A stretch of DNA of 62,606 nucleotides, from positions 1 to 62,606 of the forward strand of contig CANHQK010000009.1 in assembly GCA_947462765.1 (NCBI GenBank), read 5' to 3'. Source of the DNA: Bdellovibrionales bacterium (GTDB taxonomy: Bacteria; Bdellovibrionota; UBA1018; CAIMNF01). The notes under the pieces were generated by a model, which saw only the letters and a list, made by a program, of their open reading frames with translations, was not told the origin of the DNA and did no database searches. Below, one piece after another: positions 1 to 62,606 of this stretch; position 1 is the stretch's first letter, and each line of letters opens with the position of its first letter. The position numbers and the translations under genes are program-made.

Positions 1-810
1 GATCCGGTCGTCCATGGAGGGGAGGTGATGAAGTTCCGAGATGTGGTAGAAGGGGGCTTTTTTGAAGGGATAGGGACTCGACTGTTCCCGGTTGGTCTCA
101 TAGGCAAGGTCGGCCCATCCCAGGATCTCTTCGATGAGATCCTCGATCCTGAAGTTACGGTACTCATCGCGGAAGCCTTCGTCAGTCTCCGACCGCGCAT
201 TGAAGCTCGAGCGGATTTGCTCTCCGAGGAGCTGGCGGGCTTGGGCAGCATTGAAAATGGCGGGAGTCGCCCCGGGTTCGGCAACACCCTGATCCGGAGT
301 GGCAGTTGGACTCGGCGATGCTCCGGCCCCGGGCAGACGGGCGAAGGCTGCCACCGGTCCGTTCAGATTGAATTTGCTCGATTGTGCCTTGATCGAGAGA
401 TAGAGCTTCCCTTCCATACCCGAGTCCTTGCGGAACTTGGCCAGAGCATCTTTCAGCGGACCGGGCAGAGAGGAGATATCCCCGGAGAACGGGATGGTCA
501 GGGGCTCTGACCAGATCTTATCGATCATGGCGGCCGGGACCATTGAGGCGGCAGGTCCGCTATCGGCACCCAGTTTTTTCAGTGTTTTTTTCAACTCGGA
601 GTAGGCCTTGATCCGGAGAAGCGAAAGCCGGAGTCCGCTCTTCGCGAGGGCAAGCGCTTTCACCTGATCGAGCTTGTCGTAGGCGAGTTTCTGATTGATT
701 GCAGCGACGTAGGTGATTTCGCTCACGAAAATCCCTAGCGTCGCCATCGAGGCGAGGACAATGAAAAGAGCGACTCCTTTGCGATCAGTAAGTCTTCGGA
801 AGTAGCTCAT
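1..810 (-). CDS. gspK: Type II secretion minor pseudopilin GspK, 3' end outside window
   Basis: The minus-strand frame opening at the ATG at 810 encodes 270 residues and runs off the left edge. The first ten residues end in an Arg/Lys cluster followed directly by a long hydrophobic helix (KGVALFIVLA), the GspK version of a prepilin N-terminus, which typically has a short Arg-rich leader. A later stretch (KLYLSIKAQSSKFNLN) fits the GspK region that describes the folded periplasmic domain. GspK caps the pseudopilus tip with GspI and GspJ. The start overlaps the 3' end of gspJ by 26 bases, so it is the last visible gene of the operon. Family assignment rests on position and N-terminus. Confidence 0.85.
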   Translation of the reverse strand, partial: MSYFRRLTDRKGVALFIVLASMATLGIFVSEITYVAAINQKLAYDKLDQVKALALAKSGLRLSLLRIKAYSELKKTLKKLGADSGPAASMVPAAMIDKIWSEPLTIPFSGDISSLPGPLKDALAKFRKDSGMEGKLYLSIKAQSSKFNLNGPVAAFARLPGAGASPSPTATPDQGVAEPGATPAIFNAAQARQLLGEQIRSSFNARSETDEGFRDEYRNFRIEDLIEEILGWADLAYETNREQSSPYPFKKAPFYHISELHHLPSMDDRI

Positions 811-1657
811 TAGGTGTCTCCAGGTTGAATCGGACCCGTTCCTCGAGGATCCGGTCTTTCGGACCGATCAAAGTAACCTCCATTTGAACCGTGGCGGGAA
901 AAGAGCCCGGTGGTTCGGCGGTTTCGGAGTCCCAATCAGGCTTTCCGTCTTTGTCACCAGCCTTGAAATAGGTGAAACGGATCTTCTTGATGTTGCTGAG
1001 AATGAGGTAGCTCTGCAAATGAGGGGCCTCTCGAGGTTCCTCGAGTTCAAAGGGGCGGGTGTTCTCGATTTTGTTCAGTGAGAACAGACCTGCCGCTTTA
1101 TCGTTCTCCTCTTTGGTCAAATTGGGATTGGGGCCCTGTCGGACCACTTCGTAGCGGATTTTTGAGTAAATCGACTCTTTCTTCATCTGGTAGATCCGTG
1201 CGTGTGAGGCGGCAACAAAACTGAAGCGGTCTTCTTTGCCTTGGAATCGAGAGGCACGGATTCCCGAGGCGTCGAGCACGGGACCCCAGTACTCGAAACT
1301 CTGAGAGGCGGTGCCCCGGGTCCTCCTGACGATTTCGTCCACTCCGATCTTGGGAATGGGGTCGGCTTGATCGGTTAATCGAACCTGGCTTCCACCGAAG
1401 AAATCGAGCTTCTGGTGATCCGGAGGGAGAAACCACCTCGGATTGAAAACCTGGGCAAGATCGCGTTCGATGAAACCGGTCGAAGTCCGGAACTCCCCGT
1501 AAAACTCGGTCTCATCCTTCAAGATTTCTTTGAGGCGTGCGGCGTCGATCACCGCCTTGGAGGTGGTAGTGCCGATCATCACGAGGATGAAGAGCGAAAT
1601 CATCACTTCGAGGAGGGTGAACCCCTTCCGGTCACTGTTCTGAAAGATTGAACTCAT
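785..1657 (-). CDS. gspJ: Type II secretion minor pseudopilin GspJ
   Basis: The start is set at the ATG at 1657, giving 290 residues. The frame is open further upstream, but only this start places the prepilin peptidase site (RKGFTLLEVMISLFIL) about 11 residues in, as the family requires. After cleavage between Gly and Phe, the methylated Phe begins the hydrophobic helix that packs in the pseudopilus. The length and the large polar C-terminal domain fit GspJ, which forms the tip complex with GspI and GspK. It overlaps gspI by 26 bases upstream and gspK by 26 bases downstream, implying translational coupling. Confidence 0.88.
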   Translation of the reverse strand: MSSIFQNSDRKGFTLLEVMISLFILVMIGTTTSKAVIDAARLKEILKDETEFYGEFRTSTGFIERDLAQVFNPRWFLPPDHQKLDFFGGSQVRLTDQADPIPKIGVDEIVRRTRGTASQSFEYWGPVLDASGIRASRFQGKEDRFSFVAASHARIYQMKKESIYSKIRYEVVRQGPNPNLTKEENDKAAGLFSLNKIENTRPFELEEPREAPHLQSYLILSNIKKIRFTYFKAGDKDGKPDWDSETAEPPGSFPATVQMEVTLIGPKDRILEERVRFNLETPNELLPKTY

Positions 1658-2135
1658 GATTGAGATCCACCCAGTATTGACTGACGCTGTACTCCTGATC
1701 CTGTCCTTTATCCTTCCACTTGATGGTGATGTTGATCTCACGGGTCGCCTTCGAGAGGAATTGGGTCGCCAAGCGAACCACTCTGGCCTCATTCTGATCC
1801 TCCGGCTGACCCGACTTCCCGCCCCCTTGTGCATCCGGTGTCAAAACGTTCGGAAAGGTGATTTCCTTGATCTTCCGCTCCCAGGAGTATTCTGCGTAGG
1901 GCGGATCGAATTTTCCTGAAAGCTCCTTCCGGGTCTCGTCGAACGTCTTGCCCTGGATTTCCCGCTCTGCCTCGATCAAGGAATTCCGTGCCAGGGTCGC
2001 GACCGTGGTCATTCGCTTCGCCCGGAAGGTGGTGTCGAGGCTGTTGTTCTCAGCCACCAAAATCGCCCCGATTCCGATGGCCAGAATCCCGATGGCGATC
2101 ATGACTTCAAGGAGGGTGAATCCCGAGCGGTTCAT
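1632..2135 (-). CDS. gspI: Type II secretion minor pseudopilin GspI
   Basis: The chosen ATG at 2135 gives 167 residues beginning MNRSGFTLLEVMIAIGILAI, a canonical five-residue leader with a Gly/Phe cleavage site and Glu5. Earlier in-frame starts would bury this motif. GspI is the minor pseudopilin that nucleates the GspI-J-K tip. The start lies inside the last codons of gspH (4-base overlap) and the end overlaps gspJ by 26 bases. Order H-I-J-K is the standard one. Confidence 0.88.
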   Translation of the reverse strand: MNRSGFTLLEVMIAIGILAIGIGAILVAENNSLDTTFRAKRMTTVATLARNSLIEAEREIQGKTFDETRKELSGKFDPPYAEYSWERKIKEITFPNVLTPDAQGGGKSGQPEDQNEARVVRLATQFLSKATREINITIKWKDKGQDQEYSVSQYWVDLNHEFNLSEQ

Positions 2136-2761
2136 CTCTTGAAGTACTCCTTGGCTTCGATATAACGACCCTCCACCGAACATCGCCCGAGCAGATTGGA
2201 AACAGTGAGGGTGATCTGGTTGTTACTGGTGTCTTCGAGATGGACGAGTGTTTTCTCGGACATTCCCTGCGGAAAAATATGTGTGTAGGCGAGGCCCTCA
2301 GTCACCGGGTTCTCACTCTGTTCGGTGTAAACATCCTTGAAACGTACCCCGATCGCAAGCGTACGTTTTTTCTTGGTCAGAAGGGGCTCTTGCCGGAATC
2401 CGCCGGTTTTCTTTGCTTCGTCGTCATTCTTCGAAAAAAGGCTTTTGGGGCGCTCTCTCTCGGCTCGAATGGATTCGTCGCTTTTCATCAGGGTGGCTTC
2501 CGATGAAGACTCGACCCAGTACTGCTGGTTTTTGAGATCATAAACCAAACGATGAACTTTGCCGCTGACCTGTGCCGAATTGGAGGCATCTTTGATCAGT
2601 GTGGCGAGTTCCCGGCCGGTAGATTGTACTGAGAAACGGAAGGTGTTCGAGATCCCGGGGATGGCGATGAGTCCCACCAGCCCCAGGATCCCGATGACGA
2701 TCAGTAATTCGATCAGGGAGAATCCGGCATTCTTATTTCCGGGAGTCCCGCATCGGCCCAT
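2132..2761 (-). CDS. gspH: Type II secretion minor pseudopilin GspH
   Basis: This 209-residue protein has a type IV prepilin leader ending NAGFSLIELLIVIGILGLVG about 13 residues from the ATG. The following region (TGRELATLIKDASNSAQVSG) is the usual GspH start of the globular domain. An AGGA sequence precedes the ATG at 2761 by 7 bases. GspH sits between the major pseudopilin and the tip complex. It starts 3 bases after the gspG stop codon. Very similar leaders in gspG, gspH and gspI make the identification depend on gene order as well as length. Confidence 0.85.
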   Translation of the reverse strand: MGRCGTPGNKNAGFSLIELLIVIGILGLVGLIAIPGISNTFRFSVQSTGRELATLIKDASNSAQVSGKVHRLVYDLKNQQYWVESSSEATLMKSDESIRAERERPKSLFSKNDDEAKKTGGFRQEPLLTKKKRTLAIGVRFKDVYTEQSENPVTEGLAYTHIFPQGMSEKTLVHLEDTSNNQITLTVSNLLGRCSVEGRYIEAKEYFKR

Positions 2762-2764
2762 CGA

Positions 2765-3217
2765 TCAGTCCTGATCGGTGACCACGATATCGGCTTTGTA
2801 GTCCGAGCCGCCCTCTTTCTTGTCTTCACCGTAAGACTTGATTTCGAAGGCACTGCCATCGGAGGTGTAGAGGTAGTCCATGTCCCAGGCATCTTTTGGA
2901 GCCGATTTCTTATCAAGATAGCCATTCGGAGCGTAATTCTTGCAACCCGGCTCGGAGGTGGGCTTGGTGACCAGGGCGTCGAGACCTTGATTGGTATTCG
3001 GGTATTGCCCGCAATCCAGCTTGTATTGTTTCAGGGTGTTCGAAATGTTCTTCATGTTGACCCGGGTGGTTTCCACCTTGGCCTTGGTGAAGTTGTCGAT
3101 CAGTTTGGGTCCGACGAGTCCGATCAGGAGTCCGAGGATCCCGATCACGATCATCAATTCAATGAGCGAGAAGCCGGCGTCGGATCGGATTTTTTTACGT
3201 TCTGTTTGGTTGTTCAT
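2765..3217 (-). CDS. gspG: Type II secretion major pseudopilin GspG
   Basis: This 150-residue protein has the leader DAGFSLIELMIVIGILGLLI and the highly conserved GspG core: a helix ending in TLKQYKLDCGQYPNTNQGL, then a loop with DAWDMDYLY and the C-terminal SYGEDKKEGG region that in GspG proteins helps bind calcium. GspG is the main subunit polymerised by GspE/GspF to push substrates through the GspD secretin. A strong AAAGGAAG ribosome site precedes the ATG. This is one of the most secure calls in the operon. Confidence 0.95.
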   Translation of the reverse strand: MNNQTERKKIRSDAGFSLIELMIVIGILGLLIGLVGPKLIDNFTKAKVETTRVNMKNISNTLKQYKLDCGQYPNTNQGLDALVTKPTSEPGCKNYAPNGYLDKKSAPKDAWDMDYLYTSDGSAFEIKSYGEDKKEGGSDYKADIVVTDQD

Positions 3218-3237
3218 GGGGTTCTTCCTTTCGTTGT

Positions 3238-4458
3238 TTATCTGCTGAGATTGCTCATTTCCATGAGGGGGGTGATGACGGAAACGACGATGAAACCGAC
3301 AGTGCCGCCCATGAAGACGATCATGGCGGGCTCGAGGAGTGCCGTCATGCTGTCAATCGCCGTACTGACCTGCTCGTCGTAGGAGTCTGACACGTTCTTC
3401 AGCATGGTGGGTAACTCACCGGTTTTTTCCCCGATGGAAATCATATGAATCACGAGCGGGGGGAACTCGCCGCTCTTTCTCAGAGGTTCGGCAATGGATT
3501 GCCCCTCAGTAATGTTGTTTCTGGCATTCTCGATCGCCCGTGCGATATGCACGTTGCCGACGAGGTTCTTGGCGATGTTCATCGCAGTCAGAATCGAGAC
3601 ACCCGAGCCGAGCAAGGTGGACATCGTTCCGGCAAAACGGGTGATGGCCAGCATTCGGGTGACTTTTCCGAAAACCGGAGCCACCAGTTTGAAACGATCC
3701 CACTTGCTCCGGCCACCCGGAGTTTCAGTCCAGCGGTAAAAGCCGAAGGCCACTAAAAAACAACCGAGCAGGATCGCCGGCCACCAAGTAGTGAACTGAA
3801 CCGAGATCCAGATCAGAATCTCGGTGGTGAGTGGAAGTGCCTTATTCATGGACACGAAAATCTGTTGGAGCTTGGGGATGACGAAAGCGAAGATTCCGAC
3901 CAGGACCGAGATCGCAACAAAAAACATGATCGCAGGATAAGTCATGCCGCCGATGACTTTGCGTTTCAGCCGGGTCTGGGCCTCTTTCAGGTCCGCCAGT
4001 TTAAGCAGAACCAGGCCAAGGGTTCCGGAGCTCTCGCCGGCTTCGACCATGTTGATGTAGATGTGATCGAAGGCTTTGGGATGCTGGCCCAATGCCTTGG
4101 CAAGCGAGGTCCCCTCGTTCACGGCCTCGCGAACCTGAGAAAGTACGGTTTTCAATGCAACCGTCTCCACTTGATCGACCAGTGCAGTCAGGGAGTCCAC
4201 CAGGGGAATATTGGCTTTCACCAAGGAGGCCAGCTGGCGGGTCATCACTGCAACCTCATCCTGATTGACACGGTTGTTGAAAAGTGAAAGGGAGGCGCCT
4301 CCGCCTTTTCTTCCGACCGCATTCTTTTCCTGGATATCGGTGACCAAAAGACCCTGTTTTTTCAGTTTCTGCCTGGCCGTTTTTTGGGAATCGGATTCAA
4401 CAACCCCTTTAGAGGCTTTACCGTCGGCTCCGATCGCTTTGTATTCAAACAACGGCAT
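3238..4458 (-). CDS. gspF: Type II secretion inner-membrane platform protein GspF
   Basis: This 406-residue protein begins MPLFEYKAIGADGKASKGVV, the typical GspF/PilC start, and contains two repeated cytoplasmic T2SSF domains, each followed by hydrophobic helices (around residues 170-195, 220-240 and 370-395). Both domains carry the GxSLAxAL and EAGExSGxL or GEKTGELPxML signatures. GspF couples the GspE ATPase to pseudopilin assembly in the inner membrane. Length equals the family norm. It lies 8 bases after gspE and 20 bases before gspG. Confidence 0.95.
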   Translation of the reverse strand: MPLFEYKAIGADGKASKGVVESDSQKTARQKLKKQGLLVTDIQEKNAVGRKGGGASLSLFNNRVNQDEVAVMTRQLASLVKANIPLVDSLTALVDQVETVALKTVLSQVREAVNEGTSLAKALGQHPKAFDHIYINMVEAGESSGTLGLVLLKLADLKEAQTRLKRKVIGGMTYPAIMFFVAISVLVGIFAFVIPKLQQIFVSMNKALPLTTEILIWISVQFTTWWPAILLGCFLVAFGFYRWTETPGGRSKWDRFKLVAPVFGKVTRMLAITRFAGTMSTLLGSGVSILTAMNIAKNLVGNVHIARAIENARNNITEGQSIAEPLRKSGEFPPLVIHMISIGEKTGELPTMLKNVSDSYDEQVSTAIDSMTALLEPAMIVFMGGTVGFIVVSVITPLMEMSNLSR

Positions 4459-4466
4459 GGTTCACC

Positions 4467-6182
4467 TCAGACTTCCTCTGCGTGAGTTGCCCTGAACAGC
4501 TCGTCGATCGTAGTGATGCCTTGGAGTACTTTTGCGATTCCATCTTCCCGAAGCGTGATCATACCACGCTCGATAGCTGTTTTCTTCAAGGTTCCGGCGT
4601 CCACATTTTTGACGATAAGGGTTTTGATGACATCATCGACAATCATGAGTTCATGAATGACGGTCCGGCCAGAATACCCGCTGTTGGCGCAGCTCGGGCA
4701 TCCGACTGCGCGATAGAACACCGCGCCTTTTGGCGGTACTTTCATGCCCATCTCGCTCAGTTGGAACTCGGAAGGGGTGTATTGTTCCCGACACTTGGTG
4801 CAAACACGGCGAATCAATCGTTGGGCCACCACTCCGAGTAGGGATGAGGCGATCAGAAACGGCTCGATCCCCATGTCGACCAGACGGGTGGCTGAGGTGG
4901 CTGCGTCATTGGTGTGAAGGGTGGAGAGCACCAAGTGACCGGTGAGTGATGCGTTAATCGCGATCTCGGCTGTCTCCTTGTCCCGGATCTCACCGACCAT
5001 GATCACGTCCGGGTTTTGACGCAAGAATGACCTGAGGGCCACCGGGAAAGTGAGATTGATCTTTGAGTTCACCTGAACCTGGTTGATGCCTGGAATCTGG
5101 TACTCGACCGGATCTTCAACGGTCATGATGTTCCGCTCGGGGGAGTTGAGCTTCATCAAGCAAGAGGAGAGGGTGGTCGATTTACCTGAACCGGTAGGCC
5201 CGGTGACGAGGATGATCCCGTACTTACGGAAAATCAACTTCTCGATGTTTTCGACCGAGCGGGGCGAGAATCCACAAACGCCGAGTTCGAGCGGAGTGCC
5301 GCTCTGCTCGAGAATACGCATGACGACACGTTCTCCGTATGTGGTGGGAACGGTCGAAAGACGGATGTCCACATCCTTACCGGCAAGTTTGATTTTGATC
5401 CGACCGTCCTGAGGAAGACGTTTCTCGGCGATATCGAGTTGACCCATGACCTTGATCCGGGAGGAAATCGCAGCGTGGGCGCGTTTGGGCTGCCGGATGA
5501 TGTCGTACAGCACCCCGTCGATCCGGAAACGTACCACGAATTCCTTTTCAAAAGGCTCGATGTGGATATCCGAACATTTCTCTTTAACCGCACGGAATAG
5601 CAGTGAGTTCACGAACTTGATGACCGGAGCGTCGTCCTCGGTCGCTTCGAGAATATCGATCGGACCTTCGAGATCCAGATCCTCCTCGGCAAATTCACCC
5701 TCGATATTCCCGACCATCTTGGCAGTTGAGCGCTCGTATACCCGGTTGATAGCATCCTGGATCCGCATCGGGGTACTGACCACGGTTTTCACGCGGTGTC
5801 CGGTCAGTGCCTGAAGATCCTCGGGAATCGAGGGATTGAAGGGGTCACCTACCGCAATCGTGAGGACCTCACCGAGTGCATCACTCGACAGGTAAAGCGG
5901 GATCACTTCCTTCGATTTGGCGTAGTTGATCGGAATACTGGCTACCAGTGCCGGGTCGATCTCATTGGGTTTGAGATCATCCAGGAAAGGAAGCCCGAGC
6001 TGGATGCAAAGCGCTTTCATGATTTCGTGCGGAAGAATGTAGTTATTCTTCAGCAGAATCTCTCCGAGCAGCCCGCCTTTCTGCTTCTGCTCGGCCAGTG
6101 CTTGATCGAGCTGGTCCTGCTTGAGGCTGGTGTGTTTCAGCAGGATCTCTCCGAGGCGCTCCGGTGGACGGCGTGCCTTCAT
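4467..6182 (-). CDS. gspE: Type II secretion assembly ATPase GspE
   Basis: This 571-residue cytoplasmic ATPase powers pseudopilus assembly. It has an N-terminal MshEN/N1E-type domain (residues about 1-160), the Walker A GPTGSGKST near residue 328-336, an aspartate box, Walker B with NPDVIMVGEIRD, the histidine box LSTLHTNDA, and a C-terminal four-cysteine zinc motif (CTKC and CPSC) that distinguishes GspE/PilB proteins from retraction ATPases. The start codon overlaps the gspD stop by 4 bases (ATGA type). PilB is the alternative, but gspD, gspG and gspC next door favour GspE. Confidence 0.95.
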   Translation of the reverse strand: MKARRPPERLGEILLKHTSLKQDQLDQALAEQKQKGGLLGEILLKNNYILPHEIMKALCIQLGLPFLDDLKPNEIDPALVASIPINYAKSKEVIPLYLSSDALGEVLTIAVGDPFNPSIPEDLQALTGHRVKTVVSTPMRIQDAINRVYERSTAKMVGNIEGEFAEEDLDLEGPIDILEATEDDAPVIKFVNSLLFRAVKEKCSDIHIEPFEKEFVVRFRIDGVLYDIIRQPKRAHAAISSRIKVMGQLDIAEKRLPQDGRIKIKLAGKDVDIRLSTVPTTYGERVVMRILEQSGTPLELGVCGFSPRSVENIEKLIFRKYGIILVTGPTGSGKSTTLSSCLMKLNSPERNIMTVEDPVEYQIPGINQVQVNSKINLTFPVALRSFLRQNPDVIMVGEIRDKETAEIAINASLTGHLVLSTLHTNDAATSATRLVDMGIEPFLIASSLLGVVAQRLIRRVCTKCREQYTPSEFQLSEMGMKVPPKGAVFYRAVGCPSCANSGYSGRTVIHELMIVDDVIKTLIVKNVDAGTLKKTAIERGMITLREDGIAKVLQGITTIDELFRATHAEEV

Positions 6183-8824
6183 GGACTTCCTCCCTCGGAG
6201 GGAAGTGCATCGGGAACGGTCACCGGTGCAGGGGGAGTGGTCGGTGGAGATTCGCTTCTCGGTGCATCAGGTCCCGGAAGCGTGAGAGTTTCATGCGTCT
6301 CCGAGATATCTTTGCCGGTGGCGCTGTCATTCAGAGCAGCATCTTTGGCGTCTTTTGGAATCTCTCCGTCATCATCAAGCGTGACCGACTTACGACCAGT
6401 GTAGTTCTTGATGGTTTTCACATCCGGAAGGTTTCGGATCATCCGATTGCGGGCCTCGCGGTGCTGGTCCTCTCCGCCGAAGGCGCGTTCGACGAATTCA
6501 TCACGCTCCTTCAGTTTCTTGTCGAGCACCATCCGGACATGCTCCGGTTGACGCATGATCTTCGGAGTGATGAACAACATGAGATTGCTCTTCTCGATCG
6601 AAGCGGACCGGGACTTGAAGAGCCAGCCGAGGATCGGAATGTCTCCGAGAAGGGGTACCTTGTTGATCACTTCGCTGCTCTTGTCGCGGATCAATCCGCC
6701 GAGTACCACCGTGTCGCCATCCGCAACCATTACGCTCGTATCTGCGCTCCGCTCGATAGTGGAAAAAGCCTGATCCTGGACGGCTTTCGGAAGCGCCCGA
6801 TTCACCACATCGCTGACCTTTGCTTTGATATCGAGCTTGATGAAGTTCGAGATCTTGTTCAGCTGAGGCTTGATCTTGATGGTGAGTGGAACGCTTTGCT
6901 GACTCACCGACACGGTCTGGATCCCGAGGCCCGCGTTGTTGATCTGCGGAACCGGAATCTTATCCGTACTGTCGAAGGTCGCCTCGGTATTGTCGAGGGT
7001 CATGAGCTGGGGAGTCGCGAGTACGTTTCCGGCCGAGTAAGTCTGGATCGCCTTGATGAGCGCAGCCAGGTTCGGAACCTTGATGCTCGTTGAAGTTCCG
7101 CCGGTCGGGATGGTGATACTTCTTCCGGCCTCGCTCTGGAACTGGAGGACCAGGCCATTTGGCACATCAGTCGGATTGGTCAGGAGCTTGTAAAGATCGC
7201 TCGTTGGAGCCACCACGGTCCCGCCAGGGAGCAAGACGTTCGCGGTATAGTCGCTGTTCCGCTGCATGGACATTTCCATGATGATTACTTCCACGTAGAT
7301 CTGGTCCCGCGGGATATCGAGCTTATTGATCACACGTTGGATGGTCCCAAAATCGGCAGGGGAAGCGGTGATCACGAGAGAATTGGTGGTTTTATCGGGC
7401 GACACCTTAATCTGTCCCTCGAAAAGGGTGGTTTCGATCGGATTGATTCCGATTCCCATGCCTCCGGCACCCCCGAAGCCCGAACTGGGGCTGCTTTTAG
7501 CCGATTGACTGAAGGTGTTCAAGGTCTTGGCCATTTCTTCTGCATCTGCGAATTGCAGATACACCACGTGAACCTTACCCCCTCCTGGAGGAGGTGGAAT
7601 CTTGCGATCGAGGCGAGCGATCAGCTCGCGGACCTGCAGGACACCCTTCGGGTTGGCATGTACGATGAGGGTGTTGGTGCGCTCATCTGCAATGATGTTG
7701 TTGATCAGACCGCCTTCTTTGGTTTTCCTTGCGGCAAAGTTCGAACGACCTCCACCGGAGCCCCCAGTTGGGAAACCGGGCCGGCCGGGGAAAGCTGCTT
7801 GAGTTCCCGGCAGAAGCGAATCGATCAGTTTTTGAATCTCGACTGCTGAGGCGAACTTCACGGAGATCACCTCGATTCCGGCATCAAAGCCCTCCACGTC
7901 GAGGAACTGGATCATCTTAGCCACTTTGTCGATCACAGAGCCGGTGTCGGTGATGATGATGGTATTGGTCTGTTCGAAACCGTAAATCCGGGCACCCATG
8001 TTGGCGTAGGTCCGGATGACGTTTTCGAGTTCTTTCGCGCTGATGTACTTGATTTTGAAAATCTTGGTGACGAGCGCGTCGGTATTGGGAGCCTTGGCGT
8101 TCGAGTAGAGGCGGATGTTCTTACCTTTTGCGTCGTTCTGGCGCATGATCCGTAGGTATTTCCCGGTGGGCACCAAGGCCAATCCGTTCATATCCAGGGA
8201 AGTCAGGAAAGCTCTCCAGGCGTCGCTGACCGTGATCGGGGAGTTTGAAATGATCGAAACCCGGCCTTTCACATCCTTGTCGAGAATGAAGTTCTTGCCG
8301 GTGAGCCTTCCGAGCGTCTTAGCAATATCCAGGATGTCAGCATCCGGAAAATTAAAGTCGGTGATGAGCTCCTTCTCGGCAGGCACACCTTCTCCGCTCT
8401 CATTGTCCACATAGAGATTGGGAATCTCGTTCTTGGCTTTGATGCCTCTTTCGGTCCCGGGCCCTGAAAGTTCCAGATTTCCACGGTTGCCGCGCTTCAG
8501 CTCGGGTCCCGACCGGTCATCCGGGGCGCCACCTACGCTGATGCCGCCAAAGTCGCCGTTCTCATCCCCGCCGCGCGGGGGAGTGCCCATTTTGTTTCCC
8601 GATCTCGGACGGACGGGAGTGGGGGCATCTGCAAAGCCGTCGTCGAACTCCTCGAAGTCCTCGTCAGCTCCCGGATCGCTGAGGGGGTTACCGATTGCGG
8701 TGTTTCCCGCCCGGAATCCCTGGGCCATCCCCACCTCCGAGAAAATCAGAAGCAGGATCCCGAGCAATGCGCAGAGTCCGAAGATAAAACTCATTCTGGT
8801 CGACCAGCTGTTATCGGATGTCAT
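6179..8824 (-). CDS. gspD: Type II secretion outer-membrane secretin GspD
   Basis: This 881-residue protein forms the outer-membrane gate. A hydrophobic signal-like helix occupies residues about 11-34. A long Gly/Asp/Pro-rich linker (about 35-140) precedes the N0 domain (DFNFPDADILDIAKTLGRLTG), then N1-N3 ring-building repeats, with a Gly-rich loop in N3 (GGSGGGRSN). The secretin core includes the VPLLGDIPILGWLF signature near the end. A C-terminal tail of roughly 100 charged residues is longer than in enterobacterial GspD; it could be an S-domain-like pilotin-binding tail, but no pilotin gene is visible. The start overlaps gspC by 14 bases. Confidence 0.94.
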   Translation of the reverse strand: MTSDNSWSTRMSFIFGLCALLGILLLIFSEVGMAQGFRAGNTAIGNPLSDPGADEDFEEFDDGFADAPTPVRPRSGNKMGTPPRGGDENGDFGGISVGGAPDDRSGPELKRGNRGNLELSGPGTERGIKAKNEIPNLYVDNESGEGVPAEKELITDFNFPDADILDIAKTLGRLTGKNFILDKDVKGRVSIISNSPITVSDAWRAFLTSLDMNGLALVPTGKYLRIMRQNDAKGKNIRLYSNAKAPNTDALVTKIFKIKYISAKELENVIRTYANMGARIYGFEQTNTIIITDTGSVIDKVAKMIQFLDVEGFDAGIEVISVKFASAVEIQKLIDSLLPGTQAAFPGRPGFPTGGSGGGRSNFAARKTKEGGLINNIIADERTNTLIVHANPKGVLQVRELIARLDRKIPPPPGGGKVHVVYLQFADAEEMAKTLNTFSQSAKSSPSSGFGGAGGMGIGINPIETTLFEGQIKVSPDKTTNSLVITASPADFGTIQRVINKLDIPRDQIYVEVIIMEMSMQRNSDYTANVLLPGGTVVAPTSDLYKLLTNPTDVPNGLVLQFQSEAGRSITIPTGGTSTSIKVPNLAALIKAIQTYSAGNVLATPQLMTLDNTEATFDSTDKIPVPQINNAGLGIQTVSVSQQSVPLTIKIKPQLNKISNFIKLDIKAKVSDVVNRALPKAVQDQAFSTIERSADTSVMVADGDTVVLGGLIRDKSSEVINKVPLLGDIPILGWLFKSRSASIEKSNLMLFITPKIMRQPEHVRMVLDKKLKERDEFVERAFGGEDQHREARNRMIRNLPDVKTIKNYTGRKSVTLDDDGEIPKDAKDAALNDSATGKDISETHETLTLPGPDAPRSESPPTTPPAPVTVPDALPSEGGSP

Positions 8825-9812
8825 AGTTGAAGGGAACGTCCTTTCCTCCGCGCTCGATCACCATATCGAGCGAGGGCATTGATTTCAGTCCTTGTAAAAG
8901 TTCCAGGGCTTTTGCGGCGTCTGTGATCCGTTCGCCGTTCACCGATTTGATGACGTCGTTTTCTTTGAATCCCGCCTTCTGGTAGAAGCTGTTGGGAACG
9001 ATTTGAGTCAGTTTGAAGCCCACCATTTGCCCCCCGCGCATTTCGGGTACGGCGCGCGCCTGGGTGATCAACACATTGAAATTGGCCATCTGGCTGTCAA
9101 TCTCACTGCGGCTGATCACGAATTTGTTTTCTTCGACCTGATTGATTCCTCCCGCGGGAGCAGCCTTGCCCCCGGTGCTCCCGGTTGAGATCTTGATGGT
9201 GGTATCTTCCGGGATTTCGATGAACTCTTTTCTGCGCGCGGTCGTATTGATGAAAATGACCCGACGTGGCTCAACGCTCAGAATCTGAACATTGTCCCCC
9301 ATCTGATCGCCCACCCGGACTGGATAGAGTTTATTGTCGCTCTTATCCTGAACTGCGGCGATGGAGCGAGCAGGGTTCCTGAAGATCACGGTTCCGATCA
9401 GTTGGTAGTTGAGCGTAGTCGGTACGGGCTCGGCATCGAGATCGATCGACCCGCCCCCTCCTTTTTTCGGCGCCTTGCTCGAAAAAAGATTTCGATCGCT
9501 GATCACCTCGTACTGCGAGGGATTCGCCTGCCTGACCCCTAGAGCGGAACGGGAAGCGAGCGGAGAAACAGGGGGAAGGGGAAGGTTCTTCTCGAAAAGA
9601 AGAGCGGACAAATCAGCCACCAAGCTGGCGCACACAAAAAAGCACAACCAGAAGGAAGCCGCTCGAATCCGATCGCCTCGAGCAAGCGAAGTCAATTGAC
9701 CCGACACCTTCGACAATGAATTGACACTCAGTCCGCGTGAAGCTCCCGGATTCGCGTCCCCGCCTTTTCGCTTCAGAAAACCCATCATGGACTTCGCTGA
9801 GAAGGTCGGCAT
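8811..9812 (-). CDS. gspC: Type II secretion inner-membrane coupling protein GspC
   Basis: The first gene of the operon encodes about 333 residues: one membrane helix (AASFWLCFFVCASLVADLSA), a homology region with the YQLIGTVI motif that contacts the GspD N0 domain, and a C-terminal PDZ domain (GFKLTQIVPNSFYQKAGFK). This order defines GspC. The start is uncertain: the frame is open to 9875, ATG codons lie at 9812, 9788 and 9785, and none has a good ribosome site; 9812 is chosen because of a weak AGG 8 bases upstream. Promoter signals between 9813 and 9992 were not convincing. Confidence 0.9.
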   Translation of the reverse strand: MPTFSAKSMMGFLKRKGGDANPGASRGLSVNSLSKVSGQLTSLARGDRIRAASFWLCFFVCASLVADLSALLFEKNLPLPPVSPLASRSALGVRQANPSQYEVISDRNLFSSKAPKKGGGGSIDLDAEPVPTTLNYQLIGTVIFRNPARSIAAVQDKSDNKLYPVRVGDQMGDNVQILSVEPRRVIFINTTARRKEFIEIPEDTTIKISTGSTGGKAAPAGGINQVEENKFVISRSEIDSQMANFNVLITQARAVPEMRGGQMVGFKLTQIVPNSFYQKAGFKENDVIKSVNGERITDAAKALELLQGLKSMPSLDMVIERGGKDVPFNYDIR

Positions 9813-9992
9813 GTATTTGCCTAATAGAGATGCAAGTACGATGCCATGCGTGAGGTCGCAGAATGATTTCGCCAACTCACTGGTTGTACTGGAGGAATTT
9901 TCAAACTATCCTGAAGACGTTTCTGAACTCAATCGGTTTGCCTCATGCGTCTGACACTTTGTCATGACAGCTTGTCGAAAGGAATGTGAGCC

Positions 9993-11738
9993 ATGTCGAA
10001 CTCCAGCGCTTCTCAGAATAGCTTTTTGAAATCCCTGTTTTTCGGTCAGATCCGCGAGGAATACATTTTCCCTTATCCGAAGCCCGGTGCTGAAACCGCC
10101 GAAACGGTCGGGATGATCGTCGACTCGATCGATAAATTCGGTAAAGACATTGTCAAGGCAGCGGAATGGGATGAGATGGCGGCCATGCCGATCGAGGTGG
10201 TCCGTCAGATGGCTGAAATGGGTCTCACCGGTTTGGCCGTGAAAGAGGAATTCGGCGGGCTCGGTCTTCCACAAAGCGGGTATGCCCGGGTGATGCAGCA
10301 GATTGCCTCGCTCGACGGATCGTTGGCTGTGACCCTGGGTGCGCATCAGAGTATCGGCTACAAGTGTCTGCTGCTTTTCGGCAGCGACGAACAGAAGAAG
10401 AAATACCTCCCGAAGCTCGCAACCGGTGAAATGATCGCTGCGTTCTGTCTCACCGAGCCTTCAAGCGGATCCGACGCGGCATCGATTCAGACCCGTGCCG
10501 AGCTCTCGGCTGATGGCAAGTACTACACCATCACCGGGAACAAGCTCTGGATCACGAACGGTGAGATCGCCCAGTTCCTAACCGTGTTTGCGAAGACCGA
10601 AGTGGTCGAGAACGGCGAGAAGAAGGACAAAGTGACTTGTTTCATTGTTGAGGCACCGGCTGAAGGGGTGACCGCGGGAGCCAGGGAGCATAAGCTCGGG
10701 ATCCGTGCCTCTTGGACGAATGCGATCCATCTCGACAAAGTGAAAGTCCCGGTTGAAAACATTGTCGGGGGCGTGGGGTACGGCTTCAAGGTAGCAATGG
10801 GAATTCTGAACCACGGACGTCTGGGGCTCGCCGCCGGATGCGTCGGGGTGGCCAAAAACGCGATCAAGGCCTCGATCGAGCATGCGACCGGACGCGAGCA
10901 GTTCAAGAAGAAGATCGGTGATTTCGGGATGATCAAAGAAAAGATCGCCCGGATGGTGATGAACAACTATGCGGCCGAGAGCATGGTTTATATGACCACG
11001 AGTCTGATCGACCGGGGTGATATGGATTACTCCATGGAATCGGCGGCAGCCAAAGTGTTCTGTACCGAGATGCTTTGGGAGACCGTTGATGAGAACATCC
11101 AGATCTGGGCCGGCAACGGGTTCATGAAGGAATATCCCTATGAGCGCTGGCTCCGCGACGCCCGGATCAACCGGATTTTCGAGGGAACCAACGAAATTCT
11201 CAGAGCCTTTGTCGCGCTTTCAGGTATGCAGGGGCCCGGCCAGGAGCTTGCCGGTCTCGCCAAGGCGATCCAGCATCCGCTCAAGGGCCTCGGCGTGGTG
11301 ACCGACTACGCCACCCGGAAGGTGAAGCAGAATGTGTTCGGAGAGGCCATCACGAAAGCCCATCCGAGATTGAAGAAGCTTGCTGGATTCCTCGAGGAGT
11401 ACACAATTGAGCTGTCCCAGCATACTGAAACCCTGCTGAAGCGTCATGGCAAGGAGATTCACTTGAAGCAATTCGCTCAGAAGCGGATTGCCGACGTGGT
11501 GATCGATTTGTATGCCATGTATTGTGTTCTCTCGCGCGTGACGGCAGCCATCGAAACCAATGGGGAAGAGAAGTCTGAAATGGAGATCGCCATCGCAGAA
11601 GCCTTTTTCTCAAAGGCGAACCGCCGCATTCGCGGGAACTTCAAGGCCATGAGTCGCAATGAAGACGAGCTCATGAAATACATTGCCGAGAAGTCCTATG
11701 AACTCGGTCACTATCCTTTTGATGTGTTCAAATCCTGA
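9993..11738 (+). CDS. Acyl-CoA dehydrogenase, VLCAD/ACAD9-like, with C-terminal extension
   Basis: This 581-residue flavoprotein oxidises acyl-CoA to trans-2-enoyl-CoA in fatty acid beta-oxidation. The ACAD N-terminal and middle domains are clear (CLTEPSSGSDAASI, the FAD-contacting segment), as is the signature around the catalytic glutamate (RIFEGTNEILR). About 160 residues follow the catalytic region, as in very-long-chain/ACAD9-type enzymes that form membrane-associated dimers, rather than the roughly 380-residue short/medium-chain type. An AAAGGA site sits 9 bases before the ATG. It stands alone, divergent from gspC and convergent with carD. Chain-length preference is inferred from architecture only. 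Confidence 0.9.
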   Translation: MSNSSASQNSFLKSLFFGQIREEYIFPYPKPGAETAETVGMIVDSIDKFGKDIVKAAEWDEMAAMPIEVVRQMAEMGLTGLAVKEEFGGLGLPQSGYARVMQQIASLDGSLAVTLGAHQSIGYKCLLLFGSDEQKKKYLPKLATGEMIAAFCLTEPSSGSDAASIQTRAELSADGKYYTITGNKLWITNGEIAQFLTVFAKTEVVENGEKKDKVTCFIVEAPAEGVTAGAREHKLGIRASWTNAIHLDKVKVPVENIVGGVGYGFKVAMGILNHGRLGLAAGCVGVAKNAIKASIEHATGREQFKKKIGDFGMIKEKIARMVMNNYAAESMVYMTTSLIDRGDMDYSMESAAAKVFCTEMLWETVDENIQIWAGNGFMKEYPYERWLRDARINRIFEGTNEILRAFVALSGMQGPGQELAGLAKAIQHPLKGLGVVTDYATRKVKQNVFGEAITKAHPRLKKLAGFLEEYTIELSQHTETLLKRHGKEIHLKQFAQKRIADVVIDLYAMYCVLSRVTAAIETNGEEKSEMEIAIAEAFFSKANRRIRGNFKAMSRNEDELMKYIAEKSYELGHYPFDVFKS

Positions 11739-11742
11739 GTGA

Positions 11743-12225
11743 TCAGGACATGAAGATCGTCTGGATCTCTTGCTCGATGACGGACTCCTGGGTCCTTTTG
11801 GCGAGCGAGAGTTCCTTCACGATGAGGGCCTTGGCTTCGTCGAGCATCTTGCGCTCGCCGAAGGAAAGGTCTTTGCTGTGGCGGAGCAGGAACAGGTCAC
11901 GCAGCACCTGGGAGATCTCGTAGATCGACCCGGTTTTGATCTTTTCCATGTAATCCCGGTAGCGGCGATTCCAGGTGGTTTGATCGATCTTGACGTCGCG
12001 CATCTTCAAAATGGAATAGACTTTGGGTACTTCAGTGTCGGAAATGATGCTCCGGAGGCCCACCGCCTCGGCGTTGTCCGTCGGCACCATGAGCGTCAGG
12101 TTCCGCTCGAGGATCTGGAGGACGTAGAAGGTCTTTTTCTTGCCGCCGATTTCCCGTTCGTCGATACGTTTCACTACGGCGATGCCATGGGCGGGATATA
12201 CGGCGCTTTCTCCGACTTTGAACAT
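11743..12225 (-). CDS. CarD/CdnL-family RNA polymerase-binding transcription factor
   Basis: This 160-residue protein begins MFKVGESAVYPAHGIAVV, the signature of the CarD_CdnL_TRCF RNA-polymerase interaction domain, which binds the beta subunit. The C-terminal half is the helical DNA-binding domain (TWNRRYRDYMEKIKTGSIYE) that stabilises open complexes. Length matches CdnL rather than the longer HMGA-fused CarD of myxobacteria. A GGAGGTAG ribosome site and a sigma70-like promoter (12254-12282) lie upstream. The 3' end is 4 bases from the acyl-CoA dehydrogenase stop codon, convergent. Confidence 0.93.
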   Translation of the reverse strand: MFKVGESAVYPAHGIAVVKRIDEREIGGKKKTFYVLQILERNLTLMVPTDNAEAVGLRSIISDTEVPKVYSILKMRDVKIDQTTWNRRYRDYMEKIKTGSIYEISQVLRDLFLLRHSKDLSFGERKMLDEAKALIVKELSLAKRTQESVIEQEIQTIFMS

Positions 12226-12253
12226 TCAGTCTACCTCCAAAAGTTGATGGCGG

Positions 12254-12282
12254 ATCTTACCACAGTTTTTACACTGGGACAA
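12254..12282 (-). promoter_or_regulatory. Predicted sigma70-type promoter of the carD gene
   Basis: On the minus strand a -35 TTGTCC (12277-12282) is separated by 17 bases from a -10 TAAGAT (12254-12259) that carries an upstream TGG, the extended -10 form. The -10 ends 28 bases before the ATG, leaving a normal leader with a GGAGGTAG ribosome site. This contrasts with the leaderless layout of many other genes here. Confidence 0.55.
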
Positions 12283-12386
12283 TAGAAATTAATTGCACAA
12301 GGATTGTAGACTCATTCCGGTTCAATTCCTTGAAATCACGGAGTATTTCGATCAACTCTTTTCAGTGAATCGCGGGAGTCTCTGTG

Positions 12387-12416
12387 TTGACATAACGCAG
12401 TGCGCATCCGGAAGAT
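12387..12416 (+). promoter_or_regulatory. Possible promoter of gltX-cysS
   Basis: A perfect -35 TTGACA (12387-12392) is followed after 18 bases by GAAGAT (12411-12416), a weak -10, which ends 8 bases before the gltX ATG. If used, the transcript would begin at or very near the start codon. A GGAAGATG sequence could instead act as a ribosome site for a transcript starting further upstream. Confidence 0.35.
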
Positions 12417-12424
12417 GATGTCTT

Positions 12425-13969
12425 ATGAATCCAAACCCCTCTGTTCGCGTCCGTTACGCGCCTTCTCCGACCGGCTATCTTCACGTCGGAGGAGTCCGGA
12501 CTCTTTTGTTCAATTACTTGTATGCCCGGAAGCATGGGGGGACCTTGGTTCTCAGGATCGAAGATACCGATCAGGCCCGCTCCACTCCAGAGCATGAGCG
12601 GATGTTGCTTGGAGACGTGGTCGAGCTGGGGATTGAGGCGGACGAGAGTCCTGGTAAGGGTGGACCCCATTCCCCCTATCGCCAGAGTGAACGGCTCCCC
12701 ATTTACGGTCGCTATGTCCAGCAGTTGCTGGATACCGATCAGGCGTATCATTGCTTTTGTCCCGCAGAGATGATTGCCGAGAAGCGAGAGGCCGCACTGA
12801 AGCTCGGTCGGACTCCGATCTATGATGGAACCTGCGCCCGGCTGCCAAAGGACGAGGTTTCCAGGAGGTTATCGGCAGGTGAAAAAGCGGGTATCCGTTT
12901 TCGCGCCCCGAACCGCAGTTATTTGCTCGACGATGCTGTTCGCGGTCAGGTCGAGTTCAAGGCCGGTACAGTCGGGGATTTTCTCATCACCCGTTCACCG
13001 CAACCTCATGAAAAAGAGATCGGAACCGGGATCGGAATGCCCGTTTACAACTTTTGCTGTGTGATCGATGACGCGCTGATGGGGATGACCCATGTGATCC
13101 GCGGTGAAGATCATTTGTCGAACACCGCACGGCAGTTGATGTTGTATGAGGCATTCGGGTTCAAATTGCCGGTTTTTGCACACACTGCCATGGTACTCGG
13201 ATCCGATCGGCAGAAACTCTCGAAGCGTAACGGGGATTCTGCCGCGCGCGATTACCTCAAACAGGGCTACTTGAAAGAGGCGCTCCTGAATTTTCTCACG
13301 TTTCTCGGCTGGAATCCAAAACTCGAGCAAAAGGAGTCATTGAAGCCCCGGTCCGGGCATGCGGAGATCCTTTTCATGGATGAGCTCATCGCTGCCTTCG
13401 ACCTTTCCGGTTTGCAGAAGGCCCCTGCGGTTTTTGATCTGGACAAGCTCAAGTGGATGAATGCCCAGTACATGAAGCTCCTGCCGGCTGATACGCTTGC
13501 AGCTCGCGCAAGGCCTTTTTTCGATCAGTGCGACATTCCGGAGGTCCGGGAAGGGGTGAGCTCCGTGTCCGAGGACTGGTTCGTAAAAATGGTGGATTTG
13601 CTCCGGGTGGATCACGGGTTGCTCTCTGACTTGCCTGCGGCATCGAAAGTTTTTTTCAATGATGATCCCGAGTTGAGTGCGGAAGCGAAGCAAGCGGTGG
13701 TGGACGGGAATTCCGTTCCTGTTGTGACTGCGCTCAAGCATGCAATCGAGAGCGCCTCGGAGCCTGTCACGCAGGAAGCATTCGAGGCGATCCAAAAGCA
13801 GATCGGTTCCCAGCTCCAGGTGAAAGGTAAAGCGCTATTCATTCCGATCCGTGTGGCCCTGACCGGGCAAGTGCACGGTCCGGAGATGAAGAAAGCGGTA
13901 CCTCTGCTCGGTAAATCCCGTGCCCTGCAACGGATCCGCGCGGTGGAGAAACAACTGAATGCTCACTAG
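12425..13969 (+). CDS. gltX: Glutamyl-tRNA synthetase
   Basis: This 514-residue class I synthetase charges tRNA-Glu (or also tRNA-Gln if the organism uses the transamidation route; not decidable here). The HIGH-type motif is in YAPSPTGYLHVGG at the N-terminus and the KMSKS-type motif is KLSKR. The discriminating IEDTD segment is present. Length is slightly above the usual 470-490. It overlaps cysS by 11 bases, so the two synthetases form an operon. Confidence 0.96.
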   Translation: MNPNPSVRVRYAPSPTGYLHVGGVRTLLFNYLYARKHGGTLVLRIEDTDQARSTPEHERMLLGDVVELGIEADESPGKGGPHSPYRQSERLPIYGRYVQQLLDTDQAYHCFCPAEMIAEKREAALKLGRTPIYDGTCARLPKDEVSRRLSAGEKAGIRFRAPNRSYLLDDAVRGQVEFKAGTVGDFLITRSPQPHEKEIGTGIGMPVYNFCCVIDDALMGMTHVIRGEDHLSNTARQLMLYEAFGFKLPVFAHTAMVLGSDRQKLSKRNGDSAARDYLKQGYLKEALLNFLTFLGWNPKLEQKESLKPRSGHAEILFMDELIAAFDLSGLQKAPAVFDLDKLKWMNAQYMKLLPADTLAARARPFFDQCDIPEVREGVSSVSEDWFVKMVDLLRVDHGLLSDLPAASKVFFNDDPELSAEAKQAVVDGNSVPVVTALKHAIESASEPVTQEAFEAIQKQIGSQLQVKGKALFIPIRVALTGQVHGPEMKKAVPLLGKSRALQRIRAVEKQLNAH

Positions 13970-15467
13970 ACCCGTCTATTTGACCCATTCCGGTACCCGG
14001 AAGAAGGAGCGATTCACCCCGATGGTTCCGGGTGAGGTGAAGATGTACTCCTGCGGTCCCACAGTTTATGGTCCGATCCACATTGGAAACCTGAGGGCTG
14101 CCCTGACAGCCGATCTATTCTACCGGTTCTTCAAACATTTCGGTTACCGGGTCACCTACGTCCGCAATTACACCGACATCGACGATAAGATCATCCATCA
14201 GGCCCAAAAAGAGAATACGACTTGCGAATCGATTACCGAGAAATACATCGCTTACGCCGAGAAGGATTATGCTTTGGCGCTCATGGAGGAACCGACCCAT
14301 AAAACCCGGGTTACGGAGCATCTTCCCGAGATCATCGAGATGATCGGAAACATCATCGGGAACGGAAAGGCTTACACCACGCCTTCTGGCGATGTGTATT
14401 TTTCAATCGATGATTTTCCCGGATACGGCAAGCTTTCCGGCAAATCGGTCGAGGACCTCATGGCGGGCGCCCGGGTCGAGATCAATCCTGAGAAAAAGAA
14501 CCCCATGGATTTTGCTCTCTGGAAATCCGCCAAGCCGGGTGAACCCGCGTGGGATTCACCGTGGGGGCGCGGACGCCCGGGGTGGCACATCGAGTGTTCG
14601 GCCATGGCCTGCAAGTGGCTCGGGCCGAAGATGGACTTGCATCATGGGGGTGAGGACCTGATTTTCCCGCACCATGAGAACGAGATTGCACAGAGTGAGG
14701 CGGCAACGGGTTGCGCTCCCTATGTCGGATACTGGGTTCATAATGCCTTTTTGACTTTTTCATCCGAGAAAATGTCAAAGAGTCTTGGGAACGTGGTCCA
14801 TGCGCGCGATTTCCTCGCCGAGTACGGGGGTGAGTTGGCGCGGATGATTTTTCTCGGTGTCCATTACCGTTCTGTTTTCGATTTTAATGCCGAGGTGGTG
14901 GATCAGGCCGTGACAAATCTCGAACGGGTCTACGAGGCCAAGAAAATCGCGGAAGAAATCCGTGACCGCAAGCTCGCGGTTCCGGATCCGATGGCCGAAC
15001 AAGCGTGGGGTGGCTTCATCATCGATTGCGATCGTGTAAAAGAGGCGATTCTCGAGCATTATGCAAATGATCTGAACACTGCGGGTGCATTGTCGGAGTT
15101 GTTCACTCTCGTGCGTGAGTTCAACAGGGCTTTGAAACAACCGAATGCGGGGAATACCCCGGCCGGAATCCTGGCGGCCAACGAATTCATCAAGGTGCTC
15201 GAGGGGCAGATCGGTGCGGTGATCGGAGTCGGGCGCATGAGATCCGAGGCGATGCTCGCCCATCTGGACCGGATCAAGGTTTCGCGTTCCAAGCGCGAGG
15301 GGCGCGTCGTGATCGAGGATTCCGAGATCGAGGCCTTGATCCTTGAACGCAAGCTTGCGCGCGACAATCGTGATTTCAGAAAATCCGACGAGATCCGCGA
15401 TCGGTTGCTTGCCGGAGGCGTGCTGATCAAGGACTCCCCCCAAGGGACGACCTGGGTCAGAAAGTGA
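13959..15467 (+). CDS. cysS: Cysteinyl-tRNA synthetase
   Basis: This 502-residue class I synthetase has CGPTVYGPIHIGNLRAA (zinc-binding Cys next to the HIGN motif), the YVRNYTDIDDKII signature, the zinc ligands in GWHIECS and the HHENE segment, and KMSKS (EKMSKSLGN). It charges tRNA-Cys. The ATG lies within the last codons of gltX. About 30 residues longer than the E. coli enzyme, mostly at the C-terminus (DRLLAGGVLIKD... typical end). A short GC stem followed by six T residues lies just after the stop codon. Confidence 0.96.
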   Translation: MLTRPVYLTHSGTRKKERFTPMVPGEVKMYSCGPTVYGPIHIGNLRAALTADLFYRFFKHFGYRVTYVRNYTDIDDKIIHQAQKENTTCESITEKYIAYAEKDYALALMEEPTHKTRVTEHLPEIIEMIGNIIGNGKAYTTPSGDVYFSIDDFPGYGKLSGKSVEDLMAGARVEINPEKKNPMDFALWKSAKPGEPAWDSPWGRGRPGWHIECSAMACKWLGPKMDLHHGGEDLIFPHHENEIAQSEAATGCAPYVGYWVHNAFLTFSSEKMSKSLGNVVHARDFLAEYGGELARMIFLGVHYRSVFDFNAEVVDQAVTNLERVYEAKKIAEEIRDRKLAVPDPMAEQAWGGFIIDCDRVKEAILEHYANDLNTAGALSELFTLVREFNRALKQPNAGNTPAGILAANEFIKVLEGQIGAVIGVGRMRSEAMLAHLDRIKVSRSKREGRVVIEDSEIEALILERKLARDNRDFRKSDEIRDRLLAGGVLIKDSPQGTTWVRK

Positions 15468-15486
15468 CCCGACAGGGGTGTTTTTT
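15467..15486 (+). terminator. Weak intrinsic terminator after cysS
   Basis: A four-base stem ACCC/GGGT with a five-base loop is followed one base later by six T residues. The stem is short, so termination may be partial. Confidence 0.35.
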
Positions 15487-15514
15487 CCCTTGGATTTTTA
15501 ATTGAATTGTTTGT

Positions 15515-15544
15515 TTGACTCTGTCCTTCGAGCGGGGGTATTCC
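15515..15544 (+). promoter_or_regulatory. Possible promoter of the propeller-like/transglutaminase gene pair
   Basis: TTGACT (15515-15520) is followed after 18 bases by TATTCC (15539-15544). The downstream gene has a near-perfect ribosome site, giving a conventional leader of about 20 bases. Confidence 0.35.
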
Positions 15545-15569
15545 CACTCGCCCGGAGGTGATTTCCTTC

Positions 15570-16499
15570 ATGATCAGGGTCGCGTTTTTCATTCCATGGT
15601 TAGCAGTTTTCCTGGCATTGGGGCTCGGTACGATCCGGAGATCGGAGGGTGTGGAGATTTTCCGTGTGGCTCCGCGAGTGGGGGAGCCCGGGGTGTTCTG
15701 GTCGGTGACCGGCTCCGTTTGGTACTCGAAGCGGAACCCTTTTCCAGAGGTCCGGAGCCCGGGGGGGAATTTTTTCATCACCGTTCAGGGCGATTGGGTC
15801 ACCGCTTCGAATGCAGGAACCTTACATCTCCAGCCGCTGCGCACCCCAATTCCTGCCGCAGTTGGGGGGAATTTTCTGATCGATTCGGTGACCGGAAGAA
15901 TCCTCGGAGTGGACGAGTGGGGGTATCCGGTCGACACCCTGGCGGACGCCCGAAATTTGCGTGCACTTGGTTGGAATTGGTTGATCACACAGGAGGGGGT
16001 TTTGATCACCTTGCGTAAGTCAGGTATCGCTCCCGGGAACGGAGTCGGAATGCTGACTCGTAAGACCGGTTGGAACTTCAGCGACGTGGTGAGTGTCGGT
16101 GGGGCTTTTTTCATCTGTTCGGATGGGCGTGTGGTCACAATCAGCGAGGTCACAGGGTATTTCAAAGAGTGGAGTCCGATCATCTCCGGTATCCGTTTCG
16201 TAGGAGGTCGCTTTTTGATCGACGGGGAGTCGCACCTTTGGACGGTGGACGAGGACGGAGCGCTCATCAGGACGGATCGGGTGGTCTCTGGTCATCCCAG
16301 GATTCACGGGAATGCATGGATGGGTTTCCCGGACGGGATTGTGTGGAACATTGACCGCCAAGGACGTGTGGTGGACGAAGTGATGCTGGTAAAGGGTGCA
16401 GGTCAGATTCCGGTACGCTCTAATCATTTTTTCGAGAAATTCGATACTGGATCCGTATTCAGGGCAACTCTCAAGGAGATGGATGATGTGGTCAATTGA
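15570..16499 (+). CDS. Secreted protein with seven ~35-residue repeats, possibly a beta-propeller
   Basis: I do not recognise a named family. The ATG at 15570 is preferred because GGAGGTGA ends 8 bases upstream; an earlier GTG at 15558 falls inside that site. The 309-residue product starts with a signal peptide (VAFFIPWLAVFLALGLG). It then repeats a motif G-G-x-F/W-h-I followed by a short turn and a strand such as LWTVDEDG at residues about 65, 99, 134, 177, 212, 247 and 284, i.e. every 34-43 residues. Seven such units fit one small beta-propeller. It overlaps the transglutaminase-like gene by 14 bases, so the two are probably made together. Confidence 0.7.
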   Translation: MIRVAFFIPWLAVFLALGLGTIRRSEGVEIFRVAPRVGEPGVFWSVTGSVWYSKRNPFPEVRSPGGNFFITVQGDWVTASNAGTLHLQPLRTPIPAAVGGNFLIDSVTGRILGVDEWGYPVDTLADARNLRALGWNWLITQEGVLITLRKSGIAPGNGVGMLTRKTGWNFSDVVSVGGAFFICSDGRVVTISEVTGYFKEWSPIISGIRFVGGRFLIDGESHLWTVDEDGALIRTDRVVSGHPRIHGNAWMGFPDGIVWNIDRQGRVVDEVMLVKGAGQIPVRSNHFFEKFDTGSVFRATLKEMDDVVN

Positions 16500-18087
16500 T
16501 TTTTGGCGGTTTGTGGGCGGATGTTCGGTTTTGTTTTTTGTTTCAATTGTTGTCGAAGCAGCAGGTGTGAAAGAGGTGTCCTCGGCAACGGCAAGGCTGA
16601 TCGGACATTCCCCCGAAATCCTCGATCTTGCCGGATTGGAGAAACACTCAAGGGGGGGCACGAGTGCCGAGCCCTGGAGCGGGAGCTTTTGGCCTGACAT
16701 TCTCGGTGGGATTGCCAATCATTACCGTGACCGGACGAAGACCTGGTCTCAGGTCCGTTTCGGTCTGCGATATGATGTCGCCAGGCAGGGACTCATCCGG
16801 GACCACGAGGAAGTGTTGCGGAATTGGGAGCGTTTCACACGGGAGGAGTTGAATCAGAAACTCTCTCCCTCTGAAAAATACGATCTCCTGTTGGGAAATC
16901 GCGATTTTCGGTTCACCCGGGCGATTCTAGAGGAACTGGAATTCCGCGCACGCCATTTGCGGAAAAGCAAGCTGAGGGACGGGGGCGAGGCCGAGGATGA
17001 GGATCCTCTGCTCACGCCGAGGTATTCGGATGAGGATGCTTCTTATGCCGTGGTCGATCGTGCGGTCGAGTACCGCTACTGGAAAGTGCGGCGGGACAGT
17101 CTTTCTTATTGGTTCGGCATTTGTGACGGATGGGCGCCTGCATCGATCTATCTGCCCAGACCGATACGACCTGTGACAGTTCGCTCGATGACTGGCAGGG
17201 AGATCACCTTCTTTCCTGATGACCTAAAGGCCCTCGGATCCTATCTGTTCTCACGAACCAATACCGATTCGTTCTCGACCATGAACTATCGCTTCACCGG
17301 ACGGCCCTGTCCGGACCGGGGATCCCCTCGGAGGGATCGTGAGGGAAGGGTGCGGGATTTCCGTTGTCAGGATGTCGATGCCGGTTTGTTCCACTTGGTC
17401 TTGGTGAACCGGATCGGCCTCGACCGCATGGGCTTCATGATGGATGTCGATAACAATCACAAAATCAACAATCATCCGGTCGGTTCATACCGGTCTGTCT
17501 GGCTCAATCCCAATTCTGGTCAGGAAGGTTCGCTCCATGAATCGGTGGTTGATCTCGATCGTAGACTGGATCCGCCTTGGATGCGACGTCATCCGGAAGC
17601 GCGTCGTTTGCTCGGTGTCCGCACTCTGGTTTCCTACCGTCATTATCATTGGCCCGAAGACCGGAGATCATACGAGACTGATTCGGTGGCTGATGACCGG
17701 GTCCGGGAAGTGGAGTATGAGTACGAGCTTGAAATCGACGCCTCAGGGAAAGTGGTGGGAGGAGAGTGGAGAAGCTCCGAACAGCCTGACTTTCTTTGGA
17801 TGGCGGATCAGAAATCCCTGCCCTATTCGGAACAGTCCGTCTATGCCTTGCCTAAAGACGTGAAAGGGGATTGGGCCTGGGACGGTCTGGGACCGGTTCC
17901 CGCTGATTGGCTGCGTGCAGCCAGTCTCGATGCTGCTTGGAGTCCGCCGGTGGTCGGTGTACAGGGGCGGGGGACGCGCAATCGTAAACCGGTCTACCCG
18001 GAATCTGCGAGGAACGCACTCCTGAGGCCGGCGCAGCCGCTCTCGCACCTGGTCTACTATTTATTCGACCAATCCAGCATGCGTTGA
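16486..18087 (+). CDS. Secreted transglutaminase-elicitor-like (GP42-type) protein
   Basis: The ATG at 16486 follows AAGGAG at a good distance; the frame is open upstream to 16396. The 533-residue product has a signal-like N-terminus ([13 protein letters not shown]). It resembles oomycete GP42/TGase-elicitor proteins as I remember them: a candidate nucleophile in [10 protein letters not shown] (Cys213), a DLKAL segment, a candidate histidine in [11 protein letters not shown] (His303), an Asp-rich strand (Asp320/322) and then INNHPV in the place of the VWNQPV that forms the Pep-13 epitope. The family cross-links glutamine to lysine. Assignment is from motif memory, not a search. Its last 31 bases overlap nadA, convergent. 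Confidence 0.7.
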
Positions 18088-18980
18088 AGTGCCGCCGATG
18101 CCGGCACCCGGATCGACTCGGGAACCTCGATTGCCGGAGCTTCCTCTTCCAGTGCCCGCGCCAGCTTTTCAAGGGTGTTGAGCTTCATGAATGGGCATTC
18201 ATTGCAGGCGCAATTCTGATTCGGGGGGGCCGGAATCAGGGTTTTCCCAGGAGCTTTTTTTCCCATCTGGTGAAGAATCCCGGCCTCGGTGGCTACGATG
18301 AAGGTGGTGTCATCGGACTCGATCACGGTCTTCAGCAGTTGGCTGGTGCTGCCGATGAAGTCCGCCAGTTTCAGAATGTTCTCCTCGCATTCGGGGTGGG
18401 CGATGACTTTGGCTCCGGGATGACGGATCCTGAGTTCCGTGATCTTCCGCTCGGAAAAAGTCTCGTGGACGATGCAGCTACCCGGCCAAAGGGTCATTTC
18501 CCGTCCAGTCTTCTCCATGACAAAACGCCCCAGATTGCGGTCCGGTGCGAAGAGAATCGGCCTGTTCTTGGGAACCTGTTCGACAATGCGGATCGCGTTG
18601 GATGAGGTGCAAATCACATCGCTCAGAGCCTTCACCTCGGCCGAGCAGTTGATGTAGCTCACGACAAAATGATCCGGATGTTTGTTTTTGAACTCCCGTA
18701 GCCGTGCCGGAGGACAAGAGTCCGAGAGCGAACATCCCGCACGCAGATCGGGAAGGATCACTTTACGGGTGGGGTTCAGGATCTTCGCGCCCTCCGCCAT
18801 GAAATGAACTCCGGCGAACAGAATCAGGTCGGCGGTGGACTTCTGTGCAGCGCGCGCAAGTTCGAGACTGTCCCCGATGAAGTCGGCCACATCCTGGATG
18901 TCAGGATCCTGGTAGTAGTGTGCGAGGATCACAGCATTCTTTTCCCGCTTGAGTCGCTCGATCTTGCCAAAAAGGTCCAT
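18057..18980 (-). CDS. nadA: Quinolinate synthase
   Basis: This 307-residue enzyme condenses iminoaspartate with dihydroxyacetone phosphate to quinolinate in de novo NAD synthesis. The start has [19 protein letters not shown]. The three conserved 4Fe-4S cysteines are in [15 protein letters not shown] and CNECPFM. The protein is the compact type lacking the long N-terminal extension. No ribosome site is needed if the leaderless promoter at 18987-19015 is used, though AGGAA also sits 6 bases upstream. No nadB or nadC is adjacent. Its 3' end overlaps the transglutaminase-like gene by 31 bases. Confidence 0.96.
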
Positions 18981-18986
18981 ACCGAG

Positions 18987-19015
18987 TTCCTATTTCACGG
19001 TTGCCAGGACGTCAA
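18987..19015 (-). promoter_or_regulatory. Predicted leaderless promoter of nadA
   Basis: On the minus strand TTGACG (19010-19015) is 17 bases from TAGGAA (18987-18992), which is 6 bases from the ATG. It overlaps the promoter of the divergent gene at 19036. Confidence 0.5.
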
Positions 19016-19029
19016 GCGGTCGATAGGCT
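19001..19029 (+). promoter_or_regulatory. Predicted leaderless promoter of the thiamine-type importer operon
   Basis: TTGCCA (19001-19006) is 17 bases from TAGGCT (19024-19029), which is 6 bases from the ATG at 19036. The two -35 boxes of the divergent promoters interlock within 15 bases, so polymerase should not occupy both at once. Confidence 0.5.
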
Positions 19030-19035
19030 GAAGGC

Positions 19036-20064
19036 ATGAAAAACCTCGGGAAAATCATGATCTTGGGTACGATCTGGTCCGGAATCCTCTCCGGGTGCGT
19101 TTCCAAGCGGGAGGAGGGCCCCGGGGTCAGGGTGCTGACTTATTCGAGTCTGGGAGGGAAAGGCGGATTTCTCGAAAGCGTGGCGGAGGAGTTCAGGCAA
19201 AAAACAGCATGCTCGCTCTGGATTGAGACCACCCCTGGCGCGATGCAGGTGCTTTCTTATCTCGAAGAGCCGGTGCAGAGAGAGCGACTCGATATCCTGA
19301 TGGGAGTCGACGAGATCCTTTTCGAGCGGGCCCGTCCCTATCTCATGGAAGTGGAGTTGCTCGGAGCTGAGAGCATCGCTCGCTTCGACCCCTTGCTTCG
19401 ACCGAGGATCCGGAAAGGCTTCGTGCCGGTCGATTATGGAGCGCTCACCTTCATTTACAAAAAGCAGGGCCAAGGATCCATGCAGCGTGCTCCCGCGAGA
19501 TTGAAAGATCTTTTGAAGCCCGAGTTCAAGAAGAAGTGGATCGTCCAGGATCCCCGCGCGTCCTCACCCGGGCTTTTGTTTTTCATGTTTACCGAGGGAT
19601 TGGTCGGTATCCGGGAATTGAGCCGTTCCTGGCTCGCTCTCGCACCCGGCTGGGACTCGAGTTATAAGATGTTCCTGTCAGGTGAGGCTCCGATGGTCTG
19701 GAGTTATTTGAGTTCTCTTGCCTACCATGCGTCCAAAGGCGAGCAGGACCTGTACGGACATGTGCGGCTCGAGGAGGGGTTCCCCTTGCAAGTCGAGGGT
19801 CTCGGGGTGGTGAATCGTGCCGGGAACCGGCTCGAGCAGAATCCGTGTATCCGGAAATGGATCGGCTTCGTACTCGATCCTGTGATTCAGGCCCGGCTGG
19901 TCGAGAAACAGTGGATGATGCCCGTGATCAGTGGAACGGTCCTCCCCGGACCCTTCAAGAATCTTCCGCCAGTCGATCGTGCGGCCAATCTCTCGGGTGA
20001 GTTGAAGGAAGTCGAGCGGATTCTCTCCCGTTTCGGAAGGGATGTCCGGGGTGATGGAATTTAA
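19036..20064 (+). CDS. Thiamine-type ABC transporter substrate-binding lipoprotein
   Basis: The 342-residue product has a lipoprotein signal with the lipobox ILSGC (Cys21). The mature part matches the TbpA/thiamine-binding group of periplasmic binding proteins: VDYGALTFIYKK, VQDPRASSPGLLFFMF and the SSYKMFLSGEAPMVWSY region are the expected landmarks. It would capture thiamine or a phosphate ester in the periplasm and hand it to the permease encoded next. Its end overlaps the permease gene by 23 bases. Iron-binding relatives are the main alternative; the fold alone does not fix the ligand. Confidence 0.78.
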   Translation: MKNLGKIMILGTIWSGILSGCVSKREEGPGVRVLTYSSLGGKGGFLESVAEEFRQKTACSLWIETTPGAMQVLSYLEEPVQRERLDILMGVDEILFERARPYLMEVELLGAESIARFDPLLRPRIRKGFVPVDYGALTFIYKKQGQGSMQRAPARLKDLLKPEFKKKWIVQDPRASSPGLLFFMFTEGLVGIRELSRSWLALAPGWDSSYKMFLSGEAPMVWSYLSSLAYHASKGEQDLYGHVRLEEGFPLQVEGLGVVNRAGNRLEQNPCIRKWIGFVLDPVIQARLVEKQWMMPVISGTVLPGPFKNLPPVDRAANLSGELKEVERILSRFGRDVRGDGI

Positions 20065-21361
20065 GGTCCGGATTTTCGATCCGGAAGTCCTGTCCGCGTT
20101 GCGAATGACGCTGATCTGGTCGGCTGCAGCCCTCATTCCCTCTTACATTCTGGCCATGGCCTTGGCCTCCTATTCCAGGGGGCGTGACTTGCGCGCTCTC
20201 CGTTGGTTTGCCGTCCTGCCAGGCATGTTCCACTCCTTGGTGGTGTTGGTGTTACTCAGACACTTGGCCCCGGACCTCCGTTATTCGATGGTCGCTGTCG
20301 CGTTGGCCTGGATTCTGGCGGGGGTTCCCTATCTTGCCGTCACCTTTTCGGAGGGAATCGGCGATCTCGATCCGAAAGATCGCGAGGCGATGATGAGCCT
20401 CGGAGCCTCCGGAGTGCGTCTCTGGTGGCATCATGATTTTTTACAGACTCTTCCGGTTCAGGCCACAGGGCTTCTCCAACAGCTCTGGTATTATCTGACG
20501 AGTTTCTCGATTGTGGTCATTCTTGGAGGCGGGCCTCCGAACGAGACTCTTGAGGTCGCGGTGTATTCGTCGATGCGACTCGATCGCGTGGACCCGGGGC
20601 TTGCTGTCGGATTGGCGTTTTGGCAGGCGGCAATTCTAGTACTCGTGAGGGGATGGATCGGTCGGTTCCGGTCGGGACCGGTGCACGGGTTCACTCCTCG
20701 TCATGCGGGAGAGCGGACCGCACGAAATGTCCCTCTCGCAATCGGTGCGGGGGTGGCGCTGGTGTTGCTGCTGGTGACACGACCCGAACCACGCGAGTGG
20801 ATCGGACCGCTGTTGACTTCGGTGATCCTGGCTTTCTTTTCAGCAACCGGTTCGCTCGTTTGGGCATGTGGGGCTTATCTTTCCGGGTGGAGATTTCTTG
20901 CCGAAATCGGGGCCTGGGTATCCCCGATGGTGCTGTCCTGGGTTTGTTGGACCGCCTCCATCCGATTCAGCTTCAGTTCGCTTCCGGTTTTGGTTTTGAT
21001 CCAGTCGCTTCTCTTCGCCCCTTGGTTCGCTCGTACGGTTTTTCCGCTCCTGGACCGGAGCCGTAAAACGGAAATCGATGCCGCACGACTGCTCGGTGCT
21101 GGTCCTGTCAGTGCTTGGATGCGGGTGGAGTGGCCCCGGGTACGGGGCCCCGTGCTGAGTATGGCGGGCTGGGTGGGAGCGCTATCGGTCATGGAGGTGA
21201 GCTCTGTCATGTGGTTTTCGAGGGGCGATTTTGATACCCTCTCGTCCTGGGTGCAGAACCTTTTCGTGAGATTCCGGATCGATGAGGCTACGTCGGGTTT
21301 TGCCATCCTTTGCCTGCTGGCTTATATTTTCCTTTGGTTGACGGAGAAAGGTGGAAAATGA
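20042..21361 (+). CDS. Thiamine-type ABC transporter permease (ThiP-like)
   Basis: This 439-residue membrane protein has two BPD-transport halves, each with an EAA loop: one around GASGVRLWWHH and one around ARLLGAGPVSAWMRVEWPRV. The segment LGGGPPNETLEVAVYSSMRLD closely follows the ThiP sequence between the halves. It is shorter than the 530-residue enterobacterial ThiP. The ATG at 20042 overlaps the binding-protein gene; a second ATG at 20054 is possible. The stop overlaps the ATPase start codon (ATGA), so the three importer genes are coupled. Confidence 0.82.
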   Translation: MSGVMEFKVRIFDPEVLSALRMTLIWSAAALIPSYILAMALASYSRGRDLRALRWFAVLPGMFHSLVVLVLLRHLAPDLRYSMVAVALAWILAGVPYLAVTFSEGIGDLDPKDREAMMSLGASGVRLWWHHDFLQTLPVQATGLLQQLWYYLTSFSIVVILGGGPPNETLEVAVYSSMRLDRVDPGLAVGLAFWQAAILVLVRGWIGRFRSGPVHGFTPRHAGERTARNVPLAIGAGVALVLLLVTRPEPREWIGPLLTSVILAFFSATGSLVWACGAYLSGWRFLAEIGAWVSPMVLSWVCWTASIRFSFSSLPVLVLIQSLLFAPWFARTVFPLLDRSRKTEIDAARLLGAGPVSAWMRVEWPRVRGPVLSMAGWVGALSVMEVSSVMWFSRGDFDTLSSWVQNLFVRFRIDEATSGFAILCLLAYIFLWLTEKGGK

Positions 21362-22008
21362 GTCTCGAGTGTCAGGGTCTCCGGGTGAGGGGACCCGGTT
21401 TTCAAATCACAGCCGATGATTTCAGTGTCGCGGCGGGAGAATGGTTGGAGATTTCTGCTCCGAGCGGTTTCGGAAAGTCGACCCTGCTTCGCTCCTTGAT
21501 GGGCCTCGCTCCTCTGGAAGGAGAGATCAGGATTTCCGGGTTGGATTTCAGCACAAGGCCCCTTCATCAACGGCGTTTCGGCGTGGTGTTTCAGGAACAA
21601 GCCCTTTTTTCTCACTTGAGTGCCCTCGACAATGCGCTCTTCGGTTTGAGGATCCGGGGTAGGGTCAGTGATGCGGATCAGGCACGGGCAGAGGAGTCAT
21701 TCAGAACCCTCGGCCTGCTTCACCGGATCCACGCTCCAATCGAGGAGCTTTCCGGGGGTGAACGCCAGCGTCTGGCCTTGATCCGGGCGGTCCTTTTTGG
21801 TCCGGTATTGCTTCTGTTGGACGAGCCGTTCAAGGGGCTCGATGCCCAGCATCTGTGCTTGATGATGGATTATTTACAGGCCTTTCTTAGCGTATCTCCG
21901 GTTCCTGTGGTATGGGTATCGCACCAGAACGGCACAGGTGTTCCGGGAAAGCGCCTGGTCGGGGGAGACCGCAATGGACAACGTCACTTCCAATTCCATC
22001 ATTCATGA
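21358..22008 (+). CDS. ABC transporter ATPase (ThiQ-like), unusual C-terminus
   Basis: The 216-residue ATPase starts at the ATG overlapping the permease stop. It has Walker A (APSGFGKST), Q-loop (VVFQEQALF), ABC signature (ELSGGERQR), Walker B (LLLLDEPF) and H-loop (WVSHQ), so it should energise the importer. The C-terminus is odd: after the H-loop His it becomes NGTGVPGKRLVGG..., rich in Gly, Asn and His. A shifted frame instead reads TAQVFRESAWSGETAM, closer to a normal ThiQ tail. That shifted frame runs straight into the next gene, so a small indel in the last 90 bases is possible; the catalytic core is unaffected. Confidence 0.8.
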   Translation: MSLECQGLRVRGPGFQITADDFSVAAGEWLEISAPSGFGKSTLLRSLMGLAPLEGEIRISGLDFSTRPLHQRRFGVVFQEQALFSHLSALDNALFGLRIRGRVSDADQARAEESFRTLGLLHRIHAPIEELSGGERQRLALIRAVLFGPVLLLLDEPFKGLDAQHLCLMMDYLQAFLSVSPVPVVWVSHQNGTGVPGKRLVGGDRNGQRHFQFHHS

Positions 22009-22897
22009 CCTGAAACGGATCAACCTCATTTCGGGGAAGGGTGGAGTGGGGAGAACCACGCTATCCGCGGCGATGGCCAGGGCTTCAGCGGCCAGTGGCA
22101 AGAAGACCCTGCTCCTCGAGATCGAGGATGACTCGGGTTGGGACTCGGCCTTGGCCAGATCGTTCGGACGAAAACATTTCCAGATCGAGCCCGAGCTTCT
22201 TGAGAAGAATCTTTATGGCATCAGTCTGAGCGCGACAGTCGGGCAGGAGAGATTCCTCCAGTCCTTTCTGAAGTTGAAGTCACTCACCGATCTGGTGATG
22301 GGCAACCAGGGTGTGAAGTGGTTTCTCGAAGGGGCTCCGGCATTCAAGGAGATGGGGGTTTTTTTTCATCTTCTGCTCCAGATGCGCGCTGATTTCGATA
22401 CCCTGATTCTCGATTTACCGGCTACGGGTCACTTTGTCGGACTCGCACGTCTTCCGGATCTCCTCCTGAAGATGATACCCTTCGGACCGATCGCTGATCG
22501 ATTGCGTGAGGGGCAAAAATTCTTATATGACCGTGCCAGCTCGGCAGTTTGGATTGTGACTCTTCCCCAACCGCTTCCCGTGAGTGAAGCGATCGAGCTG
22601 CGCACCGTACTTCAAAAGGAATCTCTCCCTTTCGGCGGATTCATCCTCAATCGTGCCCCTTTCAATCCCTTTACCGAGCAGGAAGAGGAGTTGTTAGAAG
22701 GTCTCTCCAGGAAGAGTGCTGCCGGGAAGCTACTGGTGGATCTCGAACGCATTCGACGCTTCCGGGATTCGAGGAACCGGTTGAAGGAGTCCATGGGATC
22801 GTCAACGGGCACGGGCTCAATCTGGATCGCGCCCGAGAGTCTCCGTCCGGACCAGGAACTGCTGATGAGCCGCAAGTTGAAGAGGGTTGAATGTTAA
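21974..22897 (+). CDS. ArsA/Get3-like ATPase, subunit 1, P-loop lysine replaced by Arg
   Basis: The start at 21974 follows GGGGAG by 6 bases; the frame is open to 21938. The 307-residue protein belongs to the deviant-Walker-A (SIMIBI) class. Its P-loop reads GKGGVGRTT: the signature lysine (Lys22) that reaches across the dimer is kept, but the lysine that grips the nucleotide phosphates is Arg27. Switch II is DLPATGH. Overlap with the following ArsA-like gene by 7 bases suggests equal expression. Function is unknown; ArsA/Get3 relatives deliver membrane proteins or drive anion pumps. The gene also overlaps the importer ATPase by 35 bases. Confidence 0.82.
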   Translation: MDNVTSNSIIHDLKRINLISGKGGVGRTTLSAAMARASAASGKKTLLLEIEDDSGWDSALARSFGRKHFQIEPELLEKNLYGISLSATVGQERFLQSFLKLKSLTDLVMGNQGVKWFLEGAPAFKEMGVFFHLLLQMRADFDTLILDLPATGHFVGLARLPDLLLKMIPFGPIADRLREGQKFLYDRASSAVWIVTLPQPLPVSEAIELRTVLQKESLPFGGFILNRAPFNPFTEQEEELLEGLSRKSAAGKLLVDLERIRRFRDSRNRLKESMGSSTGTGSIWIAPESLRPDQELLMSRKLKRVEC

Positions 22898-23961
22898 GAG
22901 ACGCGCTTTACGAGAAGCGCTGTCTGATGGTGTGCGGCGGTGGCGGAGTCGGAAAGACCACGGTTTCCGCCAGTCTCGCCGTGGCTGCGGCCCATGTCCG
23001 GAAGCGTGTGTTGGTGGTCACCATTGACCCCGCCAAGCGCCTGTTGCAGGCATTCGGTTTCAACGACGCTTTGTTGCAAGAGGGCGGAGCACCTCTGGCT
23101 CTTTCGGGTGATGTGTTGACACGATTGGGATTGCCCGAGAGTGCCGGTCTCTCCGTCGCGATCCTGAATCCCAAGTGGGTTTTAGACCGGATCGTGGCCC
23201 AAAGCTTGACTCCGGGACAGGGGTCGAAACTGAAGGATACGGTGATCTACCGTGAGATGGGTCAGATGGTGCATGGTTTGCAGGAGTACACTGCCTACGA
23301 GTGGGTGACACGGATGCTGACCGATGACGAGTACGATCTCATCGTGCTCGATACTCCCCCCGCATTCCATGCCAAGGAGTTTTTCAATGCTCCGGCCAAG
23401 ATCCGTAACTTGATGGAAAGCCGGGTTTTCCAGATCTTCATTCCGTCCGGTCATTCCTGGATTCCGTCTCTTCTCACCTTCGGTTGGGTGGAGAAACTGC
23501 TCGGTGAGAGAATTTATCGCGAGAGCAAGATGTTTTTCGAGACTTTCACAGGTCTCCGGGATCGGATCATCGCCCGTTGCGGGAAGCTTGCGGAGTTCTT
23601 CAGCCAACGCGAGGTTGCGGTCGTGGTCGTGGGCACGCCGGAATCCACCCCCGTTTTGGAACTGGAGGGGTTGATCGGGTTTCTCGAGGAAAAGCGGATT
23701 CCGGTCGAAGCGGTCGTGATGAATCAGGTGGAGCGGGCCTCGGAGTTCACACCGGAGATTCTCGGTTCAGGAATCTCCGAGGAGTTACTGGCCAAGCTTT
23801 CTGAGTTGAAACTCCATCAGGATGCCAAGGCAGATCGGGCTTTTGAAAGCATCCAACGGGTGAAGTCCCGTCACCCGGGACGGGAGTGGGTCGAGTTTCC
23901 CATGGTCTATTCACTCGATGGGTTCGAAATCCTCAAACAGAACGCTGCGCAGATGAGGTAG
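22891..23961 (+). CDS. ArsA/Get3-like ATPase, subunit 2, signature lysine replaced by Gly
   Basis: This 356-residue ArsA-family protein has the P-loop GGGGVGKTT: the phosphate-binding Lys22 is present but the signature lysine is Gly17. VTIDPAKRLLQAFG and LIVLDTPPAFHA (switch II) are typical of the ArsA family. It is exactly complementary to the preceding protein, so an obligate heterodimer with one competent nucleotide site is a reasonable inference. No arsenic-resistance genes are nearby. Its 3' end overlaps the convergent MATE gene by 29 bases. Confidence 0.85.
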   Translation: MLRDALYEKRCLMVCGGGGVGKTTVSASLAVAAAHVRKRVLVVTIDPAKRLLQAFGFNDALLQEGGAPLALSGDVLTRLGLPESAGLSVAILNPKWVLDRIVAQSLTPGQGSKLKDTVIYREMGQMVHGLQEYTAYEWVTRMLTDDEYDLIVLDTPPAFHAKEFFNAPAKIRNLMESRVFQIFIPSGHSWIPSLLTFGWVEKLLGERIYRESKMFFETFTGLRDRIIARCGKLAEFFSQREVAVVVVGTPESTPVLELEGLIGFLEEKRIPVEAVVMNQVERASEFTPEILGSGISEELLAKLSELKLHQDAKADRAFESIQRVKSRHPGREWVEFPMVYSLDGFEILKQNAAQMR

Positions 23962-25291
23962 TGGTTCTCAGGCGGGCGACAAAAACCAGGTAGCGGTGAA
24001 GCAGGAGGCCTGCGACGGTGAAGAGACCGATACTCAGACCGATCCAGAATCCTTCCACACCGCGGTTTTTCCAGAATCCGAGGTAAAGGCCCAAGGGAAT
24101 CCCGAGTCCCCAGTGGCCGATGGCGTTCATGATCGCTTGGGTTTTGGTCTCCCCGAGCCCCCTCAGACAGCCCGCGAGAATGACCTGAAGAGCGTCACCG
24201 AACTGGAAGAAGCCTGCAATCAGGATCAATTGGACCCCGATGCTCCGGGTTGCTTCATCTGTGGTGTAGAGTGCGACCAGTGGATCCCGGAAAAAGAAAA
24301 AGAAAAGTGAACCGCATGTGGCGTAGGCGAGCCCCAGTAAAAGGGTGTGACGTCCTCGGCGGACCGCTTCGCTCGGATCTCCTAGACCGAGCGAGTGGCT
24401 CATGGTGAGGGCGGCGGCTGACGAGAGACCGGCGGGAATCATGAAGACAAAACTGGCCAGACTGATGGCAATCGCATGAGCTGCGTTCTGACTGGAGTCG
24501 AAACGTGAGGCCAGAAGCCCGACCAGAATGAAGGCTCCGACTTCGAACATCATGTGGAGTGCCGCAGGGAAGCCGAGTCTCAGTATCGGAAGCGCGCGGA
24601 GTTTCATGCTCTCCAGAATGCGCGAAGGTGACAAAGCGGGGATGGCGGACTTCCTGGACAGAGACCAGAAAAGGAACAGCACGATGAACCAGCGTGACCC
24701 TACATTGGCCCATGCTGAGCCCTGCACTCCCAAAGCCGGAAATCCGGCATGTCCACCCACCCAGAGCCAGTTCAGCAGGACATTCAGAAGGTTGCCAACG
24801 AGAAGTGCCTCGGTACTGGTGTTGGGAAGCCCGCGGCACTGGAGTTCGACTCTGATCACCGGAGTCAGCAGTATCGGAGGAATGCTCCATGCAAGTAGAT
24901 CGCAAAATCGCACGACCGGATCGACGAGTTCGGGATTCATCCCATACATCGGAGCCAGGCGAGCCACTGTTGCGAGCCCGATCATGCTGAGTAATGACAC
25001 CAGCACGCTTAGTCCCACTCCTGCCCGGAAGGTTTCCTCGGCTTTTAAGGGTTCTCCGGAACCATAAGCATGCGGAATGAGGTATTCGAGGCTGGAGAGC
25101 AGTCCGATTCCGAGAATGATGAACCAGGCAAGAAATGCGGTTCCTGTTCCGATCGTCGCGGAGGCAACACTCCCCAGATCGCGACAAAAGACCAGATCCA
25201 CCACCTGCATGAGGGATTGACCAAGAAAGGTGGCCACGCTGTGAAATACGACAGGCCAATATCGGGGAGGGGTGGGGTGGGGTGTTGTCAT
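23933..25291 (-). CDS. MATE-family multidrug/sodium antiporter
   Basis: This 452-residue membrane protein has about 12 predicted hydrophobic helices and the MATE pattern of two six-helix halves. Useful landmarks are SVATFLGQSLMQVVDLVFCR at the start, the ELQCRGLPNTS loop between helices 4 and 5 and the matching LAGCLRGLGETKTQA loop in the second half. NorM-like exporters move cationic drugs in exchange for sodium or protons. The gene stands alone, convergent with the ArsA pair. No ribosome site is visible; the upstream 60 bases are very AT-rich. Confidence 0.92.
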   Translation of the reverse strand: MTTPHPTPPRYWPVVFHSVATFLGQSLMQVVDLVFCRDLGSVASATIGTGTAFLAWFIILGIGLLSSLEYLIPHAYGSGEPLKAEETFRAGVGLSVLVSLLSMIGLATVARLAPMYGMNPELVDPVVRFCDLLAWSIPPILLTPVIRVELQCRGLPNTSTEALLVGNLLNVLLNWLWVGGHAGFPALGVQGSAWANVGSRWFIVLFLFWSLSRKSAIPALSPSRILESMKLRALPILRLGFPAALHMMFEVGAFILVGLLASRFDSSQNAAHAIAISLASFVFMIPAGLSSAAALTMSHSLGLGDPSEAVRRGRHTLLLGLAYATCGSLFFFFFRDPLVALYTTDEATRSIGVQLILIAGFFQFGDALQVILAGCLRGLGETKTQAIMNAIGHWGLGIPLGLYLGFWKNRGVEGFWIGLSIGLFTVAGLLLHRYLVFVARLRTTTSSAQRSV

Positions 25292-25501
25292 CAGTTTAAC
25301 TTAATATAATAAATCAAAAGCAATAATTATCACTTCTTTGGCACTTCTGGCATCTTCGGGTTCATAGATTTTGTGGATTGAGACATCAACCACAATCACA
25401 CGTTGCAGATGATCTGGGAGTCATGAGTCCTCATTCCTCCCCCCCCCCAATCCCCGAGGGCTCGTTTCTCCCAGCTCATCTGTGACTTCTCTTCCGATTC
25501 C
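25292..25501. other. AT-rich intergenic region with a ten-C tract
   Basis: The 210 bases between two minus-strand genes hold no convincing ORF. The 50 bases next to the MATE gene are AT-rich and contain TATATT and TAAACT boxes that could serve its promoter, but no well-spaced -35 was found. A run of ten C residues lies at 25439-25448, about 50 bases downstream of the ppx/gppA stop codon. I see no clear intrinsic terminator. Confidence 0.5.
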
Positions 25502-27043
25502 TTACCTCTTCAAATCCAGAGATTTATGAAACAGCTGCTCGAACAGGACTTTCTTCTGTTCGAATCGAAGCTGTTCCAGATCGCAGGGCGTCTTTGCTGA
25601 AAAACGGAGCTCCACAGTCCGCTTCGCCGTTCGGGCGCTCCGGAACTTCAAGGCCCCCTTGTGGGTCCGATCGCAAGCATCGGCGATTTGCAGGAGTGCG
25701 AGCAGTTTCAAGAAAACAGGACGGAGTTCGTCTTTTCTCTCGAACGGGATTTTTTTCTCATTCTTTTTCTCGAGAAGCTTCTCTTCTTTGTGGAAGCGAC
25801 AAAGTGAGGCAATCAGCTGCGCCTCCCATCCGTGCATGCCGATGAAGTTCGCATTCTTCACCATGTATTCCGAGTGTTCAGCATGGTGAGCGTGGCTGAT
25901 GGTCTCTCCGACATCATGGAGCAATGCGGCCGCTCCGAGGTAGGGTCGCCAGTCCATCTTCAGGCCGTGTACGGATTTGAGCCGGTCGAAAAGAAACTCG
26001 GCGTGGTGACGAACCGTCCGGGCATGGTTGAGATCGACGCCCCAAGCTTGGATGCGCTTTTCGATTTCATCGAGTGAAAACTGCGTAGATCGCGATCTCG
26101 AAGGCGAAATCCGTGCAAGAGCGTCGACTAAGATGCCGTCGCGAAGCGCGTACTCGGTGGTCCGGATCCGTTTGGCATGAAGGAGTAGGGCGATTTCGTC
26201 GAGCAGGATTCCGCCCGCGAGGATCAAGTCCACCCGTTTGGGTTCCATGCCTCCCATGGAGAGGAGTTCGGCAGTGGTGCGTTTCTGGATGAGTCCCACC
26301 ACCCTTGAGAGGTCTTTTTTCAAGAAGGGGATATGCCCGCGATCCTTGTCTCGATTGACGAGTTTGGCGAGGGCGATGATGCTGCCGGAAGATCCGATGA
26401 TGGTGTCGACCCGTGGCCAGCGATCGATCAGGATTTTCGGGAGGATCACACTTTTGATGAAGGAGCGGAGCTCGACCACCGGATCGGCCTGCTTCGGAGA
26501 GCGCTTCGGAGGCTGTGATTTGAGGAATACCTGCTGGAGTTTGGCGACTCCGAGGTTGAAGCTCTGTGAATGAAGGATCTGGCGACCCTTGCAGATCGAA
26601 ATCTCCGTGCTGCCGCCTCCGATGTCGACCAGAGCGAAAAGCCCTTTCGGGAGCTCTTTTTCATGACCGAGAATTCCCTTGGCGATGAGGGAGGCTTCTT
26701 CGGCACCCGAGATCATACGGAATGCAACCCCGGTCGATTTTTCGATCTCCTCGAGGAACTGTTCGCCATTCGAGGCGTCCCGGATCGCAGCGGTTCCGAA
26801 AGCGATCGACTGGTCCACGGATAGTGCGTCCATGGTCTCTTTGAAGGATTGAACCGCTTCGAGAGTCCGACGTTTGCTGTCCTCAGCGAGCGTGCCATTC
26901 AAGAAAAGATCCTCGCCCAGACGGACCATGGTCTTTTCACGGTAAAGACGTCGATGTTGGAGTAAACCCTTCCGGTTTGCCGACACCTCTTGGATGTCAA
27001 ACCGGATCGAGTTGGTTCCGAGGTCGATAATGGCGATTCTCAT
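25502..27043 (-). CDS. Ppx/GppA-family exopolyphosphatase or pppGpp phosphatase with HD domain
   Basis: This 513-residue protein starts with the actin-fold phosphate loop IDLGTNSIRFDIQ, then GTAAIRDASNG, the catalytic-glutamate segment SGAEEASLIAKGIL and the second loop VDIGGGSTE. The C-terminal 200 residues carry an HD motif (LLHDVGETISHAHHAEHSEY) as in long Ppx/GppA enzymes. The family hydrolyses polyphosphate and pppGpp; which one cannot be told. GAGGCAGG precedes the ATG. It is the last gene of the mazG-coaE cluster, separated from the small basic-protein gene by a triplicated 16-base repeat. Confidence 0.92.
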   Translation of the reverse strand: MRIAIIDLGTNSIRFDIQEVSANRKGLLQHRRLYREKTMVRLGEDLFLNGTLAEDSKRRTLEAVQSFKETMDALSVDQSIAFGTAAIRDASNGEQFLEEIEKSTGVAFRMISGAEEASLIAKGILGHEKELPKGLFALVDIGGGSTEISICKGRQILHSQSFNLGVAKLQQVFLKSQPPKRSPKQADPVVELRSFIKSVILPKILIDRWPRVDTIIGSSGSIIALAKLVNRDKDRGHIPFLKKDLSRVVGLIQKRTTAELLSMGGMEPKRVDLILAGGILLDEIALLLHAKRIRTTEYALRDGILVDALARISPSRSRSTQFSLDEIEKRIQAWGVDLNHARTVRHHAEFLFDRLKSVHGLKMDWRPYLGAAALLHDVGETISHAHHAEHSEYMVKNANFIGMHGWEAQLIASLCRFHKEEKLLEKKNEKKIPFERKDELRPVFLKLLALLQIADACDRTHKGALKFRSARTAKRTVELRFSAKTPCDLEQLRFEQKKVLFEQLFHKSLDLKR

Positions 27044-27047
27044 CCTG

Positions 27048-27095
27048 CCTCAGAACTGAGCTGCTTCAGAATTGAACTGTTTCAGAACTGAACCG
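27048..27095 (-). repeat. Three tandem 16-bp repeats upstream of ppx/gppA
   Basis: Units at 27048-27063, 27064-27079 and 27080-27095 share the core CAGAACTGA (one copy CAGAATTGA) in the same phase, three perfect-length copies with few mismatches. They fill almost all of the 59-base gap between the small basic protein gene and the phosphatase gene, right before its ribosome site. Such arrays can be operator or mRNA-protein binding sites. Confidence 0.8.
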
Positions 27096-27102
27096 TGTCA
27101 AA

Positions 27103-27249
27103 TCAGCGGGCGCGGTTGATTTTGCGCTGCTTCATCTTTTTTGAGTTCGCCTGGTCGATCTTGTGAGGGCGAAGGGAAGGGTTCTTCTTGTGCTCGGTCG
27201 CACGGTCTTTTTTCATTTTGCTTTTCTTAACACTGAGACGAGTTGCCAT
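27103..27249 (-). CDS. Small, highly basic protein of 48 residues
   Basis: The frame from the ATG at 27249 to the TGA at 27103 encodes 48 residues, roughly half Lys/Arg/His (MATRLSVKKSKMKKDRATEH at the start, ending KINRAR). It begins 12 bases after the coaE stop codon, with a weak AAAGAA ribosome site, and precedes ppx/gppA. Composition and size resemble small ribosome- or RNA-associated proteins, but I recognise no family. It is below common gene-finder length limits. The lack of hydrophobic segments rules out a membrane peptide. Confidence 0.65.
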   Translation of the reverse strand: MATRLSVKKSKMKKDRATEHKKNPSLRPHKIDQANSKKMKQRKINRAR

Positions 27250-27261
27250 GTTCTTTGGGTA

Positions 27262-27843
27262 TCATGGTGATTTGATCTGATCCAGTATTTTCCGGATCTG
27301 CGATTTCAAATCCTCAAGTGAACCCAGATTCTGGATGTGATGGTCGGCATGGGGCAGTCGGTAGGAGTCAGGACTTTGTGCCTCGATGAGCGCAAGTGCC
27401 TCTGCTTGGGTGACTCCGTCCCGGGCCGAGATGCGTGCCAGGCGGTCGGGCAGTGGGGCGGTGACCACGATGACGCTCTCGAAGTCCGGCGCTCTTCCGG
27501 ATTCGATCAAGAGCGTGGCCTCATAGAGCAACAAGGGGGCCTCGGGGTGTGCCCGGTGAAGGGCTTCGAGTTTCTCCCTGCTAGCGACTCGGATCAGCGG
27601 GTGGAGGAGGGCCTCCAGGTCCCCCTTGGCTACGGGATCGCGGGTGATGAGATCGCGGAGTTCTTTGCGGTCTGCGGTACCAAAACGCTTCAAGATGGCT
27701 TGGTGAGCGGGTTGTCCCGGTTCCCGGAGTTCTCGGGCTACTTGGTCCGCGTCCAAGGTCGGAACCCCCCCGAGCTCTGAAAAAAGACGTGCCACGGTGC
27801 TCTTGCCGGTACCGATTCCCCCCGTCAGTCCCCAAACTCTCAC
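27262..27843 (-). CDS. coaE: Dephospho-CoA kinase
   Basis: The GTG at 27843 overlaps the mazG stop (GTGA) and gives 193 residues, the normal CoaE length; the ATG-less extension to 28038 lies inside mazG and is rejected. WGLTGGIGTGKSTVARLF is the Walker A region, followed by LDADQVARELREPG and LLLYEATLLIESG. The enzyme phosphorylates dephospho-CoA in the last step of CoA synthesis. Confidence 0.94.
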   Translation of the reverse strand: MRVWGLTGGIGTGKSTVARLFSELGGVPTLDADQVARELREPGQPAHQAILKRFGTADRKELRDLITRDPVAKGDLEALLHPLIRVASREKLEALHRAHPEAPLLLYEATLLIESGRAPDFESVIVVTAPLPDRLARISARDGVTQAEALALIEAQSPDSYRLPHADHHIQNLGSLEDLKSQIRKILDQIKSP

Positions 27844-28715
27844 TGACGCCCCTTTTCCAAGGTCTTGGCTTCGTCCCAGTAGCGGTCCATCTCTTCTAGC
27901 TTGGCTTCGCCGGGAGCTTTTCCGGTTTCTGTCAGTCGGGTTTCGACATGACGGAAACGACCTTCGAAGCGGCGAAGCGTTCCCCTGAGTGCCGCTTCCG
28001 GATCGATTTTCATGAAGTGGGCGATATTGCACACACAAAACAGCAGATCACCGAGTTCTGATTCCACTTCTTCCCTGAGGGGCTCGCTTTGGTGATCCCC
28101 TGACTCGAGGGCCGCCCGGAGTTCCTTGACCTCTTCCTCGAGCTTGTCGAGCGGGCCATTCAAGTCCGGCCATTGGAATCCCACCTTCGTCACTTTTGAA
28201 ATCACTTTCATGGTCCGGGGCAGGGGGGGGAGTCCCTTCGGGATGGAGTCGAACACGCTTGCCTGTTGAGTGGGCTGGTCGGCACTCTGCTTTTTTTCGG
28301 ATTTCTTGATTTCTGCCCAGTTCTTGACCACCTCGTCACTGCCGGACACTCGGACCTCGCCGAAGACATGTGGGTGTCTCCGGATGAGCTTTTCCTCCAA
28401 AGTCTTTGCGATCGCAGAGAAATCGGTACCCGGGACGGTTTCGCTGGCGATTTCAGCGTGCAACAGGATCTGCAAGAGGACGTCTCCCCATTCCTCCACG
28501 AAGGCCTTCCGCAGGTCGGCGCGCTCGAGGTCGGCCGGCTGTCCGATCTGGTCCAGGACTTCCAGGGTCTCGTGGGCCTCCTCGAGCAGGTAAGGACGAA
28601 GGCTCCGGTGGGTCTGTTCGCGATCCCAGGGGCAACCTTCCGGGCTTCTGAGCTTGCGTACGGTGCCGAGCAAGGATTTGAGGGCAACCAAGGCTTGATC
28701 TTCGTTGTAGGGCAT
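27840..28715 (-). CDS. mazG: Nucleoside triphosphate pyrophosphohydrolase MazG
   Basis: This 291-residue protein has two tandem MazG domains. The first starts RKLRSPEGCPWDREQTHRSL and carries the metal-binding EEAHE...EEWGD pattern. The second carries EEEVKELRAALESG and ESELGDLLF. It hydrolyses non-canonical or excess NTPs to NMP and pyrophosphate. The ATG at 28715 is preceded by AAAGGA. Only 17-26 bases separate it from the divergent ybeY, so its promoter must lie inside ybeY. Confidence 0.93.
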   Translation of the reverse strand: MPYNEDQALVALKSLLGTVRKLRSPEGCPWDREQTHRSLRPYLLEEAHETLEVLDQIGQPADLERADLRKAFVEEWGDVLLQILLHAEIASETVPGTDFSAIAKTLEEKLIRRHPHVFGEVRVSGSDEVVKNWAEIKKSEKKQSADQPTQQASVFDSIPKGLPPLPRTMKVISKVTKVGFQWPDLNGPLDKLEEEVKELRAALESGDHQSEPLREEVESELGDLLFCVCNIAHFMKIDPEAALRGTLRRFEGRFRHVETRLTETGKAPGEAKLEEMDRYWDEAKTLEKGRQ

Positions 28716-28734
28716 AGAGTTCCTTTGATACCAT
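28705..28734 (+). promoter_or_regulatory. Predicted leaderless promoter of ybeY
   Basis: TTGTAG (28705-28710) is 18 bases from TACCAT (28729-28734), which is 7 bases from the ATG at 28742. The -10 covers the upstream ATG at 28733, arguing that 28742 is the true start. Confidence 0.4.
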
Positions 28735-28741
28735 GGAATCC

Positions 28742-29245
28742 ATGCCGCAAAAACCCGTGACCCAGAGAGAAATCGAGAAATACGCTGTCAGTGCCGTCAA
28801 GAAGTGGCTCAAAAAGGCCATGGTCCTGCCGGAAGTGAAGAAGCGGATCATCGAGAACGAGAGTTCCAGCTACCAAGTGGATATTTCGATCTGCAATGCG
28901 GCCCGGATGGCCCAGTTGAACGCCGCCTTCCGGAAAAAGCCCGATCCCACCGACATTCTCAGTTTCCCGACGGATGAGTTCTTTCAGCGCCAAGGGGTTC
29001 TCGGTGATCTGGTCTTGTGTGGACCGGTGGCGATTCGTCAGGCCAAGGAGCTGGGACATCCCTGGAAGACCGAAGTCGATGTCCTGCTGGTTCATGGGAT
29101 CCTTCATTTGCTCTCCTTTGATCATGAGATCTCGGAAAAAGAGGCAAAGGAAATGTCCCGTCTCGAACGGAAGATTCTGGGGTCCACCGTCGGAAAAAAG
29201 GGCCGGGACGGATTGATCGAGCGTTCGCGGACGCCTGTGTCTTGA
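28742..29245 (+). CDS. ybeY: Endoribonuclease/16S rRNA maturation factor YbeY
   Basis: This 167-residue protein has the YbeY zinc motif HGILHLLSFDHE (three histidines spaced H-x3-H-x5-H) and the preceding PTDILSFP segment. YbeY acts in 16S rRNA 3'-end processing and ribosome quality control. The upstream ATG at 28733 would add three residues but lies inside the predicted -10 box. A lysine-rich N-terminus precedes the conserved core. Confidence 0.93.
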   Translation: MPQKPVTQREIEKYAVSAVKKWLKKAMVLPEVKKRIIENESSSYQVDISICNAARMAQLNAAFRKKPDPTDILSFPTDEFFQRQGVLGDLVLCGPVAIRQAKELGHPWKTEVDVLLVHGILHLLSFDHEISEKEAKEMSRLERKILGSTVGKKGRDGLIERSRTPVS

Positions 29246-29269
29246 ATTCCCGCGCTGTTTTGATAGGAT
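29242..29269 (+). promoter_or_regulatory. Possible promoter of prfB
   Basis: TTGAAT (29242-29247) is 16 bases from TAGGAT (29264-29269), which ends 9 bases before the ATG at 29279. The leader would be only a few bases. Confidence 0.4.
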
Positions 29270-29278
29270 GAGCGCCAT

Positions 29279-30422
29279 ATGAGCCGAATGGAAGCGTTCG
29301 AAATCCGTAAAACCCTCGGGGAGATGAAAGCGAAGCTTGATTTCCTCAGAGGTTCTCTTTGACCTCGCTCGCAAGACCCGTCGCATCGAAGAGATCTCCG
29401 ATATGGAAACCCAGGAAACTTTCTGGGCAGACAATAAAAAAGCCAAGGTCCTGACTCAGGAGAAATCGCGCCTCGAAAACGAGGTGAACGGGTTCAAAGA
29501 ATTGGATCTTGCGTACTCCGACGCTGAGACCATGTTCCAGATGGCCGAGGAAGAGAAGGATGATTCGCTCCTTCTCGAAGCCTCGGACATGATCGCTCCC
29601 CTTGCTGAGAAGTTCGAGAAAGCCGAATTACAAAAGATGCTCTCGGATCCGATGGACCCGAAGAATGCCATCGTGACCATCAATGCCGGTTCTGGCGGTA
29701 CGGAGTCCCAGGATTGGGCGCAAATGCTCTTCCGGATGTACCAGATGTGGTCGAAAAAGGCCGGGTATGATCTGAAAGTGCTCGATGTGCTTCCCGGTGA
29801 AGAAGCGGGCATCAAGAACGTCGCTTTCACGGTAAGCGGAACCAACGCCTACGGGATGTTGAAGAGCGAGGCAGGTGTCCACCGTTTGGTCCGGATCTCT
29901 CCATTTGATTCGAATGCCCGTCGCCACACTTCCTTTACCAGCGTGTTCGTGACTCCCGAAGTGGAAGATGATTTCGAAGTCGTGATCAACCCTGCCGATC
30001 TCCGGATTGACGTTTACCGTGCCGGGGGTAAGGGCGGGCAGGGCGTCAACACGACTGACTCCGCGGTCCGGATTACGCACATGCCTTCTGGCATCGTGGT
30101 GACCTGTCAGCAGGAACGTTCTCAGATCAAAAACCGGGACCTTGCCATGAAGGTGCTCCGTTCGCGCTTGTACGAACGTCACTTGGAAGAGGAACGGAAG
30201 AAGATGGAAGCCATCGAGAACACCAAGAAGGATATTTCTTGGGGCTCCCAGATTCGCTCCTACGTGCTTCACCCCTACAAGATGGTGAAGGATCACCGCA
30301 CCGGACAGACCAGTTCTAGTGCGGACTCGGTTCTCGATGGCGATCTCGACGCCTACATGAAGTCCTATCTGACCTGCAAGATCACCGGCGAGTGGGCGCG
30401 CGGTGGTGATGACGTCGAATAA
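29279..30422 (+). CDS. prfB: Peptide chain release factor 2, with +1 programmed frameshift
   Basis: RF2 releases peptides at UGA and UAA. Translation from the ATG at 29279 reads 27 codons to RGSL and meets UGA at 29360-29362; a +1 shift onto GAC at 29361 continues for 353 residues to 30422, giving about 380 residues. The second frame holds the RF2 domain-2/3 landmarks including GGKGGQGVNTTDS (the GGQ loop) and SGGTESQDW. Without the shift the downstream frame lacks its normal N-terminus. The gene overlaps the following dus gene by 14 bases. Confidence 0.95.
29348..29363 (+). promoter_or_regulatory. RF2 autoregulatory frameshift site
   Basis: The site has an AGAGG Shine-Dalgarno-like element (29348-29352), the CTT slippery codon and the UGA followed by C (29360-29363). 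UGA-C is a poor stop, so ribosomes pause when RF2 is scarce and slip +1, restoring RF2 synthesis. The layout is that of the E. coli prfB site. Confidence 0.9.
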
Positions 30423-31443
30423 GGCCTCCCTCGAAGAGCTTTGTCCGAATCCGGTGCTTTTGGCTCCCATGGTCGGACTGACCCATTATGCGGTTCGGGC
30501 GGCACTTGCTGATTTTCTCCCGGAAGGAAAGCGTGCGCTCTGGATGACGGAAATGCTGAATTCACGTCGGATTCCCTCACAAAAACCGAACGAGAATCCG
30601 GAGATTTATTTTCACGATGCGGAGAACGGACTTTGTCCCCAGTTGCTGGCCAATGAAGAGGAGTTCATCCGTCTTTCGGTGCCGAGACTCGAAGCTTGGG
30701 GATCGAAGGCCATTGATATCAATATGGGCTGCCCGGTCAAAAAAGCACTCAAGCACAACTACGGTGTGGCCTTGATGGGCGATCCCCACTATGCCGCCGA
30801 AGTCGTCCGGATGACGGCCTCGAGAGCCTCAGTGCCGGTCTCGGTGAAGTTGCGGGCAAGCGGGATCCCGCAGGATGGCCAGGTTCACGATTTTGATTAT
30901 CTGGTGCGTTTCATCGGAGGCTTGGTCGATGCCGGAGCCTCCTGGATCACGCTCCATCCACGGAGTGCGGGACAGCTCAGAAAAGGGGCCGCCGACTGGT
31001 CGGTGATCGCTCGTCTAAAGCGAGAGTTCTCAGTTCCGATCATCGGTAACGGTGATGTGCAGATCGGAGAGGATATCGATCGGATGAAGGAACAATCCGG
31101 CTGCGACCGGGTGATGGTGGGGCGCGCCCTGCTCGCCAAACCCTGGCTCCTCAAGCATGTTCCGGGGTCGGGGGTGCCGGATCCGGACCCCTACGAGCAG
31201 CACGAACTCTACGGGCAGTTCTTGAAGGGGGTCCTCCGGCGCATGAAGGAGGTTTACCCCGTGGAGGCGGGGCTCCGGCGGATGCGCTTTCTGATCGTCT
31301 ACAGTAAAGCCTGGGTCGAGTTCGGTGAATACCTGTACGGGCGGGTCATGGCTTCACAGGATTACGAGGAGTTGGAGGCGGCGCTTGATCGTTTCTTTTC
31401 GACGCGCCAAAGGATCCTCGAGCGCACCTCGCTCCGGAATTGA
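30409..31443 (+). CDS. tRNA-dihydrouridine synthase
   Basis: This 344-residue flavoprotein reduces uridines in tRNA D-loops. The PMVGLTHYAVR start of the TIM barrel, the catalytic cysteine motif NMGCPVKKALKHNYG, the SVKLRASG strand, WITLHPRSAGQ, and the phosphate-binding GNGDVQ and DRVMVGRALL segments are all present. It is closest to DusB-type enzymes. Two GTG codons at 30403 and 30406 precede the ATG. It overlaps prfB by 14 bases, so translation is likely coupled; its stop codon lies in the -35 box of the next promoter. Confidence 0.9.
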   Translation: MTSNKASLEELCPNPVLLAPMVGLTHYAVRAALADFLPEGKRALWMTEMLNSRRIPSQKPNENPEIYFHDAENGLCPQLLANEEEFIRLSVPRLEAWGSKAIDINMGCPVKKALKHNYGVALMGDPHYAAEVVRMTASRASVPVSVKLRASGIPQDGQVHDFDYLVRFIGGLVDAGASWITLHPRSAGQLRKGAADWSVIARLKREFSVPIIGNGDVQIGEDIDRMKEQSGCDRVMVGRALLAKPWLLKHVPGSGVPDPDPYEQHELYGQFLKGVLRRMKEVYPVEAGLRRMRFLIVYSKAWVEFGEYLYGRVMASQDYEELEAALDRFFSTRQRILERTSLRN

Positions 31444-31468
31444 GCGTTTCCACCGCATGTGCTAGGGT
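31440..31468 (+). promoter_or_regulatory. Predicted leaderless promoter of the ABC-F gene
   Basis: TTGAGC (31440-31445) is 17 bases from TAGGGT (31463-31468), which is 6 bases from the ATG at 31475. No ribosome site is present. Confidence 0.5.
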
Positions 31469-31474
31469 CCGTGC

Positions 31475-33109
31475 ATGATCCATTTTACAAACGTCCGGAA
31501 GCAATATGGCGAGCAACTCCTCTATAAGGATGCGAGCTTCCAGGTCAGGCCCGGCGACAAGATCGGACTGGTGGGTCCCAACGGGGCCGGCAAGTCGACG
31601 GTGTTCCGCATCATCATGGGGACCGAGGGAGTCGAGGGTGGTTCAGTCACTTATTCCGATAAGCTCGTGATTGGACATTTTTCGCAAGATGTTGCGGAGA
31701 TGAAGGGACGTTCTGCGCTGGAAGAGGTGAAGGCCGGAGTCGGCCGGATCTCCGAACTCGCCAAAATGATCGATCAATGCGAGCGCAAGCTCCAAGGGCT
31801 CGAAGGTGAGTTATCCGATGACGAGATGATGAGTGTCGTCGAGAAGTACGGCGAGTATCAATTGGAGTTCGAGGCGCGGGACGGCTACACGCTTGATTCC
31901 CGTGTAAAAGAAATTCTGACAGGTCTCGGCATCGGCCCAGATGACTTCAACCGTCCGGTCGAATCGTTCTCCGGCGGATGGAAAATGCGGATCGAGCTCG
32001 CCAAAGTCCTGGCCTTGAAACCGGATGTTTTACTCGCGGACGAACCGACCAACCACCTCGATATGGAGTCCATCATCTGGCTTGAGGAGTGGCTCCGGAA
32101 CTACAAGGGCATGCTCGTCATGACCTCGCACGATCGCGAATTCATGAATCGCATCGTGAACCGGATTGTCGAGGTGGCGAACAAGACCATCACGATTTAT
32201 TCTGGGGACTATGATTTCTATCTGCGCGAGCGGGAGATCCGCCGTGAGCAGCTCCTTTCTTCCGCCAAGAAACAGCAGGACATGCTCGCAAAGGAAGAGG
32301 AGTTCATTGCCCGTTTTGCGGCACGGGCCTCCCATGCCGCCCAAGTACAGTCCCGGGTCAAAAAGCTCGAAAAGATCGAACGGATCGAAGTCCCCGTTGA
32401 GGAGCGCGTGATGAGTTTCGACTTCCCGACACCCCCCCGGAGCGGTCAGGAAGTGGTGAAGTTCCAGAATCTGAAGAAGGTCTACAAGAAGGAAAACGGT
32501 GATGAAAAGCTCGTGTTCCAGAATCTTCGCGGTCAGGTCCAACGCCTTGACAAGGTTGCGGTGGTCGGAGTGAACGGAGCCGGGAAGTCGACCTTGCTCA
32601 AAATCATGGCAGGCGCCCTGGAGGCTTCGGAGGGAACCTGTGTGGTCGGGCCTTCGGTCAAAGTCGGTTATTTCAGCCAGAGTGCGCTCGATGTGTTGGA
32701 TCCGAACAAAACCGTGTTTGACGAGATTTCAGACCGAATTCCGGGGGCCACGGTGGGCTATGTCCGGAATCTTTTGGGTGCCTTCTTGTTCAGTGAGGAT
32801 GAGGTGAATAAGAAGATCAAGGTGCTTTCCGGCGGAGAGAAAAGCCGGGTCGTCCTCGCCACGATTCTGGCCACCCCGGTGAACTTCCTGATTCTGGACG
32901 AGCCTACCAACCACCTCGACATCCGCTCACGCGAGATGCTGCTCGAGTCGATCCAGAAGTTCGAGGGAACGGTGATCCTGGTCAGCCACGACCGGCACTT
33001 CCTGAAATCGATTGCGACCCGGGTCTTCGAGATCGACCATGGCGAGCTCATTCCTTTCGAGGGGAACTTCGATTACTACCTCTCGAAGACGACCCGTTTG
33101 GCCCATTAA
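31475..33109 (+). CDS. ABC-F family ribosome-associated ATPase
   Basis: This 544-residue soluble protein has two ABC cassettes: Walker A GPNGAGKST (residues about 34-42) with signature FSGGWKMR, and Walker A GVNGAGKST with signature LSGGEKSR. Both are followed by LADEPTNHLD or LDEPTNHLD and VSHDR. A charged linker of roughly 80 residues (P-site tRNA interaction motif region) lies between. There are no membrane segments. ABC-F proteins act on the ribosome as translation factors or antibiotic protectors; length and linker suit a YbiT/Uup-type housekeeping member rather than a specific resistance factor. Confidence 0.92.
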   Translation: MIHFTNVRKQYGEQLLYKDASFQVRPGDKIGLVGPNGAGKSTVFRIIMGTEGVEGGSVTYSDKLVIGHFSQDVAEMKGRSALEEVKAGVGRISELAKMIDQCERKLQGLEGELSDDEMMSVVEKYGEYQLEFEARDGYTLDSRVKEILTGLGIGPDDFNRPVESFSGGWKMRIELAKVLALKPDVLLADEPTNHLDMESIIWLEEWLRNYKGMLVMTSHDREFMNRIVNRIVEVANKTITIYSGDYDFYLREREIRREQLLSSAKKQQDMLAKEEEFIARFAARASHAAQVQSRVKKLEKIERIEVPVEERVMSFDFPTPPRSGQEVVKFQNLKKVYKKENGDEKLVFQNLRGQVQRLDKVAVVGVNGAGKSTLLKIMAGALEASEGTCVVGPSVKVGYFSQSALDVLDPNKTVFDEISDRIPGATVGYVRNLLGAFLFSEDEVNKKIKVLSGGEKSRVVLATILATPVNFLILDEPTNHLDIRSREMLLESIQKFEGTVILVSHDRHFLKSIATRVFEIDHGELIPFEGNFDYYLSKTTRLAH

Positions 33110-33159
33110 GTAAATTGATTTCATTGTGTTTTCTACCTGGCGTGGAGTAAAGTCTGTGT

Positions 33160-33188
33160 TTGACTAATTGCGTCAATCTTGATAAACT
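33160..33188 (+). promoter_or_regulatory. Predicted promoter of the 741-residue secreted protein gene
   Basis: TTGACT (33160-33165) is 17 bases from TAAACT (33183-33188). The -10 ends 10 bases before the ATG at 33199, predicting a leader of only a few bases; there is no ribosome site. Confidence 0.5.
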
Positions 33189-33198
33189 CCCGACCCTG

Positions 33199-35424
33199 AT
33201 GAATTCCCTTCGTCTCATGCTGGTGATCCTCACGCTCGGCTCGGCTTCTGTCGTCCGTGCAGATGCGGTCACGCAAGCCAACCAGATGCTGAGCTTCTTC
33301 TCCGCAAATTGTCCCTCACAAGGACAGTGGACCCAGACCGCCCTCAACTATGCGAACAATCTGATCACCACGTTGAAAGCCATCGGCAACGATCCGGATT
33401 GTAAATCTTTGAACGGTGCGCTTTCCCAGCTTCAGTCCCTCTCGGTTGTGGTCGGAAATCTCGGGCGGGATGAGAGTGAACGCACATTGCTCGCGCTCAA
33501 GAAGCAGCAGGAAGAAGTCCTGTTGATGTTGGCGGCTTCGAATGATGCCACCCTGACCGCCCAATTGACGAGCCAGCTCCAGGGGTTGAATCTGAAAATC
33601 GCGGAAGCTCAGAGCAACCGGATGACGGATGGAGCCGATCGGCGGCAACTCAATCAGGCGACTGCGCTCGGGCAGTTGGTGAGCGGGACGAACATCATTC
33701 TGCAACAAGCATCGCAAAACGCGGTCTGTTTGGATCGCAACCCCGGGATTCTTCCGGCGATCGCAGGGCTGGCCGGTTCGGTGCAGAGCGCACTCATGAC
33801 CAGCGGTTACTCCATGATTGTGGCTGCGGGAGCCGAGTTGATCAATGGAGTCGTCGAGGGGATCCGGAAGACCCGGATCGGACGGCGAATCAACAAAATG
33901 TCCTCGGCGATCACTGCTCAGGCCTATCAGTGTGTCCTCGAGTCGCTTTCCAATCAGTGGTGTTCATCACAAGACGCACTCGAGGTGATCCGTCTGAAGG
34001 GGCGATCCATCATTGCATCCGCCAGCCCGGCGCCGATCGAGCAGGGGATCAATCTCTTGCATACCGATTTCGAAATCTTCATGTCCTGGCTCGAAACTCT
34101 CCGGGCCGGAACCGATCCCGCGAACCAGGCGACCTCGATCCGTCAGGCTGCCGTGTTGGACCGCGACCGTCAGGTGCGCTCGGCGCGATTGAACGGTCTC
34201 GGAATCATCGCGGAGAATGCCCCCGTATTCAACCGTACCGAGGGTGATGAGCAGCGCTGGCGTTTCCAGTTGCAGGTCATGAACCAGATCGTGGGTACGC
34301 TCCTCGGGAACGGAACTGGCCCCCTTGCCGATGTGTTCGGCGCGAATCCGTTCGAACAAGCTCCATGGTTCCTGATCGGTGTGGCAGACTCGGGAATTCC
34401 GCGGGATCCGAATACCGGTGCCCGGCGGGCTCTTGCTGCCTTCGCCTGGAAAGACATTCCCGGATTGGTGGGCAATAGCACTTTCAAGCCTGATCTGGCC
34501 GTGGTTCAGAGAAACATGCTCGAATGGGTGAGGCTTGCGAGGGATCGGGTCAATACCGAGCTTTCCCTTATTTTGAACCTCGATCCGCTCAAGCTCATGG
34601 TCAATGCGGCGACTCCGGGACTGAACGGGATGTCCCCCTACGGATCCTTAAACAAATTGATCGTTTTCATGAAGGGCCAGGCTCCCGACGTGAGTACCTA
34701 TGGTTCGTTCCGGAACATTTATCGCGATACGGTCAAGCGGCTCGAGACAATCGCCGACAATATCAAGAACACCCTCGATGCCGATCCGGATCAGATGGAC
34801 CCTGTGACGGCTGCCGGAACGATCTCGAACGTGTTCCAAGCTGCCGTTCTTGAAAACGGTATCGGGTTTCTCGGGGACCGTCTCAGTTGGGCCATTCGAC
34901 TATCATTGAACCAATTGGTGACTTCGGGACAGTCCGGTGTTTCGAATGCTCAGGCAGCGGCTCTTCTAGCCTCGAATGACATTCTGGCTGAGCTTCAGAA
35001 GTTTTCTCCGGAATCTGACATGAACGCCATGGCCCGGGATATCCAGAACTCGCAAGTGGTTTTGGAGAGCACGCTTCAGTCCTTCACGGAGCAGTTCGGC
35101 AAGGGGATTCTCCGGACCATGAAGGAGTATGAAGATCAGGCTTCTTCATGGCAGCAGGATTCCGAAGGAACCAGCCGGAAGGCCCTCGCTGAGATGTGTC
35201 TTAAGCTCCTGGCCGTGCCGGTCTGGCCGGAACGGATTCCAGTGTCGATTTGCGAGGGAAAAAAGCTGAACTCGGTCTTCCAGGATGGTCCAGCGTCGAT
35301 TACGGTCAGTGCGTCACTCGCCAGTGGGAAGCATAAAGAACGGGTCTGTGCGTTTCGTGATTACCAACGGAAGAACAGGATGTACCAGTTTTATCGTGAG
35401 AGGAAGCTGTCTCTCGGGTTCTAA
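33199..35424 (+). CDS. Large secreted, mostly helical protein of unknown function
   Basis: I do not recognise the family. The ATG at 33199 gives 741 residues with a signal peptide (LRLMLVILTLGSASVVRA). The mature protein is predicted to be alpha-helical, rich in Gln, Asn and Ala, with heptad-like stretches (e.g. around LLMLAASNDATLTAQLTSQL) and one hydrophobic Gly/Ala-rich helix (PAIAGLAGSVQSALM). Eight cysteines lie mostly near the two ends and around residue 215. The C-terminus ends in a basic, aromatic tail (YQFYRERKLSLGF). It is monocistronic. A scaffold or envelope-associated role is possible but unsupported by motifs. Confidence 0.75.
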   Translation: MNSLRLMLVILTLGSASVVRADAVTQANQMLSFFSANCPSQGQWTQTALNYANNLITTLKAIGNDPDCKSLNGALSQLQSLSVVVGNLGRDESERTLLALKKQQEEVLLMLAASNDATLTAQLTSQLQGLNLKIAEAQSNRMTDGADRRQLNQATALGQLVSGTNIILQQASQNAVCLDRNPGILPAIAGLAGSVQSALMTSGYSMIVAAGAELINGVVEGIRKTRIGRRINKMSSAITAQAYQCVLESLSNQWCSSQDALEVIRLKGRSIIASASPAPIEQGINLLHTDFEIFMSWLETLRAGTDPANQATSIRQAAVLDRDRQVRSARLNGLGIIAENAPVFNRTEGDEQRWRFQLQVMNQIVGTLLGNGTGPLADVFGANPFEQAPWFLIGVADSGIPRDPNTGARRALAAFAWKDIPGLVGNSTFKPDLAVVQRNMLEWVRLARDRVNTELSLILNLDPLKLMVNAATPGLNGMSPYGSLNKLIVFMKGQAPDVSTYGSFRNIYRDTVKRLETIADNIKNTLDADPDQMDPVTAAGTISNVFQAAVLENGIGFLGDRLSWAIRLSLNQLVTSGQSGVSNAQAAALLASNDILAELQKFSPESDMNAMARDIQNSQVVLESTLQSFTEQFGKGILRTMKEYEDQASSWQQDSEGTSRKALAEMCLKLLAVPVWPERIPVSICEGKKLNSVFQDGPASITVSASLASGKHKERVCAFRDYQRKNRMYQFYRERKLSLGF

Positions 35425-35476
35425 CCCGCCAATGATATTCCCATGCTTGGTTGAGGAGCATGAGAAACGCCAAACA

Positions 35477-35896
35477 CTAGGGGAGTCGTGAAACGCTGTC
35501 CGGGTCGGTTAAGCTCTGGGTGGAGTGGCCGTTAACGAGGATCAATCTCATTCCCTCCAAAAAGTCATCCAAGCCGAAGGGCTTCTCAAAAATCACACTC
35601 ACTCCCGCCTTGAACAGAGTTTCCCGGCAGAGTCCCTGCTCTGATCCGGTCATGATGGCAAACGGAATATCCAGTTCGCAGTTCTTCATGCGTTCCAGGA
35701 GTTCAAGTCCGGTTCCCCGCTCGAGGTAGTCCTCGCAAATCACGGCATCGATGGATGCACTCGCGAGAACCTCCAATGCATCTTTCAGGGTCCCGGCACT
35801 GTGGACCTCTGCATCGACCAGTTGAAGAGAATCCTCGAGGATTTCTCGCATCAGAGGATCTCGATCTACTACCAAGATGGATTTGCCGTTCAACAT
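35477..35896 (-). CDS. Stand-alone receiver domain with degenerate phosphorylation site
   Basis: The ATG at 35896 starts a 139-residue CheY-like domain (SILVVDRDPLM); the frame upstream to 35950 is excluded by the promoter at 35904-35932. Aligning on ICEDYLERGTGLELL places Glu55 at the phospho-acceptor position with the conserved Gly eight residues on, and Arg12 replaces the second acidic metal ligand. The switch Thr84 (IMTG) and Lys106 (FEKPF) are kept. So it should not be phosphorylated normally and may be locked by the Glu. There is no output domain and no kinase nearby. Confidence 0.82.
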   Translation of the reverse strand: MLNGKSILVVDRDPLMREILEDSLQLVDAEVHSAGTLKDALEVLASASIDAVICEDYLERGTGLELLERMKNCELDIPFAIMTGSEQGLCRETLFKAGVSVIFEKPFGLDDFLEGMRLILVNGHSTQSLTDPDSVSRLP

Positions 35897-35903
35897 GGCG
35901 CGA

Positions 35904-35932
35904 ACCCTAACATGAAGTAGCTTTGTTTTTAA
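35904..35932 (-). promoter_or_regulatory. Predicted leaderless promoter of the receiver gene
   Basis: On the minus strand TTAAAA (35927-35932) is 17 bases from TAGGGT (35904-35909), which is 7 bases from the ATG. Confidence 0.4.
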
Positions 35933-36010
35933 CTGGTAAATCCAAACCAAGTGTTCAGTTCACAAGATTTTTCACGAGCTTCCGAACGGACTTCCGTTTT
36001 GATTTTTTAG

Positions 36011-36032
36011 GTCGGGAACAATTGTCCCGAAC
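36011..36032. other. Inverted repeat downstream of the small membrane peptide gene
   Basis: GTCGGGA and TCCCGAAC form a stem around a 7-base ACAATTG core. It lies 14 bases past the stop codon of the 29-residue ORF. No T-run follows on either strand, so it is either an mRNA-stabilising hairpin or a protein-binding site. Confidence 0.45.
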
Positions 36033-36045
36033 GGGTCGCAATCGC

Positions 36046-36135
36046 TCATGCATTGTGCTTTGCGATCCAGATCAATCCTCCGAAATAAAACCCAACAAAT
36101 GCAGCCAATCCATACACAATCCATTCTGCGTTCAT
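36046..36135 (-). CDS. 29-residue single-span membrane peptide
   Basis: The ATG at 36135 opens a 30-codon frame. The product starts MNAEWIVYGLAAFVGFYFGG and ends LIWIAKHNA: one hydrophobic helix with an acidic start and a basic end, suggesting N-out/C-in insertion. A full AAGGAGG ribosome site sits 5 bases upstream, the best in this region, which argues strongly for translation. A GFYFGG pattern suggests helix packing. It is too short for most gene finders. Size and topology are like small respiratory-oxidase or transporter subunits, but no large partner is adjacent. Confidence 0.62.
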   Translation of the reverse strand: MNAEWIVYGLAAFVGFYFGGLIWIAKHNA

Positions 36136-36268
36136 ACACCCTCCTTCGGTGATTCTGAATACAGTTTACGCTCTGTAACCCGTACAAAGTATGATCCGGT
36201 CAGCGTTCGTTATGATCTAGGTCATGTTTCGACGAAGGGGATCCAGTGGGTGATGGATTTGGATTCCA

Positions 36269-36297
36269 TGGACTCAGGATCGGGGAGTGGCTATGAT
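36269..36297 (+). promoter_or_regulatory. Predicted leaderless promoter of the ABA4-like gene
   Basis: TGGACT (36269-36274) is 17 bases from TATGAT (36292-36297), a strong -10, which is 6 bases from the ATG at 36304. Confidence 0.5.
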
Positions 36298-36303
36298 GGC
36301 GCA

Positions 36304-36750
36304 ATGAGTCCTACTGAAGTCTGGTTTACCTTAGGAAATGCTCTCATCTTGCCTTTTTGGGGGATGCTCTTTTTCCTTCCGAGGTCCAAGATGACCCTGT
36401 GGGTATTTGAGCGCTCTGGAGTATCCCCCTTGCACCTGCTCGCCTTGATTTATGCCATTACCGTCGTGCCGGCCCTGGTCTCGAATCCAGAGAGCCTGGT
36501 TGCCCTGGCTCGCCCCACGCTCGAGGGCGTGAAGGGCTTGCTCGGATCCGATGCTGGGGCCGCAGCCGGGTGGATCCACTACCTGTGCTTTGACTTGTTT
36601 GTAGGAGTGGCAGTTTGGAAGTCCGCCCGCGAGCGCAAGCATGGTTTCTTTTGGGTGAGTCCGGTGCTTGGGCTGGTTCTCATGTTCGGACCTCTCGGGT
36701 GGCTGACGTATGAGGGGATATCCGGTGGTGTACGATGGAGCCGGAAGTGA
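36304..36750 (+). CDS. ABA4-like (DUF4281) membrane protein
   Basis: The ATG at 36304 gives 148 residues; the open frame reaches back to 35923 but family length and the promoter position support this start. Four hydrophobic helices are visible. MSPTEVWFTLGNALILPFW at the start, the DLFVGVAVWKSARERK loop and the LMFGPLGWLTY end are characteristic of the ABA4-like family. Plant ABA4 is needed for neoxanthin synthesis; bacterial members are uncharacterised inner-membrane proteins. Its stop codon overlaps the following GreA/B-like gene by 16 bases. Confidence 0.8.
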   Translation: MSPTEVWFTLGNALILPFWGMLFFLPRSKMTLWVFERSGVSPLHLLALIYAITVVPALVSNPESLVALARPTLEGVKGLLGSDAGAAAGWIHYLCFDLFVGVAVWKSARERKHGFFWVSPVLGLVLMFGPLGWLTYEGISGGVRWSRK

Positions 36751-37244
36751 ATCATTCCAAAGGTGAGGTGCTGATGCGTTTTCTTGAGCAAGTCTCGAGC
36801 GAGATTGCCGCCTTGACGGCGAGCGCGCGAGCGGCTCATCAGGCAGCCACCCACGAGGAATCAAAGGCCGAGGACCGGCACGATACCTTTGCCATCGAAG
36901 CTTCTTATCTTGCAGCAGGGCAATCGGCACGGGTGATGGAGCTCGAGAAGGTCCGTACCGAACTCGAGGGGTATCTCTCGGGTTCAAGAGAGAGCGATCT
37001 GGTGGTGCCGGGAAGCCTGCTTTCCTATGAGTCGGACGGTGCGATTCACTGGGTGCTGATGGCCAAGAGCGGGGGAGGATTTCGAACCTCGCTGGGCAAG
37101 GAGGGGGCACGGGCTCCAACGGTGCAGATCTTATCCACCACTTCTCCTCTCGGGAGCGAGCTCCTCGGCCTTCGGGCAGGTGACGAGATCGAGGTCGAGA
37201 TCCGCGGGGGTGTTAGGGAGTTTCTCGTCCGGGAAGTCAGGTGA
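36735..37244 (+). CDS. GreA/GreB-like elongation-factor-related protein
   Basis: This 169-residue protein has an N-terminal helical hairpin (residues about 15-80) containing ATHEESKAEDRHDTFAIEAS, a motif I associate with short GreA/GreB-family homologues, then a compact beta domain (about 90-169) with PLGSELLGLRAGDEIEVE, the Gre C-terminal signature. Gre factors insert a coiled coil into the RNA polymerase secondary channel; here the hairpin is short. It may be a Gre-fold regulator rather than a transcript-cleavage factor. A second in-frame ATG lies at 36774. Confidence 0.7.
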   Translation: MEPEVNHSKGEVLMRFLEQVSSEIAALTASARAAHQAATHEESKAEDRHDTFAIEASYLAAGQSARVMELEKVRTELEGYLSGSRESDLVVPGSLLSYESDGAIHWVLMAKSGGGFRTSLGKEGARAPTVQILSTTSPLGSELLGLRAGDEIEVEIRGGVREFLVREVR

Positions 37245-37248
37245 AGGC

Positions 37249-38337
37249 TTACTTAACCTGAACATCCACCCGGCTGACTTTCCCCCCCACATAGGGTTCC
37301 AAGCCTGCTGAGGTGAGTGGAGGGCCAGGCGGGGGATTTTTCTTGAGGCAATTCGCAAAATACTGGGTCATCGCCGCGCGTACCACTTTTTGTACATCTG
37401 CACGCGTCTCCGACTCCCGTCCGTGTTGATCTCCTCCGGTGGAGTCGGTGAAATCCAAGTGGGCAGCCGGGGTGATCCAAACCATGGCATGGCGACCCTT
37501 GAGCTCGGGCCAGAGTTTGAAGGCCTCGAGACGGGCCAAAGGAGGTTCGCCGTTTTGTTGTTTGTCCTGTGTTCCAGAAATGCCGAGGACGGGCGTTTTG
37601 ATAGATGCGTAGCTTTCTTTCAGGAAAAAAGGTTCGCCCGGGGCTTGAGGAGAGAGGGCGATCCCGCACTGGATGCGCCCATCACTCAGGTCCGGACCGA
37701 GACCCTTGCCGGGCTCCACCTTGGGCTCGATCCAATCGAGAGCCGGGCGGGCACCTGCAAGAGCGAGCACGGTGTAGGCACCGAAGGAATGTCCGACGAC
37801 TCCTATTTGGCTCAAGTCGAGGCGTCCACGGAGTTTGGGGTGGGTTCGATTCCACTCCGAGGCCCGATCGATCAAAAACGAGACATCTTTCGGGCGCCCG
37901 AGGACTTCGACTGAATCGTAAATCATATTTTTCAAATTCTGGAATCTGCGGAGGCTACTTTTCATTCTTTCGGTATTGCTACCCGGGTGCTCGATACAGA
38001 AGACCGCGTAGCCCTGAGTGGCCAGATGCTGCGCTTGCGCATAATGAGTGTCCCAGTTGCCTCCGGCCCCGTGGGAGATCAAGATCAAGGGCAGTGGCTC
38101 ACTCGTTCTCGGTTGCAAGATCGGAAGATGGACCTTCACATGAACCGCTCTTCCCGGGGCCTCAGTCTTCTGATCTCGAAATCGTTTGAAGAGCCTTGGG
38201 CGATCCGGCTTCGGGGTGGAGATGCCATTCGGATTCAGCACATCCCGGATTTCGAAGACCTCGACTGACTCGGCAGCAAGTGCCAAAGGAAGGTGAAGGT
38301 AGCTCAGTATCCAAAAAAGCAGAATGATAGCTTTCAT
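37249..38337 (-). CDS. Secreted alpha/beta-hydrolase (PAF-acetylhydrolase/dienelactone-hydrolase type)
   Basis: This 362-residue protein starts with a signal peptide (AIILLFWILSYLHLPLALA). The hydrolase fold is complete: oxyanion segment LILISHGAGGNWD, nucleophile elbow VVGHSFGAYT, acid in GISGTQDKQ and a histidine in TPAAHLDF. It is expected to cleave ester or thioester bonds outside the cytoplasm. The domain size and the IEHPGSN segment resemble PAF-acetylhydrolase-like predicted dienelactone hydrolases. It converges with the GreA/B-like gene (4 bases apart). It could be a T2SS substrate or periplasmic. Confidence 0.85.
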   Translation of the reverse strand: MKAIILLFWILSYLHLPLALAAESVEVFEIRDVLNPNGISTPKPDRPRLFKRFRDQKTEAPGRAVHVKVHLPILQPRTSEPLPLILISHGAGGNWDTHYAQAQHLATQGYAVFCIEHPGSNTERMKSSLRRFQNLKNMIYDSVEVLGRPKDVSFLIDRASEWNRTHPKLRGRLDLSQIGVVGHSFGAYTVLALAGARPALDWIEPKVEPGKGLGPDLSDGRIQCGIALSPQAPGEPFFLKESYASIKTPVLGISGTQDKQQNGEPPLARLEAFKLWPELKGRHAMVWITPAAHLDFTDSTGGDQHGRESETRADVQKVVRAAMTQYFANCLKKNPPPGPPLTSAGLEPYVGGKVSRVDVQVK

Positions 38338-38343
38338 CAGGTT

Positions 38344-38372
38344 TTTTTATCCCCGAGGAAAATGGCTATCAA
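38344..38372 (-). promoter_or_regulatory. Predicted leaderless promoter of the secreted hydrolase
   Basis: On the minus strand TTGATA (38367-38372) is 17 bases from TAAAAA (38344-38349), which is 6 bases from the ATG at 38337. Confidence 0.5.
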
Positions 38373-38441
38373 GCTAAATCCTGTGTGGGTTCGGTTAACC
38401 GGATTCCACATTTAATTGGGTGTCACCACATGCCACCTCCC

Positions 38442-38469
38442 GGCGAACAGCTCCAGGCGAACAGCTCCA
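38442..38469. repeat. 14-bp tandem duplication in intergenic region
   Basis: The unit GGCGAACAGCTCCA occurs twice head to tail, with five bases of a third copy. The surrounding 38373-38630 region between divergent genes holds a GTG-started 69-codon frame (38420-38629) ending just before the next gene, but nothing convincing as a gene. Confidence 0.75.
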
Positions 38470-38630
38470 GGCGATCCGGCCGCACCTTGAGCCGGGACTG
38501 AGTCCCTGGTGGAGCCGTGATGGCACCGGCATCTGGGATCCAATTGGCACCGTTCCTCTCGAAGTAGCCCTTCTGGAAAAGCTGGTGACGGCACAGGACT
38601 TGCTGGTCCTTCATATAGGGAGAATTTAAA

Positions 38631-39161
38631 ATGCATCATCCATGGTTTGCTCAACTGGTTTTTGGAGTTCTATTGACACTGATGGGTTCGGTTTCGGCTC
38701 AAGCTGTGAGTTTAGATGAAAAGGTAGCTCGCTTCTTTTTGAGGGAGGCGTCACGCGCAAGCGTGGTGCTCGAACAACACGGGGACCGTTGCGAGCCCAT
38801 TGAGCCGGCAGGCAAGGAGTGCATTGTCTATGTGGCCGGGGACTATGCTTCGCAGGATGAGCGGCTCGCTTCCGCCCGGGCATGCATCGGGAATCGCGGA
38901 GTCGAGTGTGCGCGCTATGTGGCCGGCGACTATGCATCAAGAGAAGATCGCATTTCGGCAGCACGGAGTTGTTCCAGGGTTCCGGAAGCCGCTTGTGCTA
39001 AATATGTGGCGGGCGATTATGCGAGCCGTGCTGATCGGGTTGAAGCCGCCAAATCGTGCAAGAATTCCAGTCTTTCGTGTATCCGGAGTGTGGTCGGTTC
39101 TTATCCATCCCGGAGCGATCGGATCAAAGCTGCGCGGGCTTGTGCGGGGGAGGATGAGTGA
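38631..39161 (+). CDS. Secreted protein with four cysteine-bracketed repeats
   Basis: This 176-residue protein has a signal peptide (AQLVFGVLLTLMGSVSAQA) and a strong AGGGAG ribosome site. Four 28-29-residue repeats follow, each with Cys-x20-Cys (Cys64-85, 93-114, 122-143, 150-171) and the core YVAGDYASRxDRxxAA. The regular cysteines suggest one disulfide per repeat. The last repeat has diverged (VVGSYPSRSDR). I cannot name the family. A terminator follows at 39215. Likely exported; possibly a binding module or a periplasmic structural protein. Confidence 0.8.
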   Translation: MHHPWFAQLVFGVLLTLMGSVSAQAVSLDEKVARFFLREASRASVVLEQHGDRCEPIEPAGKECIVYVAGDYASQDERLASARACIGNRGVECARYVAGDYASREDRISAARSCSRVPEAACAKYVAGDYASRADRVEAAKSCKNSSLSCIRSVVGSYPSRSDRIKAARACAGEDE

Positions 39162-39214
39162 AAGATTCCGACCGGTGCTCGTAGCCATTCCAGTTGCATT
39201 TAGGACTGAAAGTT

Positions 39215-39253
39215 AAAAAGCCCCCGGAGCCGTTGGTCCCGGAGGCTTTTTTA
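39215..39253. terminator. Bidirectional intrinsic terminator
   Basis: AAAAAGCC and GGCTTTTT arms flank CCGG-type inner pairs, with a T-run on both strands. It can end the repeat-protein transcript on the plus strand and the tRNA-Ser transcript on the minus strand. Confidence 0.85.
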
Positions 39254-39254
39254 A

Positions 39255-39344
39255 TGGCGGAGAGAGAGAGATTCGAACTCTCGAGGGATGTTACTCCCTG
39301 CACCCTTAGCAAGGGTGTGGTTTCGGCCACTCACCCATCTCTCC
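39255..39344 (-). tRNA. tRNA-Ser (GCU), CCA encoded
   Basis: The minus-strand sequence folds with acceptor arms GGAGAGA/TCTCTCC, a long variable arm (class II, as expected for Ser), T-arm with GTTCGAATC and an anticodon loop TTGCTAA. The anticodon GCT is complementary to 39308-39310 and reads AGC/AGU. The discriminator is G and CCA is encoded (39255-39257). Confidence 0.96.
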
Positions 39345-39358
39345 GCAGCCGTAGGGGC

Positions 39359-39387
39359 AAGGTATCAAAGCTTAGGACAGGGTGCAA
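39359..39387 (-). promoter_or_regulatory. Predicted promoter of tRNA-Ser
   Basis: On the minus strand TTGCAC (39382-39387) is 17 bases from TACCTT (39359-39364), ending 14 bases before the mature tRNA 5' end. Confidence 0.5.
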
Positions 39388-39442
39388 AACCAAATTTCAG
39401 ATCGATAAAGGCGCTGCGTTAGAAGGGTCGGGTCTTGCGAGG

Positions 39443-39471
39443 TTGCGCCTGGGCGCAGGCTCCCGTAAACT
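39443..39471 (+). promoter_or_regulatory. Predicted leaderless promoter of the envelope operon
   Basis: TTGCGC (39443-39448) is 17 bases from TAAACT (39466-39471), which is 6 bases from the ATG at 39478. The overlapping genes that follow, as far as 45359, probably depend on it. Confidence 0.5.
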
Positions 39472-39477
39472 GAGTGA

Positions 39478-40116
39478 ATGCTAAAACTCCTCTCGCTTTT
39501 TTCAGGCCTGATTTTCCTGTTTTCCGCACATTCTTCCCTGGCATCCCCCAATCAGGGTTTCCAGGGTTGGTGCCTCGATCCGGCCTCGGTCCAGGTGGTG
39601 TGGACTGCCTTCAAGACCACGCAAAAACTAGGAGTGAACGGGAACTTCACCTCCGTGAAAGTCACGGCGCCCGCCAAAGGGGTTGGAAGCCTGCCCGGGC
39701 TCTTGAATGCGCTGAGAGCCGAGATCAAGCTGGACGGAGCCTCTTCACTTTCCACCGGCAATCCGGGGCGCGATCAGACCCTGTTCGATCACTTCTTCAA
39801 ATACCTGAAAGGTCCCGTACAGATCCAAGGGCGGATCAAGGGGGCGAAAGGAAATGAGGAGGGTGGGGAGCTGAAGCTCCTGCTCACGCTGAACGGAAAG
39901 AAGAATGAAATCCCTATGACCTGGACCCGTACTCCCGAGGGCGGAGTCGTTGCCAAAGGCAACTTGGATGTGTTGGAGTTAGGGCTAAAAACCGCCTTCG
40001 ATGATTTGCACAAAACCTGCGAGGCGCTCCATACCGGGCCCGACGGTATTTCAAAGACGTGGTCCGAAGTTGCGCTCCAGATCCAGGCTAAGCTCATTCC
40101 GGGTTGTGGCAAGTGA
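39478..40116 (+). CDS. Secreted YceI-like protein
   Basis: The 212-residue product has a signal peptide (LLSLFSGLIFLFSAHSSLA). The mature part carries the YceI-type strand VQVVWTAFKTTQKLGVNGNF, and its length matches the lipocalin-like YceI barrel that in relatives binds isoprenoid lipids or amides. A Cys at about residue 32 could pair with one of the two cysteines near the C-terminus. It heads the long envelope operon and its stop overlaps the next start (GTGA). Confidence 0.75.
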   Translation: MLKLLSLFSGLIFLFSAHSSLASPNQGFQGWCLDPASVQVVWTAFKTTQKLGVNGNFTSVKVTAPAKGVGSLPGLLNALRAEIKLDGASSLSTGNPGRDQTLFDHFFKYLKGPVQIQGRIKGAKGNEEGGELKLLLTLNGKKNEIPMTWTRTPEGGVVAKGNLDVLELGLKTAFDDLHKTCEALHTGPDGISKTWSEVALQIQAKLIPGCGK

Positions 40117-41012
40117 TCGCTTCGTTCTCACTTCTGCATCCCGCTGAACTCGAGGCGCTCCCTCCGGAGTTGACTCTTTTTCTATTTCCGGTGGGTGGAC
40201 TGGAACAACATGGGCCACACTTGCCGATGGGGGTGAAGCTCCGACAGGCTGAGGAGCTCTCAAAGGGGCTTGCAAACGAGCTTTCCCGGCGTCTTCCGTC
40301 GTGGAACTTCATCTTGATGCCGCTCATTCCGCTCTCTGTCGACACTCATACTTCCCGGATTGCACTGTCGGTGAGGGCTCATGTCGTCCGGGATGCGGTG
40401 GTCGATCAAGCTGATCAACTGAAACGGCTTGGATTCCGCAACTTCATCAGTGTTAGCTCACATTTGACCCCACGACAGCTTACTGCTCTCGAAGATGCCG
40501 CCCGTCTGGTCACCTCCGGATGGTTCGGAGGCGGAAGTGCCCAAATGGTCTCGGTCTCGAGCGCGCTTGTGGATTCGTCGGAACTTTGGAACTCGCCTCT
40601 CTTGTCGTTACCGAAGGAGCACGGTGGGGCAAGAGATACGGGCTTCATGATGCACTTCAATCCGGAATCGGTGACGTCAGACTCCGCCTCGCTACCATCC
40701 ATCCCATCGCCGAAGGCCTCGCCTGCGCGTTTGATCCGTTACTTCCGTCACGAGCTGGACGGATACTGGGGTAGCCCCGCGAGCTCCAGTGTTTCGGATG
40801 TCAAAAGTCTATTGTCTGGAGATGCTGAGTCCTTGGCCACCAGATTACTACCTTGGCTTGAGCGATCGGAGGGCAAACGGCAGTTTCTCTCGGCTTATGG
40901 CCGATTTCCGGTGAATGGCAGTTTTTTCAAAGCCTACCTCCTCGCGGCGATTTTTTTCGTGGTCATGACCTTCTGGGTGCTTTGGAGCATGAAAGATGTA
41001 TTCGAGCCTTAA
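40113..41012 (+). CDS. Creatininase-family protein with degenerate metal site and C-terminal membrane anchor
   Basis: A GTG at 40113 overlaps the YceI-like stop; a TTG at 40104 is the alternative. The 299-residue protein keeps the family motif GGLEQHGPHLP (Glu31, His33), but the third ligand position, normally Asp in GTD, is Lys42. The usual NGHGGN is SSHLTPRQ and the HAGExETS motif reads HGGARDTG. Catalysis of the amidohydrolase type is therefore doubtful. The C-terminus has a membrane helix (AYLLAAIFFVVMTFWVLW) unusual for the family. Its end overlaps the lipoprotein gene by 17 bases. Confidence 0.75.
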   Translation: MIASFSLLHPAELEALPPELTLFLFPVGGLEQHGPHLPMGVKLRQAEELSKGLANELSRRLPSWNFILMPLIPLSVDTHTSRIALSVRAHVVRDAVVDQADQLKRLGFRNFISVSSHLTPRQLTALEDAARLVTSGWFGGGSAQMVSVSSALVDSSELWNSPLLSLPKEHGGARDTGFMMHFNPESVTSDSASLPSIPSPKASPARLIRYFRHELDGYWGSPASSSVSDVKSLLSGDAESLATRLLPWLERSEGKRQFLSAYGRFPVNGSFFKAYLLAAIFFVVMTFWVLWSMKDVFEP

Positions 41013-41760
41013 GAACGGTCTGAGTGCGATATGCATGGCGATGATTTTGTCGTGTTCTACTCCGCCTGCACCGAAGACTCTCACGCTGAATGAGCAAATC
41101 GAAGTCGATACCGTCCGTGCGCGTGAGCTCACAGGGGAGTTCATGGACCGGGTTGAGTTCCGGCAGTGGGGAAATGCCGAAGCCTATTTTCTGAGGATTG
41201 CGGATGCCTTAGCGAAGGAGATACCCGCTTTTCCGGTGCAAAAACTTCGGATCCGGATCCATATGGCTCAACCCCCCGCCGGAGGGGCAACCTACGCGTT
41301 TCCTGGGGCGCTCATCTCCATTCCTGACTCTTGGGTCCGGAGTGTGGAATACGAAAACGAGTTGGCCGCAGTGCTGGCTTACCAGATGGCTCATTTGGTG
41401 TTGCGGAGTCTTGCGATTCACGTCGAGGAGCAGGCGTTGAGACCCGTCCCCGTTCCCCCGGTCTTGTTTGGCTCGGGAAGTGTATTCGAATTTCATCGTG
41501 AGGAGCGTGCTTCTGCTATCCGTCTTGGGGTGAGGATGCTTTACCGCGCCGGGTATGACACTCGCGGGATGGCGTCAATTTTCAATCGGACACCAGACCT
41601 GTTCGGAAATCCCGATACCGGATCCTCTAAAAAAGAAGTAGAATTCAATATCAAGGAGGCTCAGCGAGCTTCGAGTGAGCTGCTTCCTGCGATCAAACCG
41701 GTGGTCAGGAGCCCGGAGTTCATCCGGTTCAAAAAGGAACTGGAGCGGATGAAGTCATGA
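40996..41760 (+). CDS. M48-like lipoprotein lacking the HExxH zinc motif
   Basis: This 254-residue protein has a lipobox ILSC (Cys20). The mature part follows the layout of M48 peptidases: TYAFPGALISIPDSWVR, then ENELAAVLAYQMAHLVLRS, where relatives have AHEIAH, and later RAGYDTRGMASIF. The expected HExxH is YQMAH (129-133), so the first His and the catalytic Glu are lost. It is most likely a non-catalytic envelope protein, perhaps a chaperone-like relative of BepA/LoiP. It overlaps amgK by 4 bases (ATGA). Confidence 0.75.
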   Translation: MYSSLKNGLSAICMAMILSCSTPPAPKTLTLNEQIEVDTVRARELTGEFMDRVEFRQWGNAEAYFLRIADALAKEIPAFPVQKLRIRIHMAQPPAGGATYAFPGALISIPDSWVRSVEYENELAAVLAYQMAHLVLRSLAIHVEEQALRPVPVPPVLFGSGSVFEFHREERASAIRLGVRMLYRAGYDTRGMASIFNRTPDLFGNPDTGSSKKEVEFNIKEAQRASSELLPAIKPVVRSPEFIRFKKELERMKS

Positions 41761-42827
41761 AATTCAAAGGAGTGATCCAAGCCATGGAAGCCAGAATCGT
41801 CGAAGAGCAGGGGTTGGAGAGATTTGTCGAGCGTACCGGTGGTGTTGTTTCTATCGATAAGATGCCTGGCGATGCGAGCACTCGCAAGTACTACCGGATC
41901 CGCGCCCTGGACGAGAACCAGGTACCTCGAGATTGGGTGATGATGGTGATGGAGCCCTTCGAAGAAAAGGGCAAGAATATCCCGTTCCTGGCGATTCAGC
42001 GCCATCTGAGTCAGGCCGGCGTGGATGTGCCGCGAGTGATGGATTTTGAGCCGAGAAACGGCTTTATTCTTTTGGAAGACCTCGGTGACACGACACTTTT
42101 ACGAAGGCTCCAAGAGGTGGCAAGTCCAGACGAGGAGAGGGCGCTTTTCGAGAAGGCAATCGATGCGTTGGTGACTCTTCACACCCGGTCCGGACCTGCC
42201 AGGGCTGATGAAGAAACCGCTCGTGCCATTGATGGTTTCGGGCTCAGGTTCGATCACGAAAAGCTGATGTGGGAAGTGAATTTCACCATCGAGCATTTTT
42301 ACCAGAAGCATCTACAACGTGAATTCAAAGAACAGGATTACCGGACCCTTCAGGATGGTTTCAGCCGGATCTGCACTGAACTCGCATCTGAACCGACGGT
42401 GTTCACCCATCGGGATTACCATAGCCGGAATGTGATGGTTTCGCCCGAGGGCCGGTTTGTGATGATCGATTTCCAGGATGCCCGGATGGGGCCTTGTCAC
42501 TATGACCTCGCATCCTTGCTGCGGGACAGCTACTACCAGCTCGACGAAGCCCAGATCAAACGCTTGACCGGATATTATTTCGCACGCATGAAGGAGGCCG
42601 GCGCCGATCTCGGTGATGTTGAGCATTTTCAAAGACTCTTTGATTTGATGTCGGTTCAGCGGAACTTCAAGGCGATCGGTAGTTTTGCATCCTTCTTGAA
42701 TCGTAGAGGGAATCCCGCTTACCTAAAATTCATCGGCAACACTTTCGAGAACATTCGGAGGAACCTCCTGAAATACCCCGAGTTTCGTGAATTGCGCGAG
42801 GTCCTCTATCACTACTACTATTTCTAG
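41757..42827 (+). CDS. amgK: Anomeric amino-sugar kinase AmgK-like
   Basis: This 356-residue protein is of the aminoglycoside-phosphotransferase fold: GDASTRKYYRI near the N-terminus (typical of AmgK), LLEDLGDTTLL, the Brenner motif VFTHRDYHSRNVMV and the metal-binding VMIDFQDARMG. AmgK phosphorylates N-acetylmuramate at C1 so it can bypass de novo, fosfomycin-sensitive UDP-MurNAc synthesis. The adjacent MurU-like gene, overlapping by 41 bases, strengthens the call. A choline/ethanolamine-type kinase is the alternative. Confidence 0.82.
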   Translation: MKFKGVIQAMEARIVEEQGLERFVERTGGVVSIDKMPGDASTRKYYRIRALDENQVPRDWVMMVMEPFEEKGKNIPFLAIQRHLSQAGVDVPRVMDFEPRNGFILLEDLGDTTLLRRLQEVASPDEERALFEKAIDALVTLHTRSGPARADEETARAIDGFGLRFDHEKLMWEVNFTIEHFYQKHLQREFKEQDYRTLQDGFSRICTELASEPTVFTHRDYHSRNVMVSPEGRFVMIDFQDARMGPCHYDLASLLRDSYYQLDEAQIKRLTGYYFARMKEAGADLGDVEHFQRLFDLMSVQRNFKAIGSFASFLNRRGNPAYLKFIGNTFENIRRNLLKYPEFRELREVLYHYYYF

Positions 42828-43683
42828 TGCGATGGTGCTGGGTGCCGGTCTCGGCACTCGTTTAAGACCTTTCACCGATCGATTGCCGAAGGCCTTGTTC
42901 CCCGTGCTCGGGATTCCGTGCATCGAGTTCGCACTTCGGAATCTGGTCCGTTCGGGTGTTCGGAATCTGGTGGTCAACGTTCATGCGCATGCAGACCAAC
43001 TTGAGTCATGGTTACACTCCAATACCCCTCCCGGAGTCGCGCTGGCCATCAGTGATGAGCGCAGGCTCCTGCTTGGGAGTGCAGGCGGGTTCAGGCAGGC
43101 GCTGGATCTCCTTCCCGGTGAACGTTTTTTTTCAATGAATGCCGACGTGATTCATTTTGCCTCGCTCGATGGTTTGAGTTTTTTTCATGAGCGTGCGCGT
43201 CGAGATCACGACGTCTGGATGACACTGGTCCTCAATCGTGGAAGGGCGCTCGAGGGAGTGGATGGGGAATATCGCGAGATTCTCGTCAACGAGGCCACTG
43301 GTTTGGTTTCGGGGTTTGGCGAAAAAAAGCGAGGCGTACCGTTTTATTCTGGAACCGCAGTGTTCGAGAAGTCCGCATTCTCGAACCTCCAATCGGGAGT
43401 TCCTGCCGAATTCGTTCCGGACGTGCTCGAGCCGGCAATCCGGCTGGGTAAAGTCGCGTTTTGTTATGCGGAGGACTTGTGGATCGATATCGGGAGCCCG
43501 GAGCTGTGGGCCCGGGCCCAGGAACAACTGCGTCAGGCGGTACGGTCCGGAATCGTTCCGAAGGATCTCCTGAGTCGTTTGGAAAATGCAGATCCGTCCT
43601 GCGGCGGACGTTTCGATCTTGGCAAAAGTCGGATCCGGATGGACGATATCGTGTATGAGATTGCGGGTATTCGGGGTTTCTAG
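42787..43683 (+). CDS. murU: MurNAc-1-phosphate uridylyltransferase MurU-like
   Basis: This 298-residue sugar-nucleotide transferase has the nucleotide loop VLGAGLGTRLRPFTDRLPKA, then SAGGFRQAL and MNADVI. It would convert MurNAc-1-P from AmgK to UDP-MurNAc in peptidoglycan recycling. The start is uncertain: a GTG at 42787, giving a 15-residue lead-in to the first strand, or the ATG at 42832, which would leave the strand without its first residues; neither has a good ribosome site, consistent with coupling to amgK. Confidence 0.8.
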   Translation: MNCARSSITTTISSAMVLGAGLGTRLRPFTDRLPKALFPVLGIPCIEFALRNLVRSGVRNLVVNVHAHADQLESWLHSNTPPGVALAISDERRLLLGSAGGFRQALDLLPGERFFSMNADVIHFASLDGLSFFHERARRDHDVWMTLVLNRGRALEGVDGEYREILVNEATGLVSGFGEKKRGVPFYSGTAVFEKSAFSNLQSGVPAEFVPDVLEPAIRLGKVAFCYAEDLWIDIGSPELWARAQEQLRQAVRSGIVPKDLLSRLENADPSCGGRFDLGKSRIRMDDIVYEIAGIRGF

Positions 43684-44344
43684 GCTGTTATTGGTCATTT
43701 ACGGCCTATTTCCTCTCCTCGTTTGGTCGGGCTTTCATTCTCCTTCCATCATTTATCGACGCGAGGAGGCCGCATGGGCGATTGCCCTCGGTCTGATTTT
43801 TTGTATTGGATTCGTATTTTTTTTCAGGCGGGGCGGATTTTGGATCCGGTATGCATGGGCTGGGTTGACCCTCATGGAGTTGCTTTGGGAGATCGTCCCC
43901 GCTGTTTCTGAGAGGGACTTTGCGTCGATTGGAGGCATACTCGGGGCGCTTTTGTCGGGAGTGGCCATGGCAATCTGGCTCGAACGCAAAGTGGACTCCG
44001 CGTCCTTGAATCCCGGGGCTTTATGGTTCGAAGGAGGCTTGAAGTCGATTCCCCGTATTCGTGCCCGCGTAAAATCCGGGGAGGGTTGGATTCCGGCCAG
44101 GGTCCGTCGAATTGACGAACGGGGGCTGTTTTTATTGCAAGAGACCACGGCAGGTGTCAGGGCCGGGCAAACAGTGGAATTCGAGCTTGAACATGAGGGG
44201 CAGGGGGTCGAAGGAGAGGGGCGGGTGGTGGCTTTTTTTGTCGACTCACTCCCGGGTTTGGGTCTTCTGTTTTTACCCAAAGACCTTTATCATTTTCAGC
44301 AGTACACTGCATTAGTCAGGCGGCTGAGAGGAGAGGGGCTTTGA
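43655..44344 (+). CDS. Membrane protein with PilZ-like cytoplasmic domain
   Basis: The ATG at 43655 overlaps murU by 29 bases and gives 229 residues: three or four hydrophobic helices in the first 110 residues, then a domain with ARVRRIDERGLFLLQ and GQTVEFELEHEG, the strand order of PilZ domains. The c-di-GMP contacts (RxxxR and D/NxSxxG) are not intact: ISEGG of canonical domains is IDERG here. So it is at best a degenerate PilZ. Location suggests a role tied to cell-envelope assembly. Confidence 0.65.
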   Translation: MRLRVFGVSRLLLVIYGLFPLLVWSGFHSPSIIYRREEAAWAIALGLIFCIGFVFFFRRGGFWIRYAWAGLTLMELLWEIVPAVSERDFASIGGILGALLSGVAMAIWLERKVDSASLNPGALWFEGGLKSIPRIRARVKSGEGWIPARVRRIDERGLFLLQETTAGVRAGQTVEFELEHEGQGVEGEGRVVAFFVDSLPGLGLLFLPKDLYHFQQYTALVRRLRGEGL

Positions 44345-44820
44345 GATTCTCTGGATTGATTCGGAGTGGGTGCGGATGGTTGGCGGTCTGGTCGCTTTTG
44401 GCGGTAACCGCGTGTACCCGTGATTCTGAGGAGTCGACTCCTGTTCGGACTCTCGAGCAATATGTCCGTACCAGCTTTCAAGCGACCGGGATCCAGGACA
44501 AAAGAGTCATGGAGAGCCTTCTGACCGGTGATACCCGTTCCCGGCTCGAGGCGTGGAATGACGAGCAATTTCAGCGTGCATTCGTTGACCAGAAGAAAAC
44601 TTTCAAGGAGTTGAAGATACTCGAGAATCGAAAGGTCTCTCCCCAAGAGGTGATTCTGGTTTACGAGTTGTCTTATCATCAAGGTCCCCAGGACAAGGGT
44701 GTCCGGATCACGCAAAGGAAGCTCGGCACTCTGGTTCGTGAGCAAGCGGATTGGAAAATCAAGGAAGTCCGGAGTATCCGGGAATCAATTGAGTACTTAG
44801 AGGAGTTGAGTCTTCCGTGA
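44341..44820 (+). CDS. Small lipoprotein of unknown function
   Basis: A TTG start preceded by a strong GGAGAGGGG overlaps the previous stop codon. The 159-residue product has a signal with lipobox VTAC at residue 25. The mature part is predicted alpha+beta with RITQRKLGTLVREQADWKIKEV at the end, like the closing strands of small NTF2-like/DUF4878 proteins. No catalytic residues are visible. It sits in the envelope operon between the PilZ-like and M48-like membrane proteins. Confidence 0.75.
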   Translation: MRFSGLIRSGCGWLAVWSLLAVTACTRDSEESTPVRTLEQYVRTSFQATGIQDKRVMESLLTGDTRSRLEAWNDEQFQRAFVDQKKTFKELKILENRKVSPQEVILVYELSYHQGPQDKGVRITQRKLGTLVREQADWKIKEVRSIRESIEYLEELSLP

Positions 44821-45359
44821 TCCGGATGCTGATCATCCTCATTCTGTTTTTTTCAGCCCCCCTCCTGTTGATTGGCTTCGGACTTCGGTCGTGGCCTGTT
44901 GCGTTAGGCGGTCTTCTGCTGTCCATTGTCTACCTCTCCATGGTGATCTCGAGCGGGTTCTCCGAGTTCTTATCAGATTTGAAGGCCCAACATGTGGATG
45001 AGGCACTGGACCTCCGTCTCCGGAGGCTCTGGGGTCAAGCAGGTCCGGGCAAGTTGCATGCGAGGTTCTGGGTTTACCCTTCACCCATGATTGAGTTCAA
45101 AATCTGGGCTCAGGATGAGCAGCGGATCGAGATCTTTTTCAGTCGGGGATTGATCCAGATGGCCACGGATTCGGGTTTGAAGGCGGCGTTCCAGAGTATT
45201 GGCGAGAAACGGATTTCCGAGGTCAGGTTACAAAATCGTCTTCATGCGATGATGACGCGCCTGGAGCGCCTCAAGGGCCCGAAGGAGGATTATCGGTACT
45301 GGTTTCTTTCCTTTTGGCTCTATCCACTTGAGCGACTCCTGAATATTGCTAAGATCTGA
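44817..45359 (+). CDS. Membrane protein resembling a degenerate M48/HtpX domain
   Basis: The GTG at 44817 overlaps the lipoprotein stop. The 180-residue product has two N-terminal membrane helices (residues about 2-48). The following domain contains IEIFFSRGLIQMATDSGLKAAFQS, which resembles the HtpX/M48 approach to HExxH, but continues IGEKRISE with no HExxH. If the resemblance is real, the operon carries two inactive M48 relatives. The last 20 residues are amphipathic and aromatic. Low certainty on the family, high on being a gene. Confidence 0.6.
   Translation: MIRMLIILILFFSAPLLLIGFGLRSWPVALGGLLLSIVYLSMVISSGFSEFLSDLKAQHVDEALDLRLRRLWGQAGPGKLHARFWVYPSPMIEFKIWAQDEQRIEIFFSRGLIQMATDSGLKAAFQSIGEKRISEVRLQNRLHAMMTRLERLKGPKEDYRYWFLSFWLYPLERLLNIAKI
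45328..45355 (+). promoter_or_regulatory. Predicted leaderless promoter of the DUF1844 gene
   Basis: TTGAGC (45328-45333) is 16 bases from TAAGAT (45350-45355), 7 bases from the ATG at 45363. It lies inside the end of the preceding gene. Confidence 0.45.
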
Positions 45360-45362
45360 GGC

Positions 45363-45596
45363 ATGCTTCCGAAACTCGATTTGACCACCTTCTTCCTATC
45401 CGTATCCCAGGCGGCCATGCAGTCCATGGATGAGCAGGGGCGGGATCTCGAGATGGCCCGACACAATATCGATCTTCTCGAGCTCCTGCAGGACAAAACC
45501 AAAGGGAACCGGACACCCGAGGAAGATCAGTTGCTCGAACACCTTCTATTTCAACTCCGGATGACATACGTCAAATCGGATCCGCGTTCTTCTTGA
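45363..45596 (+). CDS. DUF1844 small protein
   Basis: This 77-residue acidic helical protein matches the DUF1844 pattern: LDLTTFFLSVSQAAMQSM, then ARHNIDLLELLQDKTKGNRT and a helix ending LLFQLRMTYV. The family is widespread in deltaproteobacteria and its function is unknown. It begins 3 bases after the preceding stop codon; a CTGAGGC could be a weak ribosome site, while the upstream TAAGAT box suggests an internal promoter. Confidence 0.85.
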   Translation: MLPKLDLTTFFLSVSQAAMQSMDEQGRDLEMARHNIDLLELLQDKTKGNRTPEEDQLLEHLLFQLRMTYVKSDPRSS

Positions 45597-45624
45597 ACCC
45601 TTCACCTAGAAAGCAAGATTCTTT

Positions 45625-46950
45625 ATGGAAAAACAGGTCTCTTTACCTCTAAACGGGCGTTCACGCGAGAGCGTGCTGGAAGAATTGAAGCAACTTCATC
45701 TTCAGGACACCAAGTGGCACGAGGGCCGTGCCTTCAGTCTGGTTTATCACGAGAGTGACGAGCACACCCAGTTCCTGAAAGATGTTTACACGATGTACTT
45801 TCACGAGAATGGTCTCAATCCCGGTGCGTTTCCCTCAATCCGGAAGTACGAGGCTGAAGTGGTGGCCATGGCTGCCCGGTTGCTCGGGGGTGGGGATCGT
45901 GCCGCAGGGACCATGACTTCAGGAGGGTCTGAAAGTATCATGATGGCCGTCAAGACTCATCGGGATTGGGCATTTTCCACCAAGGGAATCCGAAATCCGG
46001 AGATGATTGCGCCCTTGACCGTTCATCCTGCGTTCGACAAGGCGGCTCATTATTTCGGAGTGAAGCTCGTTAAAGCAGGACTGGACTCGGGACAACGTGT
46101 CGATCTCGAACAAGTCAAGACTCTGATCCGGCCAGAAACCATTCTTTTGGTGGGGTCTGCGCCGCAATACCCTCACGGAGTGATGGATCCGATCGCTGCA
46201 TTGGCCGGACTGGCTCGCGATCATGGGATCGGTATGCATGTGGACGCATGTGTCGGCGGTTTCATGCTTCCGTTCCTGAAGAGGCTGGGTGTTGATGTTC
46301 CTCCGTTCGATTTCTCGGTGGAGGGGGTAACGTCGATTTCGGCTGATTTGCACAAGTACGGGTTTGCCGCTAAAGGTGCGTCTGTTGTCTTGTATCGGGA
46401 CCAGGACCTGAGACGGTTCCAATTCTTCGTCAGCAAGGATTGGCCGGGAGGTTTGTTTGCATCACCGTCCGTCACCGGGACTCGTCCCGCGGGTTCAATC
46501 GCCGCGGCCTGGGCCACGATGAATGCCCTTGGGGAAGAGGGGTATCTCAGGATCTATCGCGACCTGATTGGAGTGGTGAAACAATACCGTACCGGGATTG
46601 AAAAAGCCGGATTCCGGATTGTCGGGGATCCAGTCGGAACGGTCCTGTCTTTCGAGGCTCCAGCAGCGGTGAATATCCATGTCATTGCTGATCTGATGGA
46701 AAAACGTGGATGGTTCGTCGATCGACAAATGAATCCGGATTCGATCCATCTCACCATCACTCCTGCGAATGCCCCCGTGGTGGAACGTTACTGCCAGGAT
46801 CTGGCCGAGAGTGCGGACTATGCCCGGGCGCATCCAGAACTGGGTGGCGAGGGCATGGCGGCCATGTATGGAATGGTGGCCAAGTTGCCCGACCCGACGC
46901 AGGTCAATCAATTTCTGTATCATTACATGGATCAGCGTTATCAGACCTGA
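45625..46950 (+). CDS. PLP-dependent lyase of the sphingosine-1-phosphate lyase type
   Basis: This 441-residue group II decarboxylase-fold enzyme has TMTSGGSESIMMAVK, VHPAFDKAAHYFGVKLVK, the cofactor-binding HVDACVGGF (Asp207) and the PLP lysine in ISADLHKYGFAAKGAS (Lys244). These are specific to the Dpl1/S1P lyase branch, which cleaves phosphorylated long-chain bases, rather than glutamate decarboxylase. Unlike the eukaryotic enzymes it has no N-terminal membrane helix. Substrate could be a sphingoid-base phosphate, from prey or its own lipids, or another amino alcohol phosphate. No sphingolipid genes are adjacent. Confidence 0.85.
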   Translation: MEKQVSLPLNGRSRESVLEELKQLHLQDTKWHEGRAFSLVYHESDEHTQFLKDVYTMYFHENGLNPGAFPSIRKYEAEVVAMAARLLGGGDRAAGTMTSGGSESIMMAVKTHRDWAFSTKGIRNPEMIAPLTVHPAFDKAAHYFGVKLVKAGLDSGQRVDLEQVKTLIRPETILLVGSAPQYPHGVMDPIAALAGLARDHGIGMHVDACVGGFMLPFLKRLGVDVPPFDFSVEGVTSISADLHKYGFAAKGASVVLYRDQDLRRFQFFVSKDWPGGLFASPSVTGTRPAGSIAAAWATMNALGEEGYLRIYRDLIGVVKQYRTGIEKAGFRIVGDPVGTVLSFEAPAAVNIHVIADLMEKRGWFVDRQMNPDSIHLTITPANAPVVERYCQDLAESADYARAHPELGGEGMAAMYGMVAKLPDPTQVNQFLYHYMDQRYQT

Positions 46951-46967
46951 TTCGCTTCCTCGCTGGT

Positions 46968-46995
46968 CTTGACTTCGCTCCACTCGTGCCCATTA
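46968..46995 (+). promoter_or_regulatory. Heat-shock (sigma32-like) promoter of clpB
   Basis: CTTGACT (46968-46974) is followed after 13 bases by GCCCATTA (46988-46995), close to the sigma32 pattern CTTGAAA-N13-15-CCCCATNT. It ends 18 bases before the clpB ATG, which has a GGAGGG ribosome site. Confidence 0.6.
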
Positions 46996-47013
46996 ACACT
47001 TTGGAGGGACGAT

Positions 47014-49602
47014 ATGAGCCAGAAATTCACGACTTCGATGATGAATGCCCTGCAGAGCGCCCAAAGCGAAGCGCACCAGCGGGAGCACCAGCAATTGACT
47101 GTGGAGCATGTTCTGTTCGCGTTCACCTCCAGTGAGGGGGAGGATGAAACCTCCCTTCCTCGTTTGCTGGAGCTGGCTGGAGTCTCTCTTCCAGCTATGA
47201 AGGCCGCTCTTGAGGGCCGGCTCAGGGGATTCCCCAAAGTGCTCACTTCGACAGGACAGCTTTATCCCGCACCGGAGCTCCAAAAGCTTCTGGCTTTATC
47301 AGAGGGCGAAGCGAGAAAATGGAAAGACGAGTATGTGGCACCCGAGCACTTCATCCTGGCTCTCTTTCAAGGGAGTGTCTCGGGTTTCGAATCCGCCCGG
47401 ATCATCCGTGATCTCGGTCTCACTGAATCCCGCTTCCGTGAGGTCTTGAAGCAGGTCCGTGGAAATTCACGTATTCAGGACGAGAACCCGGAGAGCAAGA
47501 TGAATGTTCTGAAAAAATATTGCCGGGATCTGACTTCTCTTGCCCGTGAGCAAAAGCTGGACCCGGTGATCGGACGGGATGAGGAGATCCGTCGCGTGAT
47601 GCAGGTTCTTTCAAGACGGACCAAAAACAATCCCGTATTAATCGGTGAGCCGGGAGTGGGGAAAACCGCTATCGCAGAGGGGCTGGCCCTCCGCATTTCC
47701 ACGGGAGATGTCCCCGAAAGTTTGAAACACAAGAGAATCCTGGTCCTCGATCTCGGGGCTTTGATCGCAGGGGCCAAATTCAGGGGAGAATTCGAGGAGC
47801 GTCTGAAGGGTGTGCTGAAGGAGGTCACCGAAGCCAAAGGGGAGGTCATTCTGTTTATCGACGAAATCCATACTCTCGTCGGCGCGGGCGCATCTGAGGG
47901 GGCGATGGATGCCGCCAATCTGTTAAAGCCGGCACTTTCCAGGGGGGAGTTGCATTGCATCGGTGCTACGACACTCGACGAATACCGGAAGTATATCGAA
48001 AAGGATGCCGCTCTTGAAAGGCGGTTTCAGCCCATTCAGGTCGAGGAGCCTACTGTCGAAGCCACGGTATCGATCTTACGGGGGCTTCGGGAGCGTTACG
48101 AGGTTCATCACGGGGTGACCATCCGGGATGCCGCTCTGGTTGCTGCTGCAACCCTTTCTCACCGCTACATCACCGATCGATTTTTACCTGATAAGGCAAT
48201 CGATCTGGTCGACGAGGCCGGGTCGAAGGCGCGGATCGAGTTGGACTCAAGGCCTGAAAAAATAGATCAGATCGAGCGAAGACAGATCCAGCTCGAGGTC
48301 GAACGCCAGGCACTGAAGAAAGAACCCGACCCGGCTTCTAAAGCGCGTTTAGAAACAGTCGAAAAGGAACTCGCCCAATTGAGGGAGGAAAGCCAGGGGC
48401 TGAAGGCTGTATGGGAGAGTGAGAAAAAGATCGTCGAGAAGGTGAAACAACTGAAGGAGCAGATTGAACAAACTAAGCTCGCATCCGAGTCGGCCGAACG
48501 GCGAGGAGAGCTCGAGAAGGCGGCAGAGTTGCGATATGGCAAACTCACCGCTCTTCAAAAGGAGTTCGAATTGGCTACCCGAGGGGATGGAGGGCGTAAA
48601 TCCGTCACTTTGCTCCGGCAGGAGGTCACAGAAGAGGATATTGCTGAGATCGTTTCGAGACGCACGGGAATTCCAGTTGCCCGGATGATCGAGAGCGAGG
48701 GGGCCAAGCTTGTCCAAATGGAAGAACGGTTGGCTGGGAGAGTGGTGGGGCAGAAGTCGGCGCTTTCTGCTGTAGCCAATGCGGTCAGACGCTCCCGTGC
48801 CGGCCTCCGTGAGCCCCATCGCCCGATTGGTAGTTTTTTGTTCCTGGGGCCGACGGGAGTGGGAAAAACGGAGACAGCGAAAGCTTTGGCCGAGTTCCTG
48901 TTCGACAGCGAAAGTGCGATGGTACGCGTTGACATGAGCGAGTACATGGAGAAGCACTCCGTAGCCCGCTTGATCGGTGCACCTCCGGGCTATGTCGGAT
49001 ACGAAGAGGGGGGTACTCTGACGGAGGCCGTTCGCCGTAAGCCTTATTCCGTGATCTTGCTGGATGAGATTGAAAAAGCTCATCCTGATGTGTTCAATAT
49101 CTTCTTGCAGGTACTCGATGACGGTCGAATCACTGACGGTCAGGGCCGGACGGTGAATTTCAGCAACACGCTGATCATCATGACTTCGAATCTCGGAAGT
49201 CAGGTCATACTGGGTGAGAAAAACCCCCTGATCCGTGATTCGAAGATCCAAGAGGCGATTCGGGCGCACCTCAAGCCTGAGTTCGTGAACCGGATTGACG
49301 AGATGGTGGTATTTGACCAGCTCGGTAGGGAGGATCTCGACCACATTCTCGGTCTTTATCTGGAGCGTCTCAATGCGCAGTTGAGGGATCGGGAGCTCCG
49401 AATAGAGTTAGCGGACGGTGCCAAAGGCCGCTTGCTTGAGGAAGGATATGATCCCGATTTCGGAGCGAGACCGATGAAGCGGGTGTTTCAACGCAGAATC
49501 CAGGACAAGCTCGCACTTGAGATGCTGAAGGGCAGGTTCGAGTCCGGTCAGGTGATCAGGATGGATTTCGACCCCAAAAGGGAAGAATTCTATCTAGTCT
49601 GA
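47014..49602 (+). CDS. clpB: ClpB disaggregase chaperone
   Basis: The ATG at 47014 follows GGAGGG and gives 862 residues. Order: Clp N-domain (residues about 1-150), AAA-1 with Walker [10 protein letters not shown] and [15 protein letters not shown], the coiled-coil middle domain (about 400-520, many Glu/Lys/Gln heptads) that distinguishes ClpB from ClpA/ClpC, then AAA-2 with [10 protein letters not shown] and ending in the C-terminal D2 domain. It lacks the ClpP-binding loop expected in ClpA. It rescues aggregated proteins with DnaK after heat stress. Confidence 0.97.
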
Positions 49603-50990
49603 TCGAAGATTTTTCCGGGGTTCATTAAGCCGTGCGGGTCGAAGCCCAGTTTGATTCCTCTCATGAGGTCGATTTCGGCTGGTGTTCTTGAAAACCCGAT
49701 GGCGTGCTTCTTCAATAATCCGATCCCGTGTTCGGCAGAAACCGATCCTCCGTATTTTTCGAGGGTTTTGAATAACAGGAAGTCAGATTCTTTCGCGGTT
49801 TTGTAGAAGTCGTCTCGTTCCATTGATCCGGGCTTACGAATGAAGATGTGGAGATTCCCGTCTCCGATGTGTCCGAAAAAGAAAACCTGAAACCCTGGAA
49901 GAGTGGATGAGTAGCGTTCTTGAATTTCGGCATAGAACTCTCCAAGAGTCCGGACTGGTACGGACACATCTTCCTGGTGCACCAAGTATCCGGTCAAGAT
50001 AGCTTCTGCCACGCCCTCGCGGTAGTGCCAAAGTTTTTTCCGTTCCACGTCGTTTCTGGCCATGATTCCGTCGAGCGCGAGATCGTGCTCGAATATGCCC
50101 GCCAGAGCACTCTCCGAATGGGAGTCGGCGGTGTTCTCGAGCTCCATTAATGCGTAGACATTACCGGGAGAGTTCACCGGCAAGGGGTCGCCCCTAAAGG
50201 TGAGCACCTCGGAGAGTGAAGCATGATCCAGGCACTCGAATGCGCTCAGACCCGGGAAGCAGGATCGGGCATAATCGAAGAGTCCAAGGAGCTGTTTGAA
50301 ATCCCTGAGTGAGAAAAAGAAAAGGGATGTGCTTTTCGGTATCGGACAGAGCTTGAGGGTAGCTTCAGTGATCACACCGAGCGTACCCTCACTGCCAGTC
50401 AATAATTGGCGGAAGTCATATCCCGTATTGTTCTTCTCCAGGTCGCGGTTGAAGCGGTGGATGGTTCCATCCATGGAGACGACAGTGAGTCCGAGCACCC
50501 AATTGCGAGTATTGCCATAGCGGATGACCCGGATGCCACCTGCATTGGTAGCGATATTCCCGCCGATGGTGGACGATCCTTTTGAGGCGAAGTCGACCGG
50601 CCAGGTGAGGCCTAAACTGGAACAGTGCTCGTGAACAGCTTCGGTGATGGCGCCGGCCTCCACTTGCAAAGTCATGGATCCCGGATGTACCGCCCCAATT
50701 CGGTTCATTTTCAAGGTCGAGAGAACGACCTCGCCACGGGTTGCAACGGCGCCTCCGGAGAGCCCGGTCCGGCCGCCGGAAGGAACAACCGGAATGCGGA
50801 GACGCTGAGCCAGTGCGAGAGTTTTTGAAACATCATCGGTGCTCCGCGGAAATACCACCGCTGAAGCGCGAGCAGTGAGAGTCCTGCTCCAGTCTTGAGC
50901 GTAGTATTCGCATTCACCGGCATCGCAAGTGAAGTGCGTGGCGGGAAGGATCGATGCAAGCTCGGTCAAAAAACTGTCGATTTTTTCCAT
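49590..50990 (-). CDS. FAD-linked D-2-hydroxy acid dehydrogenase (GlcD/D2HGDH type)
   Basis: This 466-residue flavoprotein has the PCMH-type FAD domain (VVPSGGRTGLSGGAVA and STIGGNIATNAGGIR) and the C-terminal FAD-oxidase domain with the metal-binding GHIGDGNLHIF and AEHGIGLLKK. Such enzymes oxidise D-lactate, glycolate or D-2-hydroxyglutarate and pass electrons to the membrane or ETF. No glcE/glcF-type partners are adjacent, which favours a stand-alone D-2-hydroxyglutarate/D-lactate type. It converges on clpB with a 13-base overlap. Confidence 0.9.
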   Translation of the reverse strand: MEKIDSFLTELASILPATHFTCDAGECEYYAQDWSRTLTARASAVVFPRSTDDVSKTLALAQRLRIPVVPSGGRTGLSGGAVATRGEVVLSTLKMNRIGAVHPGSMTLQVEAGAITEAVHEHCSSLGLTWPVDFASKGSSTIGGNIATNAGGIRVIRYGNTRNWVLGLTVVSMDGTIHRFNRDLEKNNTGYDFRQLLTGSEGTLGVITEATLKLCPIPKSTSLFFFSLRDFKQLLGLFDYARSCFPGLSAFECLDHASLSEVLTFRGDPLPVNSPGNVYALMELENTADSHSESALAGIFEHDLALDGIMARNDVERKKLWHYREGVAEAILTGYLVHQEDVSVPVRTLGEFYAEIQERYSSTLPGFQVFFFGHIGDGNLHIFIRKPGSMERDDFYKTAKESDFLLFKTLEKYGGSVSAEHGIGLLKKHAIGFSRTPAEIDLMRGIKLGFDPHGLMNPGKIFDQTR

Positions 50991-50997
50991 TGAGAAC

Positions 50998-51027
50998 AGA
51001 ATGCACTCGGCTTGGCAAGAGGGTCAA
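50998..51027 (-). promoter_or_regulatory. Possible leaderless promoter of the FAD oxidase
   Basis: On the minus strand TTGACC (51022-51027) is 18 bases from CATTCT (50998-51003), 7 bases from the ATG. The -10 is weak. Confidence 0.35.
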
Positions 51028-51053
51028 GGCGGTTTCCCGGTCAAGATCTAAAT

Positions 51054-51082
51054 TTGCATTATTGAATAAATTTACGTAAACT
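51054..51082 (+). promoter_or_regulatory. Predicted promoter upstream of spoVG, leaderless for a small ORF
   Basis: TTGCAT (51054-51059) is 17 bases from TAAACT (51077-51082). An ATG at 51088 lies 5 bases after the -10, the same layout as other leaderless genes in this window. Confidence 0.5.
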
Positions 51083-51087
51083 TGGAA

Positions 51088-51267
51088 ATGAAGCTTCGCG
51101 CGATGTCGGGTGAGACAACGCATCCAAAATCAGCGAGCGAAGAGTTGTGGTCAACCAATCCTGGCATGGGGAATGCGAGGGAGAGTCTGCAAAACGGGAT
51201 CAACAGGGAAGTTGCAACGATTCTGGATGAGCAGCAAGGAGAAGGAAAATGGAAATCACCGAAGTGA
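51088..51267 (+). CDS. Candidate small leader ORF overlapping spoVG
   Basis: A 59-codon frame starts 5 bases after the predicted -10 box and ends 19 bases inside spoVG, overlapping its ribosome site. The product (start MKLRAMSGETTHPKSASEEL) is soluble, Glu/Ser-rich and matches nothing I know. Its translation would pass over the spoVG start and could couple or tune SpoVG synthesis. Alternatively the 180 bases are just a 5' leader and spoVG is translated from its own strong site. Confidence 0.35.
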   Translation: MKLRAMSGETTHPKSASEELWSTNPGMGNARESLQNGINREVATILDEQQGEGKWKSPK

Positions 51268-51566
51268 AGGTTTTTCCCGTAAACGAAGAGAAGTTGAAAG
51301 CCTACGTGACCATCGTCCTCGACCACTGTTTCGTGGTCAGGGATCTCAAGATCATCAATGGCGCTACTGGACTCTTTGTCGCGATGCCGAGTAAAAAGAG
51401 ATCGGATGGATCCTACAAGGATGTAGCCCACCCCTTGAATAAGGCAACGCGGATGCAAATGGAGAAGAAGATCCTGGAGGCTTATCTCGCTGAGATTAAG
51501 CGGGGCGTCGGACATTCCGGCCTGCCTGAGGACGACGGATTCCAGGAGCGCGCTGGTAACGAGTGA
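51249..51566 (+). CDS. spoVG: SpoVG-family RNA/DNA-binding regulator
   Basis: This 105-residue protein begins MEITEVKVFPVNEEKLKAYV and contains VVRDLKIINGATGLFVAMPS, the diagnostic SpoVG core, which binds nucleic acid. The C-terminal tail past residue 90 is polar and variable. SpoVG proteins control cell division and gene expression post-transcriptionally in several phyla. AAGGAGAAGG precedes the ATG. The long leader makes post-transcriptional control likely. Confidence 0.94.
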   Translation: MEITEVKVFPVNEEKLKAYVTIVLDHCFVVRDLKIINGATGLFVAMPSKKRSDGSYKDVAHPLNKATRMQMEKKILEAYLAEIKRGVGHSGLPEDDGFQERAGNE

Positions 51567-51604
51567 GTTTTTTCAGTTTTCAGTTTTGACCGATTGAGTC
51601 ATTC

Positions 51605-51633
51605 TTGCGTGACGAGAATGGCTGTGGTAACAA
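51605..51633 (+). promoter_or_regulatory. Predicted promoter of tRNA-Gln
   Basis: TTGCGT (51605-51610) is 17 bases from TAACAA (51628-51633), with an upstream TGG. It ends 24 bases before the mature tRNA. Confidence 0.45.
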
Positions 51634-51657
51634 TCTTTCATCCGCATAGATTTCTGT

Positions 51658-51732
51658 TGGGGTGTCGGCAAGTGGTAAGCTAGCGGATTTTGATTCCGCC
51701 ATTCCTAGGTTCGAATCCTAGCACCCCAACCA
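51658..51732 (+). tRNA. tRNA-Gln (UUG), CCA encoded
   Basis: Acceptor arms TGGGGTG/CACCCCA, a D-arm with AAGTGGTAAGC, an anticodon stem GCGGA/TCCGC with loop TTTTGAT, and the T-arm CCTAGGTTCGAATCCTAG give a complete cloverleaf. The anticodon TTG is at 51690-51692. CCA is encoded at 51730-51732. Confidence 0.97.
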
Positions 51733-51838
51733 TTTCTTTTTCTTCTTCAAATACACTTCTCTTTGCCCGTAAATCCTTGGTGATAATCCATTTCATTAGT
51801 GGAAGAATGGCACTTGAACCATTTCAAAGGAGAGAGAG

Positions 51839-52576
51839 TTGAAAATTTTTTTAGCCGTAGGCTTCGTCGTTCTGTCTTTTTTTACATCTGAGTCGAGCGC
51901 TACCACTGGCGGTTGCGTCAACGTGAATAACGTTCCCAGTCCGACTAGCGTCAGTTCAGCCGCTTTTCAGTACTGTCAGGCGACAGGTTATAATGGTTCC
52001 GTGCCCTGCAACGCCGATAGTGCCTGTAGCTGGAATCCGGTTTTGTATCATGAGAACTACTGCAACGGGCCGTATTTGATCTCTGTTTTTGAAGGGAATT
52101 GTCCTACCGGTTATTCGCAGACTTCCTATCCAGCGGGTGTGCCAGTGAACCCGAAGTTCAAGTGCTGCAGAAAACCGGGAGAACCGACGCCGACAGCCAC
52201 TCCTAAACCTACAGCCACTCCGAAGCCGACTCCAACGGCTACTCCGAGGCCGACTGTGACTCCAACGGCTACTCCGAGGCCGACTGTGACTCCAACGGCT
52301 ACTCCGAGGCCGACTGTGACTCCAACGGCTACTCCACGGCCGACTGCGACTCCAACGGCTACTCCACGGCCGACTGTGACTCCAACGGCTACTCCACGAG
52401 TGACTCCCACACCGACGCCGCATTCAGGTGCAGGGAAGTGTTGCAATCCTGCTGGGAACGTCGTTCCAAGCCTGGTTCCTTGTCCAACACTTACCAATCC
52501 CAATCGGTGTTGCAATCCGGCAGGTAATCCGGTTCCACCCATGAATGGATCTGTGGATCAGTGTAAAGGTCGCTGA
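51839..52576 (+). CDS. Secreted cysteine-rich protein with Thr/Pro tandem-repeat linker
   Basis: A TTG start preceded by AAGGAG opens a 245-residue product with a signal peptide ([18 protein letters not shown]). Three parts follow: a cysteine-rich N-terminal domain (residues about 25-112, ten cysteines), a low-complexity linker of ([10 protein letters not shown])n, and a short C-terminal part with two CCNPAGN motifs. PT linkers of this kind join extracellular domains in secreted enzymes. No catalytic motif is seen, so it may be a surface-binding or structural protein. A strong terminator follows. Confidence 0.8.
52231..52398 (+). repeat. 30-bp coding tandem repeat (Thr/Pro linker)
   Basis: Five full 30-base units begin at 52231, 52261, 52291, 52321 and 52351, each starting TCCAACGGCTACTCC, plus a partial unit from 52381. 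Copies 1-3 are identical; copies 4-5 differ by one or two bases. The in-frame length (ten residues) means copy-number change would lengthen or shorten the linker without frameshift. Confidence 0.95.
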
Positions 52577-52624
52577 ATCCTCCGGCCAAACAGTGATCAC
52601 AGAAGCGATTCGGTGATCTGAGCA

Positions 52625-52660
52625 GGGTTGAGTTCCTTTGGGAACTCAACCCTTTTTTTT
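52625..52660 (+). terminator. Strong intrinsic terminator
   Basis: A perfect 12-base-pair stem (GGGTTGAGTTCC with its complement), a four-base TTTG loop and eight T residues. It ends the 51839-52576 transcript. Confidence 0.93.
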
Positions 52661-52665
52661 ACGGA

Positions 52666-53667
52666 TCAGACTGCCTCTGGATTCTCTTCTTCCTTGTCTT
52701 TGACCACGAATGATCCGGTATTCCTGATCGATCTTTCGATCTTGTCGAGCGCGCTGTTCATGGCCTTGATCTCGGTTAAGCCTGGGTCTCCCGATCGGAG
52801 TGAAATGCGGGCGGAAAGGTTCCCTTCGAGGAAGAGTTTCAGCTGACGGCGGATCGCGTAGGAAGCCATGTAGGTTTTTCTGGAGAACTTCGCTCCCGCT
52901 AAACAGGAGGTGATGGTCACGATGATAGTGAACGTCCAGCCTATGGTCTCAGAGATTCCGAATTGGAAATCGAAGAAGCTCGAGGCATTCACATTCTTGA
53001 TCTGGGTCATTTGAGAGGTCAAGATCACGATCTTTGAATTCGCATGCCAGAAGATCATCATGCAAAGCGCCGAGTAGTAGGCTGCCAGGCCTCCTGCAAT
53101 GACGGCGAACTGGACCTGGTCCAGAATGTAAACCCGTATTCCTTTGGGCCAGAGAGAGAGAAGTTTAGTTCTCAGATCACGGAATCGCTCTGAATCTCCT
53201 TCCTGCTTCCTTATAGAAAGTAAGTGGATGAAGTCTTCTGCTGAATCCTGGAGGGGGCCGAGTTGGCGAGGTTTGTGGAACTGTAAGGTTTCAGCGAAAG
53301 CTTCTAATTCCTTCCTGAAGCGAGAGAAGTAGTGTTCCTGGGAAATTCCGAATAGACCTGCAATGGCAGTGTTTGCCAGGATTCCAAGAATGATCAGAGC
53401 CGGTAAGAAGCTATCATAGGTGAAGGCTTCCCTCATGATGTCTCCCCGGATCAGATCATGTTTAAGCATGGAGTTGGCCTCCATGAATGCGATGTCCATG
53501 CGGATGGTGTACGCAGTGAGCAGAATCACGCCCACGAGTGCCCCGATCGAGAGCAGGGCAAGCGTGAGCGCAAATCGGGCATAAGCCTTGAACCGGTCGT
53601 CCAGCTTGAGCTGGATTTCGCGGAGGGTTTTAATCATCATGATGTCTTTGATTCTATTCGAATCCAT
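52666..53667 (-). CDS. Four-helix membrane protein with HAMP-like tail
   Basis: No family name can be given. The ATG at 53667 gives 333 residues with paired membrane helices at about residues 35-55 and 85-105, and again at 195-215 and 245-265. The first half has a long charged loop (SRFRKELEAFAETLQF). After the last helix, RRQLKLFLEGNLSARISLRSGDPGLTEI resembles a HAMP linker, then a short coiled-coil stretch and an acidic end (KDKEEENPEAV). There is no kinase, cyclase or methyl-accepting domain. A TTAACT box 6 bases before this ATG, with TTAAGC 17 bases further up, supports the start. Confidence 0.65.
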   Translation of the reverse strand: MDSNRIKDIMMIKTLREIQLKLDDRFKAYARFALTLALLSIGALVGVILLTAYTIRMDIAFMEANSMLKHDLIRGDIMREAFTYDSFLPALIILGILANTAIAGLFGISQEHYFSRFRKELEAFAETLQFHKPRQLGPLQDSAEDFIHLLSIRKQEGDSERFRDLRTKLLSLWPKGIRVYILDQVQFAVIAGGLAAYYSALCMMIFWHANSKIVILTSQMTQIKNVNASSFFDFQFGISETIGWTFTIIVTITSCLAGAKFSRKTYMASYAIRRQLKLFLEGNLSARISLRSGDPGLTEIKAMNSALDKIERSIRNTGSFVVKDKEEENPEAV

Positions 53668-53712
53668 GAATCGAGTTAATGTGTCAGGCTTGACTTGCTT
53701 AACCACTGATCA

Positions 53713-54873
53713 TCATAAGCTTTTTCCAGTTGCCCCCCTCCCGGGGAGATCTGTTGAGGGGGAAGAGCGGATCCGGATGAGATTTTGTCTGACCCGGCTC
53801 TCTGAACGGTGATGGAGTCGTGAGGGGTTCAGATCGGAGTCAACCGCCACCACGCCCGTCTCGAGGTTGAGCAAACGATTTCCACGAATTCGGACCTTCG
53901 GCCCGTGGATCCTCATGCCGAGATCTCCTCCTTGAATGGTGTTGCCGGTGATTTTAACCGGGCCTCTGCTGCTGATGGACATACCCGTGTTCGCTCCATC
54001 GATCACATTCTCCGAGCAATCAAGAGTGTAGGCTCGCAACAGAATCTTGTCCTCGAGGATGCGGGGAGTGACATACAAGGCGCTTGATACCCAGACCCCC
54101 GTGTAGCTGTACAATCCCTCAAAGACATTGTTGGTGATCCTGGCCTTGATCCGTGTGGTCTCAGGGTCTTGAATGCCTCCGATTTGTATCCCGTTTTGGT
54201 TTTGAATCATTGCTCCCGCGCCTCGGATCCGATTTCCGGAGATCACCAGTTGCATGACGAGGCCATCCGGGGCGCCGTCGGAGTGGTGGACCAAGATTCC
54301 GTTACTTTCAAAATCTTCAATCAGATTTTCCTCGATCCGGATCGGGCCTCCACCGTCTAACCCCCGGCGGGCTGAGATCCTGATTGCGGATACGTCCCAG
54401 TCGCTCTGGTGTTCGGAGTGACGGACCCGAATGACACGGTTCTTACTCAAGGTTCCGCGTGAATTGATCAGGTGGATCCCGGTCAGACCGGAGGCCCAAG
54501 GATCATCAGCCCGGGCACGGCCATCGATGGTCAGGCCCTCAATTTGGATGTCGGAGCTCACTGCCAGGAGAAGGGGATGCAAGGTGGAATAGGGAAGTGC
54601 GGTCCACGGATAATCCGGTGCCTCGAGAGTGGCTCCCGGGGTACCGCTCAGGGTGAGTTTGCGGTTCACTATCCTGATGGCTTCTCTGCAGGTTCCCCGG
54701 ATCATGAGGGTATCCCCATCCCTCGCTCGGTCGATCGCCAGTTGGATTCCGACCCCTCCCGATCCGCATTCGATTTCGTGTGTGCGAGCCTCAGCGGGTA
54801 ATCCGCGACCGATCCATGGGGCAATCAGTCCCAAGAGGATCAAGAAACGGGTCAACTGGGTTGTGGTAAACAT
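53713..54873 (-). CDS. Secreted right-handed beta-helix protein (NosD/pectate-lyase-like fold)
   Basis: The 386-residue product has a signal peptide (FLILLGLIAPWIGRGLPAEA) and an AAGGAG ribosome site. The mature part begins IQLAIDRARDGDTLMIRGTC, the usual entry to parallel beta-helix proteins, then about ten coils with patterns like IHLINSRGTLSKNRVI, ISGNRIRG, ITNNVFEG, CSENVIDG and ITGNTIQGG. Such proteins bind or cleave polysaccharides; no clear catalytic residues are identifiable by eye. It is divergent from the secreted glycoside hydrolase gene, so both may act on one glycan. Confidence 0.82.
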   Translation of the reverse strand: MFTTTQLTRFLILLGLIAPWIGRGLPAEARTHEIECGSGGVGIQLAIDRARDGDTLMIRGTCREAIRIVNRKLTLSGTPGATLEAPDYPWTALPYSTLHPLLLAVSSDIQIEGLTIDGRARADDPWASGLTGIHLINSRGTLSKNRVIRVRHSEHQSDWDVSAIRISARRGLDGGGPIRIEENLIEDFESNGILVHHSDGAPDGLVMQLVISGNRIRGAGAMIQNQNGIQIGGIQDPETTRIKARITNNVFEGLYSYTGVWVSSALYVTPRILEDKILLRAYTLDCSENVIDGANTGMSISSRGPVKITGNTIQGGDLGMRIHGPKVRIRGNRLLNLETGVVAVDSDLNPSRLHHRSESRVRQNLIRIRSSPSTDLPGRGATGKSL

Positions 54874-54969
54874 TGGTAATCTCCTTGGTTTTTATTTCTT
54901 CAGTGCATACTGAATGGCAAGCTGTGTGCCAGAGCATCAAAGAGGTTGCACCCAGGATCCAGAGTGTTA

Positions 54970-56055
54970 ATGTCGGGTCGGATGTTCAGGGGAAGGAAAG
55001 TTTGGTCAGTCTTGATGGCCCTCTCGATGATTTCGGGAGTTGGTCTGTCGGTGCCCGCCCGTGCTTTGCCGGTCGGTTTCAATCAAGCTTGGTTCAAAAA
55101 TCATTACGGCACTCAGTACCTGGACGAGGCATTCGATCCAGCAGAGGTCCGTCGCTTGTTCCGTTTGGCGAAGTCCGCTGGAGCCGATCAGATCCGGCTC
55201 TGGTTTTTCGAGACTACGAATTATCCGATGTTGAACTGGAGTGCTGACGGGCATCTCACGGGGATCCGCGAGGATTACATCCGGAATGTGGTCCGGATGC
55301 TCTCGATCGCTCGTGAGAACGGAATTCGCGTCTACATGACATTGCTCGACCCTCAGGTTTACCGGCCCGATCGTCGCAATCAGGATCACTCCCGGTTCAA
55401 GTGGATCTTGAGTCGGACCGGGGGGCGTGAATTCCTCGAGTCGGCCCTCGCACCTTTGCTCAAGTCGATTCACGAGTCCGGTCTCGCGGATCGGATTTCA
55501 CGGATCGACCTTGCCAACGAGATGGATGCGGCAGTGAATCGGTTCGCATTCGAGGGGGGATGGAACGGGGCCTCGAGGTTCTTGTGCCAGTGGCGGGCGT
55601 TCATCCATTCGAGCCCCGGCTTTGAGACGACTCCGGTCAGCGCCTCGCTAAGACTGCATCCTCTCTTGTGGTTACCCGGGTCGATTTTCGATTCCCAAGG
55701 CTCGATGGCCTGCTCTGATTTCCTTGATTTTCATTCCTACTCGGACAGCGGAAAGATTTACCGTTGCGGCGAGATTCTGGCCTACTCGAAGCGAAGCCGT
55801 AAACCCGTCATTCTCGGTGAGTTCGGTCAGGCTTACTTCACCCGTCGCTACAGCGATGACCTGCAGGTCAGGAACACCCGGAACTACATCGCTTCTGCGA
55901 ATGCTTGTGGATTCAAAGAAGCCTTGGCCTGGCGGTTGTCAGACATTCGGGAGGGCGAGAATCCCGAAGCTCGCTACTCCTTTGAAGCTTTTGGAACCAT
56001 CCGTCCTGCCTTCGAGCTGATTCGTGAGGAGAATGCCAGGGCTTCAAGGCCCTGA
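54970..56055 (+). CDS. Secreted TIM-barrel glycoside hydrolase (clan GH-A)
   Basis: ATG codons at 54970 and 54982 are both possible (about 361 or 357 residues); each leaves a signal peptide (VWSVLMALSMISGVGLSVPA). The barrel has the GH-A catalytic pair: acid/base in RIDLANEMD and nucleophile in PVILGEFGQA, at strands 4 and 7. ADQIRLWFFETTNYP early on is typical of GH5/GH39-like cellulases and mannanases. It probably cleaves a beta-linked exopolysaccharide or wall glycan. It lies next to a beta-helix gene and overlaps the amidoligase-like gene by 12 bases, convergent. Confidence 0.82.
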   Translation: MSGRMFRGRKVWSVLMALSMISGVGLSVPARALPVGFNQAWFKNHYGTQYLDEAFDPAEVRRLFRLAKSAGADQIRLWFFETTNYPMLNWSADGHLTGIREDYIRNVVRMLSIARENGIRVYMTLLDPQVYRPDRRNQDHSRFKWILSRTGGREFLESALAPLLKSIHESGLADRISRIDLANEMDAAVNRFAFEGGWNGASRFLCQWRAFIHSSPGFETTPVSASLRLHPLLWLPGSIFDSQGSMACSDFLDFHSYSDSGKIYRCGEILAYSKRSRKPVILGEFGQAYFTRRYSDDLQVRNTRNYIASANACGFKEALAWRLSDIREGENPEARYSFEAFGTIRPAFELIREENARASRP

Positions 56056-59000
56056 GGTCCCCCCGACCGCCCGGAGCACATCGAGGAACACATTGCATTC
56101 GGTGGCGGACCTGCCTCGGGCTTGATGCCGTTCTTTCAGCTTTTTCAAAAATGAGAGTGAGTCGGCACCCGGGTTGATCTGTTTCAGAATCCCCTCGGCG
56201 AACTCGGGGCTTTCGCCTCCGAAGAGCTCCAGAAGCGCCTTGTTCTGAGGATACCACTCGAGCTGATTTCCCCAACCTTCCCGCAGTTCCAGGATTTCAC
56301 TCTTCATATCCAGGTAAATGCCGGAGCGGACCGGATCCGGCAGTTTTTTGAATGCCGCGCGGACTCTCCCTTGGGCCAAACCAGAACCTTCTTGGGCCAG
56401 GAGCGCACTGAGTCGGTCCCAGAGTCGCTTCCGGGCCGAGTCCACGTGATTGAAGTCAGCGCGAGCCAGGTCCGGATGACTCACCATTCGTTCGAGCAAC
56501 TGGGTTCCCGCCTCACGGGAGCCACTCGCCGGAAGGAGTGTTTCCAGCTCCTGGATCGACATCCCGCTTAACGAACCCATGATTTGCTTCACGGCAATCG
56601 GGTCGGTTGCCCCCATCAGGGTTCCCGCATGCAGCAGGCGGGACTCTTTCGAAAGCGGCAGGCGTGAATACAGATCGGCAAAGGTCTGTTGCAGGTCCTT
56701 TGGAAGCTTCGGATCCCCGAGGTCGGCACCTACATACCGCATCAGCCCCGGGATCTGTTCCTCCGGGAGTGATGCGAGCCAACGCGATTCCTGTTCGTTC
56801 AGCTTCTGGAGAAAGCCTGCATCTTTCGCCCGGACTGACTTCAAGTCCCTCGCGAGCAACACCCGTTCATAGGGGGGGACTTGGGCGAGCTCCTCGAGTG
56901 TCAGGGTGCGGAGTTTCTGTTGGTAGCGTTTCAAGTAGTCTTTGGCGCCCTCGCTGAGCCTCGGGTAGTCCGATTCGGCCAGGTACTGCATCGCCCGTTT
57001 TCCGCTTGGTCCGAGTTCATTCTGGATGGATTCCATGGCGAGGTAAGACACCACCGGATCACTTGCGAGATTCCCCGCGGCGAGAGTGGTCGCCGCATGG
57101 TAAGCCGGAGTTCCCACTTTTGTTGTTTTGAGCTGATGGACCGCTGCGAAACGGTAAAGCTGCTTCTTCAGGCTCTCATCGTAGAGACCGTCTGCAAGAC
57201 GTGTGAAGTCGTCCGCATTCTTGTATTTGAGATCGAGAGCCTTGGCGGCTCCTTTGATCTGGTCCTTGCTGAGCCCCCAGGGATAGGACTCGAACAGGTT
57301 CTTTGCCATCTCTCCCACCGTTTTTTTCTGGACGGCGGTCAGTTTCAGTTCGGTGAGATCCCCGAGTAATTCGGCCTTCCGTGGAATCTCGAGATGATCA
57401 TACCTGTTTTTGATGAATTGCATGGTCTGTTTCGGGGTGGCCTCGTACTGGAACTTCAGGAGATCCTTTCTGACCTGAGGGTCCGGATTGCGTTCGATGG
57501 CGGCCAGCGTGAGGGAGCTCTTTCCCGCTTTTTGCGCCCGTTCAGCCAACCAGCGTGCGAATTCCCGGTCTTTGGTGTTTTCAAGATAGAGCTGGAGGGT
57601 TTGATCGAGCAAAGGAACGGGTTGAGGACGGCTCAACAATCGGTCCAACTTCTCAGCCAGTGCCTGCCGTTCTTTCAATGGAACTTTGGGGTCCCGGGAC
57701 CGCTCATAGGCGGCTTTCAGATAGAGGGGCAGATCCGGAGCCTGGATCCGCTCGATGTCTCCGAAAGCCTTCGGAAACGATTCATCGAGCAGAATCGATG
57801 CGATCTTTCTTTCGGAATCACTCGAGGACAGGAATCCGGAGAGCATGTTCTTGATCCCTTCCTTGTCATTTCTCCGGATCGCGCTCTTCAGGAAGGCATT
57901 CCGAACCTTCTCGTCGGGATGTTTCATCAGGTCGCTCAGAGCCTGATGGGCAGCGGGGGTTCCGCGAGTGAGCCCTTTCTGTGTGAGGTAGGCTGTTTTG
58001 AGTTCCGCTGGCTTGGTGAATCTCTGAGCCGCATCCGACCAGTAACGGACCAGAGCATCTTCGCTGCCTGGAGGGAGTTTTTTCAGATCGATGCTTTGAG
58101 TGAACTCGGAAAGCCCTTTTAGGCCCCGGGTTTCTTCGAGGATGGTCGAGAGGTCTGCGCTTTGAAACAGGGATGCCTTACGGGCATCGTCGAGTTTCAT
58201 GAGCTCTTCCAGTACCGGACCGGAGACTTCAGCATCCGGGAAAAAGGCCAGCTGCCGGAGCAGAGCCGAGGCCACCTCGTCATCACCGTGTTGCAAAAGG
58301 GACTTGGCGATGAAGCGCGAGCGCTCCGCGCTTTGCTTCATGTTCTTCGGGTCGAAAAAGTAGGAAAGGGTCTCCGGATCTTTCGGATCGAAGTAGGACA
58401 GGTTCCAGGAGGAGATCCTCGACACGATTTCGGAAGTGAGGCGTTCCACTTCCTCGGGCTTCAGGCGCTTGGAGTGCAAGCGGAGCAGATCCAGAGCCTC
58501 AAGGGGTTCGAGAGCTGCGAGTTGGCGCTCGTTGAAGGCTTCCAGGATCGTCGTCCGGGACGGGAGCTTCTGGGTGGTGAGGTTGACGGTCTCCACTGAG
58601 TTCATCTCCTCCCGCAGGAGCTCAGCCCGGGCTGCGGCCCCCCGTCTCAGGTCGAAAAGTTTTTTCGATTCTTCGTCCACCGTTCCGGTCCACCGGTGGT
58701 CTTCAGCTCGAATCGATTGGGTGGACGGTCTTGCGGCAACCGCCGGGCTCCAGTTCTCGGTTCGTGGAAACAGGGCCATCTTCTCTGAGTAGGGCACGTA
58801 GGAGGGCGAGGTTCTCCAGTCCTCGGTGATGCGTAGACCATCGTAGAGATATCCCCGGTATTCCTCCGGGTTCAGCCCCAGTTGGGAAGTGAGCTTGGCC
58901 AGACCCTCTTCCGCTTTTTTCGGATTTTTCGCCCAGCTTTCGTAGTTCACCTCCTGGACGACTCCACTCAAAGGGGCCGATTCATCCAAGGCGTAGTCGA

Positions 59001-61605
59001 TCATCGATCGGACCAGTTTGATCTGCGACTCGGCCTCGGACGGAGTCCGCGGAGCTCCGAAGAGACGGAATTCCGCCTTTCTGATCTTCGGGTCCACGTT
59101 GAAGGTTTTGCGCCAGGGGTCGTTTTTCAGGTCGAAATCCGTGGTCAGGTATTCGGGTGGGATGATGTCCTGGAAGTAGGCAGAGACATCGAGTTGAGTG
59201 TATTTGGTCTTACGTCCGAGGCGGGTGTTGAAGAATTTCTCATCATAGAGCAGTTTTTTGAGCTCGGATTCGGTGCCGTTGAAGTCCTTCAGTTTGTTCA
59301 AGAGGTTTTTCGAGACGGTGTGCGGCTCTGCGGAAGCCAGTCGTCCGGGGTGTTGATAGAGCATTCCGATGGTCGCGCGGTTCTCGAGGAAGACCGACAG
59401 GAAGCGCGCCATGGCCTTCGGGCGCCCTTCGAATACGGCAAGGTCGACGTTGATGTGTCCGCCGCCCATGGCGAAAGAAGGTTTCATGCCCTTGGCTTCG
59501 AATGCATCGAATACCGCACCCACGCTCTTCGATTCAGGATTGAATTTCGGAGTCACGACCTCGATGTGGCCACCGCGGATGGATTTGTCGATCAGTTTCC
59601 CGTTCTGATCATAGTCCCGTCCGACCCCGTCCCATTCCACGCGCCATTTCTGGTTGTTGGGGTCGCGGAACTCGTAGGCGATGACCATGGAGTGTCCATG
59701 ACCGGGATCGGAGAGAGAGGTGATCGGTGTTTTTTTCCCTCCGTTCATTCTTTGGGCCAGATCCTCTGCGAGGTCCTCGATCACTTTCTTCTTCTCTTCG
59801 ACACTGAGGTCCGCCTGGGTCGTGATCCAAGCCTTCTTGCCGGTTTCGGGGAGCGGGTTCTCACTCAAGACCACTTTGGTCCGGGTCGGGAAGCGGGCGG
59901 TGTACTCGATCCCGAGATCGACTTGATTCACATCGACACCTCTCGGATTTTTGGATGCGAAGCCCCCGAACTCGGGGTTTTGCGAGAAGGAGGGCGGCTT
60001 CGGTTTCAGGTAGGTTTCGATATCCCGTTTCAGATCGCTCGAGGCCACCCAGGTTTTCAGGTGTGACCGGATTCCCTCGAGGGTGGGGTCCTTCATGGCG
60101 GCCAGGTTCTTCACGAAGGATTGAGTCAGCTTTTTGAGCTCTTCGCTCTTGGCGGGAGAGACATAGGGGCTTTTCTCCCAATTCCAGAAGGGGAGCCAGA
60201 ATTCCTCCTGGAGCTTGCGGGTTTGCTCGTATCCGCCCTTCATTTTTGACATTTCGACAGATTGGATATTGGCGATCGCCTGTCTGACTTCGAGATCGCT
60301 CAGGCCGAAGCGCTTTGCAAGATTACCCTTTTCGAATTTGTGAAGCTCGTAAGCCGCATCGCCCAAGTCGTCGAACTCAGCAGTGGCGTAACGCGAAATG
60401 AGACAGGATTGGAGGAAACGCCGGTTTTTGTCGAGTTTGGTTCCGGCGCGTTGTTCGAGATTGAAAGAGGGCACTCCATCGACCTGGAATCGGTTCCGCT
60501 CGAGTCTCAAGACGCCTCGCCAGGTTTCATGAGTTTTCAGGCTCTCGGTGGTCTGGAGGTCCTTGAAGTCGGCGATTTCGATTCCTGTTCCACCTTCGAT
60601 CCCCGAGAGCACCGTGTGGGCTTGCATATTCTGGTAGATGTCTGCAAGTTTGTTCCGGACCTTCTGATCCGCTTCAGTATTGGATGCGAGGTTTTTGTAT
60701 TCGGGGAACACGATCCACTGGTGCCCCGGCGCCTCGAACAGGACTCCTTGATGGGAGAGCGAATTCCGGTACCAGGAGATCATCTCCTCGAACTCACCGT
60801 AAGACCTTTGGGGCTTGAAGTTCATCTCCCAGCCCACCGAAGTTCCGTGTGCATCCGACAGGAAACGCTCGGCATCGCCGAAGTGGGGCTTCCATTTCGT
60901 GTATTCGGCTTTTTTACTGTAGTTTTTCACTCTTCCCCAATGGTCCGATCCGGTCATTCCTGCGAATTGTCCGTTGAACATTTTGGAGCGGGTGGTCTGA
61001 TTCAGGAAACTGAAGGGTCGGTCTTCGGTCAGCTTCAACCAGGAATCGAAATCTTTTTTGACCTCTGCAAAAGGGAGCGACCGGTAGTCCTTGCCCTTGA
61101 AAGTCCCGGGATCGACGATTTTTTTGTTTCCGTTGGCATCGACCACCGGAGCCTTGTTCCGGTAGCGGCCGGCGGACCAACCTTCCATGAGCTCCCGGAT
61201 GAACTCCTGCTGTTTTGCCTCGTCCATCGTTTCGATCAGTTTTTTGAACTCATTGGAATCCGGGCCCATCACCCGCGTGATGCGGGAAGAGGAACCTTCT
61301 TTCTCACCCCCGAACATGAAGACCTGTTCGGTTCCCACGACGGTGATCGGTTTTTTCTCAAAGGTCATCGAACTTTCCATGAGGTCCGACCAGACTCCCC
61401 AAGCGCTTCGTTGGGCATCCTTCGGCATGACGAATTCGGTACCCGACTGCGGGAGGGTCTGAGTGAGGGGTTTTTTCGGGGCCCTGACGGAGCGTTCGCT
61501 CCGTGGAGAAACCACCAGGCCCGGATTCTGGGCATGGACCGGGGTTGAATCCAGTGTGACCAGGATCGAGAAAAACGCCACCGACAGAATCGATTTGATG
61601 TTCAT
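56044..61605 (-). CDS. Giant secreted amidoligase-like protein with HEAT-like repeats
   Basis: This 1853-residue protein has a signal peptide (LSVAFFSILVTLDSTPVHA) and AGGAA before the ATG. Residues about 560-870 look like an amidoligase (glutamine-synthetase-type fold): DLGIEYTARFP (563-573), WRVEWDG (654-660), GGHIEVVTP (678-686), GGGHINVDL (714-722) and AEFRLFG (844-850). A similar but looser pattern in residues about 220-420 (GWEMNF, FNLEQRAGT) may be a second copy. From about 1000 to the end the sequence is alpha-helical with HEAT-like repeats (HPDEKVRNAFLKSAIRR). It follows a protein-glutaminase-like gene by 63 bases. Confidence 0.72.
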   Translation of the reverse strand: MNIKSILSVAFFSILVTLDSTPVHAQNPGLVVSPRSERSVRAPKKPLTQTLPQSGTEFVMPKDAQRSAWGVWSDLMESSMTFEKKPITVVGTEQVFMFGGEKEGSSSRITRVMGPDSNEFKKLIETMDEAKQQEFIRELMEGWSAGRYRNKAPVVDANGNKKIVDPGTFKGKDYRSLPFAEVKKDFDSWLKLTEDRPFSFLNQTTRSKMFNGQFAGMTGSDHWGRVKNYSKKAEYTKWKPHFGDAERFLSDAHGTSVGWEMNFKPQRSYGEFEEMISWYRNSLSHQGVLFEAPGHQWIVFPEYKNLASNTEADQKVRNKLADIYQNMQAHTVLSGIEGGTGIEIADFKDLQTTESLKTHETWRGVLRLERNRFQVDGVPSFNLEQRAGTKLDKNRRFLQSCLISRYATAEFDDLGDAAYELHKFEKGNLAKRFGLSDLEVRQAIANIQSVEMSKMKGGYEQTRKLQEEFWLPFWNWEKSPYVSPAKSEELKKLTQSFVKNLAAMKDPTLEGIRSHLKTWVASSDLKRDIETYLKPKPPSFSQNPEFGGFASKNPRGVDVNQVDLGIEYTARFPTRTKVVLSENPLPETGKKAWITTQADLSVEEKKKVIEDLAEDLAQRMNGGKKTPITSLSDPGHGHSMVIAYEFRDPNNQKWRVEWDGVGRDYDQNGKLIDKSIRGGHIEVVTPKFNPESKSVGAVFDAFEAKGMKPSFAMGGGHINVDLAVFEGRPKAMARFLSVFLENRATIGMLYQHPGRLASAEPHTVSKNLLNKLKDFNGTESELKKLLYDEKFFNTRLGRKTKYTQLDVSAYFQDIIPPEYLTTDFDLKNDPWRKTFNVDPKIRKAEFRLFGAPRTPSEAESQIKLVRSMIDYALDESAPLSGVVQEVNYESWAKNPKKAEEGLAKLTSQLGLNPEEYRGYLYDGLRITEDWRTSPSYVPYSEKMALFPRTENWSPAVAARPSTQSIRAEDHRWTGTVDEESKKLFDLRRGAAARAELLREEMNSVETVNLTTQKLPSRTTILEAFNERQLAALEPLEALDLLRLHSKRLKPEEVERLTSEIVSRISSWNLSYFDPKDPETLSYFFDPKNMKQSAERSRFIAKSLLQHGDDEVASALLRQLAFFPDAEVSGPVLEELMKLDDARKASLFQSADLSTILEETRGLKGLSEFTQSIDLKKLPPGSEDALVRYWSDAAQRFTKPAELKTAYLTQKGLTRGTPAAHQALSDLMKHPDEKVRNAFLKSAIRRNDKEGIKNMLSGFLSSSDSERKIASILLDESFPKAFGDIERIQAPDLPLYLKAAYERSRDPKVPLKERQALAEKLDRLLSRPQPVPLLDQTLQLYLENTKDREFARWLAERAQKAGKSSLTLAAIERNPDPQVRKDLLKFQYEATPKQTMQFIKNRYDHLEIPRKAELLGDLTELKLTAVQKKTVGEMAKNLFESYPWGLSKDQIKGAAKALDLKYKNADDFTRLADGLYDESLKKQLYRFAAVHQLKTTKVGTPAYHAATTLAAGNLASDPVVSYLAMESIQNELGPSGKRAMQYLAESDYPRLSEGAKDYLKRYQQKLRTLTLEELAQVPPYERVLLARDLKSVRAKDAGFLQKLNEQESRWLASLPEEQIPGLMRYVGADLGDPKLPKDLQQTFADLYSRLPLSKESRLLHAGTLMGATDPIAVKQIMGSLSGMSIQELETLLPASGSREAGTQLLERMVSHPDLARADFNHVDSARKRLWDRLSALLAQEGSGLAQGRVRAAFKKLPDPVRSGIYLDMKSEILELREGWGNQLEWYPQNKALLELFGGESPEFAEGILKQINPGADSLSFLKKLKERHQARGRSATECNVFLDVLRAVGGTSGP

Positions 61606-61668
61606 CGATTCCTGATCGGCAACAGGCCTTGCGGAATGAAGCTTTAGGTGAGAGTCAATCGCCTGACG

Positions 61669-62415
61669 TTAACGAAAGGCTTGTCGATACGCCGTTTCAA
61701 TGTCGAACGGGAGGAATCGGTCCTTCACGGGCTCTCCCCGATCCACTGCTTCGAGATCTTTGGGTTGCCACATGTACATGGGCGCTACCATGAAATAACA
61801 GTACTCGGTGTGCTGGACCGATGCGTAGTCGGAGTAGCGGCTGACTCTCTTGCAGGGGGTTTTTGGTTTGATGAAGTCGTCCGACCAGTCCTTTACAGTG
61901 ACCGGTTGTTTGAAAAAACCGGGATCCATGACCCGTTCCTCCGGGCCCTGCGGGGTGATGACCCGGGTCAGGGGTGCGACATGAAACCACCAACGGTACC
62001 GGTACTCACGGATGTAGCGGGAGGAAAAAAACATGAATAGTTTCTCGGATCGGATGTCGAGATCGCGGTCGGCCTCATAAGCCCAGACATGGGCCCGATT
62101 GTAGCATTGGGCGCGGTAGCGGGTTTTCCGGTTCATCGCCTTGAACCAGCGATGCATCAGCCCTTCGTCGAGGACATCGCTTTCGTAGGCGATGGGGCTT
62201 TCCGATAACACCCCGTATCCGTGTTCTCCGGTTGAAACGATCTGCCTTTGTATCCACTCCTCGGAGCCGGGAGGGACCTCTTGGACCGAACCGTCGGACA
62301 AATAGACCAAGGGCGCTTCGCCAGGAGCGGTGTCCAATGCCACCATCGTGGTGGAAGACGGGAGAGCGTGGGCCATGGAACTGAAGAACAGGAGGATGAG
62401 GACGTTTACCGACAT
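61669..62415 (-). CDS. Secreted protein-glutaminase (protein-glutamine deamidase)-like enzyme
   Basis: This 248-residue protein has a short signal peptide (VNVLILLFFSSMAHA). The core fits the papain-like protein-glutaminase fold: candidate nucleophile in QCYNRAHVW (Cys104), KLFMFFSSRYIREY, histidine in WWFHVAP (His145) and aspartate in VMDPGFF (Asp164). The Cys-His spacing of 41 and His-Asp of 19 match the 41 and 20 of Chryseobacterium protein-glutaminase as I recall it. Cys188 and Cys206 may form a disulfide. It would convert protein Gln to Glu. The start follows GGGAG and lies 39 bases after the upstream gene. Confidence 0.78.
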   Translation of the reverse strand: MSVNVLILLFFSSMAHALPSSTTMVALDTAPGEAPLVYLSDGSVQEVPPGSEEWIQRQIVSTGEHGYGVLSESPIAYESDVLDEGLMHRWFKAMNRKTRYRAQCYNRAHVWAYEADRDLDIRSEKLFMFFSSRYIREYRYRWWFHVAPLTRVITPQGPEERVMDPGFFKQPVTVKDWSDDFIKPKTPCKRVSRYSDYASVQHTEYCYFMVAPMYMWQPKDLEAVDRGEPVKDRFLPFDIETAYRQAFR

Positions 62416-62454
62416 GCTCTCCCGGAGTGCAAAAGGCGTGCTCGAAGGAAGGAG

Positions 62455-62606
62455 TCAGGGTTCCGAACCCGGGGCGCGTCTCCGGTTCGGATTGTAGATC
62501 ATGAATTTCATCCCGACGCTATTTCCCATGAATCCGAGATTGTACTCCTGGGTTCCGTCGAGGAACCCGTGCTTCATGTGATAGAGACCGAGCTTGTTTT
62601 CATAAA
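62455..62606 (-). CDS. C-terminal end of an unidentified gene upstream of the protein-glutaminase-like gene
   Basis: The last 49 codons before a TGA at 62455-62457 form an open frame (KLGLYHMKHGFLDGTQEY, then GFMGNSVGMKFMIYNP) running off the right edge. Alternating hydrophobic residues and the aromatic content suggest beta strands, as at the end of a beta-barrel or beta-sandwich. Being on the same strand and 39 bases from the next gene, it is probably in the same operon. Not identifiable. Confidence 0.6.
   Translation of the reverse strand, partial: YENKLGLYHMKHGFLDGTQEYNLGFMGNSVGMKFMIYNPNRRRAPGSEP

Follow-up and report, generated by a model that had tools for sequence, protein, structure and literature searches.

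At one end of the window analysed here, a 62,606 bp stretch of Bdellovibrionales DNA, a protein resembling amidoligases is encoded beside one resembling protein-glutaminases, and both begin like exported proteins. Amidoligases of this type are regarded as dependent on intracellular ATP, and the periplasm is expected to contain none; an extracytoplasmic ATP-dependent ligase is a biochemical paradox. The locus raises two questions, namely whether the larger protein is an amidoligase that is exported, and whether the glutaminase beside it is its functional partner.

Gene content of the locus

The two neighbouring open reading frames of the initial annotation, encoding 1853 and 248 residues on the (-) strand, are both real and are separated by 63 bp. 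The signal peptides proposed for them were also recovered, as signal-like starts recognised by rule in the larger protein and by eye in the glutaminase. A third gene on the same strand had been overlooked: its last 49 codons lie at 62458-62604 and its stop is 39 bp before the glutaminase start. The features are as follows.

56044..61605, (-) strand: 1853-aa protein with a signal-like start (residues ~1-25), an N-terminal domain (~62-470), an Amidoligase_2-like domain (~545-965) and a HEAT-like tail (~966-1853)
60196..61422, (-) strand: N-terminal domain, residues 62-470 of the 1853-aa protein
58711..59973, (-) strand: C-terminal amidoligase domain, residues 545-965 of the 1853-aa protein
56044..58710, (-) strand: HEAT-like tail, with a sub-cut-off HEAT_2 match (residues 1214-1271, E 2.2e-4)
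61669..62415, (-) strand: 248-aa protein-glutaminase family protein, with a PF18626 match and a signal-like start
62455..62606, (-) strand: 3' end of the third gene (~357 aa in full), the body of which is on contig C16 (L046:11234-12319)

For the third gene, Pfam and PDB gave nothing that rose above noise. Its family is present in 27 of the 368 genomes of the phylum, and in the five others that have a strong amidoligase relative as well (G030, G125, G135, G149 and G153) it is located on other contigs. Promoter and terminator scans of the locus gave matches at chance level only. No NCBIfam model matched the amidoligase or glutaminase of the window, and the proteins of six relatives produced sub-cut-off NCBIfam matches only. 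PHROGs gave no match, none of 10 candidate stretches in IMG/VR was confirmed as a relative, and plasmid and phage sequences likewise yielded no confirmed relatives.

Amidoligase homology and predicted export of the 1853-residue protein

The description of the larger protein as amidoligase-like stands for its C-terminal region, on the basis of its relatives, but not for the Pfam score of the window protein itself. Against Amidoligase_2 (PF12224; gathering cut-off 22 bits), the window protein matches over residues 610-751 with 16.6 bits (E 0.0074) when taken whole, with 19.7 bits (E 8.6e-4) when scanned as a domain and with 20.6 bits in the genome search, all below the cut-off. One sister (G001) reaches 22 bits with neighbours in frame, and the other (G009) stays below the cut-off at 19.6. 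Across the phylum, about 30 family loci score above the cut-off, at 22-37 bits (best 37.4; rows counted in the genome search), and the C-terminal region is therefore a true homologue of Amidoligase_2. The C domains of 7 of 10 relatives match PF12224 at E<=1, and the 2020-aa form, L097, reaches 29.8 bits across profile positions 15-244; of the four long forms scanned besides the window protein, three (L049, L050 and L115) had no Amidoligase_2 match at E<=0.01.

The profile-profile similarity of the C domain to Amidoligase_2 exceeds that of the controls. Alignment of the 48-row C domain with 21 Amidoligase_2 proteins by hhalign gave 64.9% (E 6e-5); among the controls, 15 unrelated neighbour families reached E 0.031 at best and 10 column shuffles E 0.094. 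The similarity is weak when the alignment is restricted to the 11 compact members (19.2%, E 0.0012) or to the 10 other Amidoligase_2 proteins (14.9%, E 0.0018). The PF12224 matches of the family begin at profile position ~15 or later, leaving the first strand, with its ExE pair, unaligned; at the site of the compact members' GxExE, the C domain reads GIEYT. When the C-domain profile was run against PDB sequences, just two matches were returned, both to unrelated proteins (E 0.35 and 1.1). The AlphaFold2 model of the C domain, built on only 3 sequences (the window and sister loci L012 and L013), has a pLDDT of 42.9, and Foldseek found no match at E <= 0.001 with this low-confidence model.

In the C domain, E567, H636, H638, E657, D659, E682, H717, D721, R755, R798, K799, E845 and R847 are invariant in all 48 aligned relatives, and N719 is kept in 47. 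Of these, E657-x-D659, E682, H717/D721, E845-x-R847 and N719 correspond, by eye, to the motifs of Amidoligase_2. The N-terminal domain, with E101-K-E103, G294-H295, E384-x-R386 and R405 equally invariant (48/48), may be a second, diverged amidoligase copy; its hhalign match to Amidoligase_2 (2.8%, E 0.016) is suggestive and not clearly beyond the controls. A second amidoligase region had been placed at residues 220-420, where no Amidoligase_2 match was obtained in any of 10 relatives. Duplication of one domain into the other was considered as well and is not established, since hhalign of the N against the C domain gives only 0.8% (E 0.073). Among the long relatives searched with phmmer, the HEAT-like tail was matched only by the two sister species.

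Strong relatives of the 1853-aa protein are found in 59 of the 368 genomes, and the family appears to span Bdellovibrionota; its intact genes encode both domains in 887-2127 aa. A signal-like or lipobox-like start is present in 47 of the 49 relatives read, recognised by rule in 41 and by eye in 6. The rule, a simple hydrophobicity rule, is passed by 42 of 50 targets, or 41 of 49 once the weak relative L131 is set aside. Of the eight that fail it, L114 and L127 are truncated or broken, and the other six (L095, L096, L102, L105, L109 and L113) have, by eye, a shorter hydrophobic stretch followed by a lipobox-like Cys. The view that amidoligases are cytoplasmic fails in this phylum, with a signal-like stretch at the start of 14 of the 30 best PF12224 loci. 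Because the motif residues (48/48 aligned relatives) and the signal-like start are both conserved, the energy paradox pointed out in the initial annotation is genuine.

The compact form of Amidoligase_2 aligns by profile with the C domain and, by eye, has the motifs E-x-D, E-I-V-S/T-P and N-x-(D/E) in the same order; exported single-domain forms also have the E-x-R motif in the shared order (by eye). However, the compact proteins are 297-355 aa long here and all 11 of them fail the export rule, whereas the present family has signal-like starts. Compact Amidoligase_2 proteins and class-I amidotransferases are a known pairing, and the neighbour of the compact form looks like such a gene by eye, whereas the partners of the present family are peptidases. 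Other exported Amidoligase_2 proteins of the phylum (e.g., L150, L155 and L157) share the signal-like start and an above-cut-off match but are without the N-terminal EKEG/GHQ domain, for which their ~370-380 aa leave no room. None of the titles and abstract openings listed in literature searches described an exported amidoligase.

The glutaminase and other hydrolase neighbours

The glutaminase-like identity of the 248-aa protein was borne out by PF18626, which it matches with 50.7 bits (E 2.3e-13), well over the cut-off of 25. Cys104, His145 and Asp164, presumably the catalytic residues of the family, are present in 20/20 aligned sequences, and C188 and C206 in 19/20. The Cys, His and Asp are in identical order in known protein-glutaminase (PDB 3A54; 8Z3I by sequence), and the sequence match to 8Z3I (E 0.031) covers the HVAPL...DPxxF segment; the first ~100 residues match nothing. 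The glutaminase activity of the window protein is predicted, and its gene neighbours differ from those of the known enzyme. Its AlphaFold model has a pLDDT of 39.1, being built on the same 3 sequences of the window and loci L012 and L013. Protein-glutaminase is grouped with papain-like enzymes in PMC10318531.

An amidoligase-type protein thus adjoins a glutaminase-family protein, each of predicted export; conserved co-occurrence of the two, in contrast, was not supported. Adjacency was seen in just three species, all from a single genus with 12 genomes, with same-strand spacings of 63, 51 and 66 bp and 71-81% protein identity. Other genes of the surrounding block also keep their order in these species, which makes adjacency common to all three weak evidence. 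The two families co-occur no more than by chance: within one set of 58 genomes, a glutaminase match is present in 5 of the 11 that have the amidoligase and in 15 of the 47 that lack it (Fisher p 0.49). Amidoligase profiles matched nothing in 20 other glutaminase regions, several of which stop at contig ends.

The recurring partner of the amidoligase is a bond-cutting enzyme and not specifically a glutaminase; the pair is therefore no one-off. Conserved neighbours lie within 3 genes of the amidoligase in 28 of 49 loci (glutaminase included), namely papain-like peptidases in 17, a subtilase in 6, the glutaminase in 3 and BPL_N in 2; the remaining 21 loci, some at contig ends, have none of these within that distance. 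The subtilases are exported, come from six taxonomic families in the 6 loci and lie directly downstream on the same strand in 5. Such adjacency would arise by chance at about 1e-6 to 2e-5, as estimated from 6-16 subtilases per genome (16 genomes) and an assumed 2,500-2,900 genes, with shared ancestry ignored. Active-site motifs are retained in the subtilase and papain-like partners (by eye), and the c2 and C1-papain profiles recover one another's members at E 1e-6 to 3e-4.

Possible roles of a putative exported amidoligase

Our preferred reading, tentative at a probability of about 0.4, is that the 1853-aa protein is an exported and probably active two-domain amidoligase, which would depend on ATP outside the cytoplasm, be tied to an exported amide- or peptide-bond hydrolase and operate where prey ATP is at hand. 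It would act on peptide or protein carboxylates, in functional linkage with this hydrolase, whose targets would be peptide bonds or the amides of side chains; the hydrolase would be the presumably papain-fold protein-glutaminase in the present lineage and a subtilase or papain-like peptidase in others. The phylum includes bacteria-eating predators, and the likely setting would be tight contact with a second cell or growth within it, whereby prey ATP could reach the enzyme. This takes ATP outside the cell as an assumption and presumes a predatory lifestyle for the organism. From the sequences we infer the catalysis, ATP use, substrate and site of action of the amidoligase, and the role of the glutaminase as a functional partner and not a chance neighbour.

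An old amidoligase fold might instead persist in a protein that makes no amide bonds, such as an exported binding, adhesion or scaffold protein with a solenoid tail, processed by its partner peptidase; a variant counted under the same estimate is a transferase or hydrolase of this fold needing no ATP. This would fit a periplasm in which ATP is unexpected, the lipobox-like starts of several members, which may not diffuse into another cell, and the compact members' ExE pair not being visible in the C domain. Sub-cut-off HEAT/armadillo-like matches in three long forms suggest protein binding and point the same way. A scaffold is nevertheless hard to square with thirteen charged or His residues kept in the C domain of every aligned relative, or with N-domain residues E101, E103, H295, E384, R386 and R405 being kept in 48/48. 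That conservation weakens the inactive-scaffold option raised in the initial annotation, and we consider loss of ligation, in either form, somewhat unlikely.

It is quite possible, at somewhat below even odds, that there is no functional pair, with the glutaminase an ordinary exported digestive enzyme of a rich secretome and the adjacency a historical feature of one genus. The few genus genomes with adjacent genes, the chance-level co-occurrence, the absence of the amidoligase from the other glutaminase regions and the synteny of the entire block all favour this, but the short same-strand gaps are retained in three species and an exported amide- or peptide-bond hydrolase is often near the amidoligase elsewhere. 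The original proposal, that the Glu side chains made on target proteins by the glutaminase are the very residues that the amidoligase goes on to modify, is chemically consistent and agrees with signal-like starts on both proteins and operon-like spacing. However, the pair is confined to one small clade, and its replacement elsewhere by peptidases, which make no side-chain Glu, counts against this model and renders it very improbable.

The preferred reading of an active exported amidoligase could be extended to 'cut and cap', whereby the hydrolase would free a carboxylate on outside proteins or peptides and the amidoligase would cap it with an amine using prey ATP. The carboxylate would be side-chain Glu where the partner is the glutaminase, and the alpha-carboxylate where it is a subtilase or papain-like peptidase. 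Although this extension is itself improbable, it would, if true, give Bdellovibrionota a system that is driven by ATP and modifies proteins or peptides outside the cytoplasm. The conserved motifs, signal-like starts and exported peptidase neighbours make prey-ATP use and the target testable, and suggest an unexplored route for remodelling proteins or peptides outside the cell. A related arrangement is the RloA/RloB/RloC system of Pseudomonas, in which an exported peptidase is genetically linked to an ATP-grasp protein, possibly an amidoligase (PMC12239564). RloC is that ATP-grasp protein and is predicted to be cytoplasmic (PMC12239564), whereas in the present family it is the putative ligase that has an export-type start, and its type would be glutamine-synthetase-like.

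Gene order and spread of the big-protein family

The window corresponds to contig C9, one of 97 in a genome of 2.33 Mb, and carries at its end three neighbouring genes on one strand:

56044-61605, minus strand: gene for the amidoligase-like "big protein", 1853 aa
61669-62415, minus strand: glutaminase-family gene, 248 aa
62455-62606, minus strand: end of a gene of ~357 aa

At its end, the window shares a 608-bp overlap (96%) with contig C16. The latter therefore probably continues it upstream, with two genes, that of 357 aa and one that is methyltransferase-like. The whole gene order is retained in two sister species (G001 and G009), where the gap between the glutaminase and big genes is 51 and 66 bp, compared with 63 bp in the window. 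The big gene is found at 81% identity in two relatives, a MAG labelled Bdellovibrio sp. ZAP7 and a 'Proteobacteria bacterium'; the phylum is taken to be Bdellovibrionota on the strength of the former label. Elsewhere in the window, the protein encoded at 51839-52576 (plus strand) looks secreted and contains a linker of Thr/Pro repeats; its relatives occupy the same position in both sister species.

A single-sequence search detected relatives of the big protein in 11 of 58 related genomes, while a 10-row profile of its C domain gave matches in 66 of the phylum's 368 genomes, 59 with a best E-value <1e-20 and seven weak. Forty-nine loci were read (the window and two further sets of nine and 39); a 50th, L131, is only weakly related and was left out when neighbours were counted. 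Both domain profiles matched in all 49. Intact genes encode 887 to 2127 aa and the tails differ among long forms; when long relatives were searched with the tail of the window protein, only the two sisters matched. HEAT or armadillo-like matches recur in L049 and L097, every one below its cut-off. Three family copies (L127, G337:C89 and G338:C3) have an in-frame stop or split reading frame, and gene loss may thus be under way in some lineages.

Amidoligase homology and residue conservation

By sequence comparison, the C domain is homologous to amidoligases. Pfam Amidoligase_2 matched the C domains of seven of 10 relatives at E ≤ 1, and about 30 family loci exceeded its cut-off in the whole-genome search, in which the window protein (20.6 vs 22) and its sister in G009 fell below it; at E ≤ 0.01, three of four other long forms scanned gave no match. 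The C domain was aligned with hhalign to 21 Amidoligase_2 proteins, comprising 11 compact members and the 10 of 17 other loci with a GxExE motif (E 6e-5, 64.9%). The best control E-values were 0.031 among 15 unrelated neighbour families and 0.094 among 10 column shuffles. Taken alone, the compact members gave E 0.0012 (19%) and the 10 others E 0.0018 (15%). For the N domain, a relationship to amidoligases is only suggested: the result (E 0.016, 2.8%) was near that of the best unrelated control. By eye, the order of amidoligase motifs is followed by EKEG, GH and ExRxG...R, all invariant in this domain.

Each domain was aligned in 48 rows, the C domain without L052 (cut) and the N domain without L127 (broken). 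Invariant in every row were E567, H636, H638, E657, D659, E682, H717, D721, R755, R798, K799, E845 and R847 of the C domain and E101, E103, H295, E384, R386 and R405 of the N domain, which argues for chemistry rather than a scaffold role. One reason for caution about activity lies in the first strand: the GxExE of the compact members found no aligned counterpart in the C domain, where the sequence reads GIEYT.

Predicted export

Of 50 targets, 42 carry a signal-like stretch by a simple hydrophobicity rule; leaving out L131, the count is 41 of 49. Two of the eight failing the rule are truncated or broken (L114 and L127); in the other six, the hydrophobic stretch is shorter and, by eye, precedes a lipobox-like Cys. 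The starts of L052 and L120 are uncertain, because their hydrophobic stretch lies 50-61 residues in. Predicted export of amidoligases extends beyond the big-protein family: among the best 30 PF12224 loci, one per genome, 14 have a signal-like start, 11 are compact without one, and five are unclear, cut or helicase-like. Such signal-like starts are thus frequent among the phylum's other Amidoligase_2 proteins (L143-L159). In L160 and L161 the match lies inside a long reading frame that starts, by eye, with a helicase-like ATP-binding motif. No description of exported amidoligases of this kind was found in literature on Amidoligase_2, or on amidoligases in connection with Bdellovibrio, predation, secretion or signal peptides, judged on titles and abstract openings and with few subscription journals covered.

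Hydrolase neighbours and proposed function

The 248-aa protein matched the glutaminase family PF18626 with 50.7 bits over residues 102-179, and its sole PDB match in a sequence search was a protein glutaminase (E 0.031). The family was matched in 20 of 58 related genomes, several copies occurring in some. Twenty other sites were fetched from those listed, and all except L179 yielded a full gene; across the resulting 20-row alignment, window included, C104, H145 and D164 are present in every sequence and C188 and C206 in 19. The two latter cysteines may be disulphide-bonded, as is seen in exported proteins. Amidoligase profiles matched none of the 20 fetched regions, some of which stop at contig ends. 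Copies in L173, L174, L176 and L177 lie in a recurring block with ~700-aa and ~330-aa genes and a divergent ~1250-aa gene.

Candidate partners within three genes of the amidoligase were counted in the 49 loci. They comprise a glutaminase in three loci (the window clade), BPL_N in two, a subtilase in six and a papain-like protein of cluster c2 in 17; seven of the c2 loci also have a member of papain family C1 (cluster c9). Altogether 28 loci have a listed partner; the 21 with none count against a universal partner rule. Each of the six subtilase loci belongs to a different taxonomic family, and their remaining neighbours differ. In L055 the subtilase lies two genes away on the opposite strand, and L127 is the locus with the broken amidoligase gene. 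The c2 loci span two families. Pfam supported the three subtilases tested out of the six (E 2e-43 to 8e-49) and, above the cut-off, one tested C1 partner (E 1.1e-5), whereas c2 matched papain weakly (E 0.0043, below the cut-off, in one tested and none in the other). The c2 and c9 profiles matched each other's members reciprocally (E 1e-6 to 3e-4), and active-site motifs of the subtilase and papain-like partners are, by eye, retained.

The computed steps of the proposed function are the signal-like starts, amidoligase homology, residue conservation and recurrent exported hydrolase neighbours. Beyond these, we infer that the amidoligase would carry out ATP-dependent ligation outside the cytoplasm, may draw its ATP from prey and may cooperate with the neighbouring hydrolase. 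According to older literature, Bdellovibrio may take up prey ATP. The initial annotation had proposed that deamidation of Gln to Glu supplies side chains for amide formation; with a glutaminase near the amidoligase only in the window clade, this would be one lineage's variant at most.

Two further kinds of neighbour were observed. Beside the amidoligase in L100 (266-4942) are two tandem paralogues of ~760-790 aa with FESEY and G(G/A)GHLY motifs, for which profile comparison gave no clear result. Directly upstream of a ~1000-aa amidoligase in 18 loci (L092-L113) lies c1, a ~330-aa protein with a signal-like start and a CFF end.
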